NCBI RefSeq assembly: GCF_032050975.1
Contig: NZ_CP116967.1
Coordinates: 620,001 to 684,000, forward strand
Direction of reading: 5' to 3'
Source of the DNA: Candidatus Nitrospira allomarina
GTDB lineage: Bacteria > Nitrospirota > Nitrospiria > Nitrospirales > UBA8639
Length of the DNA: 64,000 nucleotides
Under the pieces are notes generated by a model. It did not search any database. It saw only the letters and a list, made by a program, of their open reading frames with translations, and was not told the origin of the DNA. Position 1 is the first letter of the stretch; every line of letters starts with the position of its first letter. A program made the translations under genes and the position numbers. Positions 1-64,000 of the stretch are shown here, piece after piece.

Positions 1-908
1 CCGACAAGACCGACAAGATCGCCTCTTTGAACTTTATCCCCGTATTTCACATTAATTTTGGACATATGCCCATAAGTCGTTTCTATGCCATAACCATGGT
101 CAATACGAACAAATTTTCCCATACGCCCATCATAGGCGGCCACGACAACTTTCCCCGCTGCAGGAGAACGAACTTCGGTTCCAGTAGGAGCACCGATATC
201 AATACCAGCATGCAGGGCTTTTTTACCCGTAAAGGGGGAGACCCGAGGACCAAACTTTGAGGTTAAGGCACCTTTGACTGGCCAGATGGAAGGGATGGAG
301 GCCCATTGATCAGCTTTTTGCTGGGCTGCGGCAGAAAGCTCTTCCAGGATTTGACTTTCCAATTCAGTTTGTTGATTTAGCCACTCTAGTCCAGCCTTAA
401 TCTCGGTAATTTTTCGGTCCATGGTCGAATTTAAACCAGAGACCTCAGGTGACGTCCCGGTTTTTTCAATTGAAGTTTTTAAATCCCAAGACGCCTCTTC
501 TTGGACCCCATCATATGGCATCTCCTCATAGGGTAATTCCTCTCCACCCTGCCCAGGAAGACCAGAAGGCAGCCCCTGAATCTCATCCGCCTCAAGACCA
601 AACATGGTTTGAAGCTTCCGATTAAGGGTCTCTAGCGCTAACATCCGCTTTTTCATTCCATCTACTTCGGTTGAAAAATTACTGGTTCGAGCACGCGAGG
701 ACGTTAATTCTTGTTTTATTTCTCCTAATTCACTCAGTTGGCTCCACTGGTAAACATAATGCGTAATAACCCCACCCTGAACCAGCAGCAACACTAAACC
801 CACAATCATTCCATACTTCACAAGAGATTTTCGGAATTTTAGGCGCCAGGGATTTGAGCGGGCCCCACGAAAGATTATGACCGTCAACGTATCTTCAGAC
901 TCTTTCAT
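1..908 (-). CDS. M23 (LytM-type) metallopeptidase, C-terminus cut by window edge
   Basis: The gene starts at ATG 908 on the minus strand and runs off the left edge, leaving about 302 codons. There is a short cytoplasmic N-terminus, one membrane segment near residues 34-52, a coiled-coil and linker region to about residue 200, then a LytM domain. The domain shows HAGIDIG (zinc-binding His and Asp) and DHGYGIETTYGHMS, the usual second His pair of M23 enzymes. The family cleaves peptidoglycan cross-bridges or acts as a scaffold for amidases in the periplasm. The anchored, coiled-coil layout resembles MepM/NlpD-like division or elongation factors. The extreme C-terminus cannot be judged. Confidence 0.9.
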   Translation of the reverse strand, partial: MKESEDTLTVIIFRGARSNPWRLKFRKSLVKYGMIVGLVLLLVQGGVITHYVYQWSQLSELGEIKQELTSSRARTSNFSTEVDGMKKRMLALETLNRKLQTMFGLEADEIQGLPSGLPGQGGEELPYEEMPYDGVQEEASWDLKTSIEKTGTSPEVSGLNSTMDRKITEIKAGLEWLNQQTELESQILEELSAAAQQKADQWASIPSIWPVKGALTSKFGPRVSPFTGKKALHAGIDIGAPTGTEVRSPAAGKVVVAAYDGRMGKFVRIDHGYGIETTYGHMSKINVKYGDKVQRGDLVGLV

Positions 909-984
909 AATTCACCCAAATTATAAAATTAAAAGCATCAACGTTTTCATTTATGCAGACCTTAAGCCGAAAAAATACTTCCCC

Positions 985-1323
985 TTACTCTTCATTCATG
1001 CCGACTCGACTCTTGGTTGCATCTCGAATCCAGGCTAAATATTCTTCGCTTCCAAGCTGAATAGGCAGAGCAATGATTTCAGGAACCTCATAACTATGAT
1101 TGGCTTTCACCAAGGAAACCAATTGGTCATACGACCGTCTCACAGTTTTTGCCAATAGCAAAAATTCCTGTTCCTCAGCAATTTCACCTTCCCAATGAAA
1201 AATTGATCGCACGCCTGGAATGATATTGACGCAAGCGGCTAATCCGTTCTTTACCAAAATCCTTGACAGGCTTGTAGCCTCTCCCTCAGAACCTACCGTC
1301 ACCATTACGACCATTTCTTCCAT
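985..1323 (-). CDS. cutA: CutA divalent-cation tolerance protein
   Basis: The 112-residue length matches the family (about 100-115). The core shows LAACVNIIPGVRSIFHWEG, then a region around EEQEFLLLAKT and a C-terminal HSYEVPEIIALPI, all typical of CutA1. CutA forms very stable trimers with a ferredoxin-like fold resembling PII. A role in copper tolerance was proposed from E. coli, but the molecular function remains uncertain. It lies 76 bp downstream of the M23 peptidase start on the same strand, so the two may be co-transcribed. Confidence 0.95.
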   Translation of the reverse strand: MEEMVVMVTVGSEGEATSLSRILVKNGLAACVNIIPGVRSIFHWEGEIAEEQEFLLLAKTVRRSYDQLVSLVKANHSYEVPEIIALPIQLGSEEYLAWIRDATKSRVGMNEE

Positions 1324-1544
1324 ATAAAAATACCACCAAGTGCCTGAAATCTTGAATGAAAGAAAAAGATCTCATGAATTCATGAGAGACGACAACGAAC
1401 GTCCTTGCAAGATGTCAGTGTTTCCTAATCATTATCGGCCGTTTTTTCAATTCCTGAAGCTTAAAATAATCCTCTGCTTACCAAATATCAACCAGATATT
1501 TCATATTTTTTCTCGATACTTCACATGGCAATAATTTCAATCAC

Positions 1545-2297
1545 TTAGCGTGGCATTAGTCGGGTTGGGTCCTCGTTGGCCAAGCCAATCAAATCTGCAA
1601 TTGCGGGCTTTAAGGCCTCTTGCATAGCCTCAGGATAACTCTCGACAGCATTCTCAAGACCATAATATGGTCCATCAAGCTGCTTCCCTTCGAATTCCAT
1701 TGTCATGTTCCATAACACCTTCGACGGATCATTCAGGGGGGTTAATCGAAGATCAAGCTCCAGAGCGGTGGTGGTTTCACTCATGGGAAGGCCTAACATC
1801 CAAAAAACCACTCCCACGGGAGCTAAGAGATACGAGTACAATCTACGGTTCCAGTCAGTCGAACGGAGACGACCTCGAAAGGCCACATCCGCCGGTTGTT
1901 GTCCTTCATCTTTGGCAAAATCAACCGAGGAAAAAATTTCTGCATGTTTTAATTCCGCAGCGATGGATTGGGCCAAATCATTAGCCGGATCAAATTTGAC
2001 GACATCCACCTCTTCAGGGTTGGGTGCGGCCTCAGGGCGTTGATATCGCGTGTCTCCATAGGGAACGAGAGGGATGGCGGCCTTCCAATATTCCTCTTTT
2101 ACCTCGTTTCCCCTCACATCTTCCAAAGGAAGAACAATGGCTTTTGCCGGGATTGGCGCGGCGGCTTTTTCGTTCAGAAATGACCCAGTAGAGGCCGGGG
2201 GGTATTGCCATTCCCGCTTCCCAAGACAGCCGGTTACGGTAGAGAGGCAGAGCAGTACCATTACCAATAGAGACAGGCGAATGCGCGAGACCCTCAT
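1545..2297 (-). CDS. Lipoprotein of unknown function
   Basis: This 250-residue protein has a clear lipoprotein signal: basic MRVSRIR, a hydrophobic stretch and lipobox TVTGC with the acylated Cys near residue 24. The remainder reads as one mixed alpha/beta domain with a segment like FSSVDFAKDEG and a Trp-rich stretch near residues 160-175 (VGVVFWMLGLP) that could be a buried helix. No catalytic motif is visible and I do not recognise the family. It is probably inner- or outer-membrane anchored facing the periplasm. A purine-rich site (AAGGAGC) lies a few bases upstream of ATG 2297. Confidence 0.8.
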   Translation of the reverse strand: MRVSRIRLSLLVMVLLCLSTVTGCLGKREWQYPPASTGSFLNEKAAAPIPAKAIVLPLEDVRGNEVKEEYWKAAIPLVPYGDTRYQRPEAAPNPEEVDVVKFDPANDLAQSIAAELKHAEIFSSVDFAKDEGQQPADVAFRGRLRSTDWNRRLYSYLLAPVGVVFWMLGLPMSETTTALELDLRLTPLNDPSKVLWNMTMEFEGKQLDGPYYGLENAVESYPEAMQEALKPAIADLIGLANEDPTRLMPR

Positions 2298-2622
2298 GTA
2301 AAAGCTCCTTTCAAGTTTGTCAGTGCTCTTGGCATAAACACTGTGCAGCCACAGCCCTAGAGAGTCCAGAAAAAATTTCTGGCAATATTTTGAGGATTAC
2401 ATCTCTTTTTTTTCTTTAAAAATGATTCTATGAAGCTCTTTCGCCTTTATCATCAGTACGCTTCTTCAGCCGCTCATAAACCGCCATACATCTAGCAAGT
2501 ACAATTTGGAAACGCAACAATGTTTCCCCTCAGAAACCCCTCCATAAATTTTGGCATTAGCCAAGGGCCTCTCGAACGAAACATGGGGGAAGGGAATTCA
2601 AACCTACCTCAGCATGACCAGA
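2298..2622. other. Intergenic stretch, no gene seen
   Basis: This gap lies between two minus-strand genes. It contains the ribosome-binding site and presumably the promoter of the lipoprotein at 1545-2297. Short open frames here lack start signals and family resemblance. Confidence 0.6.
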
Positions 2623-3243
2623 TCAGGAAGAGAAGCCGCCTGCCCGACCCAAATGCTCCTGAAATTCCACATATGAACGAGCTACAGGGAATTGGGGAAA
2701 TTCCTGGATAATTGAATCAGGAGGACAGAAAAAAAATCCGGCGTCGGCTTCCTTTAACATTGAAACATCATTATAAGAGTCTCCTCCCGCCAAGACTCTG
2801 AACCCGATACCTTTCATCGCACTGACAGCGTGTCGCTTTTGATCCTGTTGGCGTAAGAAATAATCTGTGATAAACCCATGGGAATCAACTCCCAATGTAT
2901 GGCAAAAAATCGTAGGGAAGTCGAGCTTCTTCATAAGTGATCCGACAAACTCATAATACGTGTCCGACAATATAATGATTTGACATCGTTCACGCAGCCA
3001 GGCAAAAAAATCAGGAACGCCAGGGAGGGGAGAAATCGTACTGGCAACTTCCTGAATATCCCGAAGAGTAATGCGATGCGCTTTCAGGACTTCCAGTCGT
3101 TTTTTCATTAAGACATCATAATCCGCAACATCCCTGGTGGTCAGACGTAGCTCTTGTATGCCAACTTTATCCGCCAAAGCTAGCCAGATCTCAGGAAATA
3201 ACACTCCTTCCATGTCCAAACAGGTAATAACCGGCTGCGCCAT
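2623..3243 (-). CDS. thrH: ThrH-type phosphoserine phosphatase / homoserine phosphotransferase
   Basis: This HAD-superfamily enzyme of 206 residues closely follows Pseudomonas ThrH. The first HAD motif is CLDMEGVLFPEIW, where DMEG replaces the usual DxDxT/V and is typical of ThrH. Other family signatures are TTRDVADYDVLMKKRLEVL, the motif II ILSDT, and the motif III/IV AGGDSYNDVSML. ThrH dephosphorylates phosphoserine and can transfer phosphate to homoserine, linking serine and threonine synthesis. ATG 3243 is preferred over the adjacent upstream TTG because a GAGG element sits at good spacing. Confidence 0.92.
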   Translation of the reverse strand: MAQPVITCLDMEGVLFPEIWLALADKVGIQELRLTTRDVADYDVLMKKRLEVLKAHRITLRDIQEVASTISPLPGVPDFFAWLRERCQIIILSDTYYEFVGSLMKKLDFPTIFCHTLGVDSHGFITDYFLRQQDQKRHAVSAMKGIGFRVLAGGDSYNDVSMLKEADAGFFFCPPDSIIQEFPQFPVARSYVEFQEHLGRAGGFSS

Positions 3244-3409
3244 CAAGACCTCTTCTCGTGATTAATAATCAAAAATGTTCCTAGCTACAAAAATCTCAAT
3301 GGATCATAAAAGAATTCCTGGGTTAGCCACAACTAGAAAAATCACGGGGTAACCAGGCCACTTTTACTATATGCTGTCACTCGCAGAAATGAATGAGAGG
3401 TGGGAGGAA

Positions 3410-4057
3410 TTAAAACAACCCAAGAAGATCTTTCGGATTTTCACAATAAAAGTCAGGCCGTAATGCTGCAACTTTTTCTCGATTCCCGTACCCATACCCT
3501 ACGGCACAAGCTCGAATACCCGCCGCCTGGGCTGCTCGAACATCATTCGTACTATCCCCAATCATCACCGCATCAGAGGGATCGACGCCCAATCCCTCAA
3601 GTGCCCGCAACAACATTACAGGTTCTGGCTTCAATTCCATCGTATCCCGAGGGGCCTCGACATGATGAAAGAGATCCTGGGCATGTAACCCATCCACAAT
3701 TGAAAGGGTGTACTCCAAGGACTTGTTGGTCACTATAGCTTTTCTTCGGTCCTGATAATGATGAAGCACCTCCCAAATCCCAGGGTAAAACCGTGTGGTT
3801 TCCACGCAATGCTCTAGATAATGTTTTCGAAAAATCTCCAAGGCTTTTTCATATTGATCAAAATTTTCTTCCCCCACCGATAACCGCAATAGCCGCTTCA
3901 CCCCGTCACCCACAAAACTAAATATTTCTTCCCGGGATCGTAAGGCCAATCCCAAATCCCTTAGCGTCAGGTTTACCGAGGTGGCAATATCGATTTTCGA
4001 ATCGATCAAAGTTCCGTCAAAGTCAAAGAACAACACTTCCGCACGCCATGTAGTCAT
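3410..4057 (-). CDS. HAD-family phosphatase, phosphoglycolate phosphatase-like
   Basis: This 215-residue HAD hydrolase begins with motif I FFDFDGTLIDS, followed by an all-helical cap. It has the TNK of motif II (KAIVTNKS), Lys in ELKPEPVML, and motif IV MIGDSTNDVRAAQAAG. The layout is that of Gph/PGP enzymes, which remove 2-phosphoglycolate made by DNA repair or RuBisCO. Substrate cannot be fixed from sequence; pyrophosphatase PpaX-like activity is an alternative. Its start ATG 4057 overlaps the stop of the upstream gene (ATGA), indicating translational coupling. Confidence 0.88.
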   Translation of the reverse strand: MTTWRAEVLFFDFDGTLIDSKIDIATSVNLTLRDLGLALRSREEIFSFVGDGVKRLLRLSVGEENFDQYEKALEIFRKHYLEHCVETTRFYPGIWEVLHHYQDRRKAIVTNKSLEYTLSIVDGLHAQDLFHHVEAPRDTMELKPEPVMLLRALEGLGVDPSDAVMIGDSTNDVRAAQAAGIRACAVGYGYGNREKVAALRPDFYCENPKDLLGLF

Positions 4058-4608
4058 TTTTGAACATCTTTCTCATTGGTAAGCTCTAATTGTTGTATCA
4101 AAGAATTGAGCAGATTTTTTCTTTCAGGTCCAGATTCATTTAACTCCGCCCAACGAACAAAATCGACCAAACGTTGACGGCCCACATGTGGAGGCAATTG
4201 AGGCCCAACAATTTGCCACCGGTCCCCAACCCCCTTCAGATGAAAATATTGAATTTCACGATGTGGATTGGTCACAAACGTTGCGCGTTCCCAGTGCATC
4301 GTTCCTAACACCTCGAAAATTACGGGAATTTTGGCCTCTAGCCCATTCATAACTTCCCATTGCGACACATCGTCCACCACCTCATATTGAGAAATCACGA
4401 CTACGTGTCCCCAGGCCGGTTCTTCCAGCCAGGCCACAAAAGGTCTCACCACCTCCCAGGAATGCGCCTCCAACCGAACGCCTTTTTTATCGAGGGAAAG
4501 ATATTTCTGTAAAATTTTGGTGGGATCTTCAGTGATGTGGCCGCTAATGGCATGAAGAGAGATTGCACTGAACACCACAATACCCAAAACACACAGTAAG
4601 ACCCGCAT
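4054..4608 (-). CDS. Exported or membrane-anchored protein of unknown function
   Basis: I use ATG 4608, giving 184 residues beginning MRVLLCVLGIVVFSAIS, a convincing signal peptide or anchor. The longer frame upstream would overlap the receiver gene and places charged sequence before the hydrophobic segment. The mature part is a single domain with many Trp residues and a segment HWERATFVTNPHREIQYFHL. The tail NEKDVQK is charged. The gene overlaps the phosphatase start by four bases. I do not recognise the family; it may have a NTF2-like or lipocalin-like fold, but that is a guess. Confidence 0.7.
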   Translation of the reverse strand: MRVLLCVLGIVVFSAISLHAISGHITEDPTKILQKYLSLDKKGVRLEAHSWEVVRPFVAWLEEPAWGHVVVISQYEVVDDVSQWEVMNGLEAKIPVIFEVLGTMHWERATFVTNPHREIQYFHLKGVGDRWQIVGPQLPPHVGRQRLVDFVRWAELNESGPERKNLLNSLIQQLELTNEKDVQK

Positions 4609-4691
4609 GAACCACGACAACAGGCTCACAATGAATTTGGGATTGGCGATTGAGCCATGACCACACAAAAACCACTGGAGGAAACAGCGAC

Positions 4692-5168
4692 TTATCCTTT
4701 GAACAGGATAACCAGAATTATCCCCAATAAGAGCCAAAGAGGAATGGACAACATTAAACCCCAGGCCAAGCCTTGAGCTGTTTTTAAGCGGCCTTTTAGG
4801 GTTTGTTTTTCCAAGGCTTTCGTTACCCGCAACCTGACGTCCTCGAGATGGAAGGGTTTGGTAATATAATCATCGGCCCCACGATTAATAGCCTCCACCG
4901 CCGTGCCAATGGAGGGATGTCCAGTGATCATCAGAAAAATTACCTCATCATTTTTGGCCTCACGGATACGCCTCAACAATTCCATGCCATCCATATTGGG
5001 CATAATCAAGTCCGCCATTATCACGTCAAAGTCACCCTTACGATATTGTTTCAGGGCCTCTTCACCATTTTCGGCCATGACGACGGTATAACCCAATGAT
5101 AGCAAGAACTCTGACAGGGCTTCCCGAACTCCCTTGTCGTCATCCACAACCAAGATGCGTTCAGCCAT
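4692..5168 (-). CDS. Stand-alone response-regulator receiver domain with C-terminal membrane anchor
   Basis: ATG 5168 follows a GGTGGAAAG ribosome-binding site and gives 158 residues. Residues 4-120 form a CheY-like receiver: acidic pair in RILVVDDDKG, phospho-acceptor Asp in FDVIMADLIMPNMDG, Thr in FLMITGHPS and Lys in DYITKPFH. Instead of a DNA-binding or enzymatic output there is a basic linker (KGRLKTAQ) and one hydrophobic helix near residues 135-156 ending ILVILFKG. It therefore looks like a phosphorylatable receiver tethered to the inner membrane with no other output. No histidine kinase lies nearby. Confidence 0.85.
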   Translation of the reverse strand: MAERILVVDDDKGVREALSEFLLSLGYTVVMAENGEEALKQYRKGDFDVIMADLIMPNMDGMELLRRIREAKNDEVIFLMITGHPSIGTAVEAINRGADDYITKPFHLEDVRLRVTKALEKQTLKGRLKTAQGLAWGLMLSIPLWLLLGIILVILFKG

Positions 5169-5229
5169 TTCTTTCCACCTTTTCCTTATCAGAGAATACC
5201 ATCTAAAACGACAGACCTGAATGTTGAAA

Positions 5230-5919
5230 TCAGGGTAATTCCACCACCACAACATCCGGCGGAACATCAAAAGTGAGCTGACTGGACGAAAGACCCGTAT
5301 TCGCCTGAATGTGGTCAAACATCACATGAGAGATATTCCCGCTCACCTCAAACAAGGTAATACCCTGAATAAAATACGTATCAGGAAAGAGTTTGAGCAC
5401 AATTTTCTTGATAGTTGGAGGGGTTTGGTCAACAGGCTTAGGGACTAAGGTGAGACTCGGGAACTTTTCATTATCTTTCGAGCCATCTGCGGATTCCAGA
5501 ATCGTAAATTGCTGAGATAGATTTCCTGCCCCCTGCAGAAGAGCTAGGGGCCCCTTGGACGCGGCCATTTGCGTAAGCGCCCCTTTGACCACCTGCTGAT
5601 GCTCAGGGACATACATCATGACCTGATCACCATTCACATAAATCTGCTCTTCCGATGGATGAAGATAATCCCATCGAAGCAATCCAGGCTTTTTTAAATA
5701 GAGCCGCCCTGAAGAGGTAAACCCCGTCGTAAATCCTTCAAGAATGGTTTCCTGGACGAAGTCAGCTTGCAAATCTTTGGTCTGAGCATAACGAGCATCA
5801 ACCTTCGCAACGATATCTTCCATGACGGAAACAGATGCCGCCGAGGTATCGGATACAGGCATCATAAAGCAAATAATGCCTAGATAGATCGCCCATCGCA
5901 GGAACGGCAGTGACATCAT
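5230..5919 (-). CDS. lolA: Outer-membrane lipoprotein carrier protein LolA
   Basis: This 229-residue protein has an N-terminal signal peptide ending near SDTSAA. The mature domain has LolA features: KDLQADFVQETI, SSGRLYLKKPGLLRWDY, and QVMMYVPEHQQV. LolA shuttles lipoproteins through the periplasm from LolCDE to LolB. The start ATG overlaps the ftsK stop in an ATGA, and ftsK-lolA adjacency is common in proteobacteria and related diderms. The many lipoproteins in this window would be its cargo. Confidence 0.92.
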   Translation of the reverse strand: MMSLPFLRWAIYLGIICFMMPVSDTSAASVSVMEDIVAKVDARYAQTKDLQADFVQETILEGFTTGFTSSGRLYLKKPGLLRWDYLHPSEEQIYVNGDQVMMYVPEHQQVVKGALTQMAASKGPLALLQGAGNLSQQFTILESADGSKDNEKFPSLTLVPKPVDQTPPTIKKIVLKLFPDTYFIQGITLFEVSGNISHVMFDHIQANTGLSSSQLTFDVPPDVVVVELP

Positions 5920-8297
5920 CCTATCTCCGCAATAACCGTACTTCGAGCGAGGACCTCTCGTCTCCCATCACGCCCTGGAGCACTCACCAGACCTTCCTCC
6001 TCCATTTGCTCAATCATCCGGGCTGCTCGGGGATACCCCACTCGCAAGCGACGCTGAATAAACGAGGCTGAGGCCTGTCCTGTGGTCATCACCAATTCTC
6101 TTGCCCGCTCATAGGTCTCATCGCGATCCTGTTCATCCACCGAGGGTTCCTGAACGGACTCTAGGGCCACCGGGTCATAGACGGGAGTGGCTTGGGATTT
6201 GACCCATTCCACTACCCCACGCACTTCCTCATCCGAGACATAAGGACCGTGCAGTCTGTTAATTCCACCGGTGCCGGAGGATAAAAACAGCATATCACCT
6301 TTTCCCAAAAGACTTTCTGCTCCATTCGCGTCTAAAATGGTCCGGGAATCAATTTTTGAAGAAACTTGATACGCGATACGTGCAGGGAAATTAGCCTTGA
6401 TCAATCCAGTCACGACATCCACTGATGGTCTTTGAGTCGCCAAGACAAGATGAATGCCTGACGCACGGGCCATCTGAGCGAGTCGCGCGATGCGATCTTC
6501 AATATCCTTAGGCGCCACCATAATCAGATCGGCGAATTCATCAATGACCACTACAATGTAGGGCAACAGAACCCGCTCTTCTTGCGAAGACTCCAGAAGT
6601 GGGGCCCCCTCCTCCACATCCATCGATTGACCCTTGCTCAGCTTCTTCACGGTCTGAAGTGGAGAACCCGTCTCCTGAGAGTCGGTAACTTTTTTATTAT
6701 AGGCATCAATATTTCGAACACCCAATTCCGCTAACACCTGGTAACGACGCTCCATTTCTTGTACGACCCACCCTAACCCACGAGCTGCTTCTTTGGGATT
6801 GGTGATAACCGGGCGAATGAGATGGGGAATCCCATCGTACACCTGCAATTCCAACACTTTGGGATCAATTAACAGGAGTTTCACTTCGTCGGGATGGGCC
6901 GTAAATAGAATATTTAATAACAGGCAGTTCAGCCCCACACTTTTTCCTGACCCTGTCGCACCCGCCACCAATAAATGGGGCATGGTCCGGAGATCTGTCA
7001 CCACCGGTCGCCCAAAAATATCTTTCCCCAAGGCCAAGGCCAGCTTTGAACGGGCCCGGGTGAAAGCCTCTGATGTCAACATCTCCTTCAATCCAACCGT
7101 TTCACGCTGGGGATTCGGCACTTCAATACCTACGGTGGATTTTCCTGGGAGAGGAGCCACCACTCGAACTTTTAAGGCCTTTAAGGCCATGGCCAGGTCA
7201 TCAGCCAAATTCACAATTCGGGCGACTTTGATGCCGGGACCGGGAGCAAACTCATACATGGTAATCACCGGTCCAGGATGCACATCCGTGACGCCTCCCT
7301 CAATCCCAAAACTTGCCAACGTGTTCACAAGAACTTCGGACTGAGATTTTAACACCGCATCGGTCTGATGAGCTGCCCGCGCAGCATGAGTATCCAGCAG
7401 ATCGGTTGGGGAAGGCATTTGATAGGACTTTGAAATTTTCTTGCGAGAAATAAAGGTGTCGTCGACTTCCTCAATGTGTGGGAGAGTAGGCGTTATCTCG
7501 ATGGTAGCTGGCAAATCATCTCTTTTTGTCTTGGATAACTTGGACTTGGGTTCCAAAGTTTCCAAAACCATCGCACCGATACCACCACGAGCAGCCAATT
7601 GACGATTAATTCGAATCGATTTATTCATTTTTGGTTGGGACTCCGCCACCCACCAGTCTCGTTCCCTCACCGATTCCACCACAGTATTTTTAAGGCGCCC
7701 CAAAAAATTCAGGAGAGTTCGAGCAATTTGCCCAATCGATAACGGCACAAGCAAAAGGAAGGCAATAAGTAACAGTGCCCCAAGCATGATCGTGGCACCC
7801 GTGACCGCCAGGTACGATCCAAGCCCGGCTGCTACCCATTGTCCCACAACTCCACCCTGGCTTACCCCTAAGACATCCATGTCGGAGACTTGAGGCTGGT
7901 CTGAAAATCTAAGATGTAGCAGTGCGCTGAAAGAGAGAACACCAAGCAGCGATCCCAGAAGACTGCCAGACGTAATACGAAGTTTTTCCCCCCATAGGAC
8001 GCTTAAACCCAACCCGATGAGCAAGCACGGAACTACATAAGCCCCCCCTCCCGCCACAGTGAGGAGGGAAAACGCGAGAGTAGCTCCAATTAGACCTACA
8101 GCGTTTTCGGGAATGGAATTTGAGGAAGGTTGCTCGGAAAAAAGAATCGGGTCAGAAGGAGAAAAGGTTGCCAGGCTGAGCAGCCCAAGAATGCCCAAAG
8201 TTGCGACTAAAATTCCCACAACTTGTGTGGTTAAGACAGAGAATCCCTTGGTTTGGTCTTTTGTTGGCTTGGTCTTTGAACTAGGGAAGACACTCAT
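5916..8297 (-). CDS. ftsK: DNA translocase FtsK
   Basis: The 793-residue protein has four or so N-terminal membrane helices (residues about 25-200), a short linker, then the motor. Walker A is GATGSGKSVGLN, Walker B is VVVIDEFADLI, followed by LAQMARASGIHLVLATQRPS. The C-terminal gamma winged helix (TGQASASFIQRRLRVGYPRA) reads KOPS-type DNA polarity. The linker is short compared with E. coli FtsK (1329 residues), as in SpoIIIE. FtsK pumps chromosomal DNA at the septum and activates XerCD recombination. ATG 8297 is chosen over the TTG just before it. Confidence 0.96.
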   Translation of the reverse strand: MSVFPSSKTKPTKDQTKGFSVLTTQVVGILVATLGILGLLSLATFSPSDPILFSEQPSSNSIPENAVGLIGATLAFSLLTVAGGGAYVVPCLLIGLGLSVLWGEKLRITSGSLLGSLLGVLSFSALLHLRFSDQPQVSDMDVLGVSQGGVVGQWVAAGLGSYLAVTGATIMLGALLLIAFLLLVPLSIGQIARTLLNFLGRLKNTVVESVRERDWWVAESQPKMNKSIRINRQLAARGGIGAMVLETLEPKSKLSKTKRDDLPATIEITPTLPHIEEVDDTFISRKKISKSYQMPSPTDLLDTHAARAAHQTDAVLKSQSEVLVNTLASFGIEGGVTDVHPGPVITMYEFAPGPGIKVARIVNLADDLAMALKALKVRVVAPLPGKSTVGIEVPNPQRETVGLKEMLTSEAFTRARSKLALALGKDIFGRPVVTDLRTMPHLLVAGATGSGKSVGLNCLLLNILFTAHPDEVKLLLIDPKVLELQVYDGIPHLIRPVITNPKEAARGLGWVVQEMERRYQVLAELGVRNIDAYNKKVTDSQETGSPLQTVKKLSKGQSMDVEEGAPLLESSQEERVLLPYIVVVIDEFADLIMVAPKDIEDRIARLAQMARASGIHLVLATQRPSVDVVTGLIKANFPARIAYQVSSKIDSRTILDANGAESLLGKGDMLFLSSGTGGINRLHGPYVSDEEVRGVVEWVKSQATPVYDPVALESVQEPSVDEQDRDETYERARELVMTTGQASASFIQRRLRVGYPRAARMIEQMEEEGLVSAPGRDGRREVLARSTVIAEIG

Positions 8298-8375
8298 CAA
8301 AAAATCCTACCATAAGTGTTTCTATCGAGCAAACAACCCTTACGCATATGACAAGGTTACAAAATCCTCGAGATA

Positions 8376-9191
8376 TTAAGAATCGGAGGACAGCATTGGG
8401 CCATTGAGCGCTTCACTTAAATGCTGAAACTCCCCCACCGACAGCGTTTCCGCTCGCCTAGTTAATGTGATACCTGTACGAATTTGAGCACTTTCTAGAC
8501 AGGTCAAAGAAAAACCCGCTCCTCGTAATGCGTTGAGGAGGGTTTTTCGGCGTTGACCAAATGCCGCCCGCACCACCAAAGCAAACACGTCAGCTTCCTG
8601 AGCAGAATATGGCTGATGAACACGAATATCCAACCGCACCACTCCCGAATCTACATCAGGAACGGGGCGAAAGCATTTTCGAGACACGGGGAAACCGAAA
8701 CGGACATCGGCCAAGCGTTGGGCCATAACGGATAGCACACCATAGTCTTTAGTATTGGGTTTGGCAGTTAACCGCTTGGCGACTTCCAGTTGCACGGTTA
8801 GGATCATTCGATGGATCTTTGGCCGGGCTTCTAACAACCGGAACATAATGGGCGTTGAAATGTTATAGGGCAAATTAGCCACTACCACAGCAGGCTCTGG
8901 TAGTTGATCGAAGGGAAAGCGGAGTGCATCGTGTTCTTGAATATCAAGGTTCGAACATTCCGCAAATTCCTTTTTCAAGAAATCCACCATACGGGGATCA
9001 ACTTCCAAGGCTAACACCCGCTTCGCCGATTGGCATAACAATCTGGTCAATGCGCCGCCACCCGGTCCAATTTCACAGACATATTCATCGGGCTGGAGGT
9101 CCGCCAGATTGATAATTTTTCGAAGTAAATTTCGGTCAATAAGGAAATGCTGACCGAGCCGTTTGCGCGGATAAGGAGGAAGGGGTGCCAT
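8376..9191 (-). CDS. rsmA: 16S rRNA dimethyladenosine transferase RsmA (KsgA)
   Basis: The 271-residue length is usual for KsgA. Motifs are KRLGQHFLID at the start, the SAM-binding EIGPGGGALTRLL, and the catalytic NLPYNIS. The FGQRRKTLLNALRG segment near residue 210 is a classic KsgA C-terminal signature. The enzyme dimethylates two adjacent adenines in helix 45 of 16S rRNA late in 30S assembly. It ends 79 bases downstream of the ftsK start. Confidence 0.97.
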   Translation of the reverse strand: MAPLPPYPRKRLGQHFLIDRNLLRKIINLADLQPDEYVCEIGPGGGALTRLLCQSAKRVLALEVDPRMVDFLKKEFAECSNLDIQEHDALRFPFDQLPEPAVVVANLPYNISTPIMFRLLEARPKIHRMILTVQLEVAKRLTAKPNTKDYGVLSVMAQRLADVRFGFPVSRKCFRPVPDVDSGVVRLDIRVHQPYSAQEADVFALVVRAAFGQRRKTLLNALRGAGFSLTCLESAQIRTGITLTRRAETLSVGEFQHLSEALNGPMLSSDS

Positions 9192-9249
9192 TATAGACGG
9201 GGAGAAAAATGAGAAGGTTCAACCTGGTGCTTCATATGGGAAGGAGGCA

Positions 9250-9567
9250 TCAGGGGATACCGGTGGTCTGAATGTCCTTAACCAACTTCTTAAGGTGCCG
9301 ACGGCACATGTCCACTTCATCGGCTAATTCATCAAACACATCGCCCACAAAATAGGTGGTTTCCAGCCATTCCTTGGTAATGTGCTGAAGATATGCCTGA
9401 CTCACGTAGGGTTCTAGACCATTAATCACTTTTCTCTTCCACTTGGTGACATGGTCTTTTCCCTGCACGGCATTGAGGGCCTTCTCCGCCTGTGCATGAA
9501 TAGTGGTGATTTCCTCTATTTGACTCTGAATATAGGCCAATAAATCTGAGGTTTGATCGGTCATCAT
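9250..9567 (-). CDS. Small helical protein of unknown function
   Basis: About 105 residues, taking ATG 9567, which has AAGGATCC just upstream; a GTG at 9585 is possible. The protein is strongly helical and polar, with no signal peptide, no cysteine pair motif and a single Cys. Segments such as EEITTIHAQAEKALNAVQG and DVFDELADEVDMCRRHLKKL look like amphipathic helices. It sits between fmt and rsmA on the same strand and is probably in that operon. Family not recognised. Confidence 0.7.
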   Translation of the reverse strand: MMTDQTSDLLAYIQSQIEEITTIHAQAEKALNAVQGKDHVTKWKRKVINGLEPYVSQAYLQHITKEWLETTYFVGDVFDELADEVDMCRRHLKKLVKDIQTTGIP

Positions 9568-9649
9568 TGGATCCTTTTCCACCAAAACGGGTCATATGAA
9601 AACGCCTGGCACCAGAACCCAGACGGTGCCACAAATTTTTACCACAGGA

Positions 9650-10633
9650 TTACATCGCCAAATCGTCATGCTTCCCCGTTGAAAAGGTCATGCCGATGGT
9701 CACTCGATGCCCGGCTATATAGTCAGAAACATGCATGCGTTTTTTATTTTCCGGTTGAATCTCCAAAAGATTCAAACTTCCCTGACCAGTTTGGACACGG
9801 ATGGCCTGTTTCGTGATAGCAGTAATGGTGCCTGGGGCCTGAGATATATCATAGGCAGTATGCCGGGCACCTGGTTCTTGATCTTCAACTTGGACTTTCC
9901 AAATCCCCCATCGTTCACCCTCCAGAAACGTATACACACCAGGCCATGGCGACAGTCCGCGAATGCGATTGGCGAGGGTTCGCGCAGGTCGCTCCCAATG
10001 CAGCAACCCATCTTCTTTGGTCAAAATGGGCGCCATAGTCGCCGCCGAATCATTTTGGGGGATAGGGGGCATTGTGCCCTCGATCCATCCACGCAGTGTC
10101 CTGACTAGAAGGGCTCCGCCAACCTGAGCCATTCGTGGAGCTAACTCTCCTGAGGTTTCATCCTGCCCAATAGAAATTTCTTCCTGTTGAAGAATGGCTC
10201 CCGTGTCCATCCCTTCGTCCATAAGCATAATGGTAACCCCGGTCTTCACCTCTCCCTGGATCACAGCCCATTGAATGGGTGCAGCACCTCGATACTTCGG
10301 AAGAAGGGACCCGTGCACATTCAGGCATCCTTTCGGGGGAAGATCAAGAATGGGTTTGGGTAAAATTCGTCCAAACGCAGCAACCACCACCACTTCAGGC
10401 TCCCATGCTCGAAGAATTTCCATTAACTTGGGATCCTTCATTTTTTCAGGCTGCACCACCGGGATATTTTGTGACAATGCCAGCGCCTTTACCGGCCCCA
10501 CCTGAACTTTCTTCCCACGCCCACTCGGTCGGTCAGGCTGACACACCACCCCGACGACAGAAAATTCTGACTTCAATAACTGTTGAAGCGTAGGAACCGC
10601 AAAGGCTGGGGTGCCCATAAATACGATGCGCAT
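9650..10633 (-). CDS. fmt: Methionyl-tRNA formyltransferase
   Basis: ATG 10633 gives 327 residues beginning MRIVFMGTPAFAVPTL, the standard Fmt N-terminus. Further signatures are VVVAAFGRILPK, the catalytic NVHGSLLPKYRGAAPI, and MDEGMDTGAIL. A C-terminal OB-like domain begins near residue 210. The enzyme formylates the initiator Met-tRNA using 10-formyl-THF. A peptide deformylase gene, often adjacent, is not seen in this window. A few codons upstream are open, but the conserved start settles the choice. Confidence 0.97.
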   Translation of the reverse strand: MRIVFMGTPAFAVPTLQQLLKSEFSVVGVVCQPDRPSGRGKKVQVGPVKALALSQNIPVVQPEKMKDPKLMEILRAWEPEVVVVAAFGRILPKPILDLPPKGCLNVHGSLLPKYRGAAPIQWAVIQGEVKTGVTIMLMDEGMDTGAILQQEEISIGQDETSGELAPRMAQVGGALLVRTLRGWIEGTMPPIPQNDSAATMAPILTKEDGLLHWERPARTLANRIRGLSPWPGVYTFLEGERWGIWKVQVEDQEPGARHTAYDISQAPGTITAITKQAIRVQTGQGSLNLLEIQPENKKRMHVSDYIAGHRVTIGMTFSTGKHDDLAM

Positions 10634-10854
10634 GACTAATTTCCTTAACACCGGATAAAGAAGAAAATCAATTGAACAGGATATAGCTTGCTGCCTCTTC
10701 AGGACAACAACTACCCACCCTGCTTACGATTCCAAACCTCTTATTCTGCCATGATCACGTGCATTGACTCCCTTTCAATTACTGTGATAGAAGCCCACGC
10801 GGGGGCACATTCTGGTATTTTCGATGCCTTTAATTAGAGGAATGGATCGCGAGC

Positions 10855-11610
10855 ATGGGTGGACATAGTCATTGGTCAACAATTAAGCGCCACAAAGGCG
10901 CACAAGATGCCAAGCGGGGGAAAATTTTTACCCGCGTGATCCGTGAGATTTCCATTGCCGCTCGTAGCGGCGGCGACCCGGACGGCAATCCTGCCTTACG
11001 CCAAGCTATTGCAAAATCCAAAGAAGTGAATATGCCAGCCGATACCGTCAAACGGGCTATTCAGCGAGGGACCGGAGAACTTCCGGGAATGCAATTCGAA
11101 GAGTTTATGTTGGAGGGCTATGGACCAGGAGGCACGGCACTTCTTCTAGAAATTTCAACCGACAAACGTAATCGGACGGTAGCCGAAGTTCGAAATATTC
11201 TCACCAAAAATAATGGGACGATGGCCGAAGCCGGCGCAGTCGCCTGGCAATTCCAAAAAAAAGGGTTACTGGTTATCGAAAACCAGGCGGTGACTGAAGA
11301 ACAACTATTCGAGCTAGCACTGGAAGCCGGAGCTGAAGACGTGAAACAAACTCCCACCGGATTTGAGGTCATTTCTGAACCAGCAAATTTTGAAGCCGTC
11401 AAGGAAGCAATACAGAAGGCTCAGATTGAAACCAGTCTGTCCGAGCTAACCTTTATCGCACAAAACCACATTCAACTTGAAGGCAGAGATGCAGAGCAAG
11501 CCTTAAAACTCATGGATCTCCTGGAAGAGAACGAAGACGTGTCCAAGGTCCATGCCAACTTTGAGATATCTGACGAATTGATGGAGAAAATGGCTGCCGA
11601 CAGTGCCTAG
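10855..11610 (+). CDS. yebC: YebC/PmpR-family protein
   Basis: The 251-residue protein starts MGGHSHWSTIKRHKGAQDAK and contains the conserved NMPADTVKRAIQRGTGE and EGYGPGGTALL segments. The acidic-rich middle and C-terminal lobes are typical. The family has been described as DNA-binding regulators and, more recently, as ribosome-associated factors that relieve stalling on difficult sequences. A GAGGAATGG element precedes the ATG. It is divergent from fmt and is followed after 267 bases by ruvA. Confidence 0.95.
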   Translation: MGGHSHWSTIKRHKGAQDAKRGKIFTRVIREISIAARSGGDPDGNPALRQAIAKSKEVNMPADTVKRAIQRGTGELPGMQFEEFMLEGYGPGGTALLLEISTDKRNRTVAEVRNILTKNNGTMAEAGAVAWQFQKKGLLVIENQAVTEEQLFELALEAGAEDVKQTPTGFEVISEPANFEAVKEAIQKAQIETSLSELTFIAQNHIQLEGRDAEQALKLMDLLEENEDVSKVHANFEISDELMEKMAADSA

Positions 11611-11877
11611 GAGGCTGTCTAATATTAGACCGATCTATTGCGGAAGCCCTGGTTTCCTCCAGATTTTCAGATCCGTCTCGCCCAATTACCCAACTTTGCC
11701 TCAAACGTTCAAAACGCCTGACTCAAACAATCAGAGCCTCCTTATGATCGCTAATCCTGGACAGGCTCTCTGCCTTCTTGGCTCCACTCCGCTCTATCCT
11801 TCTTTATTCCTACTTTGCCCCTTCACAATCCCCACCATCCCTTCATCATTTGCAGATAGTTTGGGTTTCGCACAATC

Positions 11878-12489
11878 ATGATCGCCTCACTGTCAGGAAC
11901 TCTCTTTTCCAAAACGCCACAAGACGCCGTAATTTCTGTGCAGGGCGTGGGCTATCATGTATTTATTGCCCTTTCCACCTATTTCAGCCTGCCTGAAATC
12001 AATTCCACCGTGCAAGTTTTTGTCTCCACCCACTTGCGGAATGACACCATTCAGCTTTTTGGATTTTCCACCACTGAAGAGAAACAAGCTTTTTCACTTC
12101 TTACCACCATCAGCGGGGTCGGACCGAAACTCGCCCTGAGTGCCTTATCGACCCTTTCCATCCGAGATTTGTGTACAGCAATTGAAACTGGTGATCTTGA
12201 AACCTTAGCTTCCATTCCCGGAGTTGGAAAAAAATCGGCGAGTCGAATCGTGCTGGAGTTAAAAGACAAAACCAATCGCATCATGCTTACGAATTCCCAC
12301 GAGCCCTCTCCAGCTCCGACCGAACCGACCAATTTTCTCCAGGAGGAAGCCGCCTCCGCCCTCATCAATTTGGGATATCGCGCCCAAGAAGTCAAAAAAG
12401 CCATGAATCTCGCGACGGCTAAATTGGACGAACACTACGAACTTGAAGACCTCATCCGCACAACCCTCAAAGAATTAGCTAAAGGGTAA
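11878..12489 (+). CDS. ruvA: Holliday junction helicase subunit RuvA
   Basis: The 203-residue protein has the N-terminal OB domain (MIASLSGTLFSK, VQGVGYHVFIAL), two helix-hairpin-helix motifs (TTISGVGPKLALSAL and ASIPGVGKKSASRIVLEL), and a C-terminal three-helix domain that would contact RuvB. RuvA binds four-way junctions and guides RuvB-driven branch migration. ruvC, often just upstream, and ruvB, often just downstream, are both missing here. Confidence 0.96.
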   Translation: MIASLSGTLFSKTPQDAVISVQGVGYHVFIALSTYFSLPEINSTVQVFVSTHLRNDTIQLFGFSTTEEKQAFSLLTTISGVGPKLALSALSTLSIRDLCTAIETGDLETLASIPGVGKKSASRIVLELKDKTNRIMLTNSHEPSPAPTEPTNFLQEEAASALINLGYRAQEVKKAMNLATAKLDEHYELEDLIRTTLKELAKG

Positions 12490-12782
12490 TTGAAATAGGT
12501 CCGGTGTTAAGGGACTACAGGTTTTGGCCTCACATGAATATTGGGGTATTGGCCAACGTCAAGGTGTGACTAAAATGTGGAATCAAGGATTGAGAGACAA
12601 TAGGAGCGTTATTCCGGAAATCAGGACTGCCCTCAGAAATAAAAACCCAATACGCCACAGCAAAATCCTTAGAATTCACTCAGTTGTTTGCCACACCACA
12701 GAAACCAAACAGAGACTCAATCAATTATAAAGTTTTTGAGTTACTAAGTTGAATGAAAGTAGGGCGGGAGGCTTTAGACAGG

Positions 12783-12965
12783 CTAGAGGGTTTCACGGAT
12801 TTTTTGACCGTTGTAACCGCTTTCGAGGACGCGCTTAAAGAAACGTAACACATCTGCTAAATCAAACCAAAATCCGCAATTGATACATTTTGCGTTGAAC
12901 CGACGTGAAACTCGGGTGTACTGACGTTCAACCAGCATAGTTCCTTGGCATCTGAGACACGTCAT
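12783..12965 (-). CDS. Small zinc-ribbon-like protein
   Basis: This 60-residue protein has two CxxC knuckles, CLRC at residues 3-6 and CINC near residues 27-30, a spacing that can bind one zinc ion. The second half is a basic and aromatic helix (LADVLRFFKRVLESGYNG). The pattern of conserved-looking metal ligands makes it a believable gene despite its size. Function unknown; nucleic-acid or protein binding is typical for such ribbons. Confidence 0.65.
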   Translation of the reverse strand: MTCLRCQGTMLVERQYTRVSRRFNAKCINCGFWFDLADVLRFFKRVLESGYNGQKIRETL

Positions 12966-13100
12966 ATCGATACAGACCTACTCCTGGATGAGATACTCAC
13001 GATGAGCGTATGGGACAATCCCCACCTTTCCTTGCCAACCCCCCAAAGAACAGGCGGATTACAGTCCCTTACAGTCTTTTTCCCAAATCATCACGGTTGT

Positions 13101-13325
13101 CTAGCGAAGTCGATTCAAGATCACCGCTACACAGCCCGCAATAACTCCACCTCCAAAAACCGTCAGTCCCATGGAAAGAATTCCTTCCCAGGTCCCAGAA
13201 TACGACGAACCATAAATCAGGTCTCTCATCCCTCCCTGGACAAGCAAAACAGCTAAGGTCAACAGAGACCCCATTCCAAACCACCAGCCAAAAGTTCGCA
13301 CATTCTCCTCACAAGGCTGAATCAC
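13101..13325 (-). CDS. Small two-helix membrane protein
   Basis: A frame of 74 codons starts with GTG 13325; an in-frame GTG eight codons in follows a GAGGAG and may be the true start. The protein has two hydrophobic helices, about residues 13-32 and 48-68, separated by a short polar loop (RDLIYGSSYSGTWEG). It ends in RLR. No family recognised. Its support is the hydrophobic hairpin layout and its own ribosome-binding site. Confidence 0.5.
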   Translation of the reverse strand: MIQPCEENVRTFGWWFGMGSLLTLAVLLVQGGMRDLIYGSSYSGTWEGILSMGLTVFGGGVIAGCVAVILNRLR

Positions 13326-13419
13326 GCTTTGGACCGGCGTTACGCATCTTTCTGAAGGGCAAAGTTACTGTAATCATTGCAGAAATCGGGTGTCAAGAAC
13401 TTCACATTTGAAGAAGGAT

Positions 13420-14670
13420 TTAAGAAGGAGTTGCCGGGAATTGGCCCTTCCGGATATTCAACCCATGATGTAAAAAAATAGAGACATTACTTGAGGCATT
13501 ATTCACGACCGCTAATCCCGGTTCTTCCCCCCGATCGGTGGCAATCGATAGGGTGGTTAATGCAAATGGGGCATGCGGAGTGGGATAATCTCTTGGAGGA
13601 TAATGAAAGGTTCCATCGCCCTTCCCAAATAGCAATGAAATACTTCCGGATTGAATATTGGCAACGGCCACATCCGGAACTTTGTCGCCATCAAAATCCT
13701 GAGCCACTCCAAAATTTGGACCGGCATCACCGCCCGACTCCCTTCCCTCCTGAAAAGTCCCATCCCCGTTTCCTAAAAACACGGTAATGGTGTTCATTTC
13801 ACCGTTAATCACGAGAAGATCTATGGCACGATCAGTATTGAAGTCTCCAAAGGAGACTCCCAATGGCCGCTTGCCAGTTCGATAGTCAGTTGGAGCTTGG
13901 AAGGTGCCATCCCCCAAACCCAGCCAGATCGACACCGCATGACTCATCGGCCCTCCATTGGTCACGGCCAAATCCAAATGTTTATCCCCATTCAAATCTT
14001 CGGTAGCCACAGAGGTAGGTGTATCTCCATATTCATATAACGGTCCCAATCGAAATTTGCCGTTCCCCATACCCAACAGGATTTGGATTTTGTCGTTGCG
14101 GAGGGCCACCGCTAAATCAGGAAGAAAATCTTCATTAAAATCTCCTGTGGCAATACTCACTGGCGTACGATGAACCAGGTATTGGGCCCCACGCAAAAAA
14201 GTGCCATCGCCTTGTCCCAAAAACACGAGAGCATGATTATCCCCGGAGCACGCCACAACGAAATCCGGCACGTGGTCCAGATTAAAATCATCCACAGCCA
14301 CATTCCTCGGCTCCTGGCAGGCAGAAATCGTTTTTTGGTCCTGAAAACTCCCGTCCCCCTTTCCCAACAGCAGTGACAAGGAATTTCCCTGAATATTGCT
14401 GGTAATCAAATCCGTAAACCCATCACCGTTAAAATCACTGGCCCGGATTGACGTAGGGTTTTTACCGACCGGAATATCTAAATAATGATAAATCAGATCA
14501 GGAGGATTGTACTCTTCACGCGTAGGACAACCGACCAAAGACAGTAGGCCCAAAAGGCCCAGAGGAATGACAAGTCGAGCCCACAAAGATTGACTGGAAT
14601 ACAATTCTTCTTGCCTTTCTCCAGAATGTGGGGGTTGAGAGGGTGCAATTATAGATGCAGGATAAGCCAT
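13420..14670 (-). CDS. VCBS/FG-GAP repeat lipoprotein
   Basis: The 416-residue protein has a lipobox LSLVGC near residue 48 after a hydrophobic run, which makes the true start possibly later than ATG 14670. The mature part holds about seven repeats with the form DFNGDGFTDLI...LLGKGDGSF, typical of VCBS/FG-GAP beta-propeller blades. The D-x-N/D-G-D loops are calcium-binding sites. Such proteins are surface or periplasmic adhesins or ligand binders. No enzyme domain is attached. Confidence 0.88.
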   Translation of the reverse strand: MAYPASIIAPSQPPHSGERQEELYSSQSLWARLVIPLGLLGLLSLVGCPTREEYNPPDLIYHYLDIPVGKNPTSIRASDFNGDGFTDLITSNIQGNSLSLLLGKGDGSFQDQKTISACQEPRNVAVDDFNLDHVPDFVVACSGDNHALVFLGQGDGTFLRGAQYLVHRTPVSIATGDFNEDFLPDLAVALRNDKIQILLGMGNGKFRLGPLYEYGDTPTSVATEDLNGDKHLDLAVTNGGPMSHAVSIWLGLGDGTFQAPTDYRTGKRPLGVSFGDFNTDRAIDLLVINGEMNTITVFLGNGDGTFQEGRESGGDAGPNFGVAQDFDGDKVPDVAVANIQSGSISLLFGKGDGTFHYPPRDYPTPHAPFALTTLSIATDRGEEPGLAVVNNASSNVSIFLHHGLNIRKGQFPATPS

Positions 14671-14868
14671 GCCCAGCGCCTCGAGTATACGGATTTTTCC
14701 AAATGATGTAAAACCTGCTAGTAGCCCGAGAAATCCTCTTTTTCTACCGGGCCACAGATTTTGCCAGAGGCAATTTTGTAAAGGTATGACCTTCGCACAC
14801 TGGATGACTCGACTCTCTTTATGTTATAGAGGTCCCTTGTCTTTTTGTCTGTTTGTAAGGAGGAAATC

Positions 14869-15192
14869 ATGGCCGAAGAAAAGCAGAAAATTGATCTAAG
14901 CATGTATGGGGTAGCCGAAATCATAAAATGGTGCATTACCCGCAACAACGGACGTATTCCAGGAACTGATACCGCCGTCTTTAAAGCACTTCAGGCTGCA
15001 CTGGCGGAGAAGCCAACCACAGGCGATTATTTTACGCTGGATCAATTTTGGAAAACACGGAAGGTCTTTGAATTTACCAGAGATGAGGTAGCCGTGGTTG
15101 ATCGATGTCTTTATGATCTCCCGAATTTTGACGGCGCTCAACTACCACAAATTCGATACAAGTTTTGGCCAGAGGCGGTCTGTTCAAAATAG
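14869..15192 (+). CDS. Small soluble protein of unknown function
   Basis: The ATG at 14869 follows a strong TAAGGAGGAAATC ribosome-binding site, giving 107 residues. The sequence is soluble with a helical start (MYGVAEIIKWCITRNNG), a central DQFWKTRKVFEFTRDEVAVVD and two Cys residues. No known motif. The excellent ribosome-binding site suggests a well-expressed protein. Confidence 0.75.
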   Translation: MAEEKQKIDLSMYGVAEIIKWCITRNNGRIPGTDTAVFKALQAALAEKPTTGDYFTLDQFWKTRKVFEFTRDEVAVVDRCLYDLPNFDGAQLPQIRYKFWPEAVCSK

Positions 15193-15388
15193 GATGACAT
15201 CAGGCCCCATACCTCCTGAACATATTGTTAACTCCTTCGATTGCCTGTGTCCCGACAATCTCTGTCTTCAGGCTAGAATGGTCGCAACAACGCTTTCCGA
15301 CGGCCAAAATAAAGCAAGCGGAGAGGTATCCTACGTCGTTTTTAGGAATGAGGGGAGGAACCCTGCTGACTCAAAGCAAAAGGGATGC

Positions 15389-16930
15389 TTACCCTTCTCC
15401 TTGAAGTAAATCTAGCGGAGAGAAATCATCAGTCAGAATCTGCCCAGGAGCCAGAAGGACCGGCTCCTGCGACATGAAAAATGCAATCCCTTCTGGCGGA
15501 AATCGATCACGATTCATCTGGCGGACTAGAACATCCAAAAACTGCGGACCACGCATGACGGAGACAGGTTTCCCACCAAAAAAAATCAGGTTCACGGAAC
15601 CTTTTTTTGTATCTAACCATTCAGGGCCTGCGACACCGTAGGACACCACTTCAGGAAATGCCAGTTGCATCGTGGTCAACACCGCTTGTGCACGACGAAC
15701 ATTTGCGGGCGAATCGGAAGACGCCAGATTAACAGCAACCGCGCCTTCTGGATGCACATGCTTTCGTAATTCCTCAAAGAATTCCTGAGTCGTGACATGG
15801 AACGGAATGAGATGCCTGGCAAATACATCGACCCACACCACATCATATTGGAGAGGATTATTTCGTAAAAACGTGCGGGCATCCTCCACATAAACATGAT
15901 GGTTGAGCGGTGGCGTATAACCAAAATACCGTTCAGCAGCTCGAACAACAGACGGATCCATTTCGACCACATCTAATTCCAAATCCGGCCAGTTCCTCCC
16001 TAACCACTTTGCCAAGGATCCTCCGCCATGACCTAAAATCAATCCTCGCTTAGGATTCTCGACAACCGGCAATACACCCATCATGACTTGGCTATAGGGC
16101 AAGGCAAGAGATTCCGGGGTCGCTTTCCACATCACCGCGTGAAAGGTATTGTCCAAAATGAGATAACGGAATAAATCATTTTCACTCACTCTAACCTGTT
16201 GGTACGGGCTATCCTCCTGATAAATGGCCGGTGGCAAAATGCTGACCGGATGAAAACCCATCCAGGTCATTCCGGCTACTCCCGCAAGAAGCAGGGCCTG
16301 TAGACTCGGCTGGAGTATTCCAACTCTGAATATCCACCATAGACCAAGACATACCTGAACCACGCCAAGGATAGCGACCAATGTAGCACTACCCAGCCAG
16401 GTTAAAAGATAAAAGGACGTCCCCCACGTTCCGATGAGGCTTCCAATAGTTGAAACCGCAATCATGCCACCGGTATGACGTCCAAGATGCCCCATATCCC
16501 CAATAGCCAAACGCAAGAGGGCCGGGAGAACGCCGCTCAATCCAAATGCCGGAACCGCCAATAGCACACTGGCTGCAAAACATGGCCCCCAGCGAGGATC
16601 CTGAATCCATCGGGCCACTCCAAAAACTACGGGCTGCCCTGCCCATGCCAATAATAAGGTCCAAGTGCCGGACAACAACAACAGCCCAGCCAGAACCCTC
16701 TGCGGAGCATACCGATCAGCCAGCCACCCTCCGGCCGCATACCCACTGCTCATGGCAGCCAGGACCACCCCGATCAGCGCGCCCCAGACAAATAGTGAAC
16801 TGCCAAAAACCGGGGCGAGAAGTCGACTTCCTAAAATTTCCAGCGCCATCACCACCGCACCCGTAGAAAAGGCAGTCGCAAAGCACCACCATCGTGGCAG
16901 ACTGGATTGAGTCAACGAAGATCTTGTCAT
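15389..16930 (-). CDS. Membrane-spanning spermidine synthase-like protein
   Basis: The 513-residue protein has an N-terminal block of six to eight membrane helices (residues about 15-245, including ALEILGSRLLAPVFGSSLF, a known signature of this fused family). A soluble aminopropyltransferase-like Rossmann domain follows, with SAM-like binding motif LILGHGGGSLAKWL, acidic ribose contact DVVEMDP and VEDARTFL. The membrane part resembles half an MFS transporter. The enzymatic activity of these fused proteins is not well established; polyamine synthesis should not be assumed. Confidence 0.85.
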   Translation of the reverse strand: MTRSSLTQSSLPRWWCFATAFSTGAVVMALEILGSRLLAPVFGSSLFVWGALIGVVLAAMSSGYAAGGWLADRYAPQRVLAGLLLLSGTWTLLLAWAGQPVVFGVARWIQDPRWGPCFAASVLLAVPAFGLSGVLPALLRLAIGDMGHLGRHTGGMIAVSTIGSLIGTWGTSFYLLTWLGSATLVAILGVVQVCLGLWWIFRVGILQPSLQALLLAGVAGMTWMGFHPVSILPPAIYQEDSPYQQVRVSENDLFRYLILDNTFHAVMWKATPESLALPYSQVMMGVLPVVENPKRGLILGHGGGSLAKWLGRNWPDLELDVVEMDPSVVRAAERYFGYTPPLNHHVYVEDARTFLRNNPLQYDVVWVDVFARHLIPFHVTTQEFFEELRKHVHPEGAVAVNLASSDSPANVRRAQAVLTTMQLAFPEVVSYGVAGPEWLDTKKGSVNLIFFGGKPVSVMRGPQFLDVLVRQMNRDRFPPEGIAFFMSQEPVLLAPGQILTDDFSPLDLLQGEG

Positions 16931-17130
16931 AAGATGGAGAATTGGATGGACAAAAGGGAATTGATGCTAAAGCATGATTTAGAGGGTGTCAATTCAAGAC
17001 GAAGCGAAAGCGCCCGCATTTAGGTTCTACATGCGTAACCGGTCACCCTTATAATACTAGGGAAGACAATCGCCACCTGACATCTGACAGGTGAAACAAC
17101 TCAACCCTTTCCGGTAACATTCCCATTCGG

Positions 17131-18750
17131 ATGTCCCAATCAGCTCAACCTCCACCAGCTCCGTCATCTCCTCAAGGAGAGGCTCATCATATTAGCCGTG
17201 CGGCCGGCCTGATCGGCGGAGCCACTTTCTGCAGTCGGATTCTCGGATTTATTCGAGATGTCACTCTCGCCAATTTGTTTGGCGCCAACGCTTCAGCAGA
17301 CGCCTTTTATATCGCCTATCGAATTCCCAATCTGTTGCGAGAACTTTTTGCGGAAGGGTCCATGTCTTCCGCCTTTATCCCGGTATTCACCGAATATCAT
17401 TCGACCCGCTCCAAGCAGGAAACCTGGGAATTAGCCAGCGCAGCATTCACCACGCTCCTGACGCTCGTGACCCTTGTCACCTTAATGGGCATCGTTGCCG
17501 CTCCGAGTCTCGTCTGGCTTCTTGCGCCAGGCCTCCATGGGCAAGCGAATCAACTCGCCACGACCACGCTCCTCACGCAGATCATGTTTCCCTATTTACT
17601 CTTCGTGAGTCTTGCGGCTCTGGCCATGGGAATACTCAATTCCCTCCATTCATTTGCGGTTCCTGCCTTGGCTCCTGTCTTTTTCAATCTGTGTGTCATT
17701 TTCTTTGCAGTAGCCGTTTCGCCGTTATTTGATCAGGCGATTCTGGCTGTAGCCATTGGCATTGTGGTGGGAGGCCTCGCTCAATTCCTCATGCAATTGC
17801 CCAGTTTGCACAAGCATAATTTCCCATTGTCCTGGAATTTTCATCCGGGCCATCCCGGAGTGAAACGAATGGGCTTTCTGCTCATTCCTTCTCTGTTAGG
17901 CTTAGCTGTGACCCAAATCAATCTCACCATCAGCACAATTTTAGCTTCGTATTTTCAAGGAGGCCCCACGTATCTGTTTTATGGCATGCGCCTCATTCAA
18001 TTCCCGTTAGGGATATTTGGTGTGGCAATGGCCACGGCCATTTTGCCAACCTTATCCGGCCAAGCAGCCCGTGGAGCCCTTCATGAACTACGGGAAACGG
18101 TAAATTTCGGGTTACGCATGGTGCTTTTTATCATCCTTCCATCAATGGTTGGGCTGATCCTATTACGCATACCCATTATTCATGTGTTTTTCGAGCATGG
18201 CGCCTTTTCGGCCATGGACACACTGGGAACCGCTTCGGCCCTTCTCGGCTTTTCAATCGGATTGTGGGCATTCGCCAGTTATCGAATTCTGGCAACCGCG
18301 TTTTATTCCCTTCAAGATACGAAAACACCCGCCATCGTGGCTGTAGCTTCGGTTGGCCTCAACATTGGGCTGTCATTATGGCTTATGCAATGGCTTCAAT
18401 ACACCGGGTTAGCCCTGGCGACCGCATGTGCCGCAATGGGGAACACCCTTATCTTACTGACCATTTTGGGGAACCGGCTTCAGGGGTTACTGTGGAAAAC
18501 ACTCGGCCTATCCCTGGTCCGCACAGGAATAGCCCTTCTCCCTCTCATTGCCGTTTCTCTCTGGATTGCAGGATTCCCGCTATGGCAGACAACAGGACAG
18601 AGCCTCGAAAAATTTGCCTGGTTGACTCTGGCGCTTGTTGCAAGCACGATTGGATATTTTTCCGTTCACCATGTATTCAAGTCAGAGGAGCTCATCCACC
18701 TGACGCTCATGTTGCGACGAAAGATACGCAAACCAACTTCTACAACGTAA
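17131..18750 (+). CDS. murJ: Lipid II flippase MurJ
   Basis: The 539-residue protein of the MOP superfamily has about fourteen membrane helices. The family signature GATFCSRILGFIRDVTLANLFG and the following ADAFYIAYRIPNLLRELFAEG lie near residues 30-80, including the Arg residues needed in the central cavity. MurJ flips lipid II across the inner membrane for peptidoglycan assembly. It is divergent from the spermidine synthase-like gene and lies 71 bases upstream of dtd. Confidence 0.96.
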   Translation: MSQSAQPPPAPSSPQGEAHHISRAAGLIGGATFCSRILGFIRDVTLANLFGANASADAFYIAYRIPNLLRELFAEGSMSSAFIPVFTEYHSTRSKQETWELASAAFTTLLTLVTLVTLMGIVAAPSLVWLLAPGLHGQANQLATTTLLTQIMFPYLLFVSLAALAMGILNSLHSFAVPALAPVFFNLCVIFFAVAVSPLFDQAILAVAIGIVVGGLAQFLMQLPSLHKHNFPLSWNFHPGHPGVKRMGFLLIPSLLGLAVTQINLTISTILASYFQGGPTYLFYGMRLIQFPLGIFGVAMATAILPTLSGQAARGALHELRETVNFGLRMVLFIILPSMVGLILLRIPIIHVFFEHGAFSAMDTLGTASALLGFSIGLWAFASYRILATAFYSLQDTKTPAIVAVASVGLNIGLSLWLMQWLQYTGLALATACAAMGNTLILLTILGNRLQGLLWKTLGLSLVRTGIALLPLIAVSLWIAGFPLWQTTGQSLEKFAWLTLALVASTIGYFSVHHVFKSEELIHLTLMLRRKIRKPTSTT

Positions 18751-18821
18751 GCATACGGACTGACAGGCATACCTTCATCATGCCCGGCTGTCCTTAGATA
18801 AGCGATATCACGAAAGGGCTC

Positions 18822-19319
18822 ATGATTGCCGTTATTCAACGCGTCAGACAGGCTTCAGTCACAGTGGAAAGCCAAGTTATCGCCCGCATCAACCGGGGGC
18901 TCGTCATTCTGTTAGGTGTGGCCCAAGGCGATACCGAACAAGACGTGTCCTTCATGGTCCAGAAAATTCCTCGCCTACGAATTTTCCCGGACCCACAAGG
19001 GAAAATCACTGATGCCCTTCAAGACATCAATGGCGAACTCCTCCTGATCTCTCAATTTACCTTACTGGCTAATACCGAAAAAGGACGACGCCCAAGCTTT
19101 GAATCGGCAGCGCCTCCGGAACAAGCCCGGTTGCGATATCAGGAATTACTGGAACAATTCCGAGCCCTCGATCTGTCTGTACAAGCAGGAATGTTTGGTA
19201 AGACAATGGTCGTGTCACTGGACAATGACGGTCCAATGACCCTCATCCTGGACAGCAGGGCAGGCAAAGGAGTAAATAAGGTTAAGAACCTCTTACATCA
19301 GGCCGATAGACATACATAG
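18822..19319 (+). CDS. dtd: D-aminoacyl-tRNA deacylase
   Basis: The protein begins MIAVIQRVRQASVTVE and has the catalytic-region LLISQFTLLANTEKGRRP. The second motif reads NDGPMT, where most members have NDGPVT; the cis-Pro with its preceding Gly is kept. The enzyme removes D-amino acids and glycine mischarged on tRNA. Its 165-residue length is slightly longer than usual, with a short extra C-terminal tail. Confidence 0.95.
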   Translation: MIAVIQRVRQASVTVESQVIARINRGLVILLGVAQGDTEQDVSFMVQKIPRLRIFPDPQGKITDALQDINGELLLISQFTLLANTEKGRRPSFESAAPPEQARLRYQELLEQFRALDLSVQAGMFGKTMVVSLDNDGPMTLILDSRAGKGVNKVKNLLHQADRHT

Positions 19320-19374
19320 AAACCGACACACCCTCACGAAGGGACATTCGGTGGAAAGAGAGGGAAGGGCATTG

Positions 19375-19938
19375 ATGACACAAATCCCTGAGCAACATCC
19401 TCTAAGGCAGTTATTTGGCCGGTTGACAGAACGAAACTTTTCCGAAGCATTGGGATGGCCAGATTTTCAAGTGACGGAATATGTTTCAAACCTGCTTCTC
19501 GAATTTATCCATATCGATCAACTCTCCCGTATCAAAGACCATGAGGGAGAACCCGTCGAAACAGTGGTGGAACTCCTGTACGCGGCCGAATCCCATAGCC
19601 AACAGTCTTCTGCTGAAAAAGAGCGGGATATTCATCGTCATATTGGGGATTTGACCCTGTTCCTGGCCGGACTCTTCCCCGAATATTGCAAACGGATAAA
19701 ATGCTCCGGACTTATTCACCACAAAGATTTTTTGGTGGATTACGTCAAAGCCGGCAAACGCTCCTACAGTATTGTCGCTACCCATCAAGATCCTCAGGGC
19801 AAAAATCCACCCGCACTCTTTCAAACTCTTTCAACGAATTTTGAACTCTGCGTCGCGGGCCTTGGTTTTGTCCGATTAGACCTGGATCGTTTTCAGGATT
19901 CTAGCCTGAACCAAGCGCAAAGCCAGCTTTTCCACTAA
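19375..19938 (+). CDS. Conserved-looking soluble protein of unknown function
   Basis: ATG 19375, preceded by GGGAAGG, gives 187 residues; a GTG at 19351 is an alternative. It is soluble and helical. A stretch DFLVDYVKAGKRSYSIVATHQ and two Cys in YCKRIKCSG stand out, but no motif is recognised. The gene lies 55 bases after dtd and is probably in the same transcript. Confidence 0.72.
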   Translation: MTQIPEQHPLRQLFGRLTERNFSEALGWPDFQVTEYVSNLLLEFIHIDQLSRIKDHEGEPVETVVELLYAAESHSQQSSAEKERDIHRHIGDLTLFLAGLFPEYCKRIKCSGLIHHKDFLVDYVKAGKRSYSIVATHQDPQGKNPPALFQTLSTNFELCVAGLGFVRLDLDRFQDSSLNQAQSQLFH

Positions 19939-20391
19939 GCGCTGGTCTTCATGGCCGTTTCCTTCGCTCGTTCCTCAATATGGTGACCCACCTGCCCAGC
20001 CCTCTTCGCTGCCTCACTGGATTTTCCGGGATGGCAAGTCCCATCATCCACAGAATTTGCAAACCCGACAAAAACAGCTTAGTCAACAGCAATGTGACAG
20101 AACATCCCTATTCTCTCGAGGCCCAATGTTTTTCACTTGCATTTTCCCTTATCCCGCCTTCTCGCTCCGAGCCGGTCGATCAGGAGGATCGCTTCCGAAT
20201 CAAAAAGAGAGAAACCAATTTTCCTCACATGCCTATTCAGATGACATACAAATATGCCGAAATGCCTATGATCGGAAAACATCACCGATATATCCTCGTA
20301 TTCATGGACCCCGTTAGTATGAGGATTTGTGGATCTTCGGATGCAGAGTCTTTCGAGACACTCGCGAAGATCTTCTGACCAAGAGTGCTTT
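19939..20391. other. Intergenic stretch, no gene seen
   Basis: About 450 bases lie before the HDOD-GGDEF gene. Open frames here give low-complexity, Pro/His/Ser-rich translations without a ribosome-binding site. The promoter for the downstream cyclase presumably lies here. Confidence 0.55.
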
Positions 20392-21912
20392 ATGACACCA
20401 GAACTTGAAAAGAAACTACAATCCTGCCCAAGCCTTCCAAGCCCGACAAACGTCGCCATACAAATCATCAACTTAGCCAATGAACCGGAAATCGACCTCT
20501 ACAGTTTCATCAGAATTCTCAATTGCGACCCGGCTCTGGCTAGTAAAATCCTACGAATCGCCAATTCTCCGATATACCCATATTGCAAAAAAGTTGAAAG
20601 TCTTCACCAAGCAGTGTTGGTCCTTGGTCTCAACGCGACTATTTCTCTGGCCCTCTCCTTTTCATTAATGGAATCCCTACAAACCAGTCGGGGAACCGGC
20701 CTGGACTATGGGTTGTATTGGAAACGTGCACTTTTGGCAGGAACGGCTAGCCGTGTCCTTGGAACGGCCTGTGGGTTGGCTGAAATTGAAGAGTTATATC
20801 TTTCGAGTCTGATGCAAGATTTGGGAATGCTCGCCCTCGATCAGGTATTCCCTGACCTGTACAATCCCCCTGACCTGGATCAAACCTCCCATGCCAGTAT
20901 CATCTCCCATGAATTCCAACTCCTAGGAGTCAATCATGCTGCCGTGGGAAGTTGGCTCTTGACGCAGTGGAATTTTCCTGATCGGCTCCGATTGGCCGTG
21001 GCTGGAAGCGATGACCCCTCTCGCATTCCACAAGGAGATGAACGCGCAAAATTTGTTTACTGTGTGTCGCTGGCAGGGAAAATTGCGGAAATCTTTTTAC
21101 GCGACTCTCACGGCACCTACCTCCAAGCGGTCAGGGAGGATGCCCATACTTCGCTGAATCTCACTTCAGCGGGGCTCATGGAAGTTTTGGAAACAACACA
21201 AGGGCTTCTTCCGGAAACAGAGAAAATATTCCGGACTGACTTAGAAACCTGGACCGACCCTCAAGCCATTCTGGAGAAAGCCAGGGAGGCACTTCTTCTC
21301 AGAAGCCTTCAAACTATCAAGGAAGTTCAGGAGCTTCAACAGAATAACGCCGCCATGGAAGCCAAGTTTCACAATTTGGAAGAAATCCACCGTCACGACC
21401 CCCTCACCGGGGCATTGACAAGAGCCTCCCTGGATAAATACTTAGAAACCTCTTTTAAACACGCTCTCGCCAGCAATGAATGTTTGACGCTGGTATTTGG
21501 GGACTTAGATAAATTTAAATCCGTCAATGATACCTATGGTCACCAGGCAGGGGATATGGTTCTTCAATCTACCGCCCATCTCTTACGATCGAACCTTCGC
21601 ACGACCGATTCGGTCGGACGCTACGGTGGAGAAGAGTTCGTGCTCATACTGCCAAAAGCTTCATCAACCACCGCCATTATGGTTTGCGAGAGAATCCTCT
21701 CAGCGTTTCGAGACACCACTCATGAAATAGCCGAAGACAGACGCATCAACGTTACCATTTCTCTTGGAATCGCAACCCACACGCCTGATCACCCCTATCC
21801 GACTATCACCAATTTACTCCATGATGCAGATGAAGCCGTCTATTATTCAAAAATACACGGTGGCAACAGACACACCTCCTATGACAAAATACAAACTGAA
21901 CAATCAGTTTGA
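20392..21912 (+). CDS. HDOD-GGDEF diguanylate cyclase
   Basis: ATG 20392 gives 506 residues. Residues about 1-280 form an HDOD domain (SKILRIANSPIYPYCK is the signature). A short coiled coil leads to a GGDEF domain at about 340-500. The cyclase A-site is intact as GRYGGEEFVLILP, and the allosteric I-site RTTD lies five residues before it, so product inhibition by c-di-GMP is expected. HDOD domains act as signalling platforms and usually lack HD hydrolase residues. Upstream in-frame codons are open but lack a ribosome-binding site. Confidence 0.93.
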   Translation: MTPELEKKLQSCPSLPSPTNVAIQIINLANEPEIDLYSFIRILNCDPALASKILRIANSPIYPYCKKVESLHQAVLVLGLNATISLALSFSLMESLQTSRGTGLDYGLYWKRALLAGTASRVLGTACGLAEIEELYLSSLMQDLGMLALDQVFPDLYNPPDLDQTSHASIISHEFQLLGVNHAAVGSWLLTQWNFPDRLRLAVAGSDDPSRIPQGDERAKFVYCVSLAGKIAEIFLRDSHGTYLQAVREDAHTSLNLTSAGLMEVLETTQGLLPETEKIFRTDLETWTDPQAILEKAREALLLRSLQTIKEVQELQQNNAAMEAKFHNLEEIHRHDPLTGALTRASLDKYLETSFKHALASNECLTLVFGDLDKFKSVNDTYGHQAGDMVLQSTAHLLRSNLRTTDSVGRYGGEEFVLILPKASSTTAIMVCERILSAFRDTTHEIAEDRRINVTISLGIATHTPDHPYPTITNLLHDADEAVYYSKIHGGNRHTSYDKIQTEQSV

Positions 21913-21967
21913 TTGAATCAGGAAGAAAGCACGACTCGCCACCAAGATTTGTAAAATCCTTCGCCCT

Positions 21968-22888
21968 TTGCTTAAATCAACACCTATCCCCACACCCAAA
22001 GTCCTGATCCATGGGGGAGCAGGCTCCCGACAACCAACCCACAATCAGTCAGTTTGTCTGACAGAGGCACTCATGAAGGGATATGAATGCCTCAAGACAG
22101 GGCATTCATCATTAGATGCGGTAGAAACCATGATCCGTTACCTGGAGGAATCGGGATTGTTTAATGCCGGGCGAGGATCGCTTCGACAACTCGACGGGAT
22201 TCAACGGATGGACGCATCGATCATGGACGGGCAGACCATATCGGCTGGCGGTGTAGCAGGGCTGGAAGGATATCTTCATCCAATCTGCGCCGCGCGACGG
22301 ATCATGACCGACACCGACCATGTATTGATAGTCGGCTCACATGCCAATCGATTGGCCGGGCATTTTGGTTTAGCTCGATTGGTCCATTTGAAGGGTTCGA
22401 CTCCATTGAAAAACAAAGGAAGTTCACGAAACACGATTAATCCTAAATCCCAAGCACTTTACCGTCAGTTAGGATTGTATGACACCGTCGGTGCCGTCGC
22501 CTTGGACTGTGCCGGCCATCTTGCCGCAGGGGCCTCAACAGGGGGAGTTGCGGTCATGTTACCTGGCCGTGTAGGAGATACCCCCTTAATCGGCGCGGGA
22601 GTGTATGCCGATGATACCGCCGGTGCCATTTCCATGACGGGCTTAGGAGAATCCATCATACGAACCGGCATGGCCAAACATCTGGCTATCCTGCTGGAGC
22701 TAGGCTGGACACCCGCAAGAGCTGCCAACTATGCACTCAAGGCACTCGTCAGTCGAATACAGGGGGAGGCCGGATGCCTCATCCTTGATCGCTCTGGCAA
22801 GTTTGCGATTCGGCATACCACCCCATGGATGAGCGCCGGGTATTGGAACGGCCGTGGTAAGCCTGTCGTCAAAAACCGTTTTCCCTGA
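21968..22888 (+). CDS. Isoaspartyl peptidase / plant-type L-asparaginase (Ntn hydrolase)
   Basis: The 306-residue protein has the family N-terminus VLIHGGAGSR, the AVETMIRYLEESGLFNAGRGS segment and RMDASIMDG. The autocatalytic nucleophile is the Thr in YDTVGAVALDCAGHLA, followed by ASTGGV. The precursor cleaves itself before this Thr to give alpha and beta chains. It hydrolyses beta-aspartyl peptides and asparagine. No ATG fits, so TTG 21968 is the likely start. Confidence 0.92.
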   Translation: MLKSTPIPTPKVLIHGGAGSRQPTHNQSVCLTEALMKGYECLKTGHSSLDAVETMIRYLEESGLFNAGRGSLRQLDGIQRMDASIMDGQTISAGGVAGLEGYLHPICAARRIMTDTDHVLIVGSHANRLAGHFGLARLVHLKGSTPLKNKGSSRNTINPKSQALYRQLGLYDTVGAVALDCAGHLAAGASTGGVAVMLPGRVGDTPLIGAGVYADDTAGAISMTGLGESIIRTGMAKHLAILLELGWTPARAANYALKALVSRIQGEAGCLILDRSGKFAIRHTTPWMSAGYWNGRGKPVVKNRFP

Positions 22889-23013
22889 AAGGTGTTTAAT
22901 GCCCATTTTTTATTGAAACGCTCAACCTTAGCCGTTCATCCTGTTCATCGCCAAATCGCACCATATTTTCATTGATCATCCAAACATGCGATAATTCCTG
23001 AAGGAGTGTTTTT

Positions 23014-23457
23014 ATGTCCTCTTCCACCTTTCATCTCTCCATTCCGGTTAAGGATATCGAATCCACGAAAGAATTTTATGTTCAAGGACTGGGATGCGGC
23101 TCGGGCCGCCAGTCTTCCGTCGCCATCACATTAAATTTCCATGGCCACCAAATTGTGGGCCATGTGACCAAGGACCTTGGCCCCCAACAAACAAGCATCT
23201 ACCCCCGACATTTCGGGTTAATCTGCCGGACAGAAGAGGAATGGAATGAACTTCGAAATCGGGCCCAAACGAATAGCCTCATATTTTTTCGGGAGCCCAG
23301 TCGACGTTTTCCTGGGACTCCTCTCGAACACTTAACGTTTTTCCTGGAAGATCCGTCGCATAATCTGCTTGAATTCAAATATTACCTCAATGCGAATGCC
23401 ATCTTCGGGGAGGAGACTTTTTCTCAAATTGGCGACGCCCATGAACGGAATGGGTAG
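23014..23457 (+). CDS. VOC-superfamily (glyoxalase/dioxygenase-like) protein
   Basis: The 147-residue protein has the paired beta-alpha-beta-beta-beta modules of the VOC fold. Candidate metal ligands are His in STFHLSIPVKD, His in LEHLTFFLEDPS and Glu in NLLEFKYY, as in many VOC dioxygenase-like proteins. A GAAGGAGTG element precedes the ATG. Substrate cannot be predicted. Confidence 0.85.
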   Translation: MSSSTFHLSIPVKDIESTKEFYVQGLGCGSGRQSSVAITLNFHGHQIVGHVTKDLGPQQTSIYPRHFGLICRTEEEWNELRNRAQTNSLIFFREPSRRFPGTPLEHLTFFLEDPSHNLLEFKYYLNANAIFGEETFSQIGDAHERNG

Positions 23458-23496
23458 GAGGTTTTCCCTCACCTGTCATCATTTGTCAGGGCAACG

Positions 23497-24171
23497 CTAT
23501 CTGAGGGCTTGAAGCACTTCCGTAAAATGCCCGTTCACTTTGACCTTGGGAAATATACTCCTTATGGTCCCATCCTCATTAATCACCACTGTTGTTCGTT
23601 CAATCCCCATATATTTCCGACCATACATTGACTTTTCTTTCCAAACTCCATAGGCCTGAATCATGGCCTTAGACTCATCACTTAACAAGGGAAAATTGAG
23701 TTGAAACTTATCGGAAAACTTCCGGTGAGAGGAGACCGAATCCGCACTCACTCCGAACACGACCGCTCCGCTCTTTCTCAATTCCTGAATACCATCCCGA
23801 AAGCAGCAGGCTTCTGTCGTACAGCCGGGCGTGTCATCTTTCGGGTAGAAGTACACAACTACTTTTTTCCCTCGAAGCTCCGATGAATTCACGATGCGTC
23901 CCGTATCATCGGGAAGAGAAAAAGCAGGAGCAGGATCCCCAACCTGCAACTCAGCCGTCCCCGCTGTGCGTGGACTCTGTTGAGCCGGTTTTTTCGTTTT
24001 AGGGGTAGATGCCGTTTTGATTTTCGTTGAGGGGTTTCGAGACCCTGAAGCCAGGCCCTGACTCTTTGATGAGGAACGCTTTGGTGCTGCTTTCTTTTTT
24101 GCAGCTACCTTTGTTTTTAATTGTAATGGTCCCTTCTTCTTAGGCTGGGTTTTTTTTTCTTTGGATGCCAT
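23497..24171 (-). CDS. bcp: Thiol peroxidase (Bcp/PrxQ) with Lys/Ala-rich N-terminal tail
   Basis: Residues about 75-224 are a Bcp-type peroxiredoxin: DPAPAFSLPDDTG, then VVVYFYPKDDTPGCTTEACC with the peroxidatic Cys in PGCT and the resolving Cys five residues later. The enzyme reduces H2O2 and organic peroxides with thioredoxin. The first 75 residues are an unusual basic, low-complexity tail rich in Lys, Ala, Pro and Ser, like histone H1-type tails. The tail has no hydrophobic core, so it is not a signal peptide; DNA or polyphosphate binding is speculative. Confidence 0.92.
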   Translation of the reverse strand: MASKEKKTQPKKKGPLQLKTKVAAKKKAAPKRSSSKSQGLASGSRNPSTKIKTASTPKTKKPAQQSPRTAGTAELQVGDPAPAFSLPDDTGRIVNSSELRGKKVVVYFYPKDDTPGCTTEACCFRDGIQELRKSGAVVFGVSADSVSSHRKFSDKFQLNFPLLSDESKAMIQAYGVWKEKSMYGRKYMGIERTTVVINEDGTIRSIFPKVKVNGHFTEVLQALR

Positions 24172-24778
24172 AGGATCCTCCTCTCATGGCAAGTGGGTAA
24201 AACGTGCCGTGATAACTCGTTTGCTGAATGAAAGTACCCTGACTCAATACAGGAAACTTCTCATCTCCCTAAAGATGGCCCATTGTACAATGAAGAAGAG
24301 GGTTCATTCCTCCCTTTTTTTCAAGGAAGCGGGCCACATGGCCCCCATTCTTGGGAAGGAACGAATCGCGTATAGCATTGATGCCCTCGAATTCTTTTGG
24401 CAGACCATCCTTTGTATCGCCACCTCATTTGATCTCTTCAGACGCTTAATTCTGATGAGCAACGCCAGAACACATTCTGAGTGGCCTAACCACCACATGC
24501 ATTTCCCATCTGGCTCACACCACAATGCCCAAACGAATGCTCAGACCTGGAATTTCAACCCTACGTGTGTTCCTACATATCGTTCACCTGTCCATATCTG
24601 GCATTGGCAAAGTGGAGGGATTCTCCCCTTCTTGGTCCTTATAAAGGCGCCATCATACCAGGAAGAAAAATGCTGACTGGGGTTATCAATTCGACTCAGG
24701 AAGGAATTAACGCTCGATCGGGGTTTTAAGACATTTCTCCACAGTCGAAGGATTTGAGTTGAAAGGCATTCCCCGAGC
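24172..24778. other. Intergenic stretch, no convincing gene
   Basis: About 600 bases lie between the bcp start and the end of the next minus-strand gene. An open frame covers most of it on the plus strand, but it overlaps the bcp start and its translation is rich in His, Trp, Cys and Ser without a recognisable fold. I see no RNA gene. Confidence 0.5.
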
Positions 24779-25165
24779 TTAGCGGATAGGCTTGTCAGCT
24801 AGGAAAGATGAAGAAGTCAAGGAAGTGTATTCACGAAGGCGCAATTCTAATGCTTGTATTTCTTCGTCTTTCTGTTTGAGATCCATAACCAGAAGATTAT
24901 TCTGTACTTCGACATTCTGCAGCTCATTTTGCAAACTTTGTATGGCCGGATGCACCTGATCCAATTTTTCCTTGGTAGCTTGTAATTCCCGTCCGAGTCT
25001 TTCCTTCGTTTCCTGTAGATCACAAGCAATGGACTTTTTCGTTTTTTCCATGGTCGATAAGTCGTTCTCCAACATTTTCAGCCGATCTTCAAGCATCATC
25101 TTCTCTTCCCGGATAGACTGAACGATGGTATGGACTTCTTCAAGCAGATCAGCAAGGTCTTTCAT
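24779..25165 (-). CDS. Coiled-coil protein of unknown function
   Basis: ATG 25165 lies about nine bases after GAGGATC and gives 128 residues; a GTG at 25180 is possible. Residues 1-115 are a near-continuous heptad coiled coil (EEKMMLEDRLKMLENDLS, LQNELQNVEVQNNLLVMDL). The C-terminus is a short Ser-rich tail. There is no signal peptide. Structural or scaffold roles are usual, but no specific function can be given. Confidence 0.72.
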   Translation of the reverse strand: MKDLADLLEEVHTIVQSIREEKMMLEDRLKMLENDLSTMEKTKKSIACDLQETKERLGRELQATKEKLDQVHPAIQSLQNELQNVEVQNNLLVMDLKQKDEEIQALELRLREYTSLTSSSFLADKPIR

Positions 25166-25397
25166 CTCATTGATCCTCACAGCTCACAAACTTTGCAACC
25201 GGTGACATTATTTGAGGCTTTCCCCAGTCATGGTATCGGCCTATTTTTCCCCAATATTTAGTAGCCCTACGATTGTTATTCAATTTTTTGTTTAAATCAT
25301 TGGCTCCCTGCTAATAAATCTCTTCAGGAGGCAATGGTTTTGGCACCCTTTTTTGCTCGGCACATCTTTTTTTGAGTAAAAGTACGACTCATATTTC

Positions 25398-25427
25398 TTG
25401 ACAAATGTTTTCTGCAAATTTTATATT
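25398..25427 (+). promoter_or_regulatory. Sigma-70-type promoter of the Rrf2 regulator
   Basis: A perfect TTGACA at 25398-25403 is followed after 18 bases by TATATT at 25422-25427. The start codon is 37 bases further down. Confidence 0.6.
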
Positions 25428-25463
25428 GCACATTATTCCTATCGTTTTAGTATGAATTAAGAC

Positions 25464-25922
25464 ATGAACAAGTTTCCTATCAAAGTCACCTATGGAATTA
25501 TGGCCACAATCGAGCTAGCAAAGCAGGACAGATCCATACCGCTTCAAGCCAAAATCATCGCTCAGCGACAGGGGATACCCTCTCGCTTTATTGAACAAAT
25601 CCTTCAGCACTTGAAACAAGCCGGGATTATTAGGAGCCTTCGAGGAGCACAAGGAGGGTATACCCTGGCACAACACCCCAGTCAGATTTCCCTTGCGGAT
25701 TTAGTCAATTCAATGAATGGGTGGGCGACAGAACCATTGCTCCAACATGGGCACACCAACGGTCATTCGGAAAGCCGACAGGTTCCGAACGTCTTACTTT
25801 CAAATATTTGGCAACAGGTTCAAGAGGCGGAGCAGGCAGTTCTGCGGGGCATTTCCTTACAAAAATTGGTCGAACAATATCAAACGCTCGAAACCCAGCG
25901 CTGCCTGATGTATCATATTTAG
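25464..25922 (+). CDS. Rrf2-family regulator, CymR-like
   Basis: The 152-residue protein has the Rrf2 winged helix: KVTYGIMATIELAKQD, IAQRQGIPSRFIEQILQHLKQAGII and the wing LRGAQGGYTLA. The cysteine triplet that binds a 2Fe-2S cluster in IscR/NsrR is absent; the only Cys lies near the C-terminus. Members without the cluster include CymR, which controls cysteine and sulfur genes in Firmicutes through CysK. The gene lies 101 bases before the sulfate reduction cluster, so it is the likely regulator of those genes. Confidence 0.9.
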   Translation: MNKFPIKVTYGIMATIELAKQDRSIPLQAKIIAQRQGIPSRFIEQILQHLKQAGIIRSLRGAQGGYTLAQHPSQISLADLVNSMNGWATEPLLQHGHTNGHSESRQVPNVLLSNIWQQVQEAEQAVLRGISLQKLVEQYQTLETQRCLMYHI

Positions 25923-26023
25923 CTTTGGCAAAGGATGGACCATTCCAGGGTCAAACAGAAATTAGGGCATTTTTAAGCCAACCCTAGAAATTTACCCCTC
26001 TATTCGGGATTTGGAGAATTATC

Positions 26024-28534
26024 ATGAGCACCTCACCGGTCACCAGCCACCCTCCTATTCACACGGTTCCGATACCCCAGGAGATTCTTGAAGAAATAGA
26101 AACTTTCGAAGATGAGGTCAATCGCCTGCAATCCGGGGACACTCCAGCCGACGTGTTCAAACCGTTTCGACTCCAATACGGTATTTATGGTCAACGCCAG
26201 GCCGATGTCCAAATGGTCCGGATCAAGATTCCCTTTGGTGGTCTGAACGCCAATCAACTACGCCAAGTGGCAGACATTGCAGATACCTTTGCGACCGGCG
26301 TGGGACATGTCACGACGCGGCAGGATATTCAACTGCACTTTGTTCCCCTCCGCCATGTTGGCACTATCATGCGAAAACTGGCGGAAGTTGGACTCACCAC
26401 TCGGGAAGCCTGCGCCAATACCGTCCGGAATGTCACAGCCTGTGCGTTGGCAGGAGTGTGCCCCGGCGAGGTGTTTGACGTGACACCCTACGCGAAAACC
26501 GTGGCTTATCATTTATTACGGAATCCTCTCAACCAAAGTCTCCCTCGCAAATTTAAGATTGCGTTTTCCGGCTGTAAGCAGGACTGTGCCCTCACCCCCA
26601 TCCACGATGTCGGGCTTCTGGCTGCCCGCAATACTGAAGGGGTTCCGGGGTTCAAAATGGTCGTTGGAGGCGGATTGGGGTCCACTCCGCGTCTCGCCAA
26701 AGTGCTTCATGAATTCGTTCCCATGGAAGAATTGATTCCCGCCATCGAAGCCATGCTCAAGGTATTTGATAATTTAGGCAACCGAAAAAATCGAAGCAAA
26801 GCCCGGATGAAATTTGTCATTGACAAATTGGGGTTTGATGAATTTTCTCAACGATGGAAAGAGACCTACGATGCCATGTTGCAATCCGGCGCCACCAAAC
26901 TTGGATTGAAAACGACCCCGTATCCTGATGATCCTCCCTTGGTGATGCCGACGAAATCCGGGAACGGCACTTCCACCTCAGGCAATGGAAACAGCCACCC
27001 TCATAGCTCAGCACAACATGAAGATCCCTCATCTCAAGAGGCGTTCGATCATTGGTGTGCAACCAATGTGATTACGCAACGCCAGTCAGGCTATAGAACA
27101 GCGGTGGTGAGACTTCCCTCCGGTGATATCACGTCTGAGCAAATGTTTGGACTGGCCGATCTCGCCGAACGGTGGGCCAACGGAAACCTTCGTACCACCA
27201 TCAATCAGAACATCATGGTGCGATGGCTTCCCGAACTGCGTCTCCGGCACTTCTATGACGAACTAGTCGCTCATGGGTTGGGCGACCCTGGAGCCGAAGG
27301 CGTCGCAGATATCGTCTCCTGCCCAGGGACCGACACCTGCGGACTGGGAATCACCTCTTCTAAGGGACTGGCTCGAGCGCTGGCAGAAGTGTTCCCTGCC
27401 GGAAAGATCGCAGAGGACCTGGAAGGGGTGAACGTGAAAATCAGTGGCTGCCACAATTCCTGCGCTCAACATCATATCGCCACAATCGGATTGCATGGAG
27501 TCGGCAAACGCATTGGAGACCATGTGGCGCCAGTGTATGAATTGCACCTTGGGGGACGGGTCAACGGCACTGCCAAAATTGCCCAACTCATTGTGAAGGT
27601 CCCTGCGAAAAACGTCCCCGCTGCCGTCCAGCATCTGCTGGATCTCTATCGCCGGGATAGAAAAAATGGGGAGTCCCTCCTGGCGTTCATTGATCGCACC
27701 GGAAAAATCCAACTAAAAGATGAACTAATCCCCTACACCATTCTTCCCACATATCAAGAGGATCCACAATTCTATATTGACTGGGAAGGCGATGAGGAAT
27801 TTTCGGTTGAGGACCTCGGACCCGGCGAATGCGCCGGCGGCGCGTTGGAGATGATCGACAATCGGATCCTTGAAGCGGAACAGGAACTGTATCAAGCGCG
27901 TCTGTTGGCTGAAAAGCACCAATACGCGTTTGCCATTAACAAAGCCTATCGAGCGGTGGTGGCAGGAGCAAAAGCCATCCTTGTCACAGAAGGGATTGAT
28001 CCGAATACGGATGCCGACACCTTAGCGGAATTTGACAAGTTGATTGTGGCCAAAGGGCTCATGCCGGCGGAATACCACAATCTGGCCCTGACAGTGGGAG
28101 ATCTGGGGAACAAAGACGCCTCGGCTGATCTGACGCAAGGGAAAATCGCATTCACAAAAGGTTTCGTGGATCTCTGCCGGACCGTTTCGGACCAAATCGG
28201 CCAGGACCTCAAGTTGGCTCCTGCTGAATTGGGACATAAATCAACTGAATCAACCAGGACGGTACCTACGTCACCTGACAAGGAACCCTCCCCATCAGGC
28301 GTGCCCGTCTACGACCTGCGGGGCGTGGCCTGTCCCATGAATTACGTGAAAACCAAGTTAAAATTAGAAATGATGGACCACGGTGAACAGTTGGAAGTAT
28401 GGTTGGACGGCGGCGATCCGATTCGCAACGTCCCAGTAAGTCTTCGAAACGATGGACACAATGTGCTCAAACAGGAGCCCATAGACCCTGAAGAGCAGCA
28501 TTTCCGAGTGGTAGTGGAGAAAGTGGAATCGTAA
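26024..28534 (+). CDS. Ferredoxin-type sulfite (nitrite) reductase fused to HEPN-like and TusA domains
   Basis: The 836-residue protein has three parts. Residues about 30-600 are a duplicated siroheme reductase. The N-terminal half holds CALAGVC and GCKQDC, the C-terminal half holds CPGTDTC and GCHNSC; each set has the C-x5-C and C-x3-C spacing of a 4Fe-4S/siroheme site. Residues about 630-750 are all helical and look like a HEPN-type bundle. The last 80 residues are a TusA sulfur-carrier domain with YDLRGVACPMNYVKTKLKLE (the CPxP-like Cys). Context with cysH, cysD and cysN argues for sulfite as substrate, though nitrite cannot be excluded. Confidence 0.9.
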   Translation: MSTSPVTSHPPIHTVPIPQEILEEIETFEDEVNRLQSGDTPADVFKPFRLQYGIYGQRQADVQMVRIKIPFGGLNANQLRQVADIADTFATGVGHVTTRQDIQLHFVPLRHVGTIMRKLAEVGLTTREACANTVRNVTACALAGVCPGEVFDVTPYAKTVAYHLLRNPLNQSLPRKFKIAFSGCKQDCALTPIHDVGLLAARNTEGVPGFKMVVGGGLGSTPRLAKVLHEFVPMEELIPAIEAMLKVFDNLGNRKNRSKARMKFVIDKLGFDEFSQRWKETYDAMLQSGATKLGLKTTPYPDDPPLVMPTKSGNGTSTSGNGNSHPHSSAQHEDPSSQEAFDHWCATNVITQRQSGYRTAVVRLPSGDITSEQMFGLADLAERWANGNLRTTINQNIMVRWLPELRLRHFYDELVAHGLGDPGAEGVADIVSCPGTDTCGLGITSSKGLARALAEVFPAGKIAEDLEGVNVKISGCHNSCAQHHIATIGLHGVGKRIGDHVAPVYELHLGGRVNGTAKIAQLIVKVPAKNVPAAVQHLLDLYRRDRKNGESLLAFIDRTGKIQLKDELIPYTILPTYQEDPQFYIDWEGDEEFSVEDLGPGECAGGALEMIDNRILEAEQELYQARLLAEKHQYAFAINKAYRAVVAGAKAILVTEGIDPNTDADTLAEFDKLIVAKGLMPAEYHNLALTVGDLGNKDASADLTQGKIAFTKGFVDLCRTVSDQIGQDLKLAPAELGHKSTESTRTVPTSPDKEPSPSGVPVYDLRGVACPMNYVKTKLKLEMMDHGEQLEVWLDGGDPIRNVPVSLRNDGHNVLKQEPIDPEEQHFRVVVEKVES

Positions 28535-28540
28535 AACCCC

Positions 28541-29257
28541 ATGGCTCATTTCCTCAGTACCAACCCAACTCCAGAAGAACTCATCGCGGTCAATCGATCC
28601 ATGGAGGGCCAAACTCCTCGGAAGATTGTCGAGACCGCGATTGCGGAATATGGGGGAACGATTATTCTGGCCTGTAGTTTTGGGGCCGAGGATGTTGTTC
28701 TAGCCGATATGATGTTCCGCTCAAATCCAGGCAGCACACTCTTTTATTTGGATACCGATTTTTTATTTCCTGAAACCCATGCCGTTCGGGATCGGATGAT
28801 TCAACACTATCAGCTAAAGGATGATCAGATTATTCAGGTCAAATCTACGCTCAGTCCTTCCGAACAAGCCGCAGAGTTTGGGGAAGCCTTATGGCTGCGG
28901 GATCCCGATCACTGTTGCTCACTGCGAAAGGTTGAGCCTCTCACGCGCATCCTGGCAAAGTATGCAGCGTGGATAACGGGGATTCGGCGTGATCAATCAC
29001 CCACGCGTGCCAATGCCGGTATTGTGGACTGGGATACAAAGTTTGGCCTTGTGAAATTTAACCCCTTAGCCGCCTGGTCATGGGAACAGGTCTGGGAATA
29101 CATTCGCACGAATGCCGTTCCCTATAATGCATTGCATGATCAACACTATCCCAGCATTGGATGTACCCATTGCACCGCACCTGTCATGCCAGGAGAAGAC
29201 CCACGCTCCGGACGATGGAAAAGTTCGGGAAAAACCGAATGTGGGCTTCATCGATGA
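28541..29257 (+). CDS. cysH: Assimilatory adenylyl-sulfate (APS) reductase
   Basis: This 238-residue protein of the PAPS/APS reductase family has the adenylyl binding ILACSFGAEDVVLADM and DTDFLFPET. It carries the CC...CxxC cluster ligands (DHCCSLRK and IGCTHCTAPV), which mark the 4Fe-4S type that uses APS directly. The catalytic Cys is in the C-terminal ECGLHR. It reduces APS to sulfite and AMP using thioredoxin. The gene starts six bases after the siroheme reductase stop. Confidence 0.94.
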   Translation: MAHFLSTNPTPEELIAVNRSMEGQTPRKIVETAIAEYGGTIILACSFGAEDVVLADMMFRSNPGSTLFYLDTDFLFPETHAVRDRMIQHYQLKDDQIIQVKSTLSPSEQAAEFGEALWLRDPDHCCSLRKVEPLTRILAKYAAWITGIRRDQSPTRANAGIVDWDTKFGLVKFNPLAAWSWEQVWEYIRTNAVPYNALHDQHYPSIGCTHCTAPVMPGEDPRSGRWKSSGKTECGLHR

Positions 29258-29336
29258 TAATCGAGCCACAGACACATATCGTCATTCATGATTTGACTTT
29301 TATTTTCCTCAATCAAGTAGCTATTGGAGAGCGCCA

Positions 29337-29750
29337 GTGAAAAAAATTGCCGTCATTATTACCAGAGGGGGATGGAACAACCTTTTCCAAGCCTGTGAGT
29401 GGATCGCCTTTGCAGCGGCCAGTGGCATCGAGGTGAGTGGCTATTTTCGAGACGAAGCCGCAGGTCGAATGACCAAAACCAAGATCAAAGAACTCACCAT
29501 GTCCTCGGAGTTTAAAGGGCGAGAAGGCTTTGTTCGTGAACTCTTGAAAAAGGAAGATAAAGCGGACCTCTCGAAACTCATGCAAACCTCTAAAGAAAAA
29601 GGAAACGTCAAATTTGCGGTGTGTACGGATTCTCTGAAATATTTCGGGGTGAAAGTCGAAGAGCTCATTCCGGAATTAGATGAAGTGCAAACCGCCGAGG
29701 CTTTCTGGAAAGAAGCTGTTCTTCCCGCTGACCAGGTTTTGACCTTTTAA
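29337..29750 (+). CDS. DsrE-like family protein
   Basis: The 137-residue protein starts at GTG 29337 after TTGGAGAGC. It has the DsrE/DsrF-like Rossmann-type fold: MKKIAVIITRGGWNNLFQACEWI, ASGIEVSGYFRDEAAG and VKFAVCTDSLKYFG. DsrE-family proteins move persulfide sulfur or act as accessory factors. One Cys (FAVCTDS) sits where some members carry the sulfur. Between cysH and cysD, it probably works with the TusA domain of the reductase. Confidence 0.82.
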   Translation: MKKIAVIITRGGWNNLFQACEWIAFAAASGIEVSGYFRDEAAGRMTKTKIKELTMSSEFKGREGFVRELLKKEDKADLSKLMQTSKEKGNVKFAVCTDSLKYFGVKVEELIPELDEVQTAEAFWKEAVLPADQVLTF

Positions 29751-29764
29751 CCCGGAATCATGGC

Positions 29765-30853
29765 ATGGATCATCTAATTGCAAAAATTGGAAAAGGGCTA
29801 AAGGGGGCCAAGGATTTGACCTGGGATGAGGCCAAGCTTGCTCTGAACGCCATTATTGAAGGGCAAGCCACTGACGTTCAGGTGGGAGCGTTTTTGATGG
29901 CCATGCGTATCAAAACCGAATCCATCAGCGAACTCGCCGCCTTCACCACCACGGTCCGCAGGTGGGCGCCACCGATTCCACTCCCGCATGCCGAAAACAT
30001 TGTGGACCTTCCACTCTATGGAGAAAAACACAACACCATCCATGTGGTCCTCGCCGCAAGTCTTGTCGCGGCTGCAGCCGGCGCAGGTCTCTTCATGCAT
30101 GGCGTAGAAAACCCCGACCTCCTTTACGATCTCCCTCAAGTCCTCCGTCACTTACAGCTTCCTATCGCCAATACTGCGGCTGAAGCAATTGAACATGGCG
30201 CTCAATCGCCCTGGGTGTATATGGATTTAGCCGGATATCATGCACCATTAACCAAATTACTGGACCTGCGTCAGTCGTTCGGATTGCAAAATTTGTCCCA
30301 TCAGGTGTCCAGACTCCTGAACCCTGCCAGGGTCGGCTCACAAGTCATCGGAATTTCCCATCCTCCATACCTGGATAAAATGGTGGAAGCTTTGGACATG
30401 CTGGGCGCGAAACGGGCATTGATAATTCAAGGAGTCGAAGGATTTCCCGAACTGTCCCTTTCCACTCCCTCCTTAGCGCGCGAATTACGAAGCGGGCATA
30501 TTTCATCGTTGGTCTTTCGTCCCGATGATGCCGGGTTCCGATCCGGACCATTTCAAGCCATGAGTTCCACCATCAATGGGCCGGGATCCGGGAACCCCCA
30601 ACATGAAGCCCAATTGATCACGCAATTACTCGTCGATCGCCAGAAAGGCGACCGACGGAACTGGGTGATCATGAATGCAGCCTTACTGATGTATGCCGCA
30701 GGGTTGGCCTCCTCTCTCGCACAAGCCACACCGCTTGCCCAGGATACACTGGATTCCGGAAAGGCCGGAGCGTTTCTTACCGCCTTGGCCCAAGGGCGCC
30801 CTCCACAGTCCACATTCGTTGTCCCCCCTTCACCGGCGGTGGTGCCCGCATGA
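29765..30853 (+). CDS. Anthranilate phosphoribosyltransferase-like protein, TrpD2/YbiB type
   Basis: The 362-residue protein has a helical N-terminus ([33 protein letters not shown]) and a glycosyltransferase family 3 alpha/beta domain. The glycine-rich phosphate loop of true TrpD is replaced here by [19 protein letters not shown], and the active-site HGVEN is kept as FMHGVEN. TrpD2 proteins such as YbiB bind nucleic acid and lack TrpD activity. It overlaps cysD by four bases, so it belongs to the sulfur operon; its role there is unknown. Confidence 0.85.
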
Positions 30854-31650
30854 AGCATATCCGCCAGTTAGAAGATCAAAGCGTCTATATCCTGCGTGAG
30901 GCCTACAAAAACTTTGACAACCTGGCCATGCTGTGGTCCATGGGCAAAGATTCTACGGTGTTGTTGTGGCTGGCCAGAAAAGCATTTTTTGGCCATGTTC
31001 CCTTTCCGTTACTCCATGTCGACACCAGCTATAAAATTCCTGAAATGATTGAATATCGGGATCGCCTCGCACGCGAATGGCGATTAAATCTGATCGTGGG
31101 CCAAAACAAAAAAGCCCTGGCCGAAGGGATGAACCACACAAGGGGACGAGTGGAATGTTGCACCGCCTTAAAAACCCTAGGGTTAAAACAACTGCTGGAG
31201 GAAAAGGGCTACACAGGGGTCATTTTGGGTGTGCGATCGGACGAGGATAGTACCAGGGCGAAGGAACGGTATTTCTCCCCGCGGGACAAAAACAATGAAT
31301 GGGATTTCCGCGATCAGCCCCCCGAACTTTGGGATCAATATAAACTTTCGTTTCCTCCGGGCACCCATATCCGGATCCATCCACTTTTGGATTGGACAGA
31401 GATCAATATTTGGGAGTACATCAAATTAGAAAATATTCCCTTTCTGGATAATCTCTACCTGGATCAAGGCACCGGCAAACGCTATCGCAGTCTGGGATGC
31501 GCCCCCTGTACGACACCAATTGATTCCACCTCGAAAAATGTGGATGAAGTTATCATTGAATTACGCAACACCAAGGTGGCGGAACGGGCAGGACGCGCAC
31601 AAGACGAAGGACGAGGGATGGAACAATTACGTAAAGATGGGTACATGTGA
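30850..31650 (+). CDS. cysD: Sulfate adenylyltransferase small subunit CysD
   Basis: The 266-residue protein has the PP-loop-type ATP pyrophosphatase motif [32 protein letters not shown] and the substrate-binding [13 protein letters not shown]-terminal [10 protein letters not shown] is conserved in CysD. It adenylates sulfate to APS, driven by the GTPase CysN. The ATG overlaps the trpD2-like stop, and the CysD stop overlaps the next start. Confidence 0.96.
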
Positions 31651-33521
31651 ATATGACGGTCACACCAGCCAAAGGCCAATCTCACGACACTCCCCAGGAC
31701 AATTCCATCCAGGAGAGAATGAATATCGTGATCGTGGGTCACGTCGACCACGGCAAATCCACATTATTGGGTCGTCTGTATGCCGACACCGGAACCTTAC
31801 CAACCGGCAAGATTGAAAAAATCCAGGCCATTTGCAAGCAACAAGGCAAAGAATTTGAATACGCCTTTCTTTTTGATGCGTTTTTAGAAGAGCAACAACA
31901 GGGGATCACCATCGACACCGCCCGTACCTTTTTCTCCTGGGGCGGACGACAATACATTATTATTGACGCACCGGGACATAAGGAATTCTTGAAAAACATG
32001 GTGTCAGGTGCCGCTCGCGCCGAAGCGGCGCTCCTGGTCATCGATGCCCTGGAAGGGGTGCGCGACCAATCAAAACGCCATGGGCTGTTGCTCTCCATGT
32101 TAGGAGTCAAACAGGTGACCGTGGTGGTCAATAAAATGGATCTGGTCAATTACCGGGAAGACACCTTCCACGCCATCGAAAAAGAATACCGGGAATTTCT
32201 CACCCAATTGAACGTCATTCCCCAATACGTCATCCCCGCGAGCGCCAAACAGGGCATCAACATCATCAAATCAAGCCCGGAAACCCCGTGGTACACCGGA
32301 CCATCCGTATTGGATTCCCTGGCACATTTTCATCTGGAATCCAAGCGTGCCGAACAAACGCTTCGTCTTCCCATCCAGGATGTGTATAAGTTCGACGCCC
32401 GCCGGATTTTAGTTGGCCGGATCACGGCAGGAAAACTCAAGATTGGGGACCGGCTGGTCTTTTCCCCCTCCAACAAGTCGGCCAATATCGAAACAATTGA
32501 AGCGTTTAATATCGATCCACCGCCAACTCAAGCCGAAGCCGGCCAATCCGTCGGCATTACCCTGGATGAACAAATTTTTGTAGAGCGAGGGGAAATTGCG
32601 ACACACGATAATGCCAGGCCGTTGGTCTCTACCCGAATTCGTGCCAACTTGTTCTGGTTAGGAGGGCGACCCTTAGAAACCCGTCGGCCGTATGTCCTAC
32701 GACTGGCCACCAGAGAAGTCTCCTGCGAAGTGGCCACCATTCATCGCATTGTGGACGCCACCAACTTAGACGACCGACAGACGCAAACCACCGTGAAACG
32801 GAATGAAGTGGCCGATATCACGCTTCGGACCAAATCTCCCATCGCTTTTGATCTCTATGCGCAGTTCGAGACTACCGGCCGCTTTGTGTTGGTGGATGAG
32901 TACGATGTGGCAGGAGGGGGAATCATCACGGAACTGGTCCAAGATGACCAGGAAGATTTTCGAACGGAGGCACGCGAACGGGATTCCGCATGGGTCAAGG
33001 GAGATGTGGGAGCCGAAGACCGGGCCCAATACTATGGACATCGAGCGGCTGTAGTCTTACTTACCGGGCCCGATGTGACCGCGAAAGGATTTCTGGCTCG
33101 GAAACTGGAAACCGTGCTCGTCGCGGAAGGCCGGCATGCCTATCTTCTCGCGCCGGAGAATCTGCAACGCGGACTTGATGCTGATCTCGTTGACACAAAA
33201 CCAGATGAAATCATCCGACGGTTTGGCGAAGTTGTGCGTTTGCTGACCGATACAGGCTCACTGGTGATTTCCACAACCAATGCCCTCAAAGAACCGATGA
33301 AACACATCGTGCAAACCGTGCAAACGTTGGTGAACCCGATCCCGGTCATCACCATCCACATGGCCAAAGATTTACAAGGGCCTCAACCGGATACCGATCT
33401 GATTTTCGCTGGGCCGGAAAATTTCGACGACTGCACCCACCAAATCATTGACTTGCTCAAATCCAGGGAGATCCTCACTGAACCTCCCAGGGGCCGTGCC
33501 GACTTCCAGTACTCCATTTAA
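31647..33521 (+). CDS. cysN: Sulfate adenylyltransferase large subunit CysN with degenerate APS kinase domain
   Basis: The 624-residue protein holds an EF-Tu-like GTPase: G1 [12 protein letters not shown]3 [13 protein letters not shown]4 VVNKMDLV. Beta-barrel domains follow to about residue 440. The last 170 residues align with CysC, but the P-loop GLSGSGKST is replaced by GPDVTAKGF and the catalytic DGDN loop by [13 protein letters not shown] phosphorylation is therefore unlikely. GTG 31647 overlaps the cysD stop; an ATG lies two codons later. CysN powers APS formation by GTP hydrolysis. Confidence 0.93.
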
Positions 33522-33799
33522 GTCAATCAGTCAGTTCGCATAAGGATCTGACTGAAAAAATCATTTCCACTCGTGGGACCCACGGTTGCTCAGGGGCGAA
33601 ACTCGCCCGTGTATCCAGACGTATCCTTTTGGTAAGACAAGAATCCATCCGTTTTCTTCCTTTGTAGGCACCGTCTGACTGAAAACTCAGATATCACGAG
33701 TGTGAAAGACGAGGAATTGCCATTATTATTTCGGCCCAATGAGCACATGCAAGTGTGCAACGGGTTGTGAAGGCTTCAAGTCATGATGACAAGTGCGAA

Positions 33800-36700
33800 T
33801 CAGCAACCTGTATCATAGCACGGCCTATTATCATTCTGTTCAATAATTTGGAAGCTGCCGCGCGTGTAGAACCAGTAGCGATAGGCACCCAAGGCATCAG
33901 GATTGCTGGGATCCAGCGGATGGAAGATGCCAAACGTGCCAGGATAGTGATAGGTGGTTTTATAATTCTGATCGTGGCCGGGACATGGATCACTTTGATA
34001 CTTGGCAAGCGTTAACGCCCAGATGCCCCATTGGTAGTTCCAGGGGTATTTACCGGCATCACTATCATGGCGGTCATCGTTGATGCGGCCGTTCGGGTAG
34101 TAGAGCACCGCGTTATTTTTGGCGTAAGTTTCCCACTCGCAGATCTCGTCACCATGATCATAGGCCGTATTTTTCACCACCCTGTCATGGCCCGTGTACG
34201 GAAGGTGTTGAACAACGAAGTTGGTGGGGAGGAGCTTCGCGTACAGTTCGCGCTGGACCGCCCGATCATAGCCTTCCAAAAGCAACCCGGTGACATTGTC
34301 GTCCCATGGAATCTGGCCGGCAAGCAGTGGCGCGGCCAGGGTCTTGAGCCGTCCCCAGTCGGTCACGAGGCGATCGAATTCACCTCCAAGAGAGACCAGG
34401 GTGGCCGAGAATTGATCCGCCAATTGATTCGCCAAATCCCCAGCCGCTATTTCCTGGTTCTCCTGTGCCTGCAGGGGCGTGCCGGCCGGCGAATTGGTAT
34501 GAGACGCGGCTTGATTGGCAATTGCGGTGCCGACGGTCAGCGCGACCTCGGTGCCGGCCGCCACAATCCCGCCTCCGGGAATCGCATTGAGCAAGCTGGA
34601 CCCAATACCGAAGACATCACTCAATATGCCTGTCCATGAGGCGGCATGCGCCGGGGTGGTGAGACCGACTTGCAGATTCTCTAAAACCATGTCGCCATCG
34701 TCTTGCAATAGCAGCGACACGTTGGCCTGCTGATCTTGGTACAGGCCAACAATATTGCTTTGGAAGAGGCGCGCCAGCGTGACGTATTGAAACTCGGTTG
34801 TGAGCTGCTGCACCATAGCCCCGAAATCTGCGGGACTGGAATTGGGGATTTTCGAGGGGTCGTAGGTCAGTTGTGGCAGTTTCGCCAGCCAGATATCGGG
34901 CGAGATGTTAAGGTTGACATAGACTGCGCGAATATCGGCGCAACACAGCTGACGGCTGATCCAATCGTAGACGGCCTTCGATCCCGCCGGATCGGGTCCG
35001 GGGAACGGCCAGGGCGTAGGATTCAGCAACGACGCCGACAAGATATCCGAGATCGTCGTCTTGCTCAGGTTGAGGCGGTGTCCGAACGATGCCGGACTGT
35101 AGAACCCCTGATTGTTCATACGCAGGAACCCTTCCATATCTGCGCCATGGCCCGCCCCGGTTGGAGGCGGAAATGCCTCCGTTTCACGCGCGATGATGGA
35201 GCTCATCTCGGCGCCCACCTGAGCTAGACCCGTGTCCGTGCTTTCTCCTCCGACACCGTCAACAAACGACCCGACCAGGGTGTAGTCGTCATACTGGAAT
35301 GGCTGGACCTGGGGGTTGTTGGCGAGATAGAAGACCTGCTGTGTTCCCCCCAGATTTCTGATCAACTGCGAAGCTTTGTACCAATTGGCACGCGCCGCAC
35401 AGGGCTCGTGGGTAACGGGCTGGCAAAAATAACTCGTATCGCCAAACGCGGCGACGAAGAAGAGATAGCCATAGGATTTGTAACCGGTGATCGTGTCATA
35501 CAGCATATTGACTTCACTCGCGTCACTCGTGCTGGGATAGGTCTGGTTTTGGACCTCGCTTAAATCCTTGCTATTCAAAATCAGGAGATGGAAACCGCCC
35601 TTGGCCCCGTTTAATGAACGCGAGGCATACGGAATACCGTCCACGATGATGGTATGAGTCTGCCCATTGGGCCCATCGGCGTCCGTTGCGGTAGAAAAGC
35701 TGATCAGTCGGTCATTTCGTGTGAAGGTATAATTATGGTGGTTGTCAGCAATCAGAGCGCCGGCGATGTTGCCGAGTTGTGACGGCCTCGCTCCCTTGGG
35801 TGCGGTGAAGGACGTATTGGGAAAGCCGAGACTGTCACATGCCGGACTACCGCCGCCATAGTTGGTGCCACTGCACGTTAAGCTTTCAAAAAAAGTACCT
35901 GGGGGTGGTGACGGTGGCGAGGACGTGGGTCCGAAGGGTACTTTATTTGATACGGAAGAGAACGCGATTTGCGCTGAACTCCCGTTGGCGTAGGCAAGTC
36001 TCGCGGAAAGACCTAGCCCATTCAGCATATTTTTAAAGGATTCGCAATCCTTTGGAAAATCATGACGATAAGCCTTAGAGCACGGAGTAAAGCCAATGGT
36101 TCCAAGACTTTGGATAAGTAGAATGCACCCGGCAGAAAGACAGTGTTCAGGCGTATAGACTACTGATTTATACAGCGGTGAATCGTGCCACCGGCCATCA
36201 CTGGAAGGCCGCTGATTAACTACCGAAACATTGGATATTACCGACAAATCCCAGCGCCTCATAAAGACGACCTGGAAACCGGCATTCGAACCGTCGCTAG
36301 GGACGGACGCCGGTATCAGCGTAGCTGCCGTGGGATCGTCCGGATCCTTGTAGAGCGCGATACGGTAATCCGTAGCCTTGTCGCCTGAGCCGGTGACCAC
36401 ACGGGTCTTAATGGGGACCAGCAGCGGCAGATTGGCCGCAGCGGAACTGTCACTCTGATGCTCATCAAGAAAAAAATGACTGCTTTCCCGGTGCGCTCCT
36501 GATTTTACGACAATCTGATTTTTGCCCCAATTGACCAAGGGCCGGTCGACCTCGGCCCGGCGAACACCTTCGCGGTCGGTCTCACCAAACCGCGAAGTAA
36601 TGTCAACGCCATCCAGCAATACCTGCATGGCCTTTACCGCATGAGGTGCCACGCGTACCTGGATGGTAATGGGTGTCGTGGTATGCGCCGAGGCATTCAT

Positions 36701-36835
36701 TGGGGACATGATCATGATAGATTTTCTCTGCGATGTATCGGTACTGGATTCCGCCAGCGAAATTGAGCTTCTGGTACATGCCTGCAGCAGAAGGCAGAAA
36801 CACATGACGTAAAGGTACAACCGACGATTTTTCAC
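33800..36835 (-). CDS. Large secreted lipoprotein of unknown function
   Basis: The 1011-residue protein has a signal peptide with lipobox LLQAC, predicting an anchored periplasmic or surface protein. Residues about 50-115 look like an Ig-like or FlgD-like fold (LLDGVDITSRFG). Residues about 405-465 (VDGIPYASRSLNGAKGGFHL and TSDASEVNMLYDTI) resemble the ILEI/PANDER-type domain. A Gly/Ala-rich hydrophobic stretch near 720-765 (GIGSSLLNAIPGGGIVAAG) may insert in a membrane. Many Cys are spread through the protein. The base composition appears richer in G and C than its surroundings, which hints at transfer. No enzymatic motif seen. Confidence 0.8.
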   Translation of the reverse strand: MKNRRLYLYVMCFCLLLQACTRSSISLAESSTDTSQRKSIMIMSPMNASAHTTTPITIQVRVAPHAVKAMQVLLDGVDITSRFGETDREGVRRAEVDRPLVNWGKNQIVVKSGAHRESSHFFLDEHQSDSSAAANLPLLVPIKTRVVTGSGDKATDYRIALYKDPDDPTAATLIPASVPSDGSNAGFQVVFMRRWDLSVISNVSVVNQRPSSDGRWHDSPLYKSVVYTPEHCLSAGCILLIQSLGTIGFTPCSKAYRHDFPKDCESFKNMLNGLGLSARLAYANGSSAQIAFSSVSNKVPFGPTSSPPSPPPGTFFESLTCSGTNYGGGSPACDSLGFPNTSFTAPKGARPSQLGNIAGALIADNHHNYTFTRNDRLISFSTATDADGPNGQTHTIIVDGIPYASRSLNGAKGGFHLLILNSKDLSEVQNQTYPSTSDASEVNMLYDTITGYKSYGYLFFVAAFGDTSYFCQPVTHEPCAARANWYKASQLIRNLGGTQQVFYLANNPQVQPFQYDDYTLVGSFVDGVGGESTDTGLAQVGAEMSSIIARETEAFPPPTGAGHGADMEGFLRMNNQGFYSPASFGHRLNLSKTTISDILSASLLNPTPWPFPGPDPAGSKAVYDWISRQLCCADIRAVYVNLNISPDIWLAKLPQLTYDPSKIPNSSPADFGAMVQQLTTEFQYVTLARLFQSNIVGLYQDQQANVSLLLQDDGDMVLENLQVGLTTPAHAASWTGILSDVFGIGSSLLNAIPGGGIVAAGTEVALTVGTAIANQAASHTNSPAGTPLQAQENQEIAAGDLANQLADQFSATLVSLGGEFDRLVTDWGRLKTLAAPLLAGQIPWDDNVTGLLLEGYDRAVQRELYAKLLPTNFVVQHLPYTGHDRVVKNTAYDHGDEICEWETYAKNNAVLYYPNGRINDDRHDSDAGKYPWNYQWGIWALTLAKYQSDPCPGHDQNYKTTYHYPGTFGIFHPLDPSNPDALGAYRYWFYTRGSFQIIEQNDNRPCYDTGC

Positions 36836-37255
36836 ATTATCCTCCGCTACCTAACAGAACTCGTGAATCGGTATATTTTTTTCGCGCACGTGGGCATCAA
36901 AAACTGATTGACGCAATTTTCAAACACTTGATCGAACACGTACCCCGGCAAAAAATAACGAAAAAAACAAACAGAATCAATCAATTTTGGACATTATTCG
37001 TCACGAATAGATGCCTGCAAGGAGCTTGAAAAAGGACGGTAGGCGTGAGGGCGCAAACTTGATGGTGGTACGGTCAGCGTCAATCCTTTCGAGGTTCATC
37101 AAGTTTCAGCAGATGGTGCCGTATTTGATGTCATTCCATACTCTCTCGTAGAGGTGATAGCTCACTTTGTGAGTTTGTCGATGAACATCTACAAGCCTCC
37201 TTTTAAACAGCGATCCTTCTAGAGAACCTCAAATTTCAAAACAAACCCGTTTCCA
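36836..37255. other. Intergenic stretch, no gene seen
   Basis: About 420 bases separate the sugE stop from the start of the large lipoprotein. It should hold the lipoprotein promoter. No hairpin terminator or RNA gene was recognised. Confidence 0.5.
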
Positions 37256-37576
37256 TCAGGAAGGATCAGACAACTTTAATCCCGCAATGCCCACAATAAT
37301 GAGAGTAATACAGAATAATCTGACCGCATTTTTCGGCTCATCAAATAGGAGAATACCCAGGAGAACCGTGCCCACGGCACCAATACCCGTCCACACCGTG
37401 TAAGCGGTTCCCATCGGAATTACCCGGAAAGCCAACGACAGGCACATCATACTCACGGCCATGGCCACCACGGTGCCAATACTCGGCCATAACCGGGTAA
37501 ACCCATCCGTATATTTCAATCCCGTGGCCCAGATAATCTCAAAAATTCCTGCTACCACCAACAACGTCCACGCCAT
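37256..37576 (-). CDS. sugE: SMR-family transporter, SugE/Gdx type
   Basis: The 106-residue protein has four membrane helices and the essential membrane Glu of SMR proteins (IFEIIWATGLKYTDGF). The Gdx/SugE subgroup signature is seen in GLKYTDGFTRLWPS and in IPMGTAYTVWTGIGAVG. Gdx proteins export guanidinium ion in exchange for protons. A guanidine riboswitch, often upstream, was looked for and not seen. An AGGAGTAGAGG ribosome-binding region precedes the ATG. Confidence 0.93.
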   Translation of the reverse strand: MAWTLLVVAGIFEIIWATGLKYTDGFTRLWPSIGTVVAMAVSMMCLSLAFRVIPMGTAYTVWTGIGAVGTVLLGILLFDEPKNAVRLFCITLIIVGIAGLKLSDPS

Positions 37577-37892
37577 AGACCTCTACTCCTTCCTCTTCTC
37601 TGCCTTTTACATTGAATGTCATCACCCATTCTAAAAATCATTCACAACCGAAAGAGATTATCCCAAAAAGAAGAAGCCGGGAACACTTAAAAAAACTTAG
37701 CCTGGAATGAAAGAAAACTGAGAGTGCTTCAGACTTCAAAGGCCTCCAGGTTTACCAGAACAATAAGGACGGAGTTGAAGGTTTTGTCCCCCTTGGCACA
37801 AAGTCGGTTGATCTTTCTTCTTTTGTGGCTATTCTATAAAAAGAACAAACTTCCAAAAGAAAATGTTTGTGAATTTAAAGGGAGAATCAGTG
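37577..37892. other. Intergenic stretch between sugE and ssrA
   Basis: This divergent gap of about 315 bases contains the promoter areas of sugE and ssrA. I found neither a gene nor a guanidine riboswitch fold. Confidence 0.5.
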
Positions 37893-37924
37893 TATAATAA
37901 AGAAACTCCCTGATTTTCAGGGAG
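37893..37924 (+). promoter_or_regulatory. ssrA -10 element and leader hairpin
   Basis: A perfect TATAAT lies at 37893-37898. A seven base-pair hairpin (CTCCCTG, loop ATTTT, CAGGGAG) at 37906-37924 lies in the leader between it and the mature tmRNA 5' end. No clear -35 box was found. Confidence 0.55.
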
Positions 37925-37944
37925 AAAAGGTTGAACGTTAACAA

Positions 37945-38295
37945 GGGGGTGACTGGCTTCGACGGGAATCAAGAGGTCAACAGAGCGTGTCGAGCTCTCG
38001 GAGTCTCGTAAAACCTTCGGGAAAACATTAAGTGCCAACGATAACTTGGCTCTCGCGGCTTAATTGACCGCGACGTCCCTCCTCTCTTTGCCTGCGGGTG
38101 AGGAAGGGGCGTCACACTGCAGGCTGGTCCAATGCCGGTGCTCAGCGGCGGCGGACGAGAACATTCTGGGCTAGCGGGTGCTCTAAGCCGGTCGGTGGGC
38201 GTGGGCAACTGCGAATAACAAATCATCGGCTACACACGTAGGGCTGTTGCGCTGAATGTTCTCGGACAGGGGTTCAATTCCCCTCACCTCCACCA
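37945..38295 (+). ncRNA. ssrA: Transfer-messenger RNA (tmRNA)
   Basis: The 5' end GGGGGTGACTGGCTTCGACG and the 3' end GGTTCAATTCCCCTCACC plus TCCACCA are the canonical tmRNA ends. The seven-base acceptor stem pairs fully with one G-U, and CCA is encoded. The tag reading frame runs from GCC 38034 to TAA 38061-38063 and encodes ANDNLALAA, which ends in the standard LAA degradation signal. tmRNA with SmpB rescues ribosomes stalled on broken messages. The 351-base length is usual. Confidence 0.98.
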
Positions 38296-38311
38296 ATCGG
38301 TCCCTGGATCA
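38287..38311 (+). repeat. Direct repeat at ssrA 3' end, left copy
   Basis: CCTCCACCAATCGG (38287-38300) and CTGGATCA (38304-38311) recur at 41053-41066 and 41070-41077. The repeat continues more loosely through the terminator and into the LAGLIDADG remnant. The 3' end of ssrA is a classic integration site for mobile islands. Confidence 0.8.
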
Positions 38312-38334
38312 TACGATCCAGGGACCTTTTTTTT
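38299..38334 (+). terminator. Rho-independent terminator of ssrA
   Basis: A perfect 12 base-pair stem (GGTCCCTGGATC with GATCCAGGGACC), loop ATAC, is followed by eight T. It begins four bases after the tmRNA CCA. Confidence 0.95.
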
Positions 38335-38397
38335 GAAGACCTGGCTTACAATGCCGCACATGTTGCAATGGTTTATCAAACCCTAAAAACCCTATGA

Positions 38398-38541
38398 GCG
38401 TATGGGGTAAGATATACCGCGAGGCTCATCGATGGTGAGGGAACCATTACCCTTTGCATCAAATCTCAGGATTGTCTAAGCATTTGGAAGAAATCAGCAT
38501 ATGCCCGCACACACTTCAAGACTGGGACTGCAGGGGGATGA
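38398..38541 (+). pseudogene. Remnant of a LAGLIDADG homing endonuclease, copy 1
   Basis: One frame, open between stops, reads YTARLIDGEGTITLCIK, which matches the first LAGLIDADG helix and strand of a homing endonuclease (usual form YLAGLIDGDGTITL). No start codon fits and the frame ends after about 47 codons, whereas a working single-motif enzyme has well over 100 residues. It sits just downstream of the tmRNA terminator and has a related copy at 41136-41297. Confidence 0.65.
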
Positions 38542-38652
38542 TAATTTGTGATTATCAGACAAGGCATCTTCCGACTTTCGATTTCGAAACTCAAATAATA
38601 TGCCTATTTTCCGTAATCATGTACATATCCAAATAGAACACGCAATCTCTGT

Positions 38653-39942
38653 ATGACGGACAAATTACTGACAAAGCTTGAAATTCTCTCCGATGCGGCA
38701 AAATATGATGCATCGTGTGCTTCAGGGTCTGCGGGAAAACGACAAGCGAAAAAAGGCGAGAAGGGCGTTGGTTCGCTTACCGGCGGCTCAGGAATCTGTC
38801 ACAGCTTTACACCCGATGGGCGTTGCGTTTCCTTACTAAAGATTTTGATGACCAATTATTGCATTTATGATTGCCATTATTGCATCAATCGAGTTTCCAG
38901 CAACGTTCGCCGGGCCCGCTTTTCGGTGCAGGAAGTTGTCGACCTCACTTTAAACTTTTATAAACGCAATTATATTGAAGGGCTGTTTTTAAGCTCCGGC
39001 ATCATTCATACGCCCGATTATACGATGGAAAGCATGGTTCGGATTGCCAAAACTTTGCGCGTAGATTATGAGTTCAGGGGATACATTCATCTCAAAACAA
39101 TACCTAATGCTTCACCGGAGCTTCAGACAGAAGCCGGGCTATACGCAGATCGTCTGAGCATCAATGTTGAAATGCCCACCCAATCGAGCCTTAATAAATA
39201 TGCGCCTGAAAAAGACTTAATGGCGATTACAGGCGCGATGAATACACTAAAAAATAAAATTTCCGAACATCGATCTTCCAGGACACTGAGCGGAAAAAAA
39301 CTTCCGCGGTTTGCTCCTGCCGGACAATCAACGCAAATGATCATCGGAGCGGACGGATCGAACGATAAAACTATTCTTGACTGCAGCGTTAAGCTTTACA
39401 AAGGCCAGAATTTGCGGCGGGTGTATTATACCGCCTTTTCGCCTATTCCGGATCCATCGAAAATCCTCCCGGTTAAACCTGCACCGCTCATCCGGGAGCA
39501 TCGGCTGTATCAGGCCGATTGGCTATTGCGGTTTTACGAGTTTAAAGTTGATGAAATTTTGCAAACCACGCATGATGGAATGTTGGACTTGGCCTATGAT
39601 CCAAAACTGGCCTGGGCATTACACAATCGTCAAATATTTCCCGTAGATTTGAACAGAGCCGATAAACATCTTTTGCTCCGCGTGCCAGGACTTGGAGTGC
39701 GAACAGTGGAAAAAATTCTCTCTATCCGACCTCACGCCAATATTTCGTGGGCGGATTTGACCAAAATGCGTCTGCCGCTGGACAAGCTTAAACCCTTTAT
39801 CACCGTAACAGATTATAAACCTGCCATACATCTTCTGGATGCAGAGAATCTGGGGTTGATCTTGACAAAACCACAACAGATGCAGCTGTTTGGTTCTTAC
39901 GGTACAGACCCAGCACACGATGAAACACATTTCCATTCTTAA
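38653..39942 (+). CDS. Putative DNA modification/repair radical SAM protein
   Basis: The 429-residue protein has the radical SAM cluster motif CIYDCHYC (C-x3-C-x2-C) near residue 75, within TNYCIYDCHYCINRVSS. A C-terminal helix-hairpin-helix (LRVPGLGVRTVEKIL) suggests DNA contact. This fits the family TIGR03916, distantly like spore photoproduct lyase, which is nearly always paired with a TIGR03915 partner. That partner follows directly and overlaps by 23 bases. The substrate in DNA is unknown. The gene lies in an island between repeats of the ssrA 3' end. Confidence 0.9.
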   Translation: MTDKLLTKLEILSDAAKYDASCASGSAGKRQAKKGEKGVGSLTGGSGICHSFTPDGRCVSLLKILMTNYCIYDCHYCINRVSSNVRRARFSVQEVVDLTLNFYKRNYIEGLFLSSGIIHTPDYTMESMVRIAKTLRVDYEFRGYIHLKTIPNASPELQTEAGLYADRLSINVEMPTQSSLNKYAPEKDLMAITGAMNTLKNKISEHRSSRTLSGKKLPRFAPAGQSTQMIIGADGSNDKTILDCSVKLYKGQNLRRVYYTAFSPIPDPSKILPVKPAPLIREHRLYQADWLLRFYEFKVDEILQTTHDGMLDLAYDPKLAWALHNRQIFPVDLNRADKHLLLRVPGLGVRTVEKILSIRPHANISWADLTKMRLPLDKLKPFITVTDYKPAIHLLDAENLGLILTKPQQMQLFGSYGTDPAHDETHFHS

Positions 39943-40750
39943 TATTCCAGGATACCAAGAATGGCGCGAGGCAGCGAGAAACGCGTTGATACACGACATC
40001 GCGCCTGAACAAATTTTGTGGACGACAGGACAGGACCGACAAGTAGATCTGTTTAACGCCACCCGTCCCGGTGACGAAAAACAAGCCGATGCGACTGAGA
40101 AAGATTCATTTGATCGGTTCCTCACCAAGAGGCCGCCTAGGCCCGTGCATGTTCCACAAACGTTTTTAAAGCTTTGTGAGATGACACTTTGCCATCAGAG
40201 CCCGGAAAGATTCTCTCTCTGTTATCGCGTCCTTTGGCGCTTAGCGAATGAAAACAAACACCTTCTAAATTTCAAAACCGATAACGATCTTTTACGTTTG
40301 AACGTCCTCTTCAAGGCGGTGCAACGGGACGCTTATAAAATGACGGCCTTTCTACGTTTTCGTCAAATTACCCATAATGGCACCGAGCATTTTATAGCCT
40401 GGTATGAACCTGAACATTATGCACTTGAGCTGAAACTTGATTTTTTCAAAACGCGTTTTAAAAATATGCGTTGGTCAATCTTGACACCCTATCGTGCCGC
40501 GCATTGGGACACAAAATGTCTCACGTTGGAGGACAATCCCGATCCGTCTGTCTACCCCCGAGAGGACAATATTGAGAAATATTGGCTGACATATTACGCA
40601 AGTATTTTTAATCCGGCGCGTCCGAAGAAGAACGCAATGTTGGCACAAATGCCGAAAAAATACTGGAAGAATATGCCAGAAACGGATCTTATTGAGAAAA
40701 TGCTGATGAAATCCGAAGCCCGGACCCGCGAGATGCTAGAGAAACCGTAA
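39920..40750 (+). CDS. TIGR03915/DUF4130 putative DNA metabolism protein
   Basis: ATG 39920 lies inside the end of the radical SAM gene and gives 276 residues. The region FLRFRQITHNGTEHFIAWYEP and the following DFFKTRFKNMRWSILTP are typical of the DUF4130 family, which has been compared with uracil-DNA glycosylases. It works as the obligate partner of the radical SAM gene before it. Whether the pair removes, repairs or modifies a base is not known. Confidence 0.85.
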   Translation: MKHISILNIPGYQEWREAARNALIHDIAPEQILWTTGQDRQVDLFNATRPGDEKQADATEKDSFDRFLTKRPPRPVHVPQTFLKLCEMTLCHQSPERFSLCYRVLWRLANENKHLLNFKTDNDLLRLNVLFKAVQRDAYKMTAFLRFRQITHNGTEHFIAWYEPEHYALELKLDFFKTRFKNMRWSILTPYRAAHWDTKCLTLEDNPDPSVYPREDNIEKYWLTYYASIFNPARPKKNAMLAQMPKKYWKNMPETDLIEKMLMKSEARTREMLEKP

Positions 40751-41052
40751 GCCGTAGGACTTTGGAAACCGTTGGAGTGTGACCACCTTCTTCACTCAAT
40801 CATATCGGCCTCCCCCGTTTTCACGATCAAGTGAGTAAAACGTTTCTCCTCCTGTGGCCGCCGTTCAAGTTTCAGACGTCGCACCTGGGATGCGGAAGAG
40901 GCCAACTACTCCAGCCTAATAGAGATCCAGAAGACCCGCTAGTCGTCAGATGATGGGGCACTCGGAGCCGCATTCGATGCTAGCCACCACGCATCCCACG
41001 TGGAAAGGCATAGTCTGACCACACTGAAAAGCATGGAACACCCGTCCCGTCC
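40751..41052. other. Intergenic stretch, possible degenerate tmRNA 3' remnant at its end
   Basis: About 300 bases follow the island genes. The last 25 or so bases before 41053 show faint resemblance to the tmRNA TpsiC arm, but pairing is not preserved. No gene seen. Confidence 0.4.
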
Positions 41053-41087
41053 CCTCCACCAATCGGCCTCTGGATCACACGATCCAG
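41053..41087 (+). repeat. Direct repeat of the ssrA 3' end, right copy
   Basis: The first 14 bases are identical to the end of the tmRNA including its CCA, and 41070-41087 repeat the terminator stem. This copy closes a 2.8 kb segment. No integrase gene is found inside, so it is either a decayed island or a diverged duplication. Confidence 0.8.
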
Positions 41088-41100
41088 AAGCCTTTGTTTG
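41065..41100 (+). terminator. Second copy of the ssrA-type terminator
   Basis: The stem GGCCTCTGGATC pairs with GATCCAGAAGCC, loop ACAC, in 11 of 12 positions, followed by TTTGTTTG. Relative to the ssrA terminator, two stem positions have changed on both sides (T-A to C-G and C-G to T-A), so pairing was kept by paired changes. Confidence 0.65.
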
Positions 41101-41135
41101 TCCAGCCCACCTCCTACAATGGCACAGGGAATTTC

Positions 41136-41297
41136 ATGACCTACCTAGCTGTAAAATCACTGTCACCCCTGGATGCAGGCTATCTCGCGGGAATAATCGA
41201 TGGAAGAGGCACCATCACCCTCACGCAAAGAAATAAAAATAAACAGCGAGGTTTGGTCGTAACTGTCAGTAGTACGGAAATGAGCATTCACAATTAA
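41136..41297 (+). pseudogene. Truncated LAGLIDADG homing endonuclease, copy 2
   Basis: ATG 41136 opens a 53-codon frame containing LDAGYLAGIIDGRGTITLTQ and VVTVSSTEMSI, the first LAGLIDADG helix, its catalytic Asp and following strands. The frame stops well before the length of a functional enzyme. It occupies the same position relative to the terminator as copy 1. Both copies are probably dead. Confidence 0.75.
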
Positions 41298-41983
41298 ATT
41301 CAATTAATAATCCAAAGGCTTTTCTTCCCGGAAACCTGTTCCGGTTTAAAATGATTGGGGTCTTTTCTTAAAAGAACAAAGAAAAAGATGACTCGTGATT
41401 CGTTTTTCTCAGGGCTCCTTCCATCGACATTAGCCATTCCCCTATTTTTTCGTTGCCATGTCCTGCACATCCGGCACCCGGCTCTCATCTTTCTCACCTT
41501 TGCTACCAGTCAGATCAACTGAAAGTTTTTTCCTTTTTTGTGATCCCCTCTCTCTAGTCCTTTAGACGTATTTTGTTCAATTTTTTGCTCCTTCCCCGTG
41601 GCTTTATCTGAAAACAGATGAAGTGAAAACCATACTCGATGGAGGGTAACCCATACAGTAGTGAGGCATGAGCATTCAAAAGAATTTTTGGAATTATAGT
41701 TTCACGCAAGCCATTGTATTTTAATGTTTTTTAGTGCATTTTTTTATTATTTTCTGAACGTAATTTTAATTTTGGTGAAATTATTAGAAATTCTTCATAA
41801 ATTCACCAGGCAGAACGGTTACTTTTAGTCAATAAAAACAATATGTTAGGCGAGTGAGTTTTACATAATATGGGGAATGATTTTTGCTCATTTAGGCGGT
41901 CCTGTGGGTAGTTAGAGTTATTCTCCCAAGATGATTCGAGGGAGAGCGTGGTTAACCTTTTATTAATTTTGGAGGGCTGAATC
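41298..41983. other. A+T-rich intergenic stretch
   Basis: Nearly 700 bases contain many runs of A and T, especially 41690-41830. No gene is supported. The promoter of the small secreted protein should lie in the last 100 bases. Confidence 0.55.
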
Positions 41984-42199
41984 ATGGTTAAATTATTCAC
42001 TGTTTTACTGACCTTACTTGTTGCCTTGTCCTTCGGCGGAATGACCTTCGCCGGGTCCTTGGCTGACAATTCGTCCATTCAGAACACTTTCCCCTTGGGC
42101 GCGGATGGGGATAAGGATGACCATGGCGATAAAGGTGACGACAAAAAGATGGACGACAAAAAAGACGATGAAAAGGATGGAGAAAAAGGCGAGAAGTAG
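41984..42199 (+). CDS. Small secreted protein with Asp/Lys-rich mature part
   Basis: The 71-residue protein follows a strong TTGGAGGGC ribosome-binding site. Residues 1-23 are a signal peptide (LFTVLLTLLVALSFGG, cleavage near TFAG). The mature half is almost wholly Asp, Lys, Glu and Gly (DKDDHGDKGDDKKMDDKKDD). It is expected to be exported and disordered, possibly metal-binding. It has its own terminator, so it is a single-gene unit. Confidence 0.78.
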   Translation: MVKLFTVLLTLLVALSFGGMTFAGSLADNSSIQNTFPLGADGDKDDHGDKGDDKKMDDKKDDEKDGEKGEK

Positions 42200-42245
42200 T
42201 TTTTTTGCCTGGTCTACATAAATTTTCTTTTAGTCTGATTGAAGA

Positions 42246-42283
42246 ACGACCTTCCAGGGCTTATCCTGGAAGGTCGTTTTTTT
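42246..42283 (+). terminator. Rho-independent terminator
   Basis: A perfect 13 base-pair stem (ACGACCTTCCAGG with CCTGGAAGGTCGT), loop GCTTAT, is followed by seven T (42277-42283, the first T also closing the stem). It ends the small secreted protein gene; the convergent SDR gene ends just beyond. Confidence 0.93.
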
Positions 42284-42320
42284 ATGGGACATGTTTTCGT
42301 AATTCAAATCTAGCCGGTCT

Positions 42321-43040
42321 TTACCAATCAGCCCCTAGCCGATCCAGCACAACCTGATGCACAACCGTATAGTATCCCAATGTGGCCAAAAACACGGCGG
42401 TTTCGGCTACATCATAGGGACTGATTTTTTCACTATTAAAGATTTCTTCAGGCGTCGCATCCACTAATTCATCTGCCACACCACCCGGGCAGATCGCACT
42501 TACCTTGATATGAAAGGCACGTCCTTCATCGGCCAGTGATTTGGTCAAGGCCAGGATGCCATGCTTTGAAGCGCTGTAGACGCCTGTTCCTGCCCAGGCC
42601 TGAACGCCGGCTACACTGGAGATATTGATGATAAGCCCGCCACCCTGCTTTTTCATATGTTGGAACCCGGCTCGACAACAGAAAAAGGTTCCCCGCAAAT
42701 TGGTACCCACCACCTCATCAAACATTTTTGTGGATGTGTCAGCCACCCGTCCTCCTCCAACCACCCCGGCATTATTGACAAGAATATCGAGGCGCCCAAA
42801 GCGCCTAACGGTCTCCTGCATGAGCGCATCGACTTGTTCTTCCTGCGAAATATCCGTTTTTTGAGCATGGGCTGTTCCGCCACCCTCTTGTATCTGTGCA
42901 ACAGTCTTCTGACATAAATCGAATCGTCTGGCGGCCACCACCACCGTTGCTCCATCTTCTCCGAATCGAAGGGCAATGGCCTTTCCTATCCCGCTGCTGC
43001 TTCCCGTGACCACCGCGATTTTCCCTTCCAACCGTTTCAT
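42321..43040 (-). CDS. Short-chain dehydrogenase/reductase
   Basis: ATG 43040 after GGAGATAGCT gives 239 residues. The NAD(P) motif TGSSSGIGKAIA, the structural NNAG, catalytic Ser in INISSVAG and YSASKHG (Tyr and Lys) are all present. It is a classical SDR, most like 3-oxoacyl-ACP reductase-type enzymes, but the substrate is open. ARRFD after the second strand suggests NADP preference, which is inference. Confidence 0.9.
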   Translation of the reverse strand: MKRLEGKIAVVTGSSSGIGKAIALRFGEDGATVVVAARRFDLCQKTVAQIQEGGGTAHAQKTDISQEEQVDALMQETVRRFGRLDILVNNAGVVGGGRVADTSTKMFDEVVGTNLRGTFFCCRAGFQHMKKQGGGLIINISSVAGVQAWAGTGVYSASKHGILALTKSLADEGRAFHIKVSAICPGGVADELVDATPEEIFNSEKISPYDVAETAVFLATLGYYTVVHQVVLDRLGADW

Positions 43041-43432
43041 AGCTATCTCCTTTTTTAGGCCTCTCTCACCATACTGTTTCAGCCTCTTTGCCGAACCGGA
43101 CGCTTCCATTGACTGTAGACCACCCCGTCAGTCCAGGCCAACCATGCTGAGACGACAGACATACAAAAACCTTCTCGAAAGGCTGGGCTTCATTTCAGAG
43201 AAACGATTTTACTGAATGAATTGAGCGCAACCCCACCATAAGCGGACAGGGAGTAGAGAGGGCTCCTTCGGCCAACAAAGAGAGGCGTTATGCCTGTCGC
43301 CCATTGTCCAGACCCCGACACGTTGAGCTGGAGCCCTTCCCCACCCGATTGCTTTTTCATTTTTCAAAACCCGATAACCCGCATAACTGGAGAATTCTCA
43401 AGGTTGTTTCTGGAAAACCGACAAGTCGAGAC
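43041..43432. other. Divergent intergenic region
   Basis: About 390 bases lie between the SDR start and the HDOD gene, presumably holding both promoters. Open frames upstream of the HDOD ATG are not needed for its domain. Confidence 0.5.
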
Positions 43433-44308
43433 ATGGCTCACTCTACGATCACGCCAATTGCACAAGAAGAGAGGGAAACCCTCCGTTCCTTCCTCGCCGG
43501 TCAATTGGAACGAGGAAATCTGGATCTTCCTCTCTTGCCCGTAGTGGCCAATCGAGTTCTTCTGCTTTCAAACGATCCCGATGCGGACGCCTCAAAGCTG
43601 TCTTCCTTGATTCAACAGGACCAGGCCCTTGCGGGACAAATCCTTCGCATTGCCAATTCCCCTGCCTATGCGACTCGCACCCCGATCGTCTCGCTTCAAC
43701 AAGCCATAACATGGTTAGGGTTGACAATGTTGGCCGGGTTAGCGTTTTCGGTGTCGGTTCAGAGCGGCGTATTTCATACGACCGGCTATGAGAAAGAAGT
43801 ACGGAACCTCTGGCGGCACGCCTTAGCAACAGGGCTTTTTGGAAAGGAAATCGCCAGACGAATCCGTCATAATGTGGAAAACGCATTTTTGTGCGGACTC
43901 CTGCATGGAATCGGAAAACCCGCCATTCTTCATCTGCTCTCCCAATCCCCAGACAAATCAGCGGAACCGGTTTCCTGGACCACCGTTGAATCCCTCTTCG
44001 AAGAGTTTCACGTCATGGCCGGCTCTAAATTAGCTGCTGTCTGGCAGCTGCCCGATCCGGTTCAGGAAACGATCCGTTACTGCCAGGACGACCACTACCA
44101 TCAAGATCTATCTCCGACAAAGGGAGCCATGATCACCTGCCTTGCTCATCATTTGGCCTCTGTCATGCTTGGCGATTCAACGCATAACGAAGATACCTTG
44201 CTCTCACTTCCCGTCGTACAGGATCTGAATTTTTACCCTGAAGACATGGCGGCCCTTCTGGAATTGCGTGACCCCCTCAAGGCAAGCGTGGAGTGTTTTT
44301 TGCCATGA
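43433..44308 (+). CDS. HDOD-domain protein
   Basis: ATG 43433 gives 291 residues; a TTG at 43304 would add 43 residues with no domain. The HDOD signature is AGQILRIANSPAYATRTPIVSLQQAI, where the HD-like segment later reads LCGLLHGIGKPAIL. No output domain is attached. HDOD proteins organise signalling or gene control in motility and stress. Its stop overlaps the sthA start in ATGA, so the two are co-translated. Confidence 0.88.
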   Translation: MAHSTITPIAQEERETLRSFLAGQLERGNLDLPLLPVVANRVLLLSNDPDADASKLSSLIQQDQALAGQILRIANSPAYATRTPIVSLQQAITWLGLTMLAGLAFSVSVQSGVFHTTGYEKEVRNLWRHALATGLFGKEIARRIRHNVENAFLCGLLHGIGKPAILHLLSQSPDKSAEPVSWTTVESLFEEFHVMAGSKLAAVWQLPDPVQETIRYCQDDHYHQDLSPTKGAMITCLAHHLASVMLGDSTHNEDTLLSLPVVQDLNFYPEDMAALLELRDPLKASVECFLP

Positions 44309-45699
44309 CGTTACCTACTTCATTTGATCTTATGGTGATCGGAAGCGGCCCGGCAGGCCAAAAAGCCGCCATTCAAGGCGCCAAAGCAGGAAAGCAGGTA
44401 GCCCTCATCGAGCAAACCCGAGAGGTGGGAGGGGCTTGCGTCTATCAGGGCACCATTCCCAGCAAAACGTTACGGGAAAGCGCCCTTCAAATGGTGAGAT
44501 TTCTCCAGGCGACTGAGGTCTTTGAATTCCGCATGCGCGACGATATCAAAATCACCAACTTGATGACCCGCTTGGACCGGGTGGTGCGCGCGCATGGGAA
44601 GTTCATGAAGGACCAACTCACTCGAAATGGGATCCACTGCTTTCATGGTCGCGCTGGCTTTACATCCGACCATGAAATACGAATCCAAAAAATTGACGGC
44701 ACTGCCGCCCTCATCACGGCTCCGATTATCATCATCGCCACCGGCTCGCGCCCACGCGTCCCTGACAATATTCCCATCGACCATGAACATATTCTGGATA
44801 GTGACTCCGTTCTCTCCCTGGTGTATTTGCCGAAATCCCTGACCGTGTTGGGAGGTGGCGTCATCGCAAGTGAATACGCCTCAATTTTTGCCTTGCTGGG
44901 AGTGCAGGTCACCATGGTGGATACGGCAGACCGCCCGCTCAAATTTTTGGATCAAGAACTCACCGATGAATTTTGCGAAGCGTTTGAGAAAACCGGAGGG
45001 CATTATCGGGGTGGACAAAAAATCGACACAGTCCAGTGGGACGGATGTTCTAAGGTGACCACCATTTTAGAAAACGGTGAATCGCTGGAAAGTGAAAAAG
45101 TGCTGGTAGCTCTTGGACGAGTGGCCAATCTGGAACATTTAAACTTACAGGCCACCGGCATTGACCCGACGACTCGTGGGCTCATTTCGGTTAATAACCA
45201 CTGTCAAACTACGGTTCCCCATATCTATGCCGTCGGTGACGTCATTGGCCCCCCATCGCTGGCATCCTGTTCCATGGAACAGGGCAGACGCGCCGTCTGT
45301 CATGCCCTGGGCCTCAACCCCGGCGGCGCTCCGGAGCATATACCCATGGGAATCTATACTATTCCTGAAATGTCGAGCGTAGGATTAAGCGAGCAGGAAG
45401 CCACGGCTAAGTATGGTGGAGCCACAGTGGGAAGAGCGAGGTTTCATGAAATTGCACGAGGACAGATCTCCGGCATGACCAATGGATTGCTCAAAATGGT
45501 CGCCGACCCAAAAGGCGAACACCTGTTAGGTATTCATATTGTCGGGGAAGGGGCAACCGAACTGATTCATATTGGCCAATTGGGATTGCTTCACCATATG
45601 CCTATCGACCGATTCATTGATAACATTTTCAACTTCCCGACTCTCGCCGAAACCTACCGCGTCGCCGCCCTCGATATCGCCAAACAACGTCAGCGCTAA
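44305..45699 (+). CDS. sthA: Soluble pyridine nucleotide transhydrogenase
   Basis: The 464-residue flavoprotein has FAD-binding VIGSGPAGQKAAIQGAKAG, then GGACVYQGTIPSKTLRE, where the second redox Cys of the disulfide reductases is replaced by Thr, a hallmark of SthA. NAD-binding VLGGGVIASEYASIFALLG and the C-terminal dimer domain are intact. It moves hydride between NADPH and NAD. The pairing with an HDOD gene is unusual. Confidence 0.92.
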   Translation: MTLPTSFDLMVIGSGPAGQKAAIQGAKAGKQVALIEQTREVGGACVYQGTIPSKTLRESALQMVRFLQATEVFEFRMRDDIKITNLMTRLDRVVRAHGKFMKDQLTRNGIHCFHGRAGFTSDHEIRIQKIDGTAALITAPIIIIATGSRPRVPDNIPIDHEHILDSDSVLSLVYLPKSLTVLGGGVIASEYASIFALLGVQVTMVDTADRPLKFLDQELTDEFCEAFEKTGGHYRGGQKIDTVQWDGCSKVTTILENGESLESEKVLVALGRVANLEHLNLQATGIDPTTRGLISVNNHCQTTVPHIYAVGDVIGPPSLASCSMEQGRRAVCHALGLNPGGAPEHIPMGIYTIPEMSSVGLSEQEATAKYGGATVGRARFHEIARGQISGMTNGLLKMVADPKGEHLLGIHIVGEGATELIHIGQLGLLHHMPIDRFIDNIFNFPTLAETYRVAALDIAKQRQR

Positions 45700-45736
45700 C
45701 AGCTGGCTTCTTGAATTTGTATTTTATTTTCGCAGT

Positions 45737-45876
45737 GTTGAAAAAAGCCGCCAGCGGGGTACTCGCCATTTTTTCGTGCTCACGTACTGGATGTACGCTC
45801 TGCGCGCAAAACAAAAGTTGTGCCCTTCAGGACACGGCAGGCAATTTGCGGCCTTGCTGGACGGACTTTTTTGAAG
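45737..45876. repeat. Putative intergenic repeat element
   Basis: The segment has near-inverted ends (GTTGAAAAAAGCC and GGACTTTTTTGAAG) and an inner palindrome CGTAC-TGGAT-GTACG at 45783-45797. This layout resembles the abundant palindromic repeats between genes in Nitrospira-like genomes. Only one copy is in this window, so repeat status is inferred. The surrounding 45700-46075 holds no gene. Confidence 0.5.
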
Positions 45877-46075
45877 AGCCCGAGGCCTCTGATATGCAAG
45901 GTGCCCGTGGGTCAGTATGCCCTTGAAAAATAGTAGTATTCAACTCTCCCAGTGTAGAAGCCGTCATCAGTGTAATGATGAACAATTCGGCCGTTGAAAG
46001 AAAAACAAGATGAAGCGGGAAGACCTTAACGGCGGAGCGCTATCCCCATGATGGCAGGAATTTTCTCAAATGCCC

Positions 46076-46648
46076 TCAGAACCGATAGCTGAGCTCGTAC
46101 AAGTGCAGATCCACTCCCCGATTATTAGACCCGTAGAGTGCCGCATCAGAAATATGATGAAATCGCCATCCCAGTGATATATTCCAGGGAAGATGATAGG
46201 TAATACCGGCATGCGCCACAATTTGAACCGGTCCGCCAATATCCTGCCGACCATATTTTTCCCTACTTAAATATGCCCCACCACCGCCAATGTCGAAGGT
46301 GAGTCTCCAATCTGTCTGCGTAAAGGCCAACCCGGGACTGACCTCCCCGATGAACCCGGCATCTCCGGCAGCCCTCAACGTCCCTGCGGCAACATTAAGC
46401 CTAAAACGAATATCCCACCCAGAAGAAAATTCCCAACTCCAAGGAGCTCCAATAACCGCAAATACGTCGTATTGCTGAAAATCTTCCTTTTCAGACGGCG
46501 GAATACCTAACGTGTCAGAATTTAATCCTCCCCGTACCCCAACAGAGAGCAATTCAATCTCTTTTGTATGGCCTAAGCCCGAAAAAATTACCGTGAGCCA
46601 CACTATTATCCCAAGAATGCCGAGTATGGTAGTTGGGAATTTTGACAC
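46076..46648 (-). CDS. PagL-like lipid A deacylase / acyloxyacyl hydrolase family
   Basis: I use GTG 46648, giving about 190 residues with a signal peptide (FPTTILGILGIIVWLTVIFSG). The mature part has alternating strands as in an outer-membrane beta-barrel. The C-terminus has RFHHISDAALYGSNNRG and ends in ELSYRF with the terminal Phe of barrel proteins; His and Ser in HHISDA match the PagL catalytic pair. PagL removes the 3-O acyl chain from lipid A. The frame is open further upstream to 46885, so the start is uncertain. Confidence 0.75.
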   Translation of the reverse strand: MSKFPTTILGILGIIVWLTVIFSGLGHTKEIELLSVGVRGGLNSDTLGIPPSEKEDFQQYDVFAVIGAPWSWEFSSGWDIRFRLNVAAGTLRAAGDAGFIGEVSPGLAFTQTDWRLTFDIGGGGAYLSREKYGRQDIGGPVQIVAHAGITYHLPWNISLGWRFHHISDAALYGSNNRGVDLHLYELSYRF

Positions 46649-47096
46649 AGTTTTACATCTCTCCACAGTTGGTCCTTTTGTTGGGTTATAACAACGGCAA
46701 GTCATGCCACCACTTGACAATATCTTGCATGCCCCCTGGTTTGAGACTGCATGGTCTTTTCCTTCAAACTTAGGACTTGAGACCATAGCGACGGCTTTCA
46801 CGGTCTTTCCACACGTGACCTCTCTGCTTGCAGCCGAAATCTTATGAAAAAAAATTACAAGAGGGGATTGAGAAAAGAATGCCAAGGGTACGGTGAGAGG
46901 GTAAACACTGACGGCAATATATCATATTCTCATGAGTCTGTCGTCCCCTGATATTTTTTTTTGGCAGCAATCGCTCTCAATGAACCTTCCGAATTCTTTT
47001 AAGGCGGTCCATCCAGAGTAAGAGTGTGGTTGCATATTCCCTTTTCTTTTATAAAAGCCTACCAGGTCTTCTTCACTCTGACAAAAATTTTGTTGG
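46649..47096. other. Upstream region of the PagL-like gene
   Basis: If the PagL-like gene starts at 46648, about 450 bases here are non-coding. The reading frame is open to 46885 but is not signal-like or conserved in appearance. Nothing else seen. Confidence 0.4.
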
Positions 47097-47621
47097 TTAG
47101 CCAATGCCAGGGGCTAGATCTTCATCAAGCCGCTCCTTTTGAGACTCGTTATAGGCCTTCTCGGCATCCTCTAACGCCGTGGACCGTTGAATTTCCAAGA
47201 CCTCTTTGGGAGTGAGATATTTTAATGCCGTCGCTCCAAGCACCTTTTGCTCAGCAGTGCCCTTTAATTGAATATGAATCAAGGCATCTGCCCCCATACG
47301 CTGCGCCTTCTTCACAAGGGCAAAATGGAGTTCATCCCAATTGACTTTCGATTTATCAGAAGATTGTTCTACCTCTATTTCATCCAACGTTTCATAGGGA
47401 ACAATAGGCACTTCCTCAAGTATTTCAACAACTTTATTGAGAAAAGCATGGTCATCGGGGGTGGGGACATCTTCAGCAACAGGTTCCGGGCGTGGAAATC
47501 GGGCCACCTCCACATCAAAATCTTTCAGTCGCATGGCCGCCAAGGCCGCCTCGTGGGGATTACTGCTTTCTGATAACCGTTTGAGTTTCTCCACTCGTGC
47601 AAGGGCTTCTTGGAGACTCAT
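47097..47621 (-). CDS. Protein of unknown function with DUF2786-like N-terminus
   Basis: ATG 47621 gives 174 residues; ATG 47657 would add 12. The start (ARVEKLKRLSESSNPHEAAL) resembles the DUF2786 helix pair KIxKLLxLAxSxNxHEAAxA. An acidic Pro-rich linker leads to a domain with KKAQRMGADALIHIQLKGTA, like a YbjQ/heavy-metal-binding-type strand, and a charged helical tail. The function is unknown. Confidence 0.7.
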   Translation of the reverse strand: MSLQEALARVEKLKRLSESSNPHEAALAAMRLKDFDVEVARFPRPEPVAEDVPTPDDHAFLNKVVEILEEVPIVPYETLDEIEVEQSSDKSKVNWDELHFALVKKAQRMGADALIHIQLKGTAEQKVLGATALKYLTPKEVLEIQRSTALEDAEKAYNESQKERLDEDLAPGIG

Positions 47622-47657
47622 TCTCGCCCCAGGTTTTCGCAGGGCATTCACTGGCAT

Positions 47658-48220
47658 TGCACAACTCCATGATCGTGTAGCATAGACCTTCCGACGCTCT
47701 TTTCAAGAAAAAGGAAATCGGTCATTTGAGGTAACTTTAAGTCCTGAATGACGACGAGCATGCCCAATAGCAGACGACCTCAGCTTTTGGAGTGTTTTTC
47801 TACCTGTCCAGGATTCAAGTTGTCAAATGATCTTTTGGCAAGGTAAGAAAGGCTCCATACGCTGTTCACTTCCCCTGGGGTCTTCCTACCCAGGGGCTGA
47901 TCATCCAACATCGCGAAGGGATGAATTTGGTGCTGGCCTGAAGCCACCGAAGATCTTGATTGACCTCGATTGATCAGCAAACATGCTCTTCTGAATATAA
48001 TGGAAATGGGATTTTTTCTTTGCCTATAGAAACCAATGTGGATTGAGCCCTGGTTCTCTGAAAGTTTTTATGGGGTCAATTTACAATGGTACGGTAAACC
48101 AGGTCAGCCCAAATAATCTAACTCTCCCATATTGCACATTGGCTTATTCCAATTTCCGCTCTGGAATTGTGTACCAATCTTGGTGGTGTCTATAATGAGT
48201 GGCTTGACTGGGGGTATGGT
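47658..48220. other. Intergenic stretch with one perfect hairpin
   Basis: No gene is supported. CCCCTGGG at 47872-47879 pairs with CCCAGGGG at 47889-47896 across a nine-base loop; no T run follows on either side, so it is not a standard terminator. Confidence 0.45.
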
Positions 48221-48352
48221 ATGACCTCACGATTGTGTGGAGTTCCCCATACCATCCAACCTAATTCATACGAAGAAGATGGGAAGAAACCGATTTTCCC
48301 TGGCACCATTCAGGGTGAAAAAGGCAATCCACCAGAAATGTTCAGAAGGTAA
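48221..48352 (+). CDS. Candidate short peptide before phhB, uncertain
   Basis: A 43-codon frame starts at ATG 48221 with GGGGG six bases upstream and ends at the ribosome-binding site of phhB. The peptide has one Cys and a hydrophilic body (MTSRLCGVPHTIQPNSYEED). It is of interest only because the next-but-one gene is a RiPP-type radical SAM enzyme. Family resemblance is absent, and it may be chance. Confidence 0.2.
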   Translation: MTSRLCGVPHTIQPNSYEEDGKKPIFPGTIQGEKGNPPEMFRR

Positions 48353-48363
48353 GGAGGAAACTA

Positions 48364-48708
48364 ATGAGTCTAGCAGATAACAAATGCGTACCTTGCCGTG
48401 GGGGCGTACCTCCGTTGGAACCTCAAAAAATCCAGGACCTCCTTGGTCAATTAGAAACGGGATGGGTGCTCAATGCTCAAGGTCATATTGAGAAAACCTA
48501 TACTTTTGACAACTTTGCAGATGCCTTGGCATTTACTAATCGAGTAGGAAATGTGGCGGAACTTGAGGGTCACCATCCTGATATATATTTGGCCTGGGGA
48601 AAATGCAAGGTAGAAATCTGGACTCACAAGATTCAAGGCCTCACCGAAAGTGATTTTTATTTAGCCGCCAAAGCTGATCGCGCCTTTCACCTTCCTGCTG
48701 CCTATTGA
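48364..48708 (+). CDS. phhB: 4a-hydroxytetrahydrobiopterin dehydratase (PCD)
   Basis: The 114-residue protein has the PCD core FANRVGNVAELEGHHPDIYL-like sequence with the catalytic HHPD motif, then KVEIWTHKIQGLTESDF. It dehydrates 4a-hydroxypterin in the recycling of pterin cofactors; in bacteria lacking aromatic hydroxylases it may serve molybdopterin or folate pathways. A strong AAGGAGGAAACT ribosome-binding site precedes it. It sits directly before the radical SAM gene, with the stop only eight bases before that ATG. Confidence 0.93.
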   Translation: MSLADNKCVPCRGGVPPLEPQKIQDLLGQLETGWVLNAQGHIEKTYTFDNFADALAFTNRVGNVAELEGHHPDIYLAWGKCKVEIWTHKIQGLTESDFYLAAKADRAFHLPAAY

Positions 48709-48716
48709 AGGCTCTT

Positions 48717-50666
48717 ATGGCCACCAGCCCGATTTTAATTCACCCGGTCGCTTCAGAAGCAAAACGAACCCAGACTGCGGCCTCTCAGGGCACCATCGAT
48801 TTCCGAACTTTCGGTACGAAGGTCGCACTGGTAACCATGCCATTTAGTTATTCGAAATTTCCCTCGATCCAATTAGGGACCCTCTCGTCCTTACTAAAAG
48901 CGCAGGGGATTGGTGCCCAAACCTATCATTTCAATCTCCAATTCGCCCATAAAATCGGGGTACCGTTATATGAAATCTTATGCGAAAAACGTGGCCTATT
49001 TGGCGAATGGCTGTTCTCTGCACTCCTGTTTCGGAATAATCCGAAACACAGGGAATATCCTATGGTGTTCAAACCCATCTTCGAAGACACGGCTCGGGAA
49101 GCCGGCTGTTCAATCAGTCATTTAGAAGAAATTGCCCGGTCGATTGCTCCTCAATTTTTAACCTGGTGCCTGACATCAGTGAATTGGAGTCAATTCGACG
49201 TGGTGGGCTTCACCTCCACATTCGATCAAAATGTCGCCAGCCTGAGTCTGGCCAAATTGATCAAAGACGTCTATCCCGATGTTCGGATTGTTTTTGGGGG
49301 GGCAAATTTCGACGGAGAAATGGGGCTGGAACATTTTCGGGCATTTCCCTGGATTGATTACGTCGTGATCGGAGAAGGTGAACAAGCCTTTCCTCCATTG
49401 GTGCAACGCATCCTCCTGGATGATGAAACGGATATTCCTCCCGGAGTGGCCTTTCGATGTGAAGGACAGATCAACTTTACCCCCCAGGAATCCTTATTCA
49501 CCAAGTTTTCAGAAACGCCCCCACCCGATTACGACGATTATTTTGCAGAGCTCCAGGAATTAGCCAAGCAGGGATCCACCGGATTGAACCGGATTCTGCT
49601 CTATGAAGGATCTCGCGGGTGCTGGTGGGGAGAAAAACATCATTGCACCTTTTGCGGATTAAATGCTCAAGCGATGGAATTCCGCGCAAAAAATCCTGCT
49701 CAGGTCGCCTCAGAATTGGACTATCTTTCCAGCCGCTATGACACCACCCGTTTTCGCTTGGTCGATAATATTATTGATATGAAATATGTGGACGGTGTCT
49801 TTGGGCAACTGGCCCAAGAACATGTGGACCTGGACGTGTTTATGGAGACGAAAAGCAATCTCAATAAACGCCAAATTCAGACACTGGCGAAGGGTGGGGT
49901 TAAATGCATGCAACCGGGCATCGAAAGCTTGAGTCCGGCGCAACTAAAGGAAATGGATAAGGGTGTCAGCCCACTACAAAACATTGAATGCTTAAAATGG
50001 AGCCGATATTACAATATTGACCTTTCCTGGAATATTTTATTGGGCTTTCCACAGGAAACAGATACCGATTACCAACACCAAATCGAGCTCATTCCCTCAT
50101 TGATCCACCTGCAACCTCCAGAATCCACGGCCAAACTCTGGCTCGAACGGTTTAGTCCATATTTTAAATGGCCTGAACGCTATGGTATTTGCCGAACAGG
50201 ACCGGGGTTAGCCTATGCCTATGTGTATGACGAACGGCAGGTTGATCTCAACAAAATCGCTTATGATTTTGAGTACACAATCGATTGGAAAGTCGATCCA
50301 CATCTCTATAAGGAACTCGTCAGACTTGTGGAAGAGTGGAAACAGCGATATCACTCTTCTAATCGGCCCTTTCTCTTCTTTGCAAAAGCCTTGAGCTATC
50401 TGACCGTTTATGATGGGAGAGGCTTAACTCCGACGAGCGAACGATTTGAAGGACCACAGGCCTTCATCTTAGAATTTTGCAATGAGCAACCCAAGTCCGT
50501 CGAACAGATTCGTAAAGCCTTGCAGAGTTGCTCCTTTCCAGGATCGGAGGAAGACATTATCGTGCCCATTACCGATATCCTCACGACATTGCAGGGGAAA
50601 AGACTAATGCATGAGGAAAGGGGCCGGTATTTTACTCTGGCCCTGCCGGTCAATCCTCATCGTTGA
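48717..50666 (+). CDS. RiPP-maturation-type cobalamin-dependent radical SAM enzyme
   Basis: ATG 48717, seven bases after GAAGG, gives 649 residues; TTG 48705 is an alternative. Residues about 35-230 form a B12-binding domain. The radical SAM domain has the family motif YEGSRGCWWGEKHHCTFCGL, where C-x7-C-x2-C binds the 4Fe-4S cluster. The wording matches RiPP maturation radical SAM protein 1 (TIGR03975). These enzymes C-methylate peptides. No clear precursor peptide gene, peptidase or exporter is nearby. Confidence 0.88.
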   Translation: MATSPILIHPVASEAKRTQTAASQGTIDFRTFGTKVALVTMPFSYSKFPSIQLGTLSSLLKAQGIGAQTYHFNLQFAHKIGVPLYEILCEKRGLFGEWLFSALLFRNNPKHREYPMVFKPIFEDTAREAGCSISHLEEIARSIAPQFLTWCLTSVNWSQFDVVGFTSTFDQNVASLSLAKLIKDVYPDVRIVFGGANFDGEMGLEHFRAFPWIDYVVIGEGEQAFPPLVQRILLDDETDIPPGVAFRCEGQINFTPQESLFTKFSETPPPDYDDYFAELQELAKQGSTGLNRILLYEGSRGCWWGEKHHCTFCGLNAQAMEFRAKNPAQVASELDYLSSRYDTTRFRLVDNIIDMKYVDGVFGQLAQEHVDLDVFMETKSNLNKRQIQTLAKGGVKCMQPGIESLSPAQLKEMDKGVSPLQNIECLKWSRYYNIDLSWNILLGFPQETDTDYQHQIELIPSLIHLQPPESTAKLWLERFSPYFKWPERYGICRTGPGLAYAYVYDERQVDLNKIAYDFEYTIDWKVDPHLYKELVRLVEEWKQRYHSSNRPFLFFAKALSYLTVYDGRGLTPTSERFEGPQAFILEFCNEQPKSVEQIRKALQSCSFPGSEEDIIVPITDILTTLQGKRLMHEERGRYFTLALPVNPHR

Positions 50667-50877
50667 CATTTTTGCCTAACAACTGGAATAAAAACGCCAC
50701 TCGCATTCACAAGCCACCGTATTTTTTTCTTCTTTTCATACACTTACTTTTTGGTGCGGTTCGTGCAGGATTTCTACCCATCGAACAATGTCAAAAAATC
50801 ATGAATTTGTTTGACAATTTTTTCTTACGAGGGTAGCCTATTAAGTTGTGCACAGATTTGCCGAAAACTCTTATAAA

Positions 50878-52833
50878 ATGAGCCACTTAGATAAAACATT
50901 ACAAGTTCACCGCTCCTTCATGCCTTTGCGAGCTGCTGGTTTTGCCCGCAACGTACTGGTTGGCTTCAGTGTGACTTTGATCACGTTAACTCTCTGTCCT
51001 CAACCAACACGGGGAGAAACCTCTTTTTTACCTCCCAATGATTCCACTGAGACCCTTACGTTTAATTATGCAATTGCGAATAGCTACTCTCGCCCAGCAA
51101 CCCCAATTGAGGCTCAACCGTTTGAGACGAGCACAAACCAGACCAATCAACAATCGTCTATCCTCATAAAACAAACTGGGGAAACTCCAGGCATGCCAGG
51201 GTTACCTACCAAGGATGACCCGAATCAGTCATCTGCAGAAGCCCTAGCTCGAACCCCAGAAAACCAGATTCAATCATCGAATCCTGTAAAACCCGTTGTT
51301 CCCTTATCAGTTGATGTTTCTCAGGAATCTAACGCTTCCCAAGATCAACGGATATTTTTATCTGACGAGAACAAATTTGAAGCCCTCGACACTCAACCTC
51401 AATTTTCAATTAACGCCTCCACAAAATTACGTTTTTACCCTGCTGACTCATCTGAGCAACGGTCGCAAGTTGCCCTAGCTCGATTTGCCAAAGTTTTCGA
51501 TCAAACATGGGAAGCGCCCCACCAGAGAAAGCCTGGGACTTATGGCACCATTCCCCTTGTTCTGAACGATGCCGTAGAGAAAAATCTTGAATATTTTCAG
51601 TATGGAATTCATGAACGATTTCAATCGTATCTTGACCGCTTTCATCATTACCAAGATCTTGTAGAACCCGTTTTTCGTGAACTGGGCCTCCCGCCGGAAC
51701 TCATGTATCTCTCACTCGTTGAGAGTGGGTTCAACCCACGTGCATTTTCTCGATCACGTGCTTCCGGCCCCTGGCAATTTATGAAAGGGACTGGGCGTGT
51801 GTATGGCCTCGATGTCGACTGGTATTTGGATGAACGGCGGGATCCGATTAAATCCACAGTTGCTGCCGCTCATCATCTTCGAGATTTATATGACCAATTT
51901 GGCTCCTGGCCTTTGGCCCTGGGGGCGTATAATGCGGGAAGCGGAAAAATTTCGCGGGCCATCAAAAAAACGGGCACCCGTGACTTTTGGAAGATTCGAC
52001 GGTCACGCTATATAAGACGTGAAACCAAAGACTATGTGCCTCGATTTATTGCAGCAACCCTTATTGCCCAAAATCCTACAGCCTATGGATTCACGACTCC
52101 GGACGGTGATCGGCATGAATTTGAAGAAGTTCTGATTACGAAACGCGTTCATCTTTCAGCCGTCACCCAACAAACTGGTATTCCCGTTGAGGAACTCCAA
52201 CGGCTGAACCCTGAACTTCGACGCAGTATCGTGCCCAGCCTTTCGACTCCTGGTTATTATTTAAAGGTACCCCTTGGAATGGCCTCGCTTGTTGAGGAAC
52301 TCCATCCGACGCTCGCTGTCTGGACACAACCTCCTCCCCCACCAACCGAATGGCATACGGTCAGACGGGGAGAGAGTTTATCGGTTGTAGCCAAACGATA
52401 TAGAATGAAAGTGAGTCAACTGAAAGAAATGAATAACTTGCGGAGCAATATAATACGAGTCGGAACCAAACTCCGGGTTCGTGGCGAGGGTAGTGACGAT
52501 GATGCTGACTCGGAAATTACCTGGTATCGCGTTCGATCCGGGGATTCCCTGGGAAGCATTGCCACTCGATTTAGAAAATCCGTCAACTCACTGATGAGAC
52601 TGAACAATCTCTCTAGCCATATTATTCATCCAGGAGATCGGTTACGCGTAAAAGGGGAACCTTCGGTCAGCCCTTCGAACAATAACAACTCTAAATGGTA
52701 TAAGGTCAGACGGGGAGATAGTTTATGGACGATTGCCAGACAATTTAGTATGAGTGTGAACGATTTGCGAGCACTCAACAACCTCTCTTCCAGCATTATC
52801 CAAGCTGGCCACATGTTAATGGTCAGCCAATAA
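50878..52833 (+). CDS. MltD-like membrane-bound lytic transglycosylase with LysM repeats
   Basis: The start is uncertain: ATG 50878 or GTG 50848, both with weak ribosome-binding sites. A hydrophobic signal lies at FARNVLVGFSVTLITLTL. A long Ser/Thr/Pro-rich linker precedes an SLT domain with catalytic Glu in SLVESGFNPRAFSRSRASGP. Three C-terminal LysM modules (WHTVRRGESLSVVAKRY, WYRVRSGDSLGSIATRF, WYKVRRGDSLWTIARQF) bind peptidoglycan. The enzyme cleaves glycan strands with formation of 1,6-anhydro-muramic acid. Confidence 0.92.
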   Translation: MSHLDKTLQVHRSFMPLRAAGFARNVLVGFSVTLITLTLCPQPTRGETSFLPPNDSTETLTFNYAIANSYSRPATPIEAQPFETSTNQTNQQSSILIKQTGETPGMPGLPTKDDPNQSSAEALARTPENQIQSSNPVKPVVPLSVDVSQESNASQDQRIFLSDENKFEALDTQPQFSINASTKLRFYPADSSEQRSQVALARFAKVFDQTWEAPHQRKPGTYGTIPLVLNDAVEKNLEYFQYGIHERFQSYLDRFHHYQDLVEPVFRELGLPPELMYLSLVESGFNPRAFSRSRASGPWQFMKGTGRVYGLDVDWYLDERRDPIKSTVAAAHHLRDLYDQFGSWPLALGAYNAGSGKISRAIKKTGTRDFWKIRRSRYIRRETKDYVPRFIAATLIAQNPTAYGFTTPDGDRHEFEEVLITKRVHLSAVTQQTGIPVEELQRLNPELRRSIVPSLSTPGYYLKVPLGMASLVEELHPTLAVWTQPPPPPTEWHTVRRGESLSVVAKRYRMKVSQLKEMNNLRSNIIRVGTKLRVRGEGSDDDADSEITWYRVRSGDSLGSIATRFRKSVNSLMRLNNLSSHIIHPGDRLRVKGEPSVSPSNNNNSKWYKVRRGDSLWTIARQFSMSVNDLRALNNLSSSIIQAGHMLMVSQ

Positions 52834-52866
52834 CCCACCTAATCGGGTTAAACGACTGAACCCATA

Positions 52867-53676
52867 CTATTTTCCCTCTCCTTTATCCTGAACTTGTGGA
52901 TTTTCAGGACTGCTCTTCTCGGTTCCATCCAGGTCGTTTGTTTCCGAGGAAGGAGAATCTTTGGCTTCTTCGGGCGCTAATACCTCCACCCGAAGAGCGG
53001 CTTCCGAGGCAAACGGAGATAAAGGAAATTCCTGGATAACCTTTTTATACTGCTCCACCGCTTCACTAATATTATCATCTGACTCTGCAATCTTCGCCAG
53101 CTCAAAAACTACCTGGTCTTTATTTAACGCATGTGGATTGGAAAGCACTGCCTCAAAAGCTTTTAGGGCGGCCTCTCGATTGCCATTAAGTAAATAGGCA
53201 AACCCCAATCGTTGCTGAACTAATCCAAGGAGGATCTGATTTTGCCCATATTCCTTGACCCATGAAGTATAGACATCTATCGCCCCCTGGTAATTTTTCT
53301 CCTCAATCATGCTGTTTCCCAATAAAAATGAGGAGACTCCCGCGCTAGGCGTACCGGGAAATTGATCAAGGATGTCTTTGAACATGCCTGAAGCCTTTTG
53401 AATATTCTCTTGACCCTTTTTGACATCATCCATAGGACGATCCAAATAGACTGTTTGCGCCTGGCCTTCCAATTCCCAGGCTTGTTCTTGATTGTTTTGA
53501 TTGAGCCAAATCAATGTCACTACCGCCACAATCACTGCCAGACTAAGAAAAATTCCTCCCCATACCAATGCCCGGTGCTCTTCGACAAAAAACAAAAACC
53601 GTTCTTTACTAGACAGAAACTGGGCTGGTTCCCCCATCGGAGATTTATTGCCAAGGTCCTTAATTTTATATCCCAT
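52867..53676 (-). CDS. YfgM-like membrane TPR protein
   Basis: The 269-residue protein has a short cytosolic start, one membrane helix near residues 38-58 (IFLSLAVIVAVVTLIWL) and tetratricopeptide repeats in the periplasm (NYQGAIDVYTSWVKEYGQ, NREAALKAFEAVLSNP, ISEAVEQYKKVIQEFP). The C-terminus is acidic and Ser-rich. YfgM-like proteins link the Sec translocon to periplasmic chaperones. Close to the MltD-like gene in convergent orientation. Confidence 0.85.
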   Translation of the reverse strand: MGYKIKDLGNKSPMGEPAQFLSSKERFLFFVEEHRALVWGGIFLSLAVIVAVVTLIWLNQNNQEQAWELEGQAQTVYLDRPMDDVKKGQENIQKASGMFKDILDQFPGTPSAGVSSFLLGNSMIEEKNYQGAIDVYTSWVKEYGQNQILLGLVQQRLGFAYLLNGNREAALKAFEAVLSNPHALNKDQVVFELAKIAESDDNISEAVEQYKKVIQEFPLSPFASEAALRVEVLAPEEAKDSPSSETNDLDGTEKSSPENPQVQDKGEGK

Positions 53677-53804
53677 AATTATTTTTCCCTCTCGTCACAG
53701 GACGACCCCATATTTTTTTTGCATGACGCATTGATCTAGGCGTGATGCCTTATACCCACGTGCCCTGATCATGTCAAACAGTATTCCACACTATTCCATT
53801 TGAG

Positions 53805-53832
53805 TTGACAAGGTCTAACTCACTGTTATAAT
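53805..53832 (+). promoter_or_regulatory. Consensus sigma-70 promoter for the tRNA-Val gene
   Basis: TTGACA at 53805-53810 and TATAAT at 53827-53832 are both perfect and spaced by 16 bases. The tRNA starts 26 bases beyond. Confidence 0.88.
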
Positions 53833-53857
53833 AGAATAATTGCAGTGTTCTATTTTT

Positions 53858-53933
53858 AGGCGGATAGCTCAGCTGGCAGAGCGCTGCCTTTACACGGCAG
53901 ATGTCGCAGGTTCGATCCCTGTTCCGCCTACCA
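53858..53933 (+). tRNA. tRNA-Val (anticodon TAC)
   Basis: The sequence folds as a full cloverleaf: acceptor AGGCGGA with TCCGCCT, D arm AGCTCAGCTGGCAGAGC, anticodon stem CTGCC/GGCAG with loop TTTACAC, T arm with GGTTCGATCC. CCA is encoded. TAC at 53891-53893 reads Val GTA codons. Confidence 0.97.
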
Positions 53934-54050
53934 AATATATTTTTTTGGCTTATGGTCTTCTTGATCTGATATATTACGAAATTCTTCATCGACTCCATTT
54001 CCTCTTTGAATGAATGCGTGGGCTATTTGCCCAAGATCAAAAAAATTTTC

Positions 54051-54129
54051 GGGGCCGTCGTTCAGCTAGGTTTAGGACGCCAGATTGTCAATCTGGAGGT
54101 CGCGGGTTCAAATCCCGTCGGCCCCGCCA
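54051..54129 (+). tRNA. tRNA-Asp (anticodon GTC)
   Basis: Acceptor GGGGCCG pairs with CGGCCCC, the anticodon stem CCAGA/TCTGG closes loop TTGTCAA, and the T arm reads GGTTCAAATCC. CCA is encoded after a G discriminator. The anticodon GTC is at 54087-54089. Confidence 0.97.
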
Positions 54130-54214
54130 TACCTCATCTCGCAGTGGTTTATTTCTGTATCAATTATCCCCTGTTTAGATTCTGATCAGCCTAGAGGAGG
54201 TCGAAAAACAATCT

Positions 54215-54934
54215 ATGACCTTTGCTGCCAATCCCTCTGAGTTCTTTGGATCTTTGGGCCTGCTATCAATTGTCATTCTTTTTATCCTGTCAATTTTTTC
54301 CGTGATTTCATGGGGAATCATCGTGAATAGATTCAGGCGATTTAGTCGCATCCGACAGGAAGAATCACAATTTCTACAATTGTATGAACAAAATCCCATC
54401 GACCAGCACACCTTAAGAAGCCAGGCTCAAACCTTAACTTACAGCCCAAGCTCAGTAGTATATTTGGGCATTACGGACCGCTTGCCAGAATCTTCCGATC
54501 TCTTCACCTCGAGACCTTCCATAGAAGGCAAACAGGCAGAGCGCTCCCCTAACCGACAGTATTTGGAAAAGGTCGCTCAATACATTATCCAGAACCAAAT
54601 CGGTCAACAGGAAGCCTATTTACCTTTTTTGGCGACCACAGGAAATCTGACTCCATTTATTGGTCTCCTTGGAACCGTCTTGGGCATTATCAATGCCTTC
54701 CATGAAATCGGCCTTCAAGGTTCAGCGAGCATTGCCGCAGTTGCTCCTGGAGTTTCTGAAGCACTAGTGGCCACTGCTGCTGGACTATTTGCCGCAATTC
54801 CTGCTGTGATGGCCTACAACTATTTTCTCTCAAGAATTCGAAAAATGTCCTTCAGAGTCGAGGCGTTTACAATTGAATTTCTCAATACGATAGAAGAAGC
54901 GGAAAAAGCCTATGAGGTGGAAGTAACCCGATGA
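54215..54934 (+). CDS. tolQ: TolQ (MotA/TolQ/ExbB proton channel)
   Basis: The 239-residue protein has three membrane helices; the second and third regions read [22 protein letters not shown] and [20 protein letters not shown], the TolQ/ExbB signatures. TolQ and TolR form the proton-driven motor that energises TolA at the septum. The gene follows AGAGGAGGTC, starts 86 bases after tRNA-Asp and overlaps tolR. A longer cytoplasmic loop near residues 85-115 ([10 protein letters not shown]) is Ser-rich. Confidence 0.95.
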
Positions 54935-55371
54935 CTAGTGGATCAAAGCCTCGGCAATTTCTCTCTGAAATTAATGTCATTCCTCTCGTCGATGTCGTCC
55001 TAGTTCTTTTGGTAATTTTCATGGTTACCGCCCCGATGCTGCATCGGGGTTTAGACATTAACCTCCCGACAACAACTGCCAACAATATCAAAGCCGAAGA
55101 ACGATTGATTGTGACAATTCAGCGAGATCACACGCTATCCCTCGGCAACGACACGATTAGTTTGGTCAACTTACGAGCCAAGCTTCAAGAAGCCAAAACC
55201 TTAAATCCATTGATTTCAGTGTATCTTCGTGCGGACCAGACGGTTCCATATGGAACTGTTGTACAGGTCATGGATGAGGTAAAAGGGGCCAAAATTGAAC
55301 GTCTCGGAATGATTACCGGCCCGAAGACTGAAACACTAATCGAGGATGAGACCATCGGGATTTCCCGCTAA
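54931..55371 (+). CDS. tolR: TolR (ExbD-type)
   Basis: The 146-residue protein has a short N-terminus, one membrane helix ([18 protein letters not shown]) with the proton-linked Asp in VDVVL, and a periplasmic domain. It partners TolQ. The start overlaps the tolQ stop by four bases. The sequence DINLPTTTA after the helix is typical. Confidence 0.95.
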
Positions 55372-55382
55372 GCGTTTGACCA

Positions 55383-56876
55383 ATGGGACATGCTGAATCC
55401 CCCAGTCTAATTTCCCTGGGGCTCGCTACTGACGTTTCTCAAAAAGATGCCTCATTCCGTTGGGGAATCGCCACATCAGGTTTTTTCCATGCTGTCGTCA
55501 TCATGATGGCCCTGTTCCTACGCTTTCAATCGACAGTTGAGGAACCTCTTCGAGCCATCGATGTCACTCTTATTTCTATACCCGAAACCCAAGCTCCGGC
55601 TCCAAGCCAAAAAAAATCTTCTCCCCCACCGCCATCCCAACATAAATCCCAACCAACAAAAAAAATAGAACCAACAAAAACGCAACCCATAGCCCCCCCC
55701 CTTCCTCCTTTACCCGTGCCAAAAGCCTCCGAGCGATTATCGGAATTCATGGAGGGGGCTGTTGGCTCAATCGTGATGCCTCACAAACAAGAAATGACTT
55801 CACCGACACCCCCGCCCCCTATAAACGAACAACCTCCCTCGAATGACCAGTTACCGTTGTTTGAAAACCTTCGAATGCCTCCTAGTGCTCCGCAAATTTC
55901 ACGCCCGGAACGCTTACATCCCTCACAACCCTTAGTCATTCCCAAACCTGCTCCAACTCCAGCACCATCTTCTAAAGAGGCTGCGCCCCCCACAACGGTT
56001 CCTCCCGAGCCTCAAGGTTCGGAATCACAACCTCAGGTTTCTAAAATTGAACCAACTGTCAAGCTAGCTCCTGTGCTACCGGAATTGAGTTCGGTGACCC
56101 CATTCAGGACATCCAAAAAAGAAATAAAACCCAACGACGCTTCTCCAATAAACAATCTTGAGGAATCTCTCAAACGAACCATTCCAACAGTTCCGATACC
56201 TGCGCAAACTCCAAAAATAAAAAAACAGCACAAAGCCATTACACCAAAACAGGAAAAGCCTTTCGTCCCTGAAGTCTCTCCTCCTCAATTAGCCCAAATC
56301 TCTCCCTCCACACCACTGGAAAAAGTTCCCCAACGTGAGAAAATGTCAGATATGATGAAGCAATTACTGGAAGAGGCTAGAGTTCCAAATTTACAATCGT
56401 CTCCACCCACACCATCCTCTCAACAACCATTGCCCTCCTCTTCCACATCAACCGAGCCGGTCCAGTCTGAAATTGATCAACAAATTGCAAAATTATCTAT
56501 TCCCAATGTCACGCCCGTCGAATCGATTAAGGAACGACTCCAACGGCTCGAGGTGCAGCCCAACTCAAAACCAGGCCAGTCGTCGTCTCCGGCTTCTCCT
56601 GGAAAAAACAAATATTTGGCAATGGTCGAGGACAGAATTGACCACGAGTGGAGAGCCCTTCCACTGGTCACAAACCCTCCGGTCGTGGTCCTCAAATTCC
56701 GCATTTCCCGATTTGGAGAAATTTCTCATATTCACATTGATGAAAGTTCAGGAAACGGGAACTACGACTCCGCAGCCAAACGGGCGGTATCTGCCGTGAA
56801 CCCATTACCACCTTTTCCACCAGACATTTCCGAACCATTCTTCGAAGTACGATTTCGATTCATCAAAAAAGATTAG
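55383..56876 (+). CDS. tolA: TolA-like protein with TonB-type C-terminal domain
   Basis: The 497-residue protein has a single membrane helix near residues 30-47, a long Pro/Ser/Gln-rich periplasmic linker (about 65-400) and a C-terminal TonB/TolA domain with VVLKFRISRFGEISHIHI. The linker replaces the Ala-rich helix of E. coli TolA and resembles TonB in composition. Position between tolR and tolB supports the TolA role. It would reach the outer-membrane Pal complex. Confidence 0.88.
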   Translation: MGHAESPSLISLGLATDVSQKDASFRWGIATSGFFHAVVIMMALFLRFQSTVEEPLRAIDVTLISIPETQAPAPSQKKSSPPPPSQHKSQPTKKIEPTKTQPIAPPLPPLPVPKASERLSEFMEGAVGSIVMPHKQEMTSPTPPPPINEQPPSNDQLPLFENLRMPPSAPQISRPERLHPSQPLVIPKPAPTPAPSSKEAAPPTTVPPEPQGSESQPQVSKIEPTVKLAPVLPELSSVTPFRTSKKEIKPNDASPINNLEESLKRTIPTVPIPAQTPKIKKQHKAITPKQEKPFVPEVSPPQLAQISPSTPLEKVPQREKMSDMMKQLLEEARVPNLQSSPPTPSSQQPLPSSSTSTEPVQSEIDQQIAKLSIPNVTPVESIKERLQRLEVQPNSKPGQSSSPASPGKNKYLAMVEDRIDHEWRALPLVTNPPVVVLKFRISRFGEISHIHIDESSGNGNYDSAAKRAVSAVNPLPPFPPDISEPFFEVRFRFIKKD

Positions 56877-56894
56877 AAGGACACCAGCTATATT

Positions 56895-58253
56895 ATGAAG
56901 AAAGCACTCAACCCTTTGTATGCCATTTTGGCTCTTCTCGCCTTTTCTGTTATTTCCGTCTCACCGGCCTTTCTTCATGGGGAGGAAGCAGATCTCAAAG
57001 CCACACGTTCAGAGTTTCAAAAAATCCCGATTTGGGTAATGGGGTTCTCGCCCGTCCAACATGATACGGGGCTTTCAGCAGACCTCGAGTCCCAAGTCGC
57101 ATCGGTTCTAAAGGCCGATCTCAAACGCTCACAAATATTTTCGATTGCTGAATTACCTCCTGCCAAAGGTGATTTTTCTGACAATAAATGCATGAGTCTT
57201 TCTTCAAACCTGGCTCCGCACTTTCAAAAGGTGACAGTCTCTACCTGGGGGAGAATAGGAGTAGGAGGGACCTCAAGCGGAGTTCAGGGACTCATCCTTG
57301 ATGCCTGCGCATTTGATCCCGGACAACAGGATGTGCTGACCGGGAAACGGTACTTTTCCCTTAAAACGACAGAAACCCTCACTCGCTTAATGGCTCACCG
57401 GTGGGCGGACGAATTGGTTTATCGGTATACCGGCGAGCAGGGCATTGCCAGAACAAAAATCGCATTTGTGGGTCAAAAGGAGAATGGACGTGAGCTTTTC
57501 GTCATGGATTACGATGGATATAATCCACAACAGGTTACCGCTGATGGGTATTTAAACCTCATGCCTACCTGGGCCCCGGACCGGAAATCCCTTATTTACA
57601 CTGCATATCGGGACCGGAAACAACTGATTATAAAAAGGGAGCTGGCTACCGGCCGGGAGGAAGTTTTGGTCTCGCCAGCCAGTCTGAACATTACCGCCAC
57701 CTTTGCTCCTAATGGGAAATCTATCGCCTATTCCGCGGCCCAAGATGGCAACTCGGACATTTATGAGATAGAATTGGACAGTAGAAGCGTGAAGCAGTTA
57801 ACCTCCCATAATAGCGCAGATTTGTCCCCGTCATGGTCTCCCGACGGGCGACATCTGGCCTTCACCTCAGACCGGGGAGGCCGCCCCCAAATTTACATCA
57901 TGGATGCCGATGGCTTGAACGCCCGTCGATTAACCTATGATGGAGACTATAACGCGGCGCCAGCTTGGTCTCCAAAAGGAGATTGGATCGTTTATGTGTG
58001 TCGGATACCAAACGAGGGATTTAAATTATGCCGCATCAGTCCGAATGGGGAACAGCGGAAACAAATCACCAACGGGCAAAGTATTGATGACTCGCCTTCT
58101 TGGGCTCCAAATGGACGCCATATCGTTTTTAGTTCGATTCGAAGAGGAGAGAGTCAATTATATATTATCACTAGCGAGGGGGCAGGCTTGGAGAAAATTT
58201 CCTTGGCAGGAGAACATCTCAGCTCTCCCTCCTGGTCGCCGTTTCAACCATAA
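56895..58253 (+). CDS. tolB: Tol-Pal system protein TolB
   Basis: The 452-residue protein has a signal peptide, a TolB N-terminal domain (to about residue 175) and a six-bladed beta-propeller with repeated segments such as SPSWSPDGRHLAFTSDRGGR and IYIMDADG. TolB binds Pal and is released by TolA. The ribosome-binding site is AGAAGGACACC. The order tolQ-tolR-tolA-tolB-pal is standard. Confidence 0.96.
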   Translation: MKKALNPLYAILALLAFSVISVSPAFLHGEEADLKATRSEFQKIPIWVMGFSPVQHDTGLSADLESQVASVLKADLKRSQIFSIAELPPAKGDFSDNKCMSLSSNLAPHFQKVTVSTWGRIGVGGTSSGVQGLILDACAFDPGQQDVLTGKRYFSLKTTETLTRLMAHRWADELVYRYTGEQGIARTKIAFVGQKENGRELFVMDYDGYNPQQVTADGYLNLMPTWAPDRKSLIYTAYRDRKQLIIKRELATGREEVLVSPASLNITATFAPNGKSIAYSAAQDGNSDIYEIELDSRSVKQLTSHNSADLSPSWSPDGRHLAFTSDRGGRPQIYIMDADGLNARRLTYDGDYNAAPAWSPKGDWIVYVCRIPNEGFKLCRISPNGEQRKQITNGQSIDDSPSWAPNGRHIVFSSIRRGESQLYIITSEGAGLEKISLAGEHLSSPSWSPFQP

Positions 58254-58293
58254 CGAGATACCAACCGTGATAGTCCAAAAAAGGAGTCGTTCC

Positions 58294-59262
58294 ATGCGCC
58301 CAGCCATTCATATGATTTCACTACTTGGCATTCTCAGTCTTTCACTCATCAGTTTGTCGGGATGTGGAGAAAAACGGATCCACGTCTCGACCGCTTCCGG
58401 CTCCCCAGGCGAAGAAACCGGGGAATCAGCATCAGGCACTGATACGGCAGGGTTAACCGGGACCTCAATTGATGAATCCCCCCTGCCAGGGCAAGGCCCT
58501 TCCACCGATGAAATTCGGGCCGAGGCGGTTCAACTACCCGCTCCGGTTGAACCGCCCGCTCCCGTTGAACCTTCCAATTTTGGCTACGACCCCAACCACA
58601 TGGATGAATCGTTCAAACAGAATCTCCAAGCTGGGGTTCCTTCTGGGAAAGACTCCGAAATTGAAAGCGGTGCCAGCGCATCGACGCCGTTCAACGAGGG
58701 AAATGACATCTCAACTCAATCCAGTTCTTCAAGTATGAACGGCTCACCTCACGATCAAACAGAGACGTCCCCATTTACCTCCCAGACAGAATTCCAAAAT
58801 GATCTTTCAAATTTGCCAAAGGACACAGAACCAATTCCCGAAACGTTTCAGGTAGCAAAAGCTGAGCCGTCAGAAATCATTCGAGAGCAGTTGGATAAAA
58901 TTCAAGAGGAAGAATTGGCCACAGTATCTGCTGGCTTAGAGGATGTATTTTTTCATTTTGACAGTTGGTCTCTTACCGCAGAAGCCAAGGATTCCCTCGA
59001 ACGAGACATGGCATGGCTCACCAACGATCCCTCCTCCCAGTTAATAATTGAAGGACATGCCGACCAGCGCGGAACGCAGGCCTATAACATGGTGCTCGGG
59101 AAAAAACGAGCCATGGCTGTTCGGGATTTCCTTTCTCAATTGGGGGTCGATCCTTCGCGATTGACCGTCATTTCTTATGGCAAAGACAAGCCCTTTTGCC
59201 AGGACACTACAGAAGTGTGCTACCAATTGAACCGACGGGGACATTTGCTTGTTCAAAATTAG
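58294..59262 (+). CDS. pal: Peptidoglycan-associated lipoprotein Pal with extended linker
   Basis: ATG 58294 after AAAAGGAGTC gives 322 residues. A lipobox ISLSGC lies near residue 20. About 170 residues of Ser/Glu/Pro-rich linker follow, much longer than in E. coli Pal (173 residues in total). The OmpA-like domain has FHFDSWSLTAEAKDSL, LIIEGHADQRGTQAYNMVLG and VISYGKDKP, with the Asp and Arg that bind meso-DAP. It ties the outer membrane to peptidoglycan. Confidence 0.95.
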   Translation: MRPAIHMISLLGILSLSLISLSGCGEKRIHVSTASGSPGEETGESASGTDTAGLTGTSIDESPLPGQGPSTDEIRAEAVQLPAPVEPPAPVEPSNFGYDPNHMDESFKQNLQAGVPSGKDSEIESGASASTPFNEGNDISTQSSSSSMNGSPHDQTETSPFTSQTEFQNDLSNLPKDTEPIPETFQVAKAEPSEIIREQLDKIQEEELATVSAGLEDVFFHFDSWSLTAEAKDSLERDMAWLTNDPSSQLIIEGHADQRGTQAYNMVLGKKRAMAVRDFLSQLGVDPSRLTVISYGKDKPFCQDTTEVCYQLNRRGHLLVQN

Positions 59263-59314
59263 CAACTCCTTTCAACCGACCAGTTTTCGGAAAGCATGGA
59301 GGGATAATTCCAGA

Positions 59315-61051
59315 GTGAACATAGGGCGGACCTTGCAACATGTTTCAAGATTGTGGACATCGACTTTTTCTCTCAATTGGATAGTGGTCTATGGCGTCTG
59401 TAGTTTATTGGGTACGGGTTGTGTGGCTCAACAAGCTGATCTTGCCCGAATTCAAAAGGATTTAGAACAACAAATCGCCAAAATTAAAGAAGAAAAAAAG
59501 ACCCTTGGTGCACAAGTTGATGAAACCAAGGCACAACTCATCAAGATGAATGAGGAAGCGCAAAAAACACGGGGCAATCTGGCTTCCATTAATCAAAAAG
59601 CCACACTCCTCCAAGAAAAGGATGTGGCGAGTTTATACGGAAAATTTGAAGAAACTGAAAAAAGCATCCAGGACCTCAAAAAGGATTTTACGAATCAAAC
59701 AGGCGCTTTGAAATCTGACGTCCAATCGATTCAAACAACAATTCAAACACATGGGGAAGACCTCCAAACGGTAAAAACCCACAATACAAACCTCGCCCAG
59801 CAGGTGGATGAAAACAATGCAGCGTTAACCACAAACATGGGCGAATTTCAGAATTCCCTTACCCAATTCAAGGAAACGCTGACCAGGCTCGGAGGGACCC
59901 TTGGACAGGTCCAAACAGATTTGTCAGGACAACGGCAAGACCTGGTAACCGTGCAATCCCGCACGGAGGAACTGCCTAGGGTGTTCAATGCCAGATTTGA
60001 AGAGCAATCAACACAAATCGCTCAACTGGAAAATCAGGTCACTACCCTGCAAGAGAAACTTACCGCCGATACCCAAGCCCTTCGTTCCTATCTGGAACAA
60101 GACGTGAAAGCCTCTATGGCCGGGTTAGTTGCCGAGATAGACGCACACCAAGCCCCCATTTTAGCGCAGATTGATTCCTTACAAAAAGATATGGAAGCTC
60201 TGGGAACGCACGTGCAAGCGGATGCCTCTCACGTGCAGGATCTGTCCCAATCAGTTCTCAAGCTTCGCGAAGCCCAGGAAGTCATGGGAAGTCTACTCGG
60301 GAAACGCGGAGATGAAATTATTCAACAAGCGGGACGAATTTCGGAACGCATGAATATGATTGAATCACACCAAACCGCCCTGACCGAACAACTTCAATCC
60401 AATACCGAAAAAACGTCAGCCCATCTAGCCGAGGTCAATGCCAGCCTCACCTCCATTACTCAGGCACTTGATCAAACCAGGCAATCACTCTCCAGTCGCT
60501 TGGCCAAACAAGAAGAAACAGGAAAAACACTCAATCAGTCGGTTCAACAAATCCAACAGTTAAAACGAGAGGTCCAGGACCAAAAGCAACAAGCGCAGGC
60601 GGTCAGCCAGGTTGCCGATCAGCTTAACCAGACGGTCGAGCGCATTGGCACACGCTTAAAAGACCTGGAGAATCATCAATCTGGACTTGTGGGGAAAATT
60701 GATTCTGACACCCAGATGACTAACACCCACCTCCAAGAAGTCAACAGCGGAATTCAATCGGTCGCCCAAGCACTGGAAAATGTCAGTACGAAGTTGAATG
60801 CTCGCATTGAAAGCCAGGAACAGCGGCTGAATCGAGCCATGACCTCTTTCCAACAGGTTCAGGGTACCGCTGATACCTCACAAAATAATCTGAATCACCT
60901 AAATCAGTTAACAGAAACTGTCAATAAGTTGCGCGATGTGATTAATACCATTGGGACCAAATTAGGCGAGCGGGTGGACCAGCATGAAGATCGTCTAGGC
61001 CAATTGGCCCAGAGAGTCAATCGCTTGCAAAGCCCCAAAACGCAAAAATAG
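59315..61051 (+). CDS. Coiled-coil lipoprotein in the tol-pal cluster
   Basis: GTG 59315 after GGAGGG gives 578 residues; the frame is open from 59249, overlapping pal. A hydrophobic run ends in lipobox LLGTGC. Nearly all the rest is repeated coiled coil rich in Gln, Thr and Leu, with phrases like LARIQKDLEQQIAKIKEEKK and two similar segments ENHQSGLVGKIDSDTQ and ESHQTALTEQLQSNTE. It lies between pal and cpoB, where E. coli has no such gene. A role as periplasmic spacer or Tol partner is inference. Confidence 0.8.
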   Translation: MNIGRTLQHVSRLWTSTFSLNWIVVYGVCSLLGTGCVAQQADLARIQKDLEQQIAKIKEEKKTLGAQVDETKAQLIKMNEEAQKTRGNLASINQKATLLQEKDVASLYGKFEETEKSIQDLKKDFTNQTGALKSDVQSIQTTIQTHGEDLQTVKTHNTNLAQQVDENNAALTTNMGEFQNSLTQFKETLTRLGGTLGQVQTDLSGQRQDLVTVQSRTEELPRVFNARFEEQSTQIAQLENQVTTLQEKLTADTQALRSYLEQDVKASMAGLVAEIDAHQAPILAQIDSLQKDMEALGTHVQADASHVQDLSQSVLKLREAQEVMGSLLGKRGDEIIQQAGRISERMNMIESHQTALTEQLQSNTEKTSAHLAEVNASLTSITQALDQTRQSLSSRLAKQEETGKTLNQSVQQIQQLKREVQDQKQQAQAVSQVADQLNQTVERIGTRLKDLENHQSGLVGKIDSDTQMTNTHLQEVNSGIQSVAQALENVSTKLNARIESQEQRLNRAMTSFQQVQGTADTSQNNLNHLNQLTETVNKLRDVINTIGTKLGERVDQHEDRLGQLAQRVNRLQSPKTQK

Positions 61052-61210
61052 GATACATCATCACTTAATATTCCCAAAGAAAGGCCGACTATACCTCTAT
61101 ACTGTCAAGGACCCCTTTGTCTAAACTCCCTGGCAATTGATAAGATACGAGTTGGGGGGTTACCTGACTTCCTAATTTCAAACATTATTTGTTGCCGAAG
61201 CCGGAATTTT

Positions 61211-62116
61211 ATGACTCCCAAATTTTCCAATATGGCCATCTTTATTGGGTTAGCCCTCACAGGGGGGTGGGGTTGCGCAACGGAACCCAACCTAACTGAC
61301 ATCCAAAAACAAGTCCAAACCCTCATCATCCAACAGGAAGCATCCCACAAACAGGAACAACAAATTCTCGACCGGATGGAGACGGTTGAATCGCAATTGG
61401 ACGAACATGATTTCTTAGTGGGTGAACTCATTAAAACAGAAGAAGAAGCCAGCCTGGATACTCGACACCTTCTGGAAAAGCTCGAACGGACTAGTACTCT
61501 GCTTCGAGAACAAATCGAACAAACCCGCTCCACCACCCAACGCCGTGATCAGGACCTGTCCATTCGGGTAAAGGCTCTGGAAAGCCGAATAGACAATGTG
61601 ATTCATCAACCTCGATCTGTGTCAGAATCCCCTGAAGTCACGACTCCTAACCCCACAGGCCCTTCTTCCGACCCGAAAGTAACCCAGACAGGAATCCCCG
61701 CATCACCTAGCTCCTCTAAAGAAAGCGCGGGAGCGGAAAACGAGGCATCGGCCTTCCGGTCAGCCTATAAAGTTTACCTTAACGGAAATTATGACCGGGC
61801 CTCGGTGGAATTCCAACGATTTGTCACAAATTATCCTTCAACGACCTTAACCCCTCAGGCCTACTACTATCTTGGGGAATCGTTCTACGTGCAAAAACAG
61901 TATGACCCTGCCAAGCAAGCCCTAGAGCAAGTCATCAGCCGCTATCCAAGCAGCAAATATCGGAGTCACGCTTTGTACAAGCTCGGACAGATTATGCTTG
62001 AAATCGATCAACGATCAAAAGCTCAGGAACTGTGGAACTCCATCATCCAAGATTACCCAGATTCACCAGAATCCACCCAAGCGAAGGAACAATTAAAAAA
62101 ATCTGGGCTGTCCTGA
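61211..62116 (+). CDS. cpoB: CpoB/YbgF-type tol-pal coordinator with lipobox
   Basis: The 301-residue protein starts with a signal ending in GGWGC, so it is probably lipid-anchored, unlike E. coli CpoB. A coiled coil at about 28-135 corresponds to the YbgF trimer region. After a Ser/Pro linker, residues about 185-300 form TPRs (YKVYLNGNYDRASVEFQRFV, YDPAKQALEQVISRYPSSKY). CpoB links peptidoglycan synthesis by PBP1B to Tol-driven constriction. Confidence 0.92.
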   Translation: MTPKFSNMAIFIGLALTGGWGCATEPNLTDIQKQVQTLIIQQEASHKQEQQILDRMETVESQLDEHDFLVGELIKTEEEASLDTRHLLEKLERTSTLLREQIEQTRSTTQRRDQDLSIRVKALESRIDNVIHQPRSVSESPEVTTPNPTGPSSDPKVTQTGIPASPSSSKESAGAENEASAFRSAYKVYLNGNYDRASVEFQRFVTNYPSTTLTPQAYYYLGESFYVQKQYDPAKQALEQVISRYPSSKYRSHALYKLGQIMLEIDQRSKAQELWNSIIQDYPDSPESTQAKEQLKKSGLS

Positions 62117-62174
62117 TTCTCTGCAAGTCTTCACATTCTATTGTTCACCCTAATCACCCCGTGCTTGGAATCCC

Positions 62175-63965
62175 ATGCTTTCGACCGTAACTGGAAAAGT
62201 TCAAATCCTTCCAGACAGCGTGTCATGTCGTATTGCCGCAGGAGAAGTGGTTGAACGACCAGCCTCCGTGGTAAAGGAACTGGTCGATAACAGCCTGGAT
62301 GCTGGCAGCACGTTGATCACCGTGGAGGTCGAAGAGGGTGGCCGCCGGGTCATTCGCGTCATCGATAATGGGACGGGCATGACGCGAATGGATGCCCAAC
62401 TGGCCTATCAACGTTTTGCAACCAGCAAACTACGATCCGAAGACGATCTCTTGACACTCATGACGATGGGATTCCGAGGGGAAGCTCTTCCCAGTATTGC
62501 TTCCATTTCTCGTTTTTGCTTGAAGACCGTTCCTCGCGAGAGCACGCTTGGCACCCAAACACAGTCCACGGGAGGTGTGACATGGGAGGTTCAAGACTAT
62601 ACCGGACCTCAAGGCACTCAAGTGGAGGTGCGTGATCTCTTTTTTAATACTCCAGGACGGCTGAAATTTCTCAAGACCGTTCCCACTGAATTTTCTAAAA
62701 TCTGTTATGTCGTCCAACAGGCGGCAGCCGTGCATCCAGAGATCCACTTCCGATTACGCCACCAGAACCATAAGGTGCTGGAGTACCCTGCCGTGTCCTC
62801 GCTGCAAGATCGATTATTACAGATCTACGGACCAGACTTCCTTGAGCGCTTTCTTCCCGTCACCTATAACGCCGGTTCATTTCAACTCACGGGGTATACG
62901 GTCAGTCCTCACCATGCACGAGGGTCTCGTGCGCCACAGGAAATTTTTGTCAATGGACGCCCTATAAAGAATTCGACCATATCCCATGCGGTGGTTGAAG
63001 CCTACGGATCTTTTTTACCAAAAGGGAAACATCCACAATTTACTATATTTATCCATCTTGACCCCCAGTCCATCGATATCAATGTCCACCCGACGAAACG
63101 GGAGATTCGCTTCTCTCATCCGGAATTCATTCATACGGGCGTTCTTCGTGGCATCAAAGCTCTTTTTTTCACGCAACCCTCATCCGATATCCCATCCGAT
63201 GAACACAAGAAAAAGACTGGCCCAGTTCCTCATTCTGCCAGGCCACCATCTGGGTCACTCACCGTCGCCCCGGCTCCATTCCAGCATGCTTCTGTAATCC
63301 CTGGAGACAGCACCAATCGACATCCCGCTCTTTCTCTATTTGTCCAGGAGCCGCCTGCTATCTATACGGACACGGAGCAGCCCTACGAGGTATATCCTCT
63401 TGGGCAGATTCATCACACGTATCTTCTCGGACAAATCGATCAAAACCTATTCATTGTCGATCAACACACGGCCCATGAACGGGTTCGTTTTGAGAGACTG
63501 CTTCGGTCATGGAAGAAAAAAGAAGTTCTTCAACAACCCTTACTCATTCCTGAGCCGGTTGAACTCCTTCCACACCAGGGAGAATTATTGGAAGAATGGC
63601 TGCCCCTCCTGGCTCAAGCGGGATTGGAGGTGGAACGATTTGGTACCACATCGTATGTTGTGCGAGCCATTCCAGCCATATTAGGAAATATATCCGTTGG
63701 TCCCTTGGTCCTGGAATTATTGGATGAACTCTCTGAATGGCAATCAACAGATTCGCTGGACAACACGATTAAACCCATTCTGGCTACCATGGCCTGTCAA
63801 AGTGCCGTTCAAGCCGGACGACCCATGACGCAACCTGAAATCACCATCCTTTTACAGGACTGGGCACAGGAAAATTTTCCCATGACTTGTCCTCACGGAA
63901 GGAGAGTGGCTGTTCGACATTCCTTGGAAGAATTGCACACCCTATTTGCCCGTCCATTAAAATAA
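62175..63965 (+). CDS. mutL: DNA mismatch repair protein MutL
   Basis: The 596-residue protein has the GHKL ATPase motifs ELVDNSLDAG, DNGTGM and GFRGEALPSI, and HPTKREIRF. A Pro/Ser linker at about 340-400 leads to the C-terminal domain with VDQHTAHERVRFE, the metal-binding endonuclease motif of non-E. coli MutLs (DQHA(x)2E(x)4E, with Thr for Ala), plus ACQSAVQAG and CPHGRRVAVR. It is thus likely a nicking MutL used where no MutH exists. A possible next start follows at 63979. Confidence 0.97.
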   Translation: MLSTVTGKVQILPDSVSCRIAAGEVVERPASVVKELVDNSLDAGSTLITVEVEEGGRRVIRVIDNGTGMTRMDAQLAYQRFATSKLRSEDDLLTLMTMGFRGEALPSIASISRFCLKTVPRESTLGTQTQSTGGVTWEVQDYTGPQGTQVEVRDLFFNTPGRLKFLKTVPTEFSKICYVVQQAAAVHPEIHFRLRHQNHKVLEYPAVSSLQDRLLQIYGPDFLERFLPVTYNAGSFQLTGYTVSPHHARGSRAPQEIFVNGRPIKNSTISHAVVEAYGSFLPKGKHPQFTIFIHLDPQSIDINVHPTKREIRFSHPEFIHTGVLRGIKALFFTQPSSDIPSDEHKKKTGPVPHSARPPSGSLTVAPAPFQHASVIPGDSTNRHPALSLFVQEPPAIYTDTEQPYEVYPLGQIHHTYLLGQIDQNLFIVDQHTAHERVRFERLLRSWKKKEVLQQPLLIPEPVELLPHQGELLEEWLPLLAQAGLEVERFGTTSYVVRAIPAILGNISVGPLVLELLDELSEWQSTDSLDNTIKPILATMACQSAVQAGRPMTQPEITILLQDWAQENFPMTCPHGRRVAVRHSLEELHTLFARPLK

Positions 63966-64000
63966 TTTTTATTCGTTGATGGTTCATGAAACAAGCCGAC

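Follow-up and report, generated by a model that had tools for sequence, protein, structure and literature searches.

The window analysed here, a 64,000-nucleotide stretch (positions 620001-684000) of the single-contig, 4.55 Mb genome of Candidatus Nitrospira allomarina, contains a single open frame of 836 amino acids (26024..28534) that joins a siroheme sulfite reductase to a HEPN-fold helical bundle and a TusA domain. This gene and all its neighbours described below lie on the forward strand. The reductase core (residues 1 to ~572; 26024..27739) consists of two pseudo-symmetric halves and was recognised by paired Pfam matches to NIR_SIR (7e-59) and NIR_SIR_ferr (1.1e-35). It is followed by a GPGECAGG loop with Cys603, identified from the alignment (residues 599-606; 27818..27841), the helical bundle (residues ~602-731; 27827..28216), a disordered linker (residues 732-761; 28217..28306) and the TusA domain (residues 762-836; 28307..28531). 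Within the TusA domain, the Cys770 codon (28331-28333) belongs to the motif CPMN, part of ACPMNY at residues 769-774.

A domain search of the C-terminal part returned HEPN at residues 615-674, just above the cut-off (1.2e-5, 25.9 bits versus 22), and TusA at residues 763-833 (2.9e-16). Both matches were present in all 45 relatives scanned. The predicted model of residues 575-836 (pLDDT 72) has long helices and an alpha/beta domain resembling TusA, with the disordered linker between them. In Foldseek the model aligned with the HEPN protein AF_0298 (2hsb) at TMt 0.74 and with E. coli TusA at 0.74-0.79 (0.79 for 3lvj_C). The preliminary description had proposed that reductase, HEPN-like and TusA domains share one chain, and this is confirmed by the single 836-residue frame, the Pfam and Foldseek matches and the conservation of the fusion. 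It had also suggested predicting the full-chain structure. We obtained an AlphaFold model, but its pLDDT of 62 is too low for domain placement; the cysteines could not be positioned, and the model cannot show C770 or C603 reaching the siroheme.

The gene was found in all 37 sampled Nitrospirales genomes, and in 35 of them the protein is full length in one frame. In the other two, one copy is cut by a contig end (G105) and one is in two pieces (G018). A frameshift, sequencing error or assembly chimera joining separate genes is ruled out by the recurrence of the same architecture in dozens of genomes. Fused copies with 42-49% identity occur in further Nitrospirota families (f3, f4, f6 and f13). 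The best 80 matches in the GTDB collection were nearly all titled Nitrospirota, the closest named ones being Nitrospirales MAGs such as NPIRA03 and NPIRA06; one record, titled Nitrosospira, has this operon too. The range of the fusion may extend beyond Nitrospirota. No match to the fused TusA domain was found among the plasmids searched. The TusA domain is present in 125 of 134 aligned proteins, and C770, P771 and N773 are invariant in all 125. The loss of the TusA cysteine in relatives, which had been named as grounds for abandoning the idea, is thus excluded.

Phylogenetic analysis grouped the fusion proteins with reductases from Bacteroidota (Persicobacter, Aureibacter) and Thermus oshimai (support 97/94); the inner branching order of this clade is not settled and some branches are long. 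The Bacteroidota proteins have the reductase and a weak HEPN match, and the Thermus protein is a reductase alone. Both share the GECA(G) motif with the Nitrospirota forms but differ from them in lacking TusA and in the cysteine quartet of the N-terminal half, which is absent in Bacteroidota and partial in Thermus. In one Nitrospirota genome (G069), the reductase-HEPN gene stops cleanly before Sat and has no TusA domain. The reductase must work without a fused carrier, because TusA is missing from all three.

The fusion gene lies in a sulfate-assimilation operon, which in Nitrospirales has the order Rrf2, SiR/HEPN/TusA, CysH, (DsrE-like), TrpD2, CysD, CysN. An Rrf2-family regulator identified by Pfam (25464..25922) is upstream in 73/73 loci with enough upstream DNA. 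CysH of the APS-reductase type (28541..29257) is downstream in 72/72 loci, and its CC and CxxC motifs are found in 106/107. Further downstream are CysD, which is the small subunit of sulfate adenylyltransferase with a PAPS_reduct domain (30850..31650; 63/64 loci), and CysN with a degenerate APS-kinase-like tail (31647..33521; 57/59 loci). The tail is kept as a domain but lacks the canonical P-loop both in the window protein (GPDVTAKG) and in 62/62 relatives. Given the CysH motifs and this CysN tail, the route probably runs from sulfate through APS to sulfite. A TrpD2/YbiB-like protein (29765..30853) is near-universal in the operon (63/64 loci) and was also found in another Nitrospirota cluster (L119); we know of no sulfur link that accounts for its membership. 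The optional DsrE-like protein (29337..29750; Pfam) lies between CysH and TrpD2. Its gene is present in only 15 of 71 clusters, so we reject it as an obligate partner, and its earlier assignment as the next sulfur acceptor does not hold in general.

Sulfate-activation or sulfate-reduction neighbours occur in every lineage with a readable neighbourhood except f6, where none were found at three loci. AprBA and Sat flank the fusion in genomes of f13 and f4, where AprA is above the cut-off of PRK06854. Clusters of the form AprA-AprB-SiR/HEPN/(TusA)-Sat were seen at several loci from other Nitrospirota (L119-L126, L131), where a dissimilatory-type APS reductase apparently serves assimilation. Together, the evidence points to an assimilatory role of the cluster.

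The two NIR_SIR_ferr and NIR_SIR halves with Cx5C and Cx3C ligands place the protein in the siroheme nitrite/sulfite reductase family. C433-x5-C439 and C476-x3-C480 are the usual ligands of the [4Fe-4S]/siroheme centre and are invariant. R99, R135, K176 and K178 (RKFK), which match the positions that bind the anion in sulfite reductases, are also invariant, and RKFK is present in every aligned row except the NirA control. At this position the nitrite reductase 3b0h has RKWN. The lysine alone is no proof of a sulfite reductase, because another nitrite reductase entry (3vlx) has RKWK. An R/R/K/K anion site containing Lys instead of Asn, beside CysH, CysD and CysN, is the pattern of an assimilatory sulfite reductase, and from these residues and their context we infer that sulfite is the substrate. 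A nitrite reductase is unlikely, since the protein has RKFK and is encoded in a CysH operon, and the genome has a NirA-like gene elsewhere (4412312). No DsrB scored above the cut-off in 14 genomes. The enzyme is probably ferredoxin-dependent. A second quartet in the N-terminal half (C140-x5-C146 and C184-x3-C188; 26441..26587, from the alignment) is invariant in the Nitrospirota forms and may bind a second [4Fe-4S] cluster within a single-chain sulfite reductase.

The GPGECAGG loop directly follows the reductase core. Cys603 is present in 132/132 rows covering the position, including Bacteroidota and Thermus, whose protein terminates in GECAV; proteobacterial relatives do not have it. Cys603 is a possible first sulfur acceptor. 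The bundle that follows has the four-helix HEPN fold, as judged from the Pfam matches above cut-off in 45/45 proteins and the match to AF_0298. While the fold proposed earlier for this part is borne out, there is no conserved R-x4-6-H RNase motif: the window protein has only R626-x5-H632, and R626 varies in the alignment. We therefore reject a function as an RNase or toxin. The linker between bundle and TusA domain is predicted to be disordered and measures 23-46 residues in relatives (median 32).

The C-terminal domain has the features that define the TusA family, namely the TusA fold and a Cys-Pro that opens the first helix (C770-P771, invariant). It does not have the CPxP motif of E. coli TusA; all 125 proteins have CPxN. 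Profile scores separated these groups, with at least 98 bits for CPxN TusA versus less than 30 for CPxP and 67-69 for CPIT types. By its sequence, the fused domain belongs to a subtype of TusA-fold proteins other than CPxP. Domains of this subtype also occur as separate genes. In one genome (G139), an 81-residue CPMN TusA is encoded ~50 nt downstream of a reductase-HEPN gene on the same strand. In G069, a CPIN TusA follows an AsrC-like siroheme sulfite reductase, and G017 carries such a pair in addition to a fused copy. The AsrC-like reductases of these two genomes (L186, L192) are 332 residues long and have a ferredoxin insert, and the CPIN-type TusA gene is next to them. CPxN TusA is thus linked with siroheme sulfite reductases in three ways: fused, after a reductase-HEPN gene and after an AsrC-like reductase. 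This tie is not exclusive, as the window's genome has a free CPYN TusA away from sulfur genes. Besides the fusion, that genome has two TusA genes in all, one of which is a canonical CPMP type beside a DsrE-like gene. G139 also contains a 1086-residue frame (L135) that combines a complete two-half siroheme reductase with a NirB-like flavoprotein part, the latter recognised by eye.

We searched the window's genome for genes that could receive the sulfur. A cluster at about 3531082-3536439 (L148 7082-12439), 2.9 Mb from the operon, has the order ThiS-like, CysK, MoeB/ThiF, ThrC, MoaD-like, NIL domain, MoeB/ThiF and JAB peptidase. Both E1-like (MoeB/ThiF) proteins lack a rhodanese domain. The ThiS-like protein ends in GGGA and the MoaD-like protein in GGS; by analogy, the residue beyond the di-glycine points to its removal by the JAB protease, presumably as for HcyS-Ala. 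A JAB protein was found in 16/16 examined genomes with SiR-TusA or SiR-HEPN, and in most loci read its gene adjoins E1 and/or MoaD-like genes. We regard this thiocarboxylate cluster as a better candidate for the next step than the DsrE-like protein. CysE and CysK are above cut-off in this genome, so a free-sulfide route would still be available and its absence cannot be claimed. MetB/MetY-type enzymes (PF01053) gave only weak matches, and no OAH sulfhydrylase was found. HcyBio (PF01837) had no match, and homocysteine formation through this family is rejected.

Comparable gene sets have been described. The HcyS methionine pathway of Wolinella is a biochemical example of such a system. Iyer, Burroughs and Aravind (2006) defined class 4e operons of SirA(TusA)/SiR/PAPS reductase/E1/JAB/ThiS-MoaD genes, in which the E1 proteins are always paired with SirA, SiR, PAPS reductase and ATP sulfurylase, and proposed SirA as a rhodanese substitute (PMC1779556). 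As in class 4e, TusA, SiR, CysH, ATP sulfurylase, rhodanese-less E1, ThiS/MoaD and JAB are here all present in one organism, and sulfate-derived sulfur would end on ThiS/MoaD-type carriers. Unlike in class 4e, a HEPN bundle joins TusA to the reductase in one chain, the carrier, E1 and JAB genes are elsewhere in the genome, and the components form two separate clusters rather than one neighbourhood. The same study reported a SiR-ThiS fusion in Nocardioides and Acidothermus (PMC1779556). It is likewise a siroheme sulfite reductase with a sulfur carrier at its C-terminal end, but the carrier is the ubiquitin-like ThiS (thiocarboxylate) rather than TusA (persulfide), and no HEPN was reported. With these neighbourhoods and this fusion known since 2006 (PMC1779556), the arrangement is less unusual than first thought. 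A literature search, with most subscription literature beyond its reach, found no paper describing the SiR-HEPN-TusA fusion.

Two further systems invite comparison. In the protein from Natronococcus occultus, a haloarchaeon, sulfurtransferase domains are also joined to an RKFK-bearing siroheme reductase, but an N-terminal double rhodanese replaces the C-terminal HEPN-TusA. Its gene is on a plasmid (L165 1646-4045), and an F420-hydrogenase beta-type gene comes after it. DsrAB-DsrC of dissimilatory sulfite reducers would be similar in its way of working only, since there too a cysteine of a carrier protein receives zero-valent sulfur from a siroheme reductase; DsrC is unrelated to TusA and is not fused, and DsrB was below the cut-off here.

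In textbooks, assimilatory sulfite reductase releases hydrogen sulfide. Recently, Cao et al. (2026) reported that four assimilatory SiRs form S0 as their direct product; they proposed DsrC as the carrier for the dissimilatory route only and left the assimilatory carrier open (PMC13188885). A carrier role of the TusA domain close to the reductase is likely because of RKFK, the sulfate-assimilation operon, the invariant cysteine, the long disordered linker and the recurring CPxN TusA, all of them comparative evidence. This part of the earlier interpretation finds support, whereas a general DsrE acceptor does not. We tentatively favour, at slightly below even likelihood, the view that this siroheme sulfite reductase is assimilatory, probably depends on ferredoxin and has a tethered sulfur carrier that delivers persulfide to acceptors. 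CysD/CysN and CysH would make sulfite, which the siroheme would reduce, and a cysteine thiol would take the sulfur, at least partly at the zero-valent level. TusA Cys770 could take it directly, or Cys603 of the GECAGG loop could take it first; transfer from siroheme to C770 is plausible. The TusA domain would then swing on its ~30-residue linker and pass its persulfide on. The likeliest recipients in this genome would be the E1-like enzymes without rhodanese domain, which could form protein thiocarboxylates for the CysK/ThrC cluster. The capture by a thiol, the redox level of the sulfur and the acceptor are all our inferences. A stronger form, in which the direct product is a persulfide on the enzyme's own TusA that feeds thiocarboxylate-dependent cysteine (perhaps homocysteine) synthesis and bypasses free H2S, is possible but rather doubtful. 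The 2.9 Mb between thiocarboxylate cluster and operon speaks against the tethered carrier, as do CysE and CysK, which permit an ordinary sulfide route, and the reductases of Bacteroidota, Thermus and G069, which do without a fused TusA.

Such an ordinary enzyme, a six-electron sulfite reductase releasing sulfide, could be fused to TusA merely for co-expression, with TusA taking cysteine-desulfurase sulfur for tRNA thiolation or cofactor synthesis. CysE and CysK would fit, relatives manage without TusA, and E. coli TusA receives its sulfur from IscS. However, the genome has its two other TusA genes, including the canonical CPMP one beside a DsrE-like gene, and random co-expression would not predict the CPxN type beside two kinds of siroheme sulfite reductase. 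We consider this explanation unlikely. Less probable still is that HEPN and TusA form a docking or oligomerisation module holding the reductase to CysH or an acceptor, or a redox or persulfide sensor, with no sulfur passing through C770. HEPN domains often pair, and the Bacteroidota proteins show that the bundle does something independently of TusA. A scaffold would account less well than a mobile carrier for the strictly conserved C770, P771 and N773 and for the length and flexibility of the linker. A reversed flow seems quite improbable. In it, TusA would supply the siroheme with sulfite or with sulfane sulfur bound to protein, to be reduced to sulfide or, in lineages with AprBA and Sat, oxidised to sulfite and sulfate. 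The AprBA-SiR/TusA-Sat clusters of f13 and f4 do look like the genes of sulfur oxidisers, in which the literature has TusA supplying oxidation pathways, but CysH and GTP-driven CysDN in Nitrospirales favour reduction, no DsrB exceeded the cut-off in 14 genomes and the enzyme is of the assimilatory type.

Under the tethered-carrier reading, this natural SiR-TusA fusion, found throughout Nitrospirales and in other Nitrospirota, offers itself as a candidate for the assimilatory S0 carrier. It makes the claim that assimilatory SiRs yield zero-valent sulfur testable in a single protein (PMC13188885). A TusA match in these genomes need not indicate sulfur oxidation. The fusion points to a possible way for Nitrospira, which are major nitrifiers, to handle their sulfur with no free sulfide involved; if the product is indeed a persulfide, free hydrogen sulfide would be bypassed across a whole order of nitrifiers.
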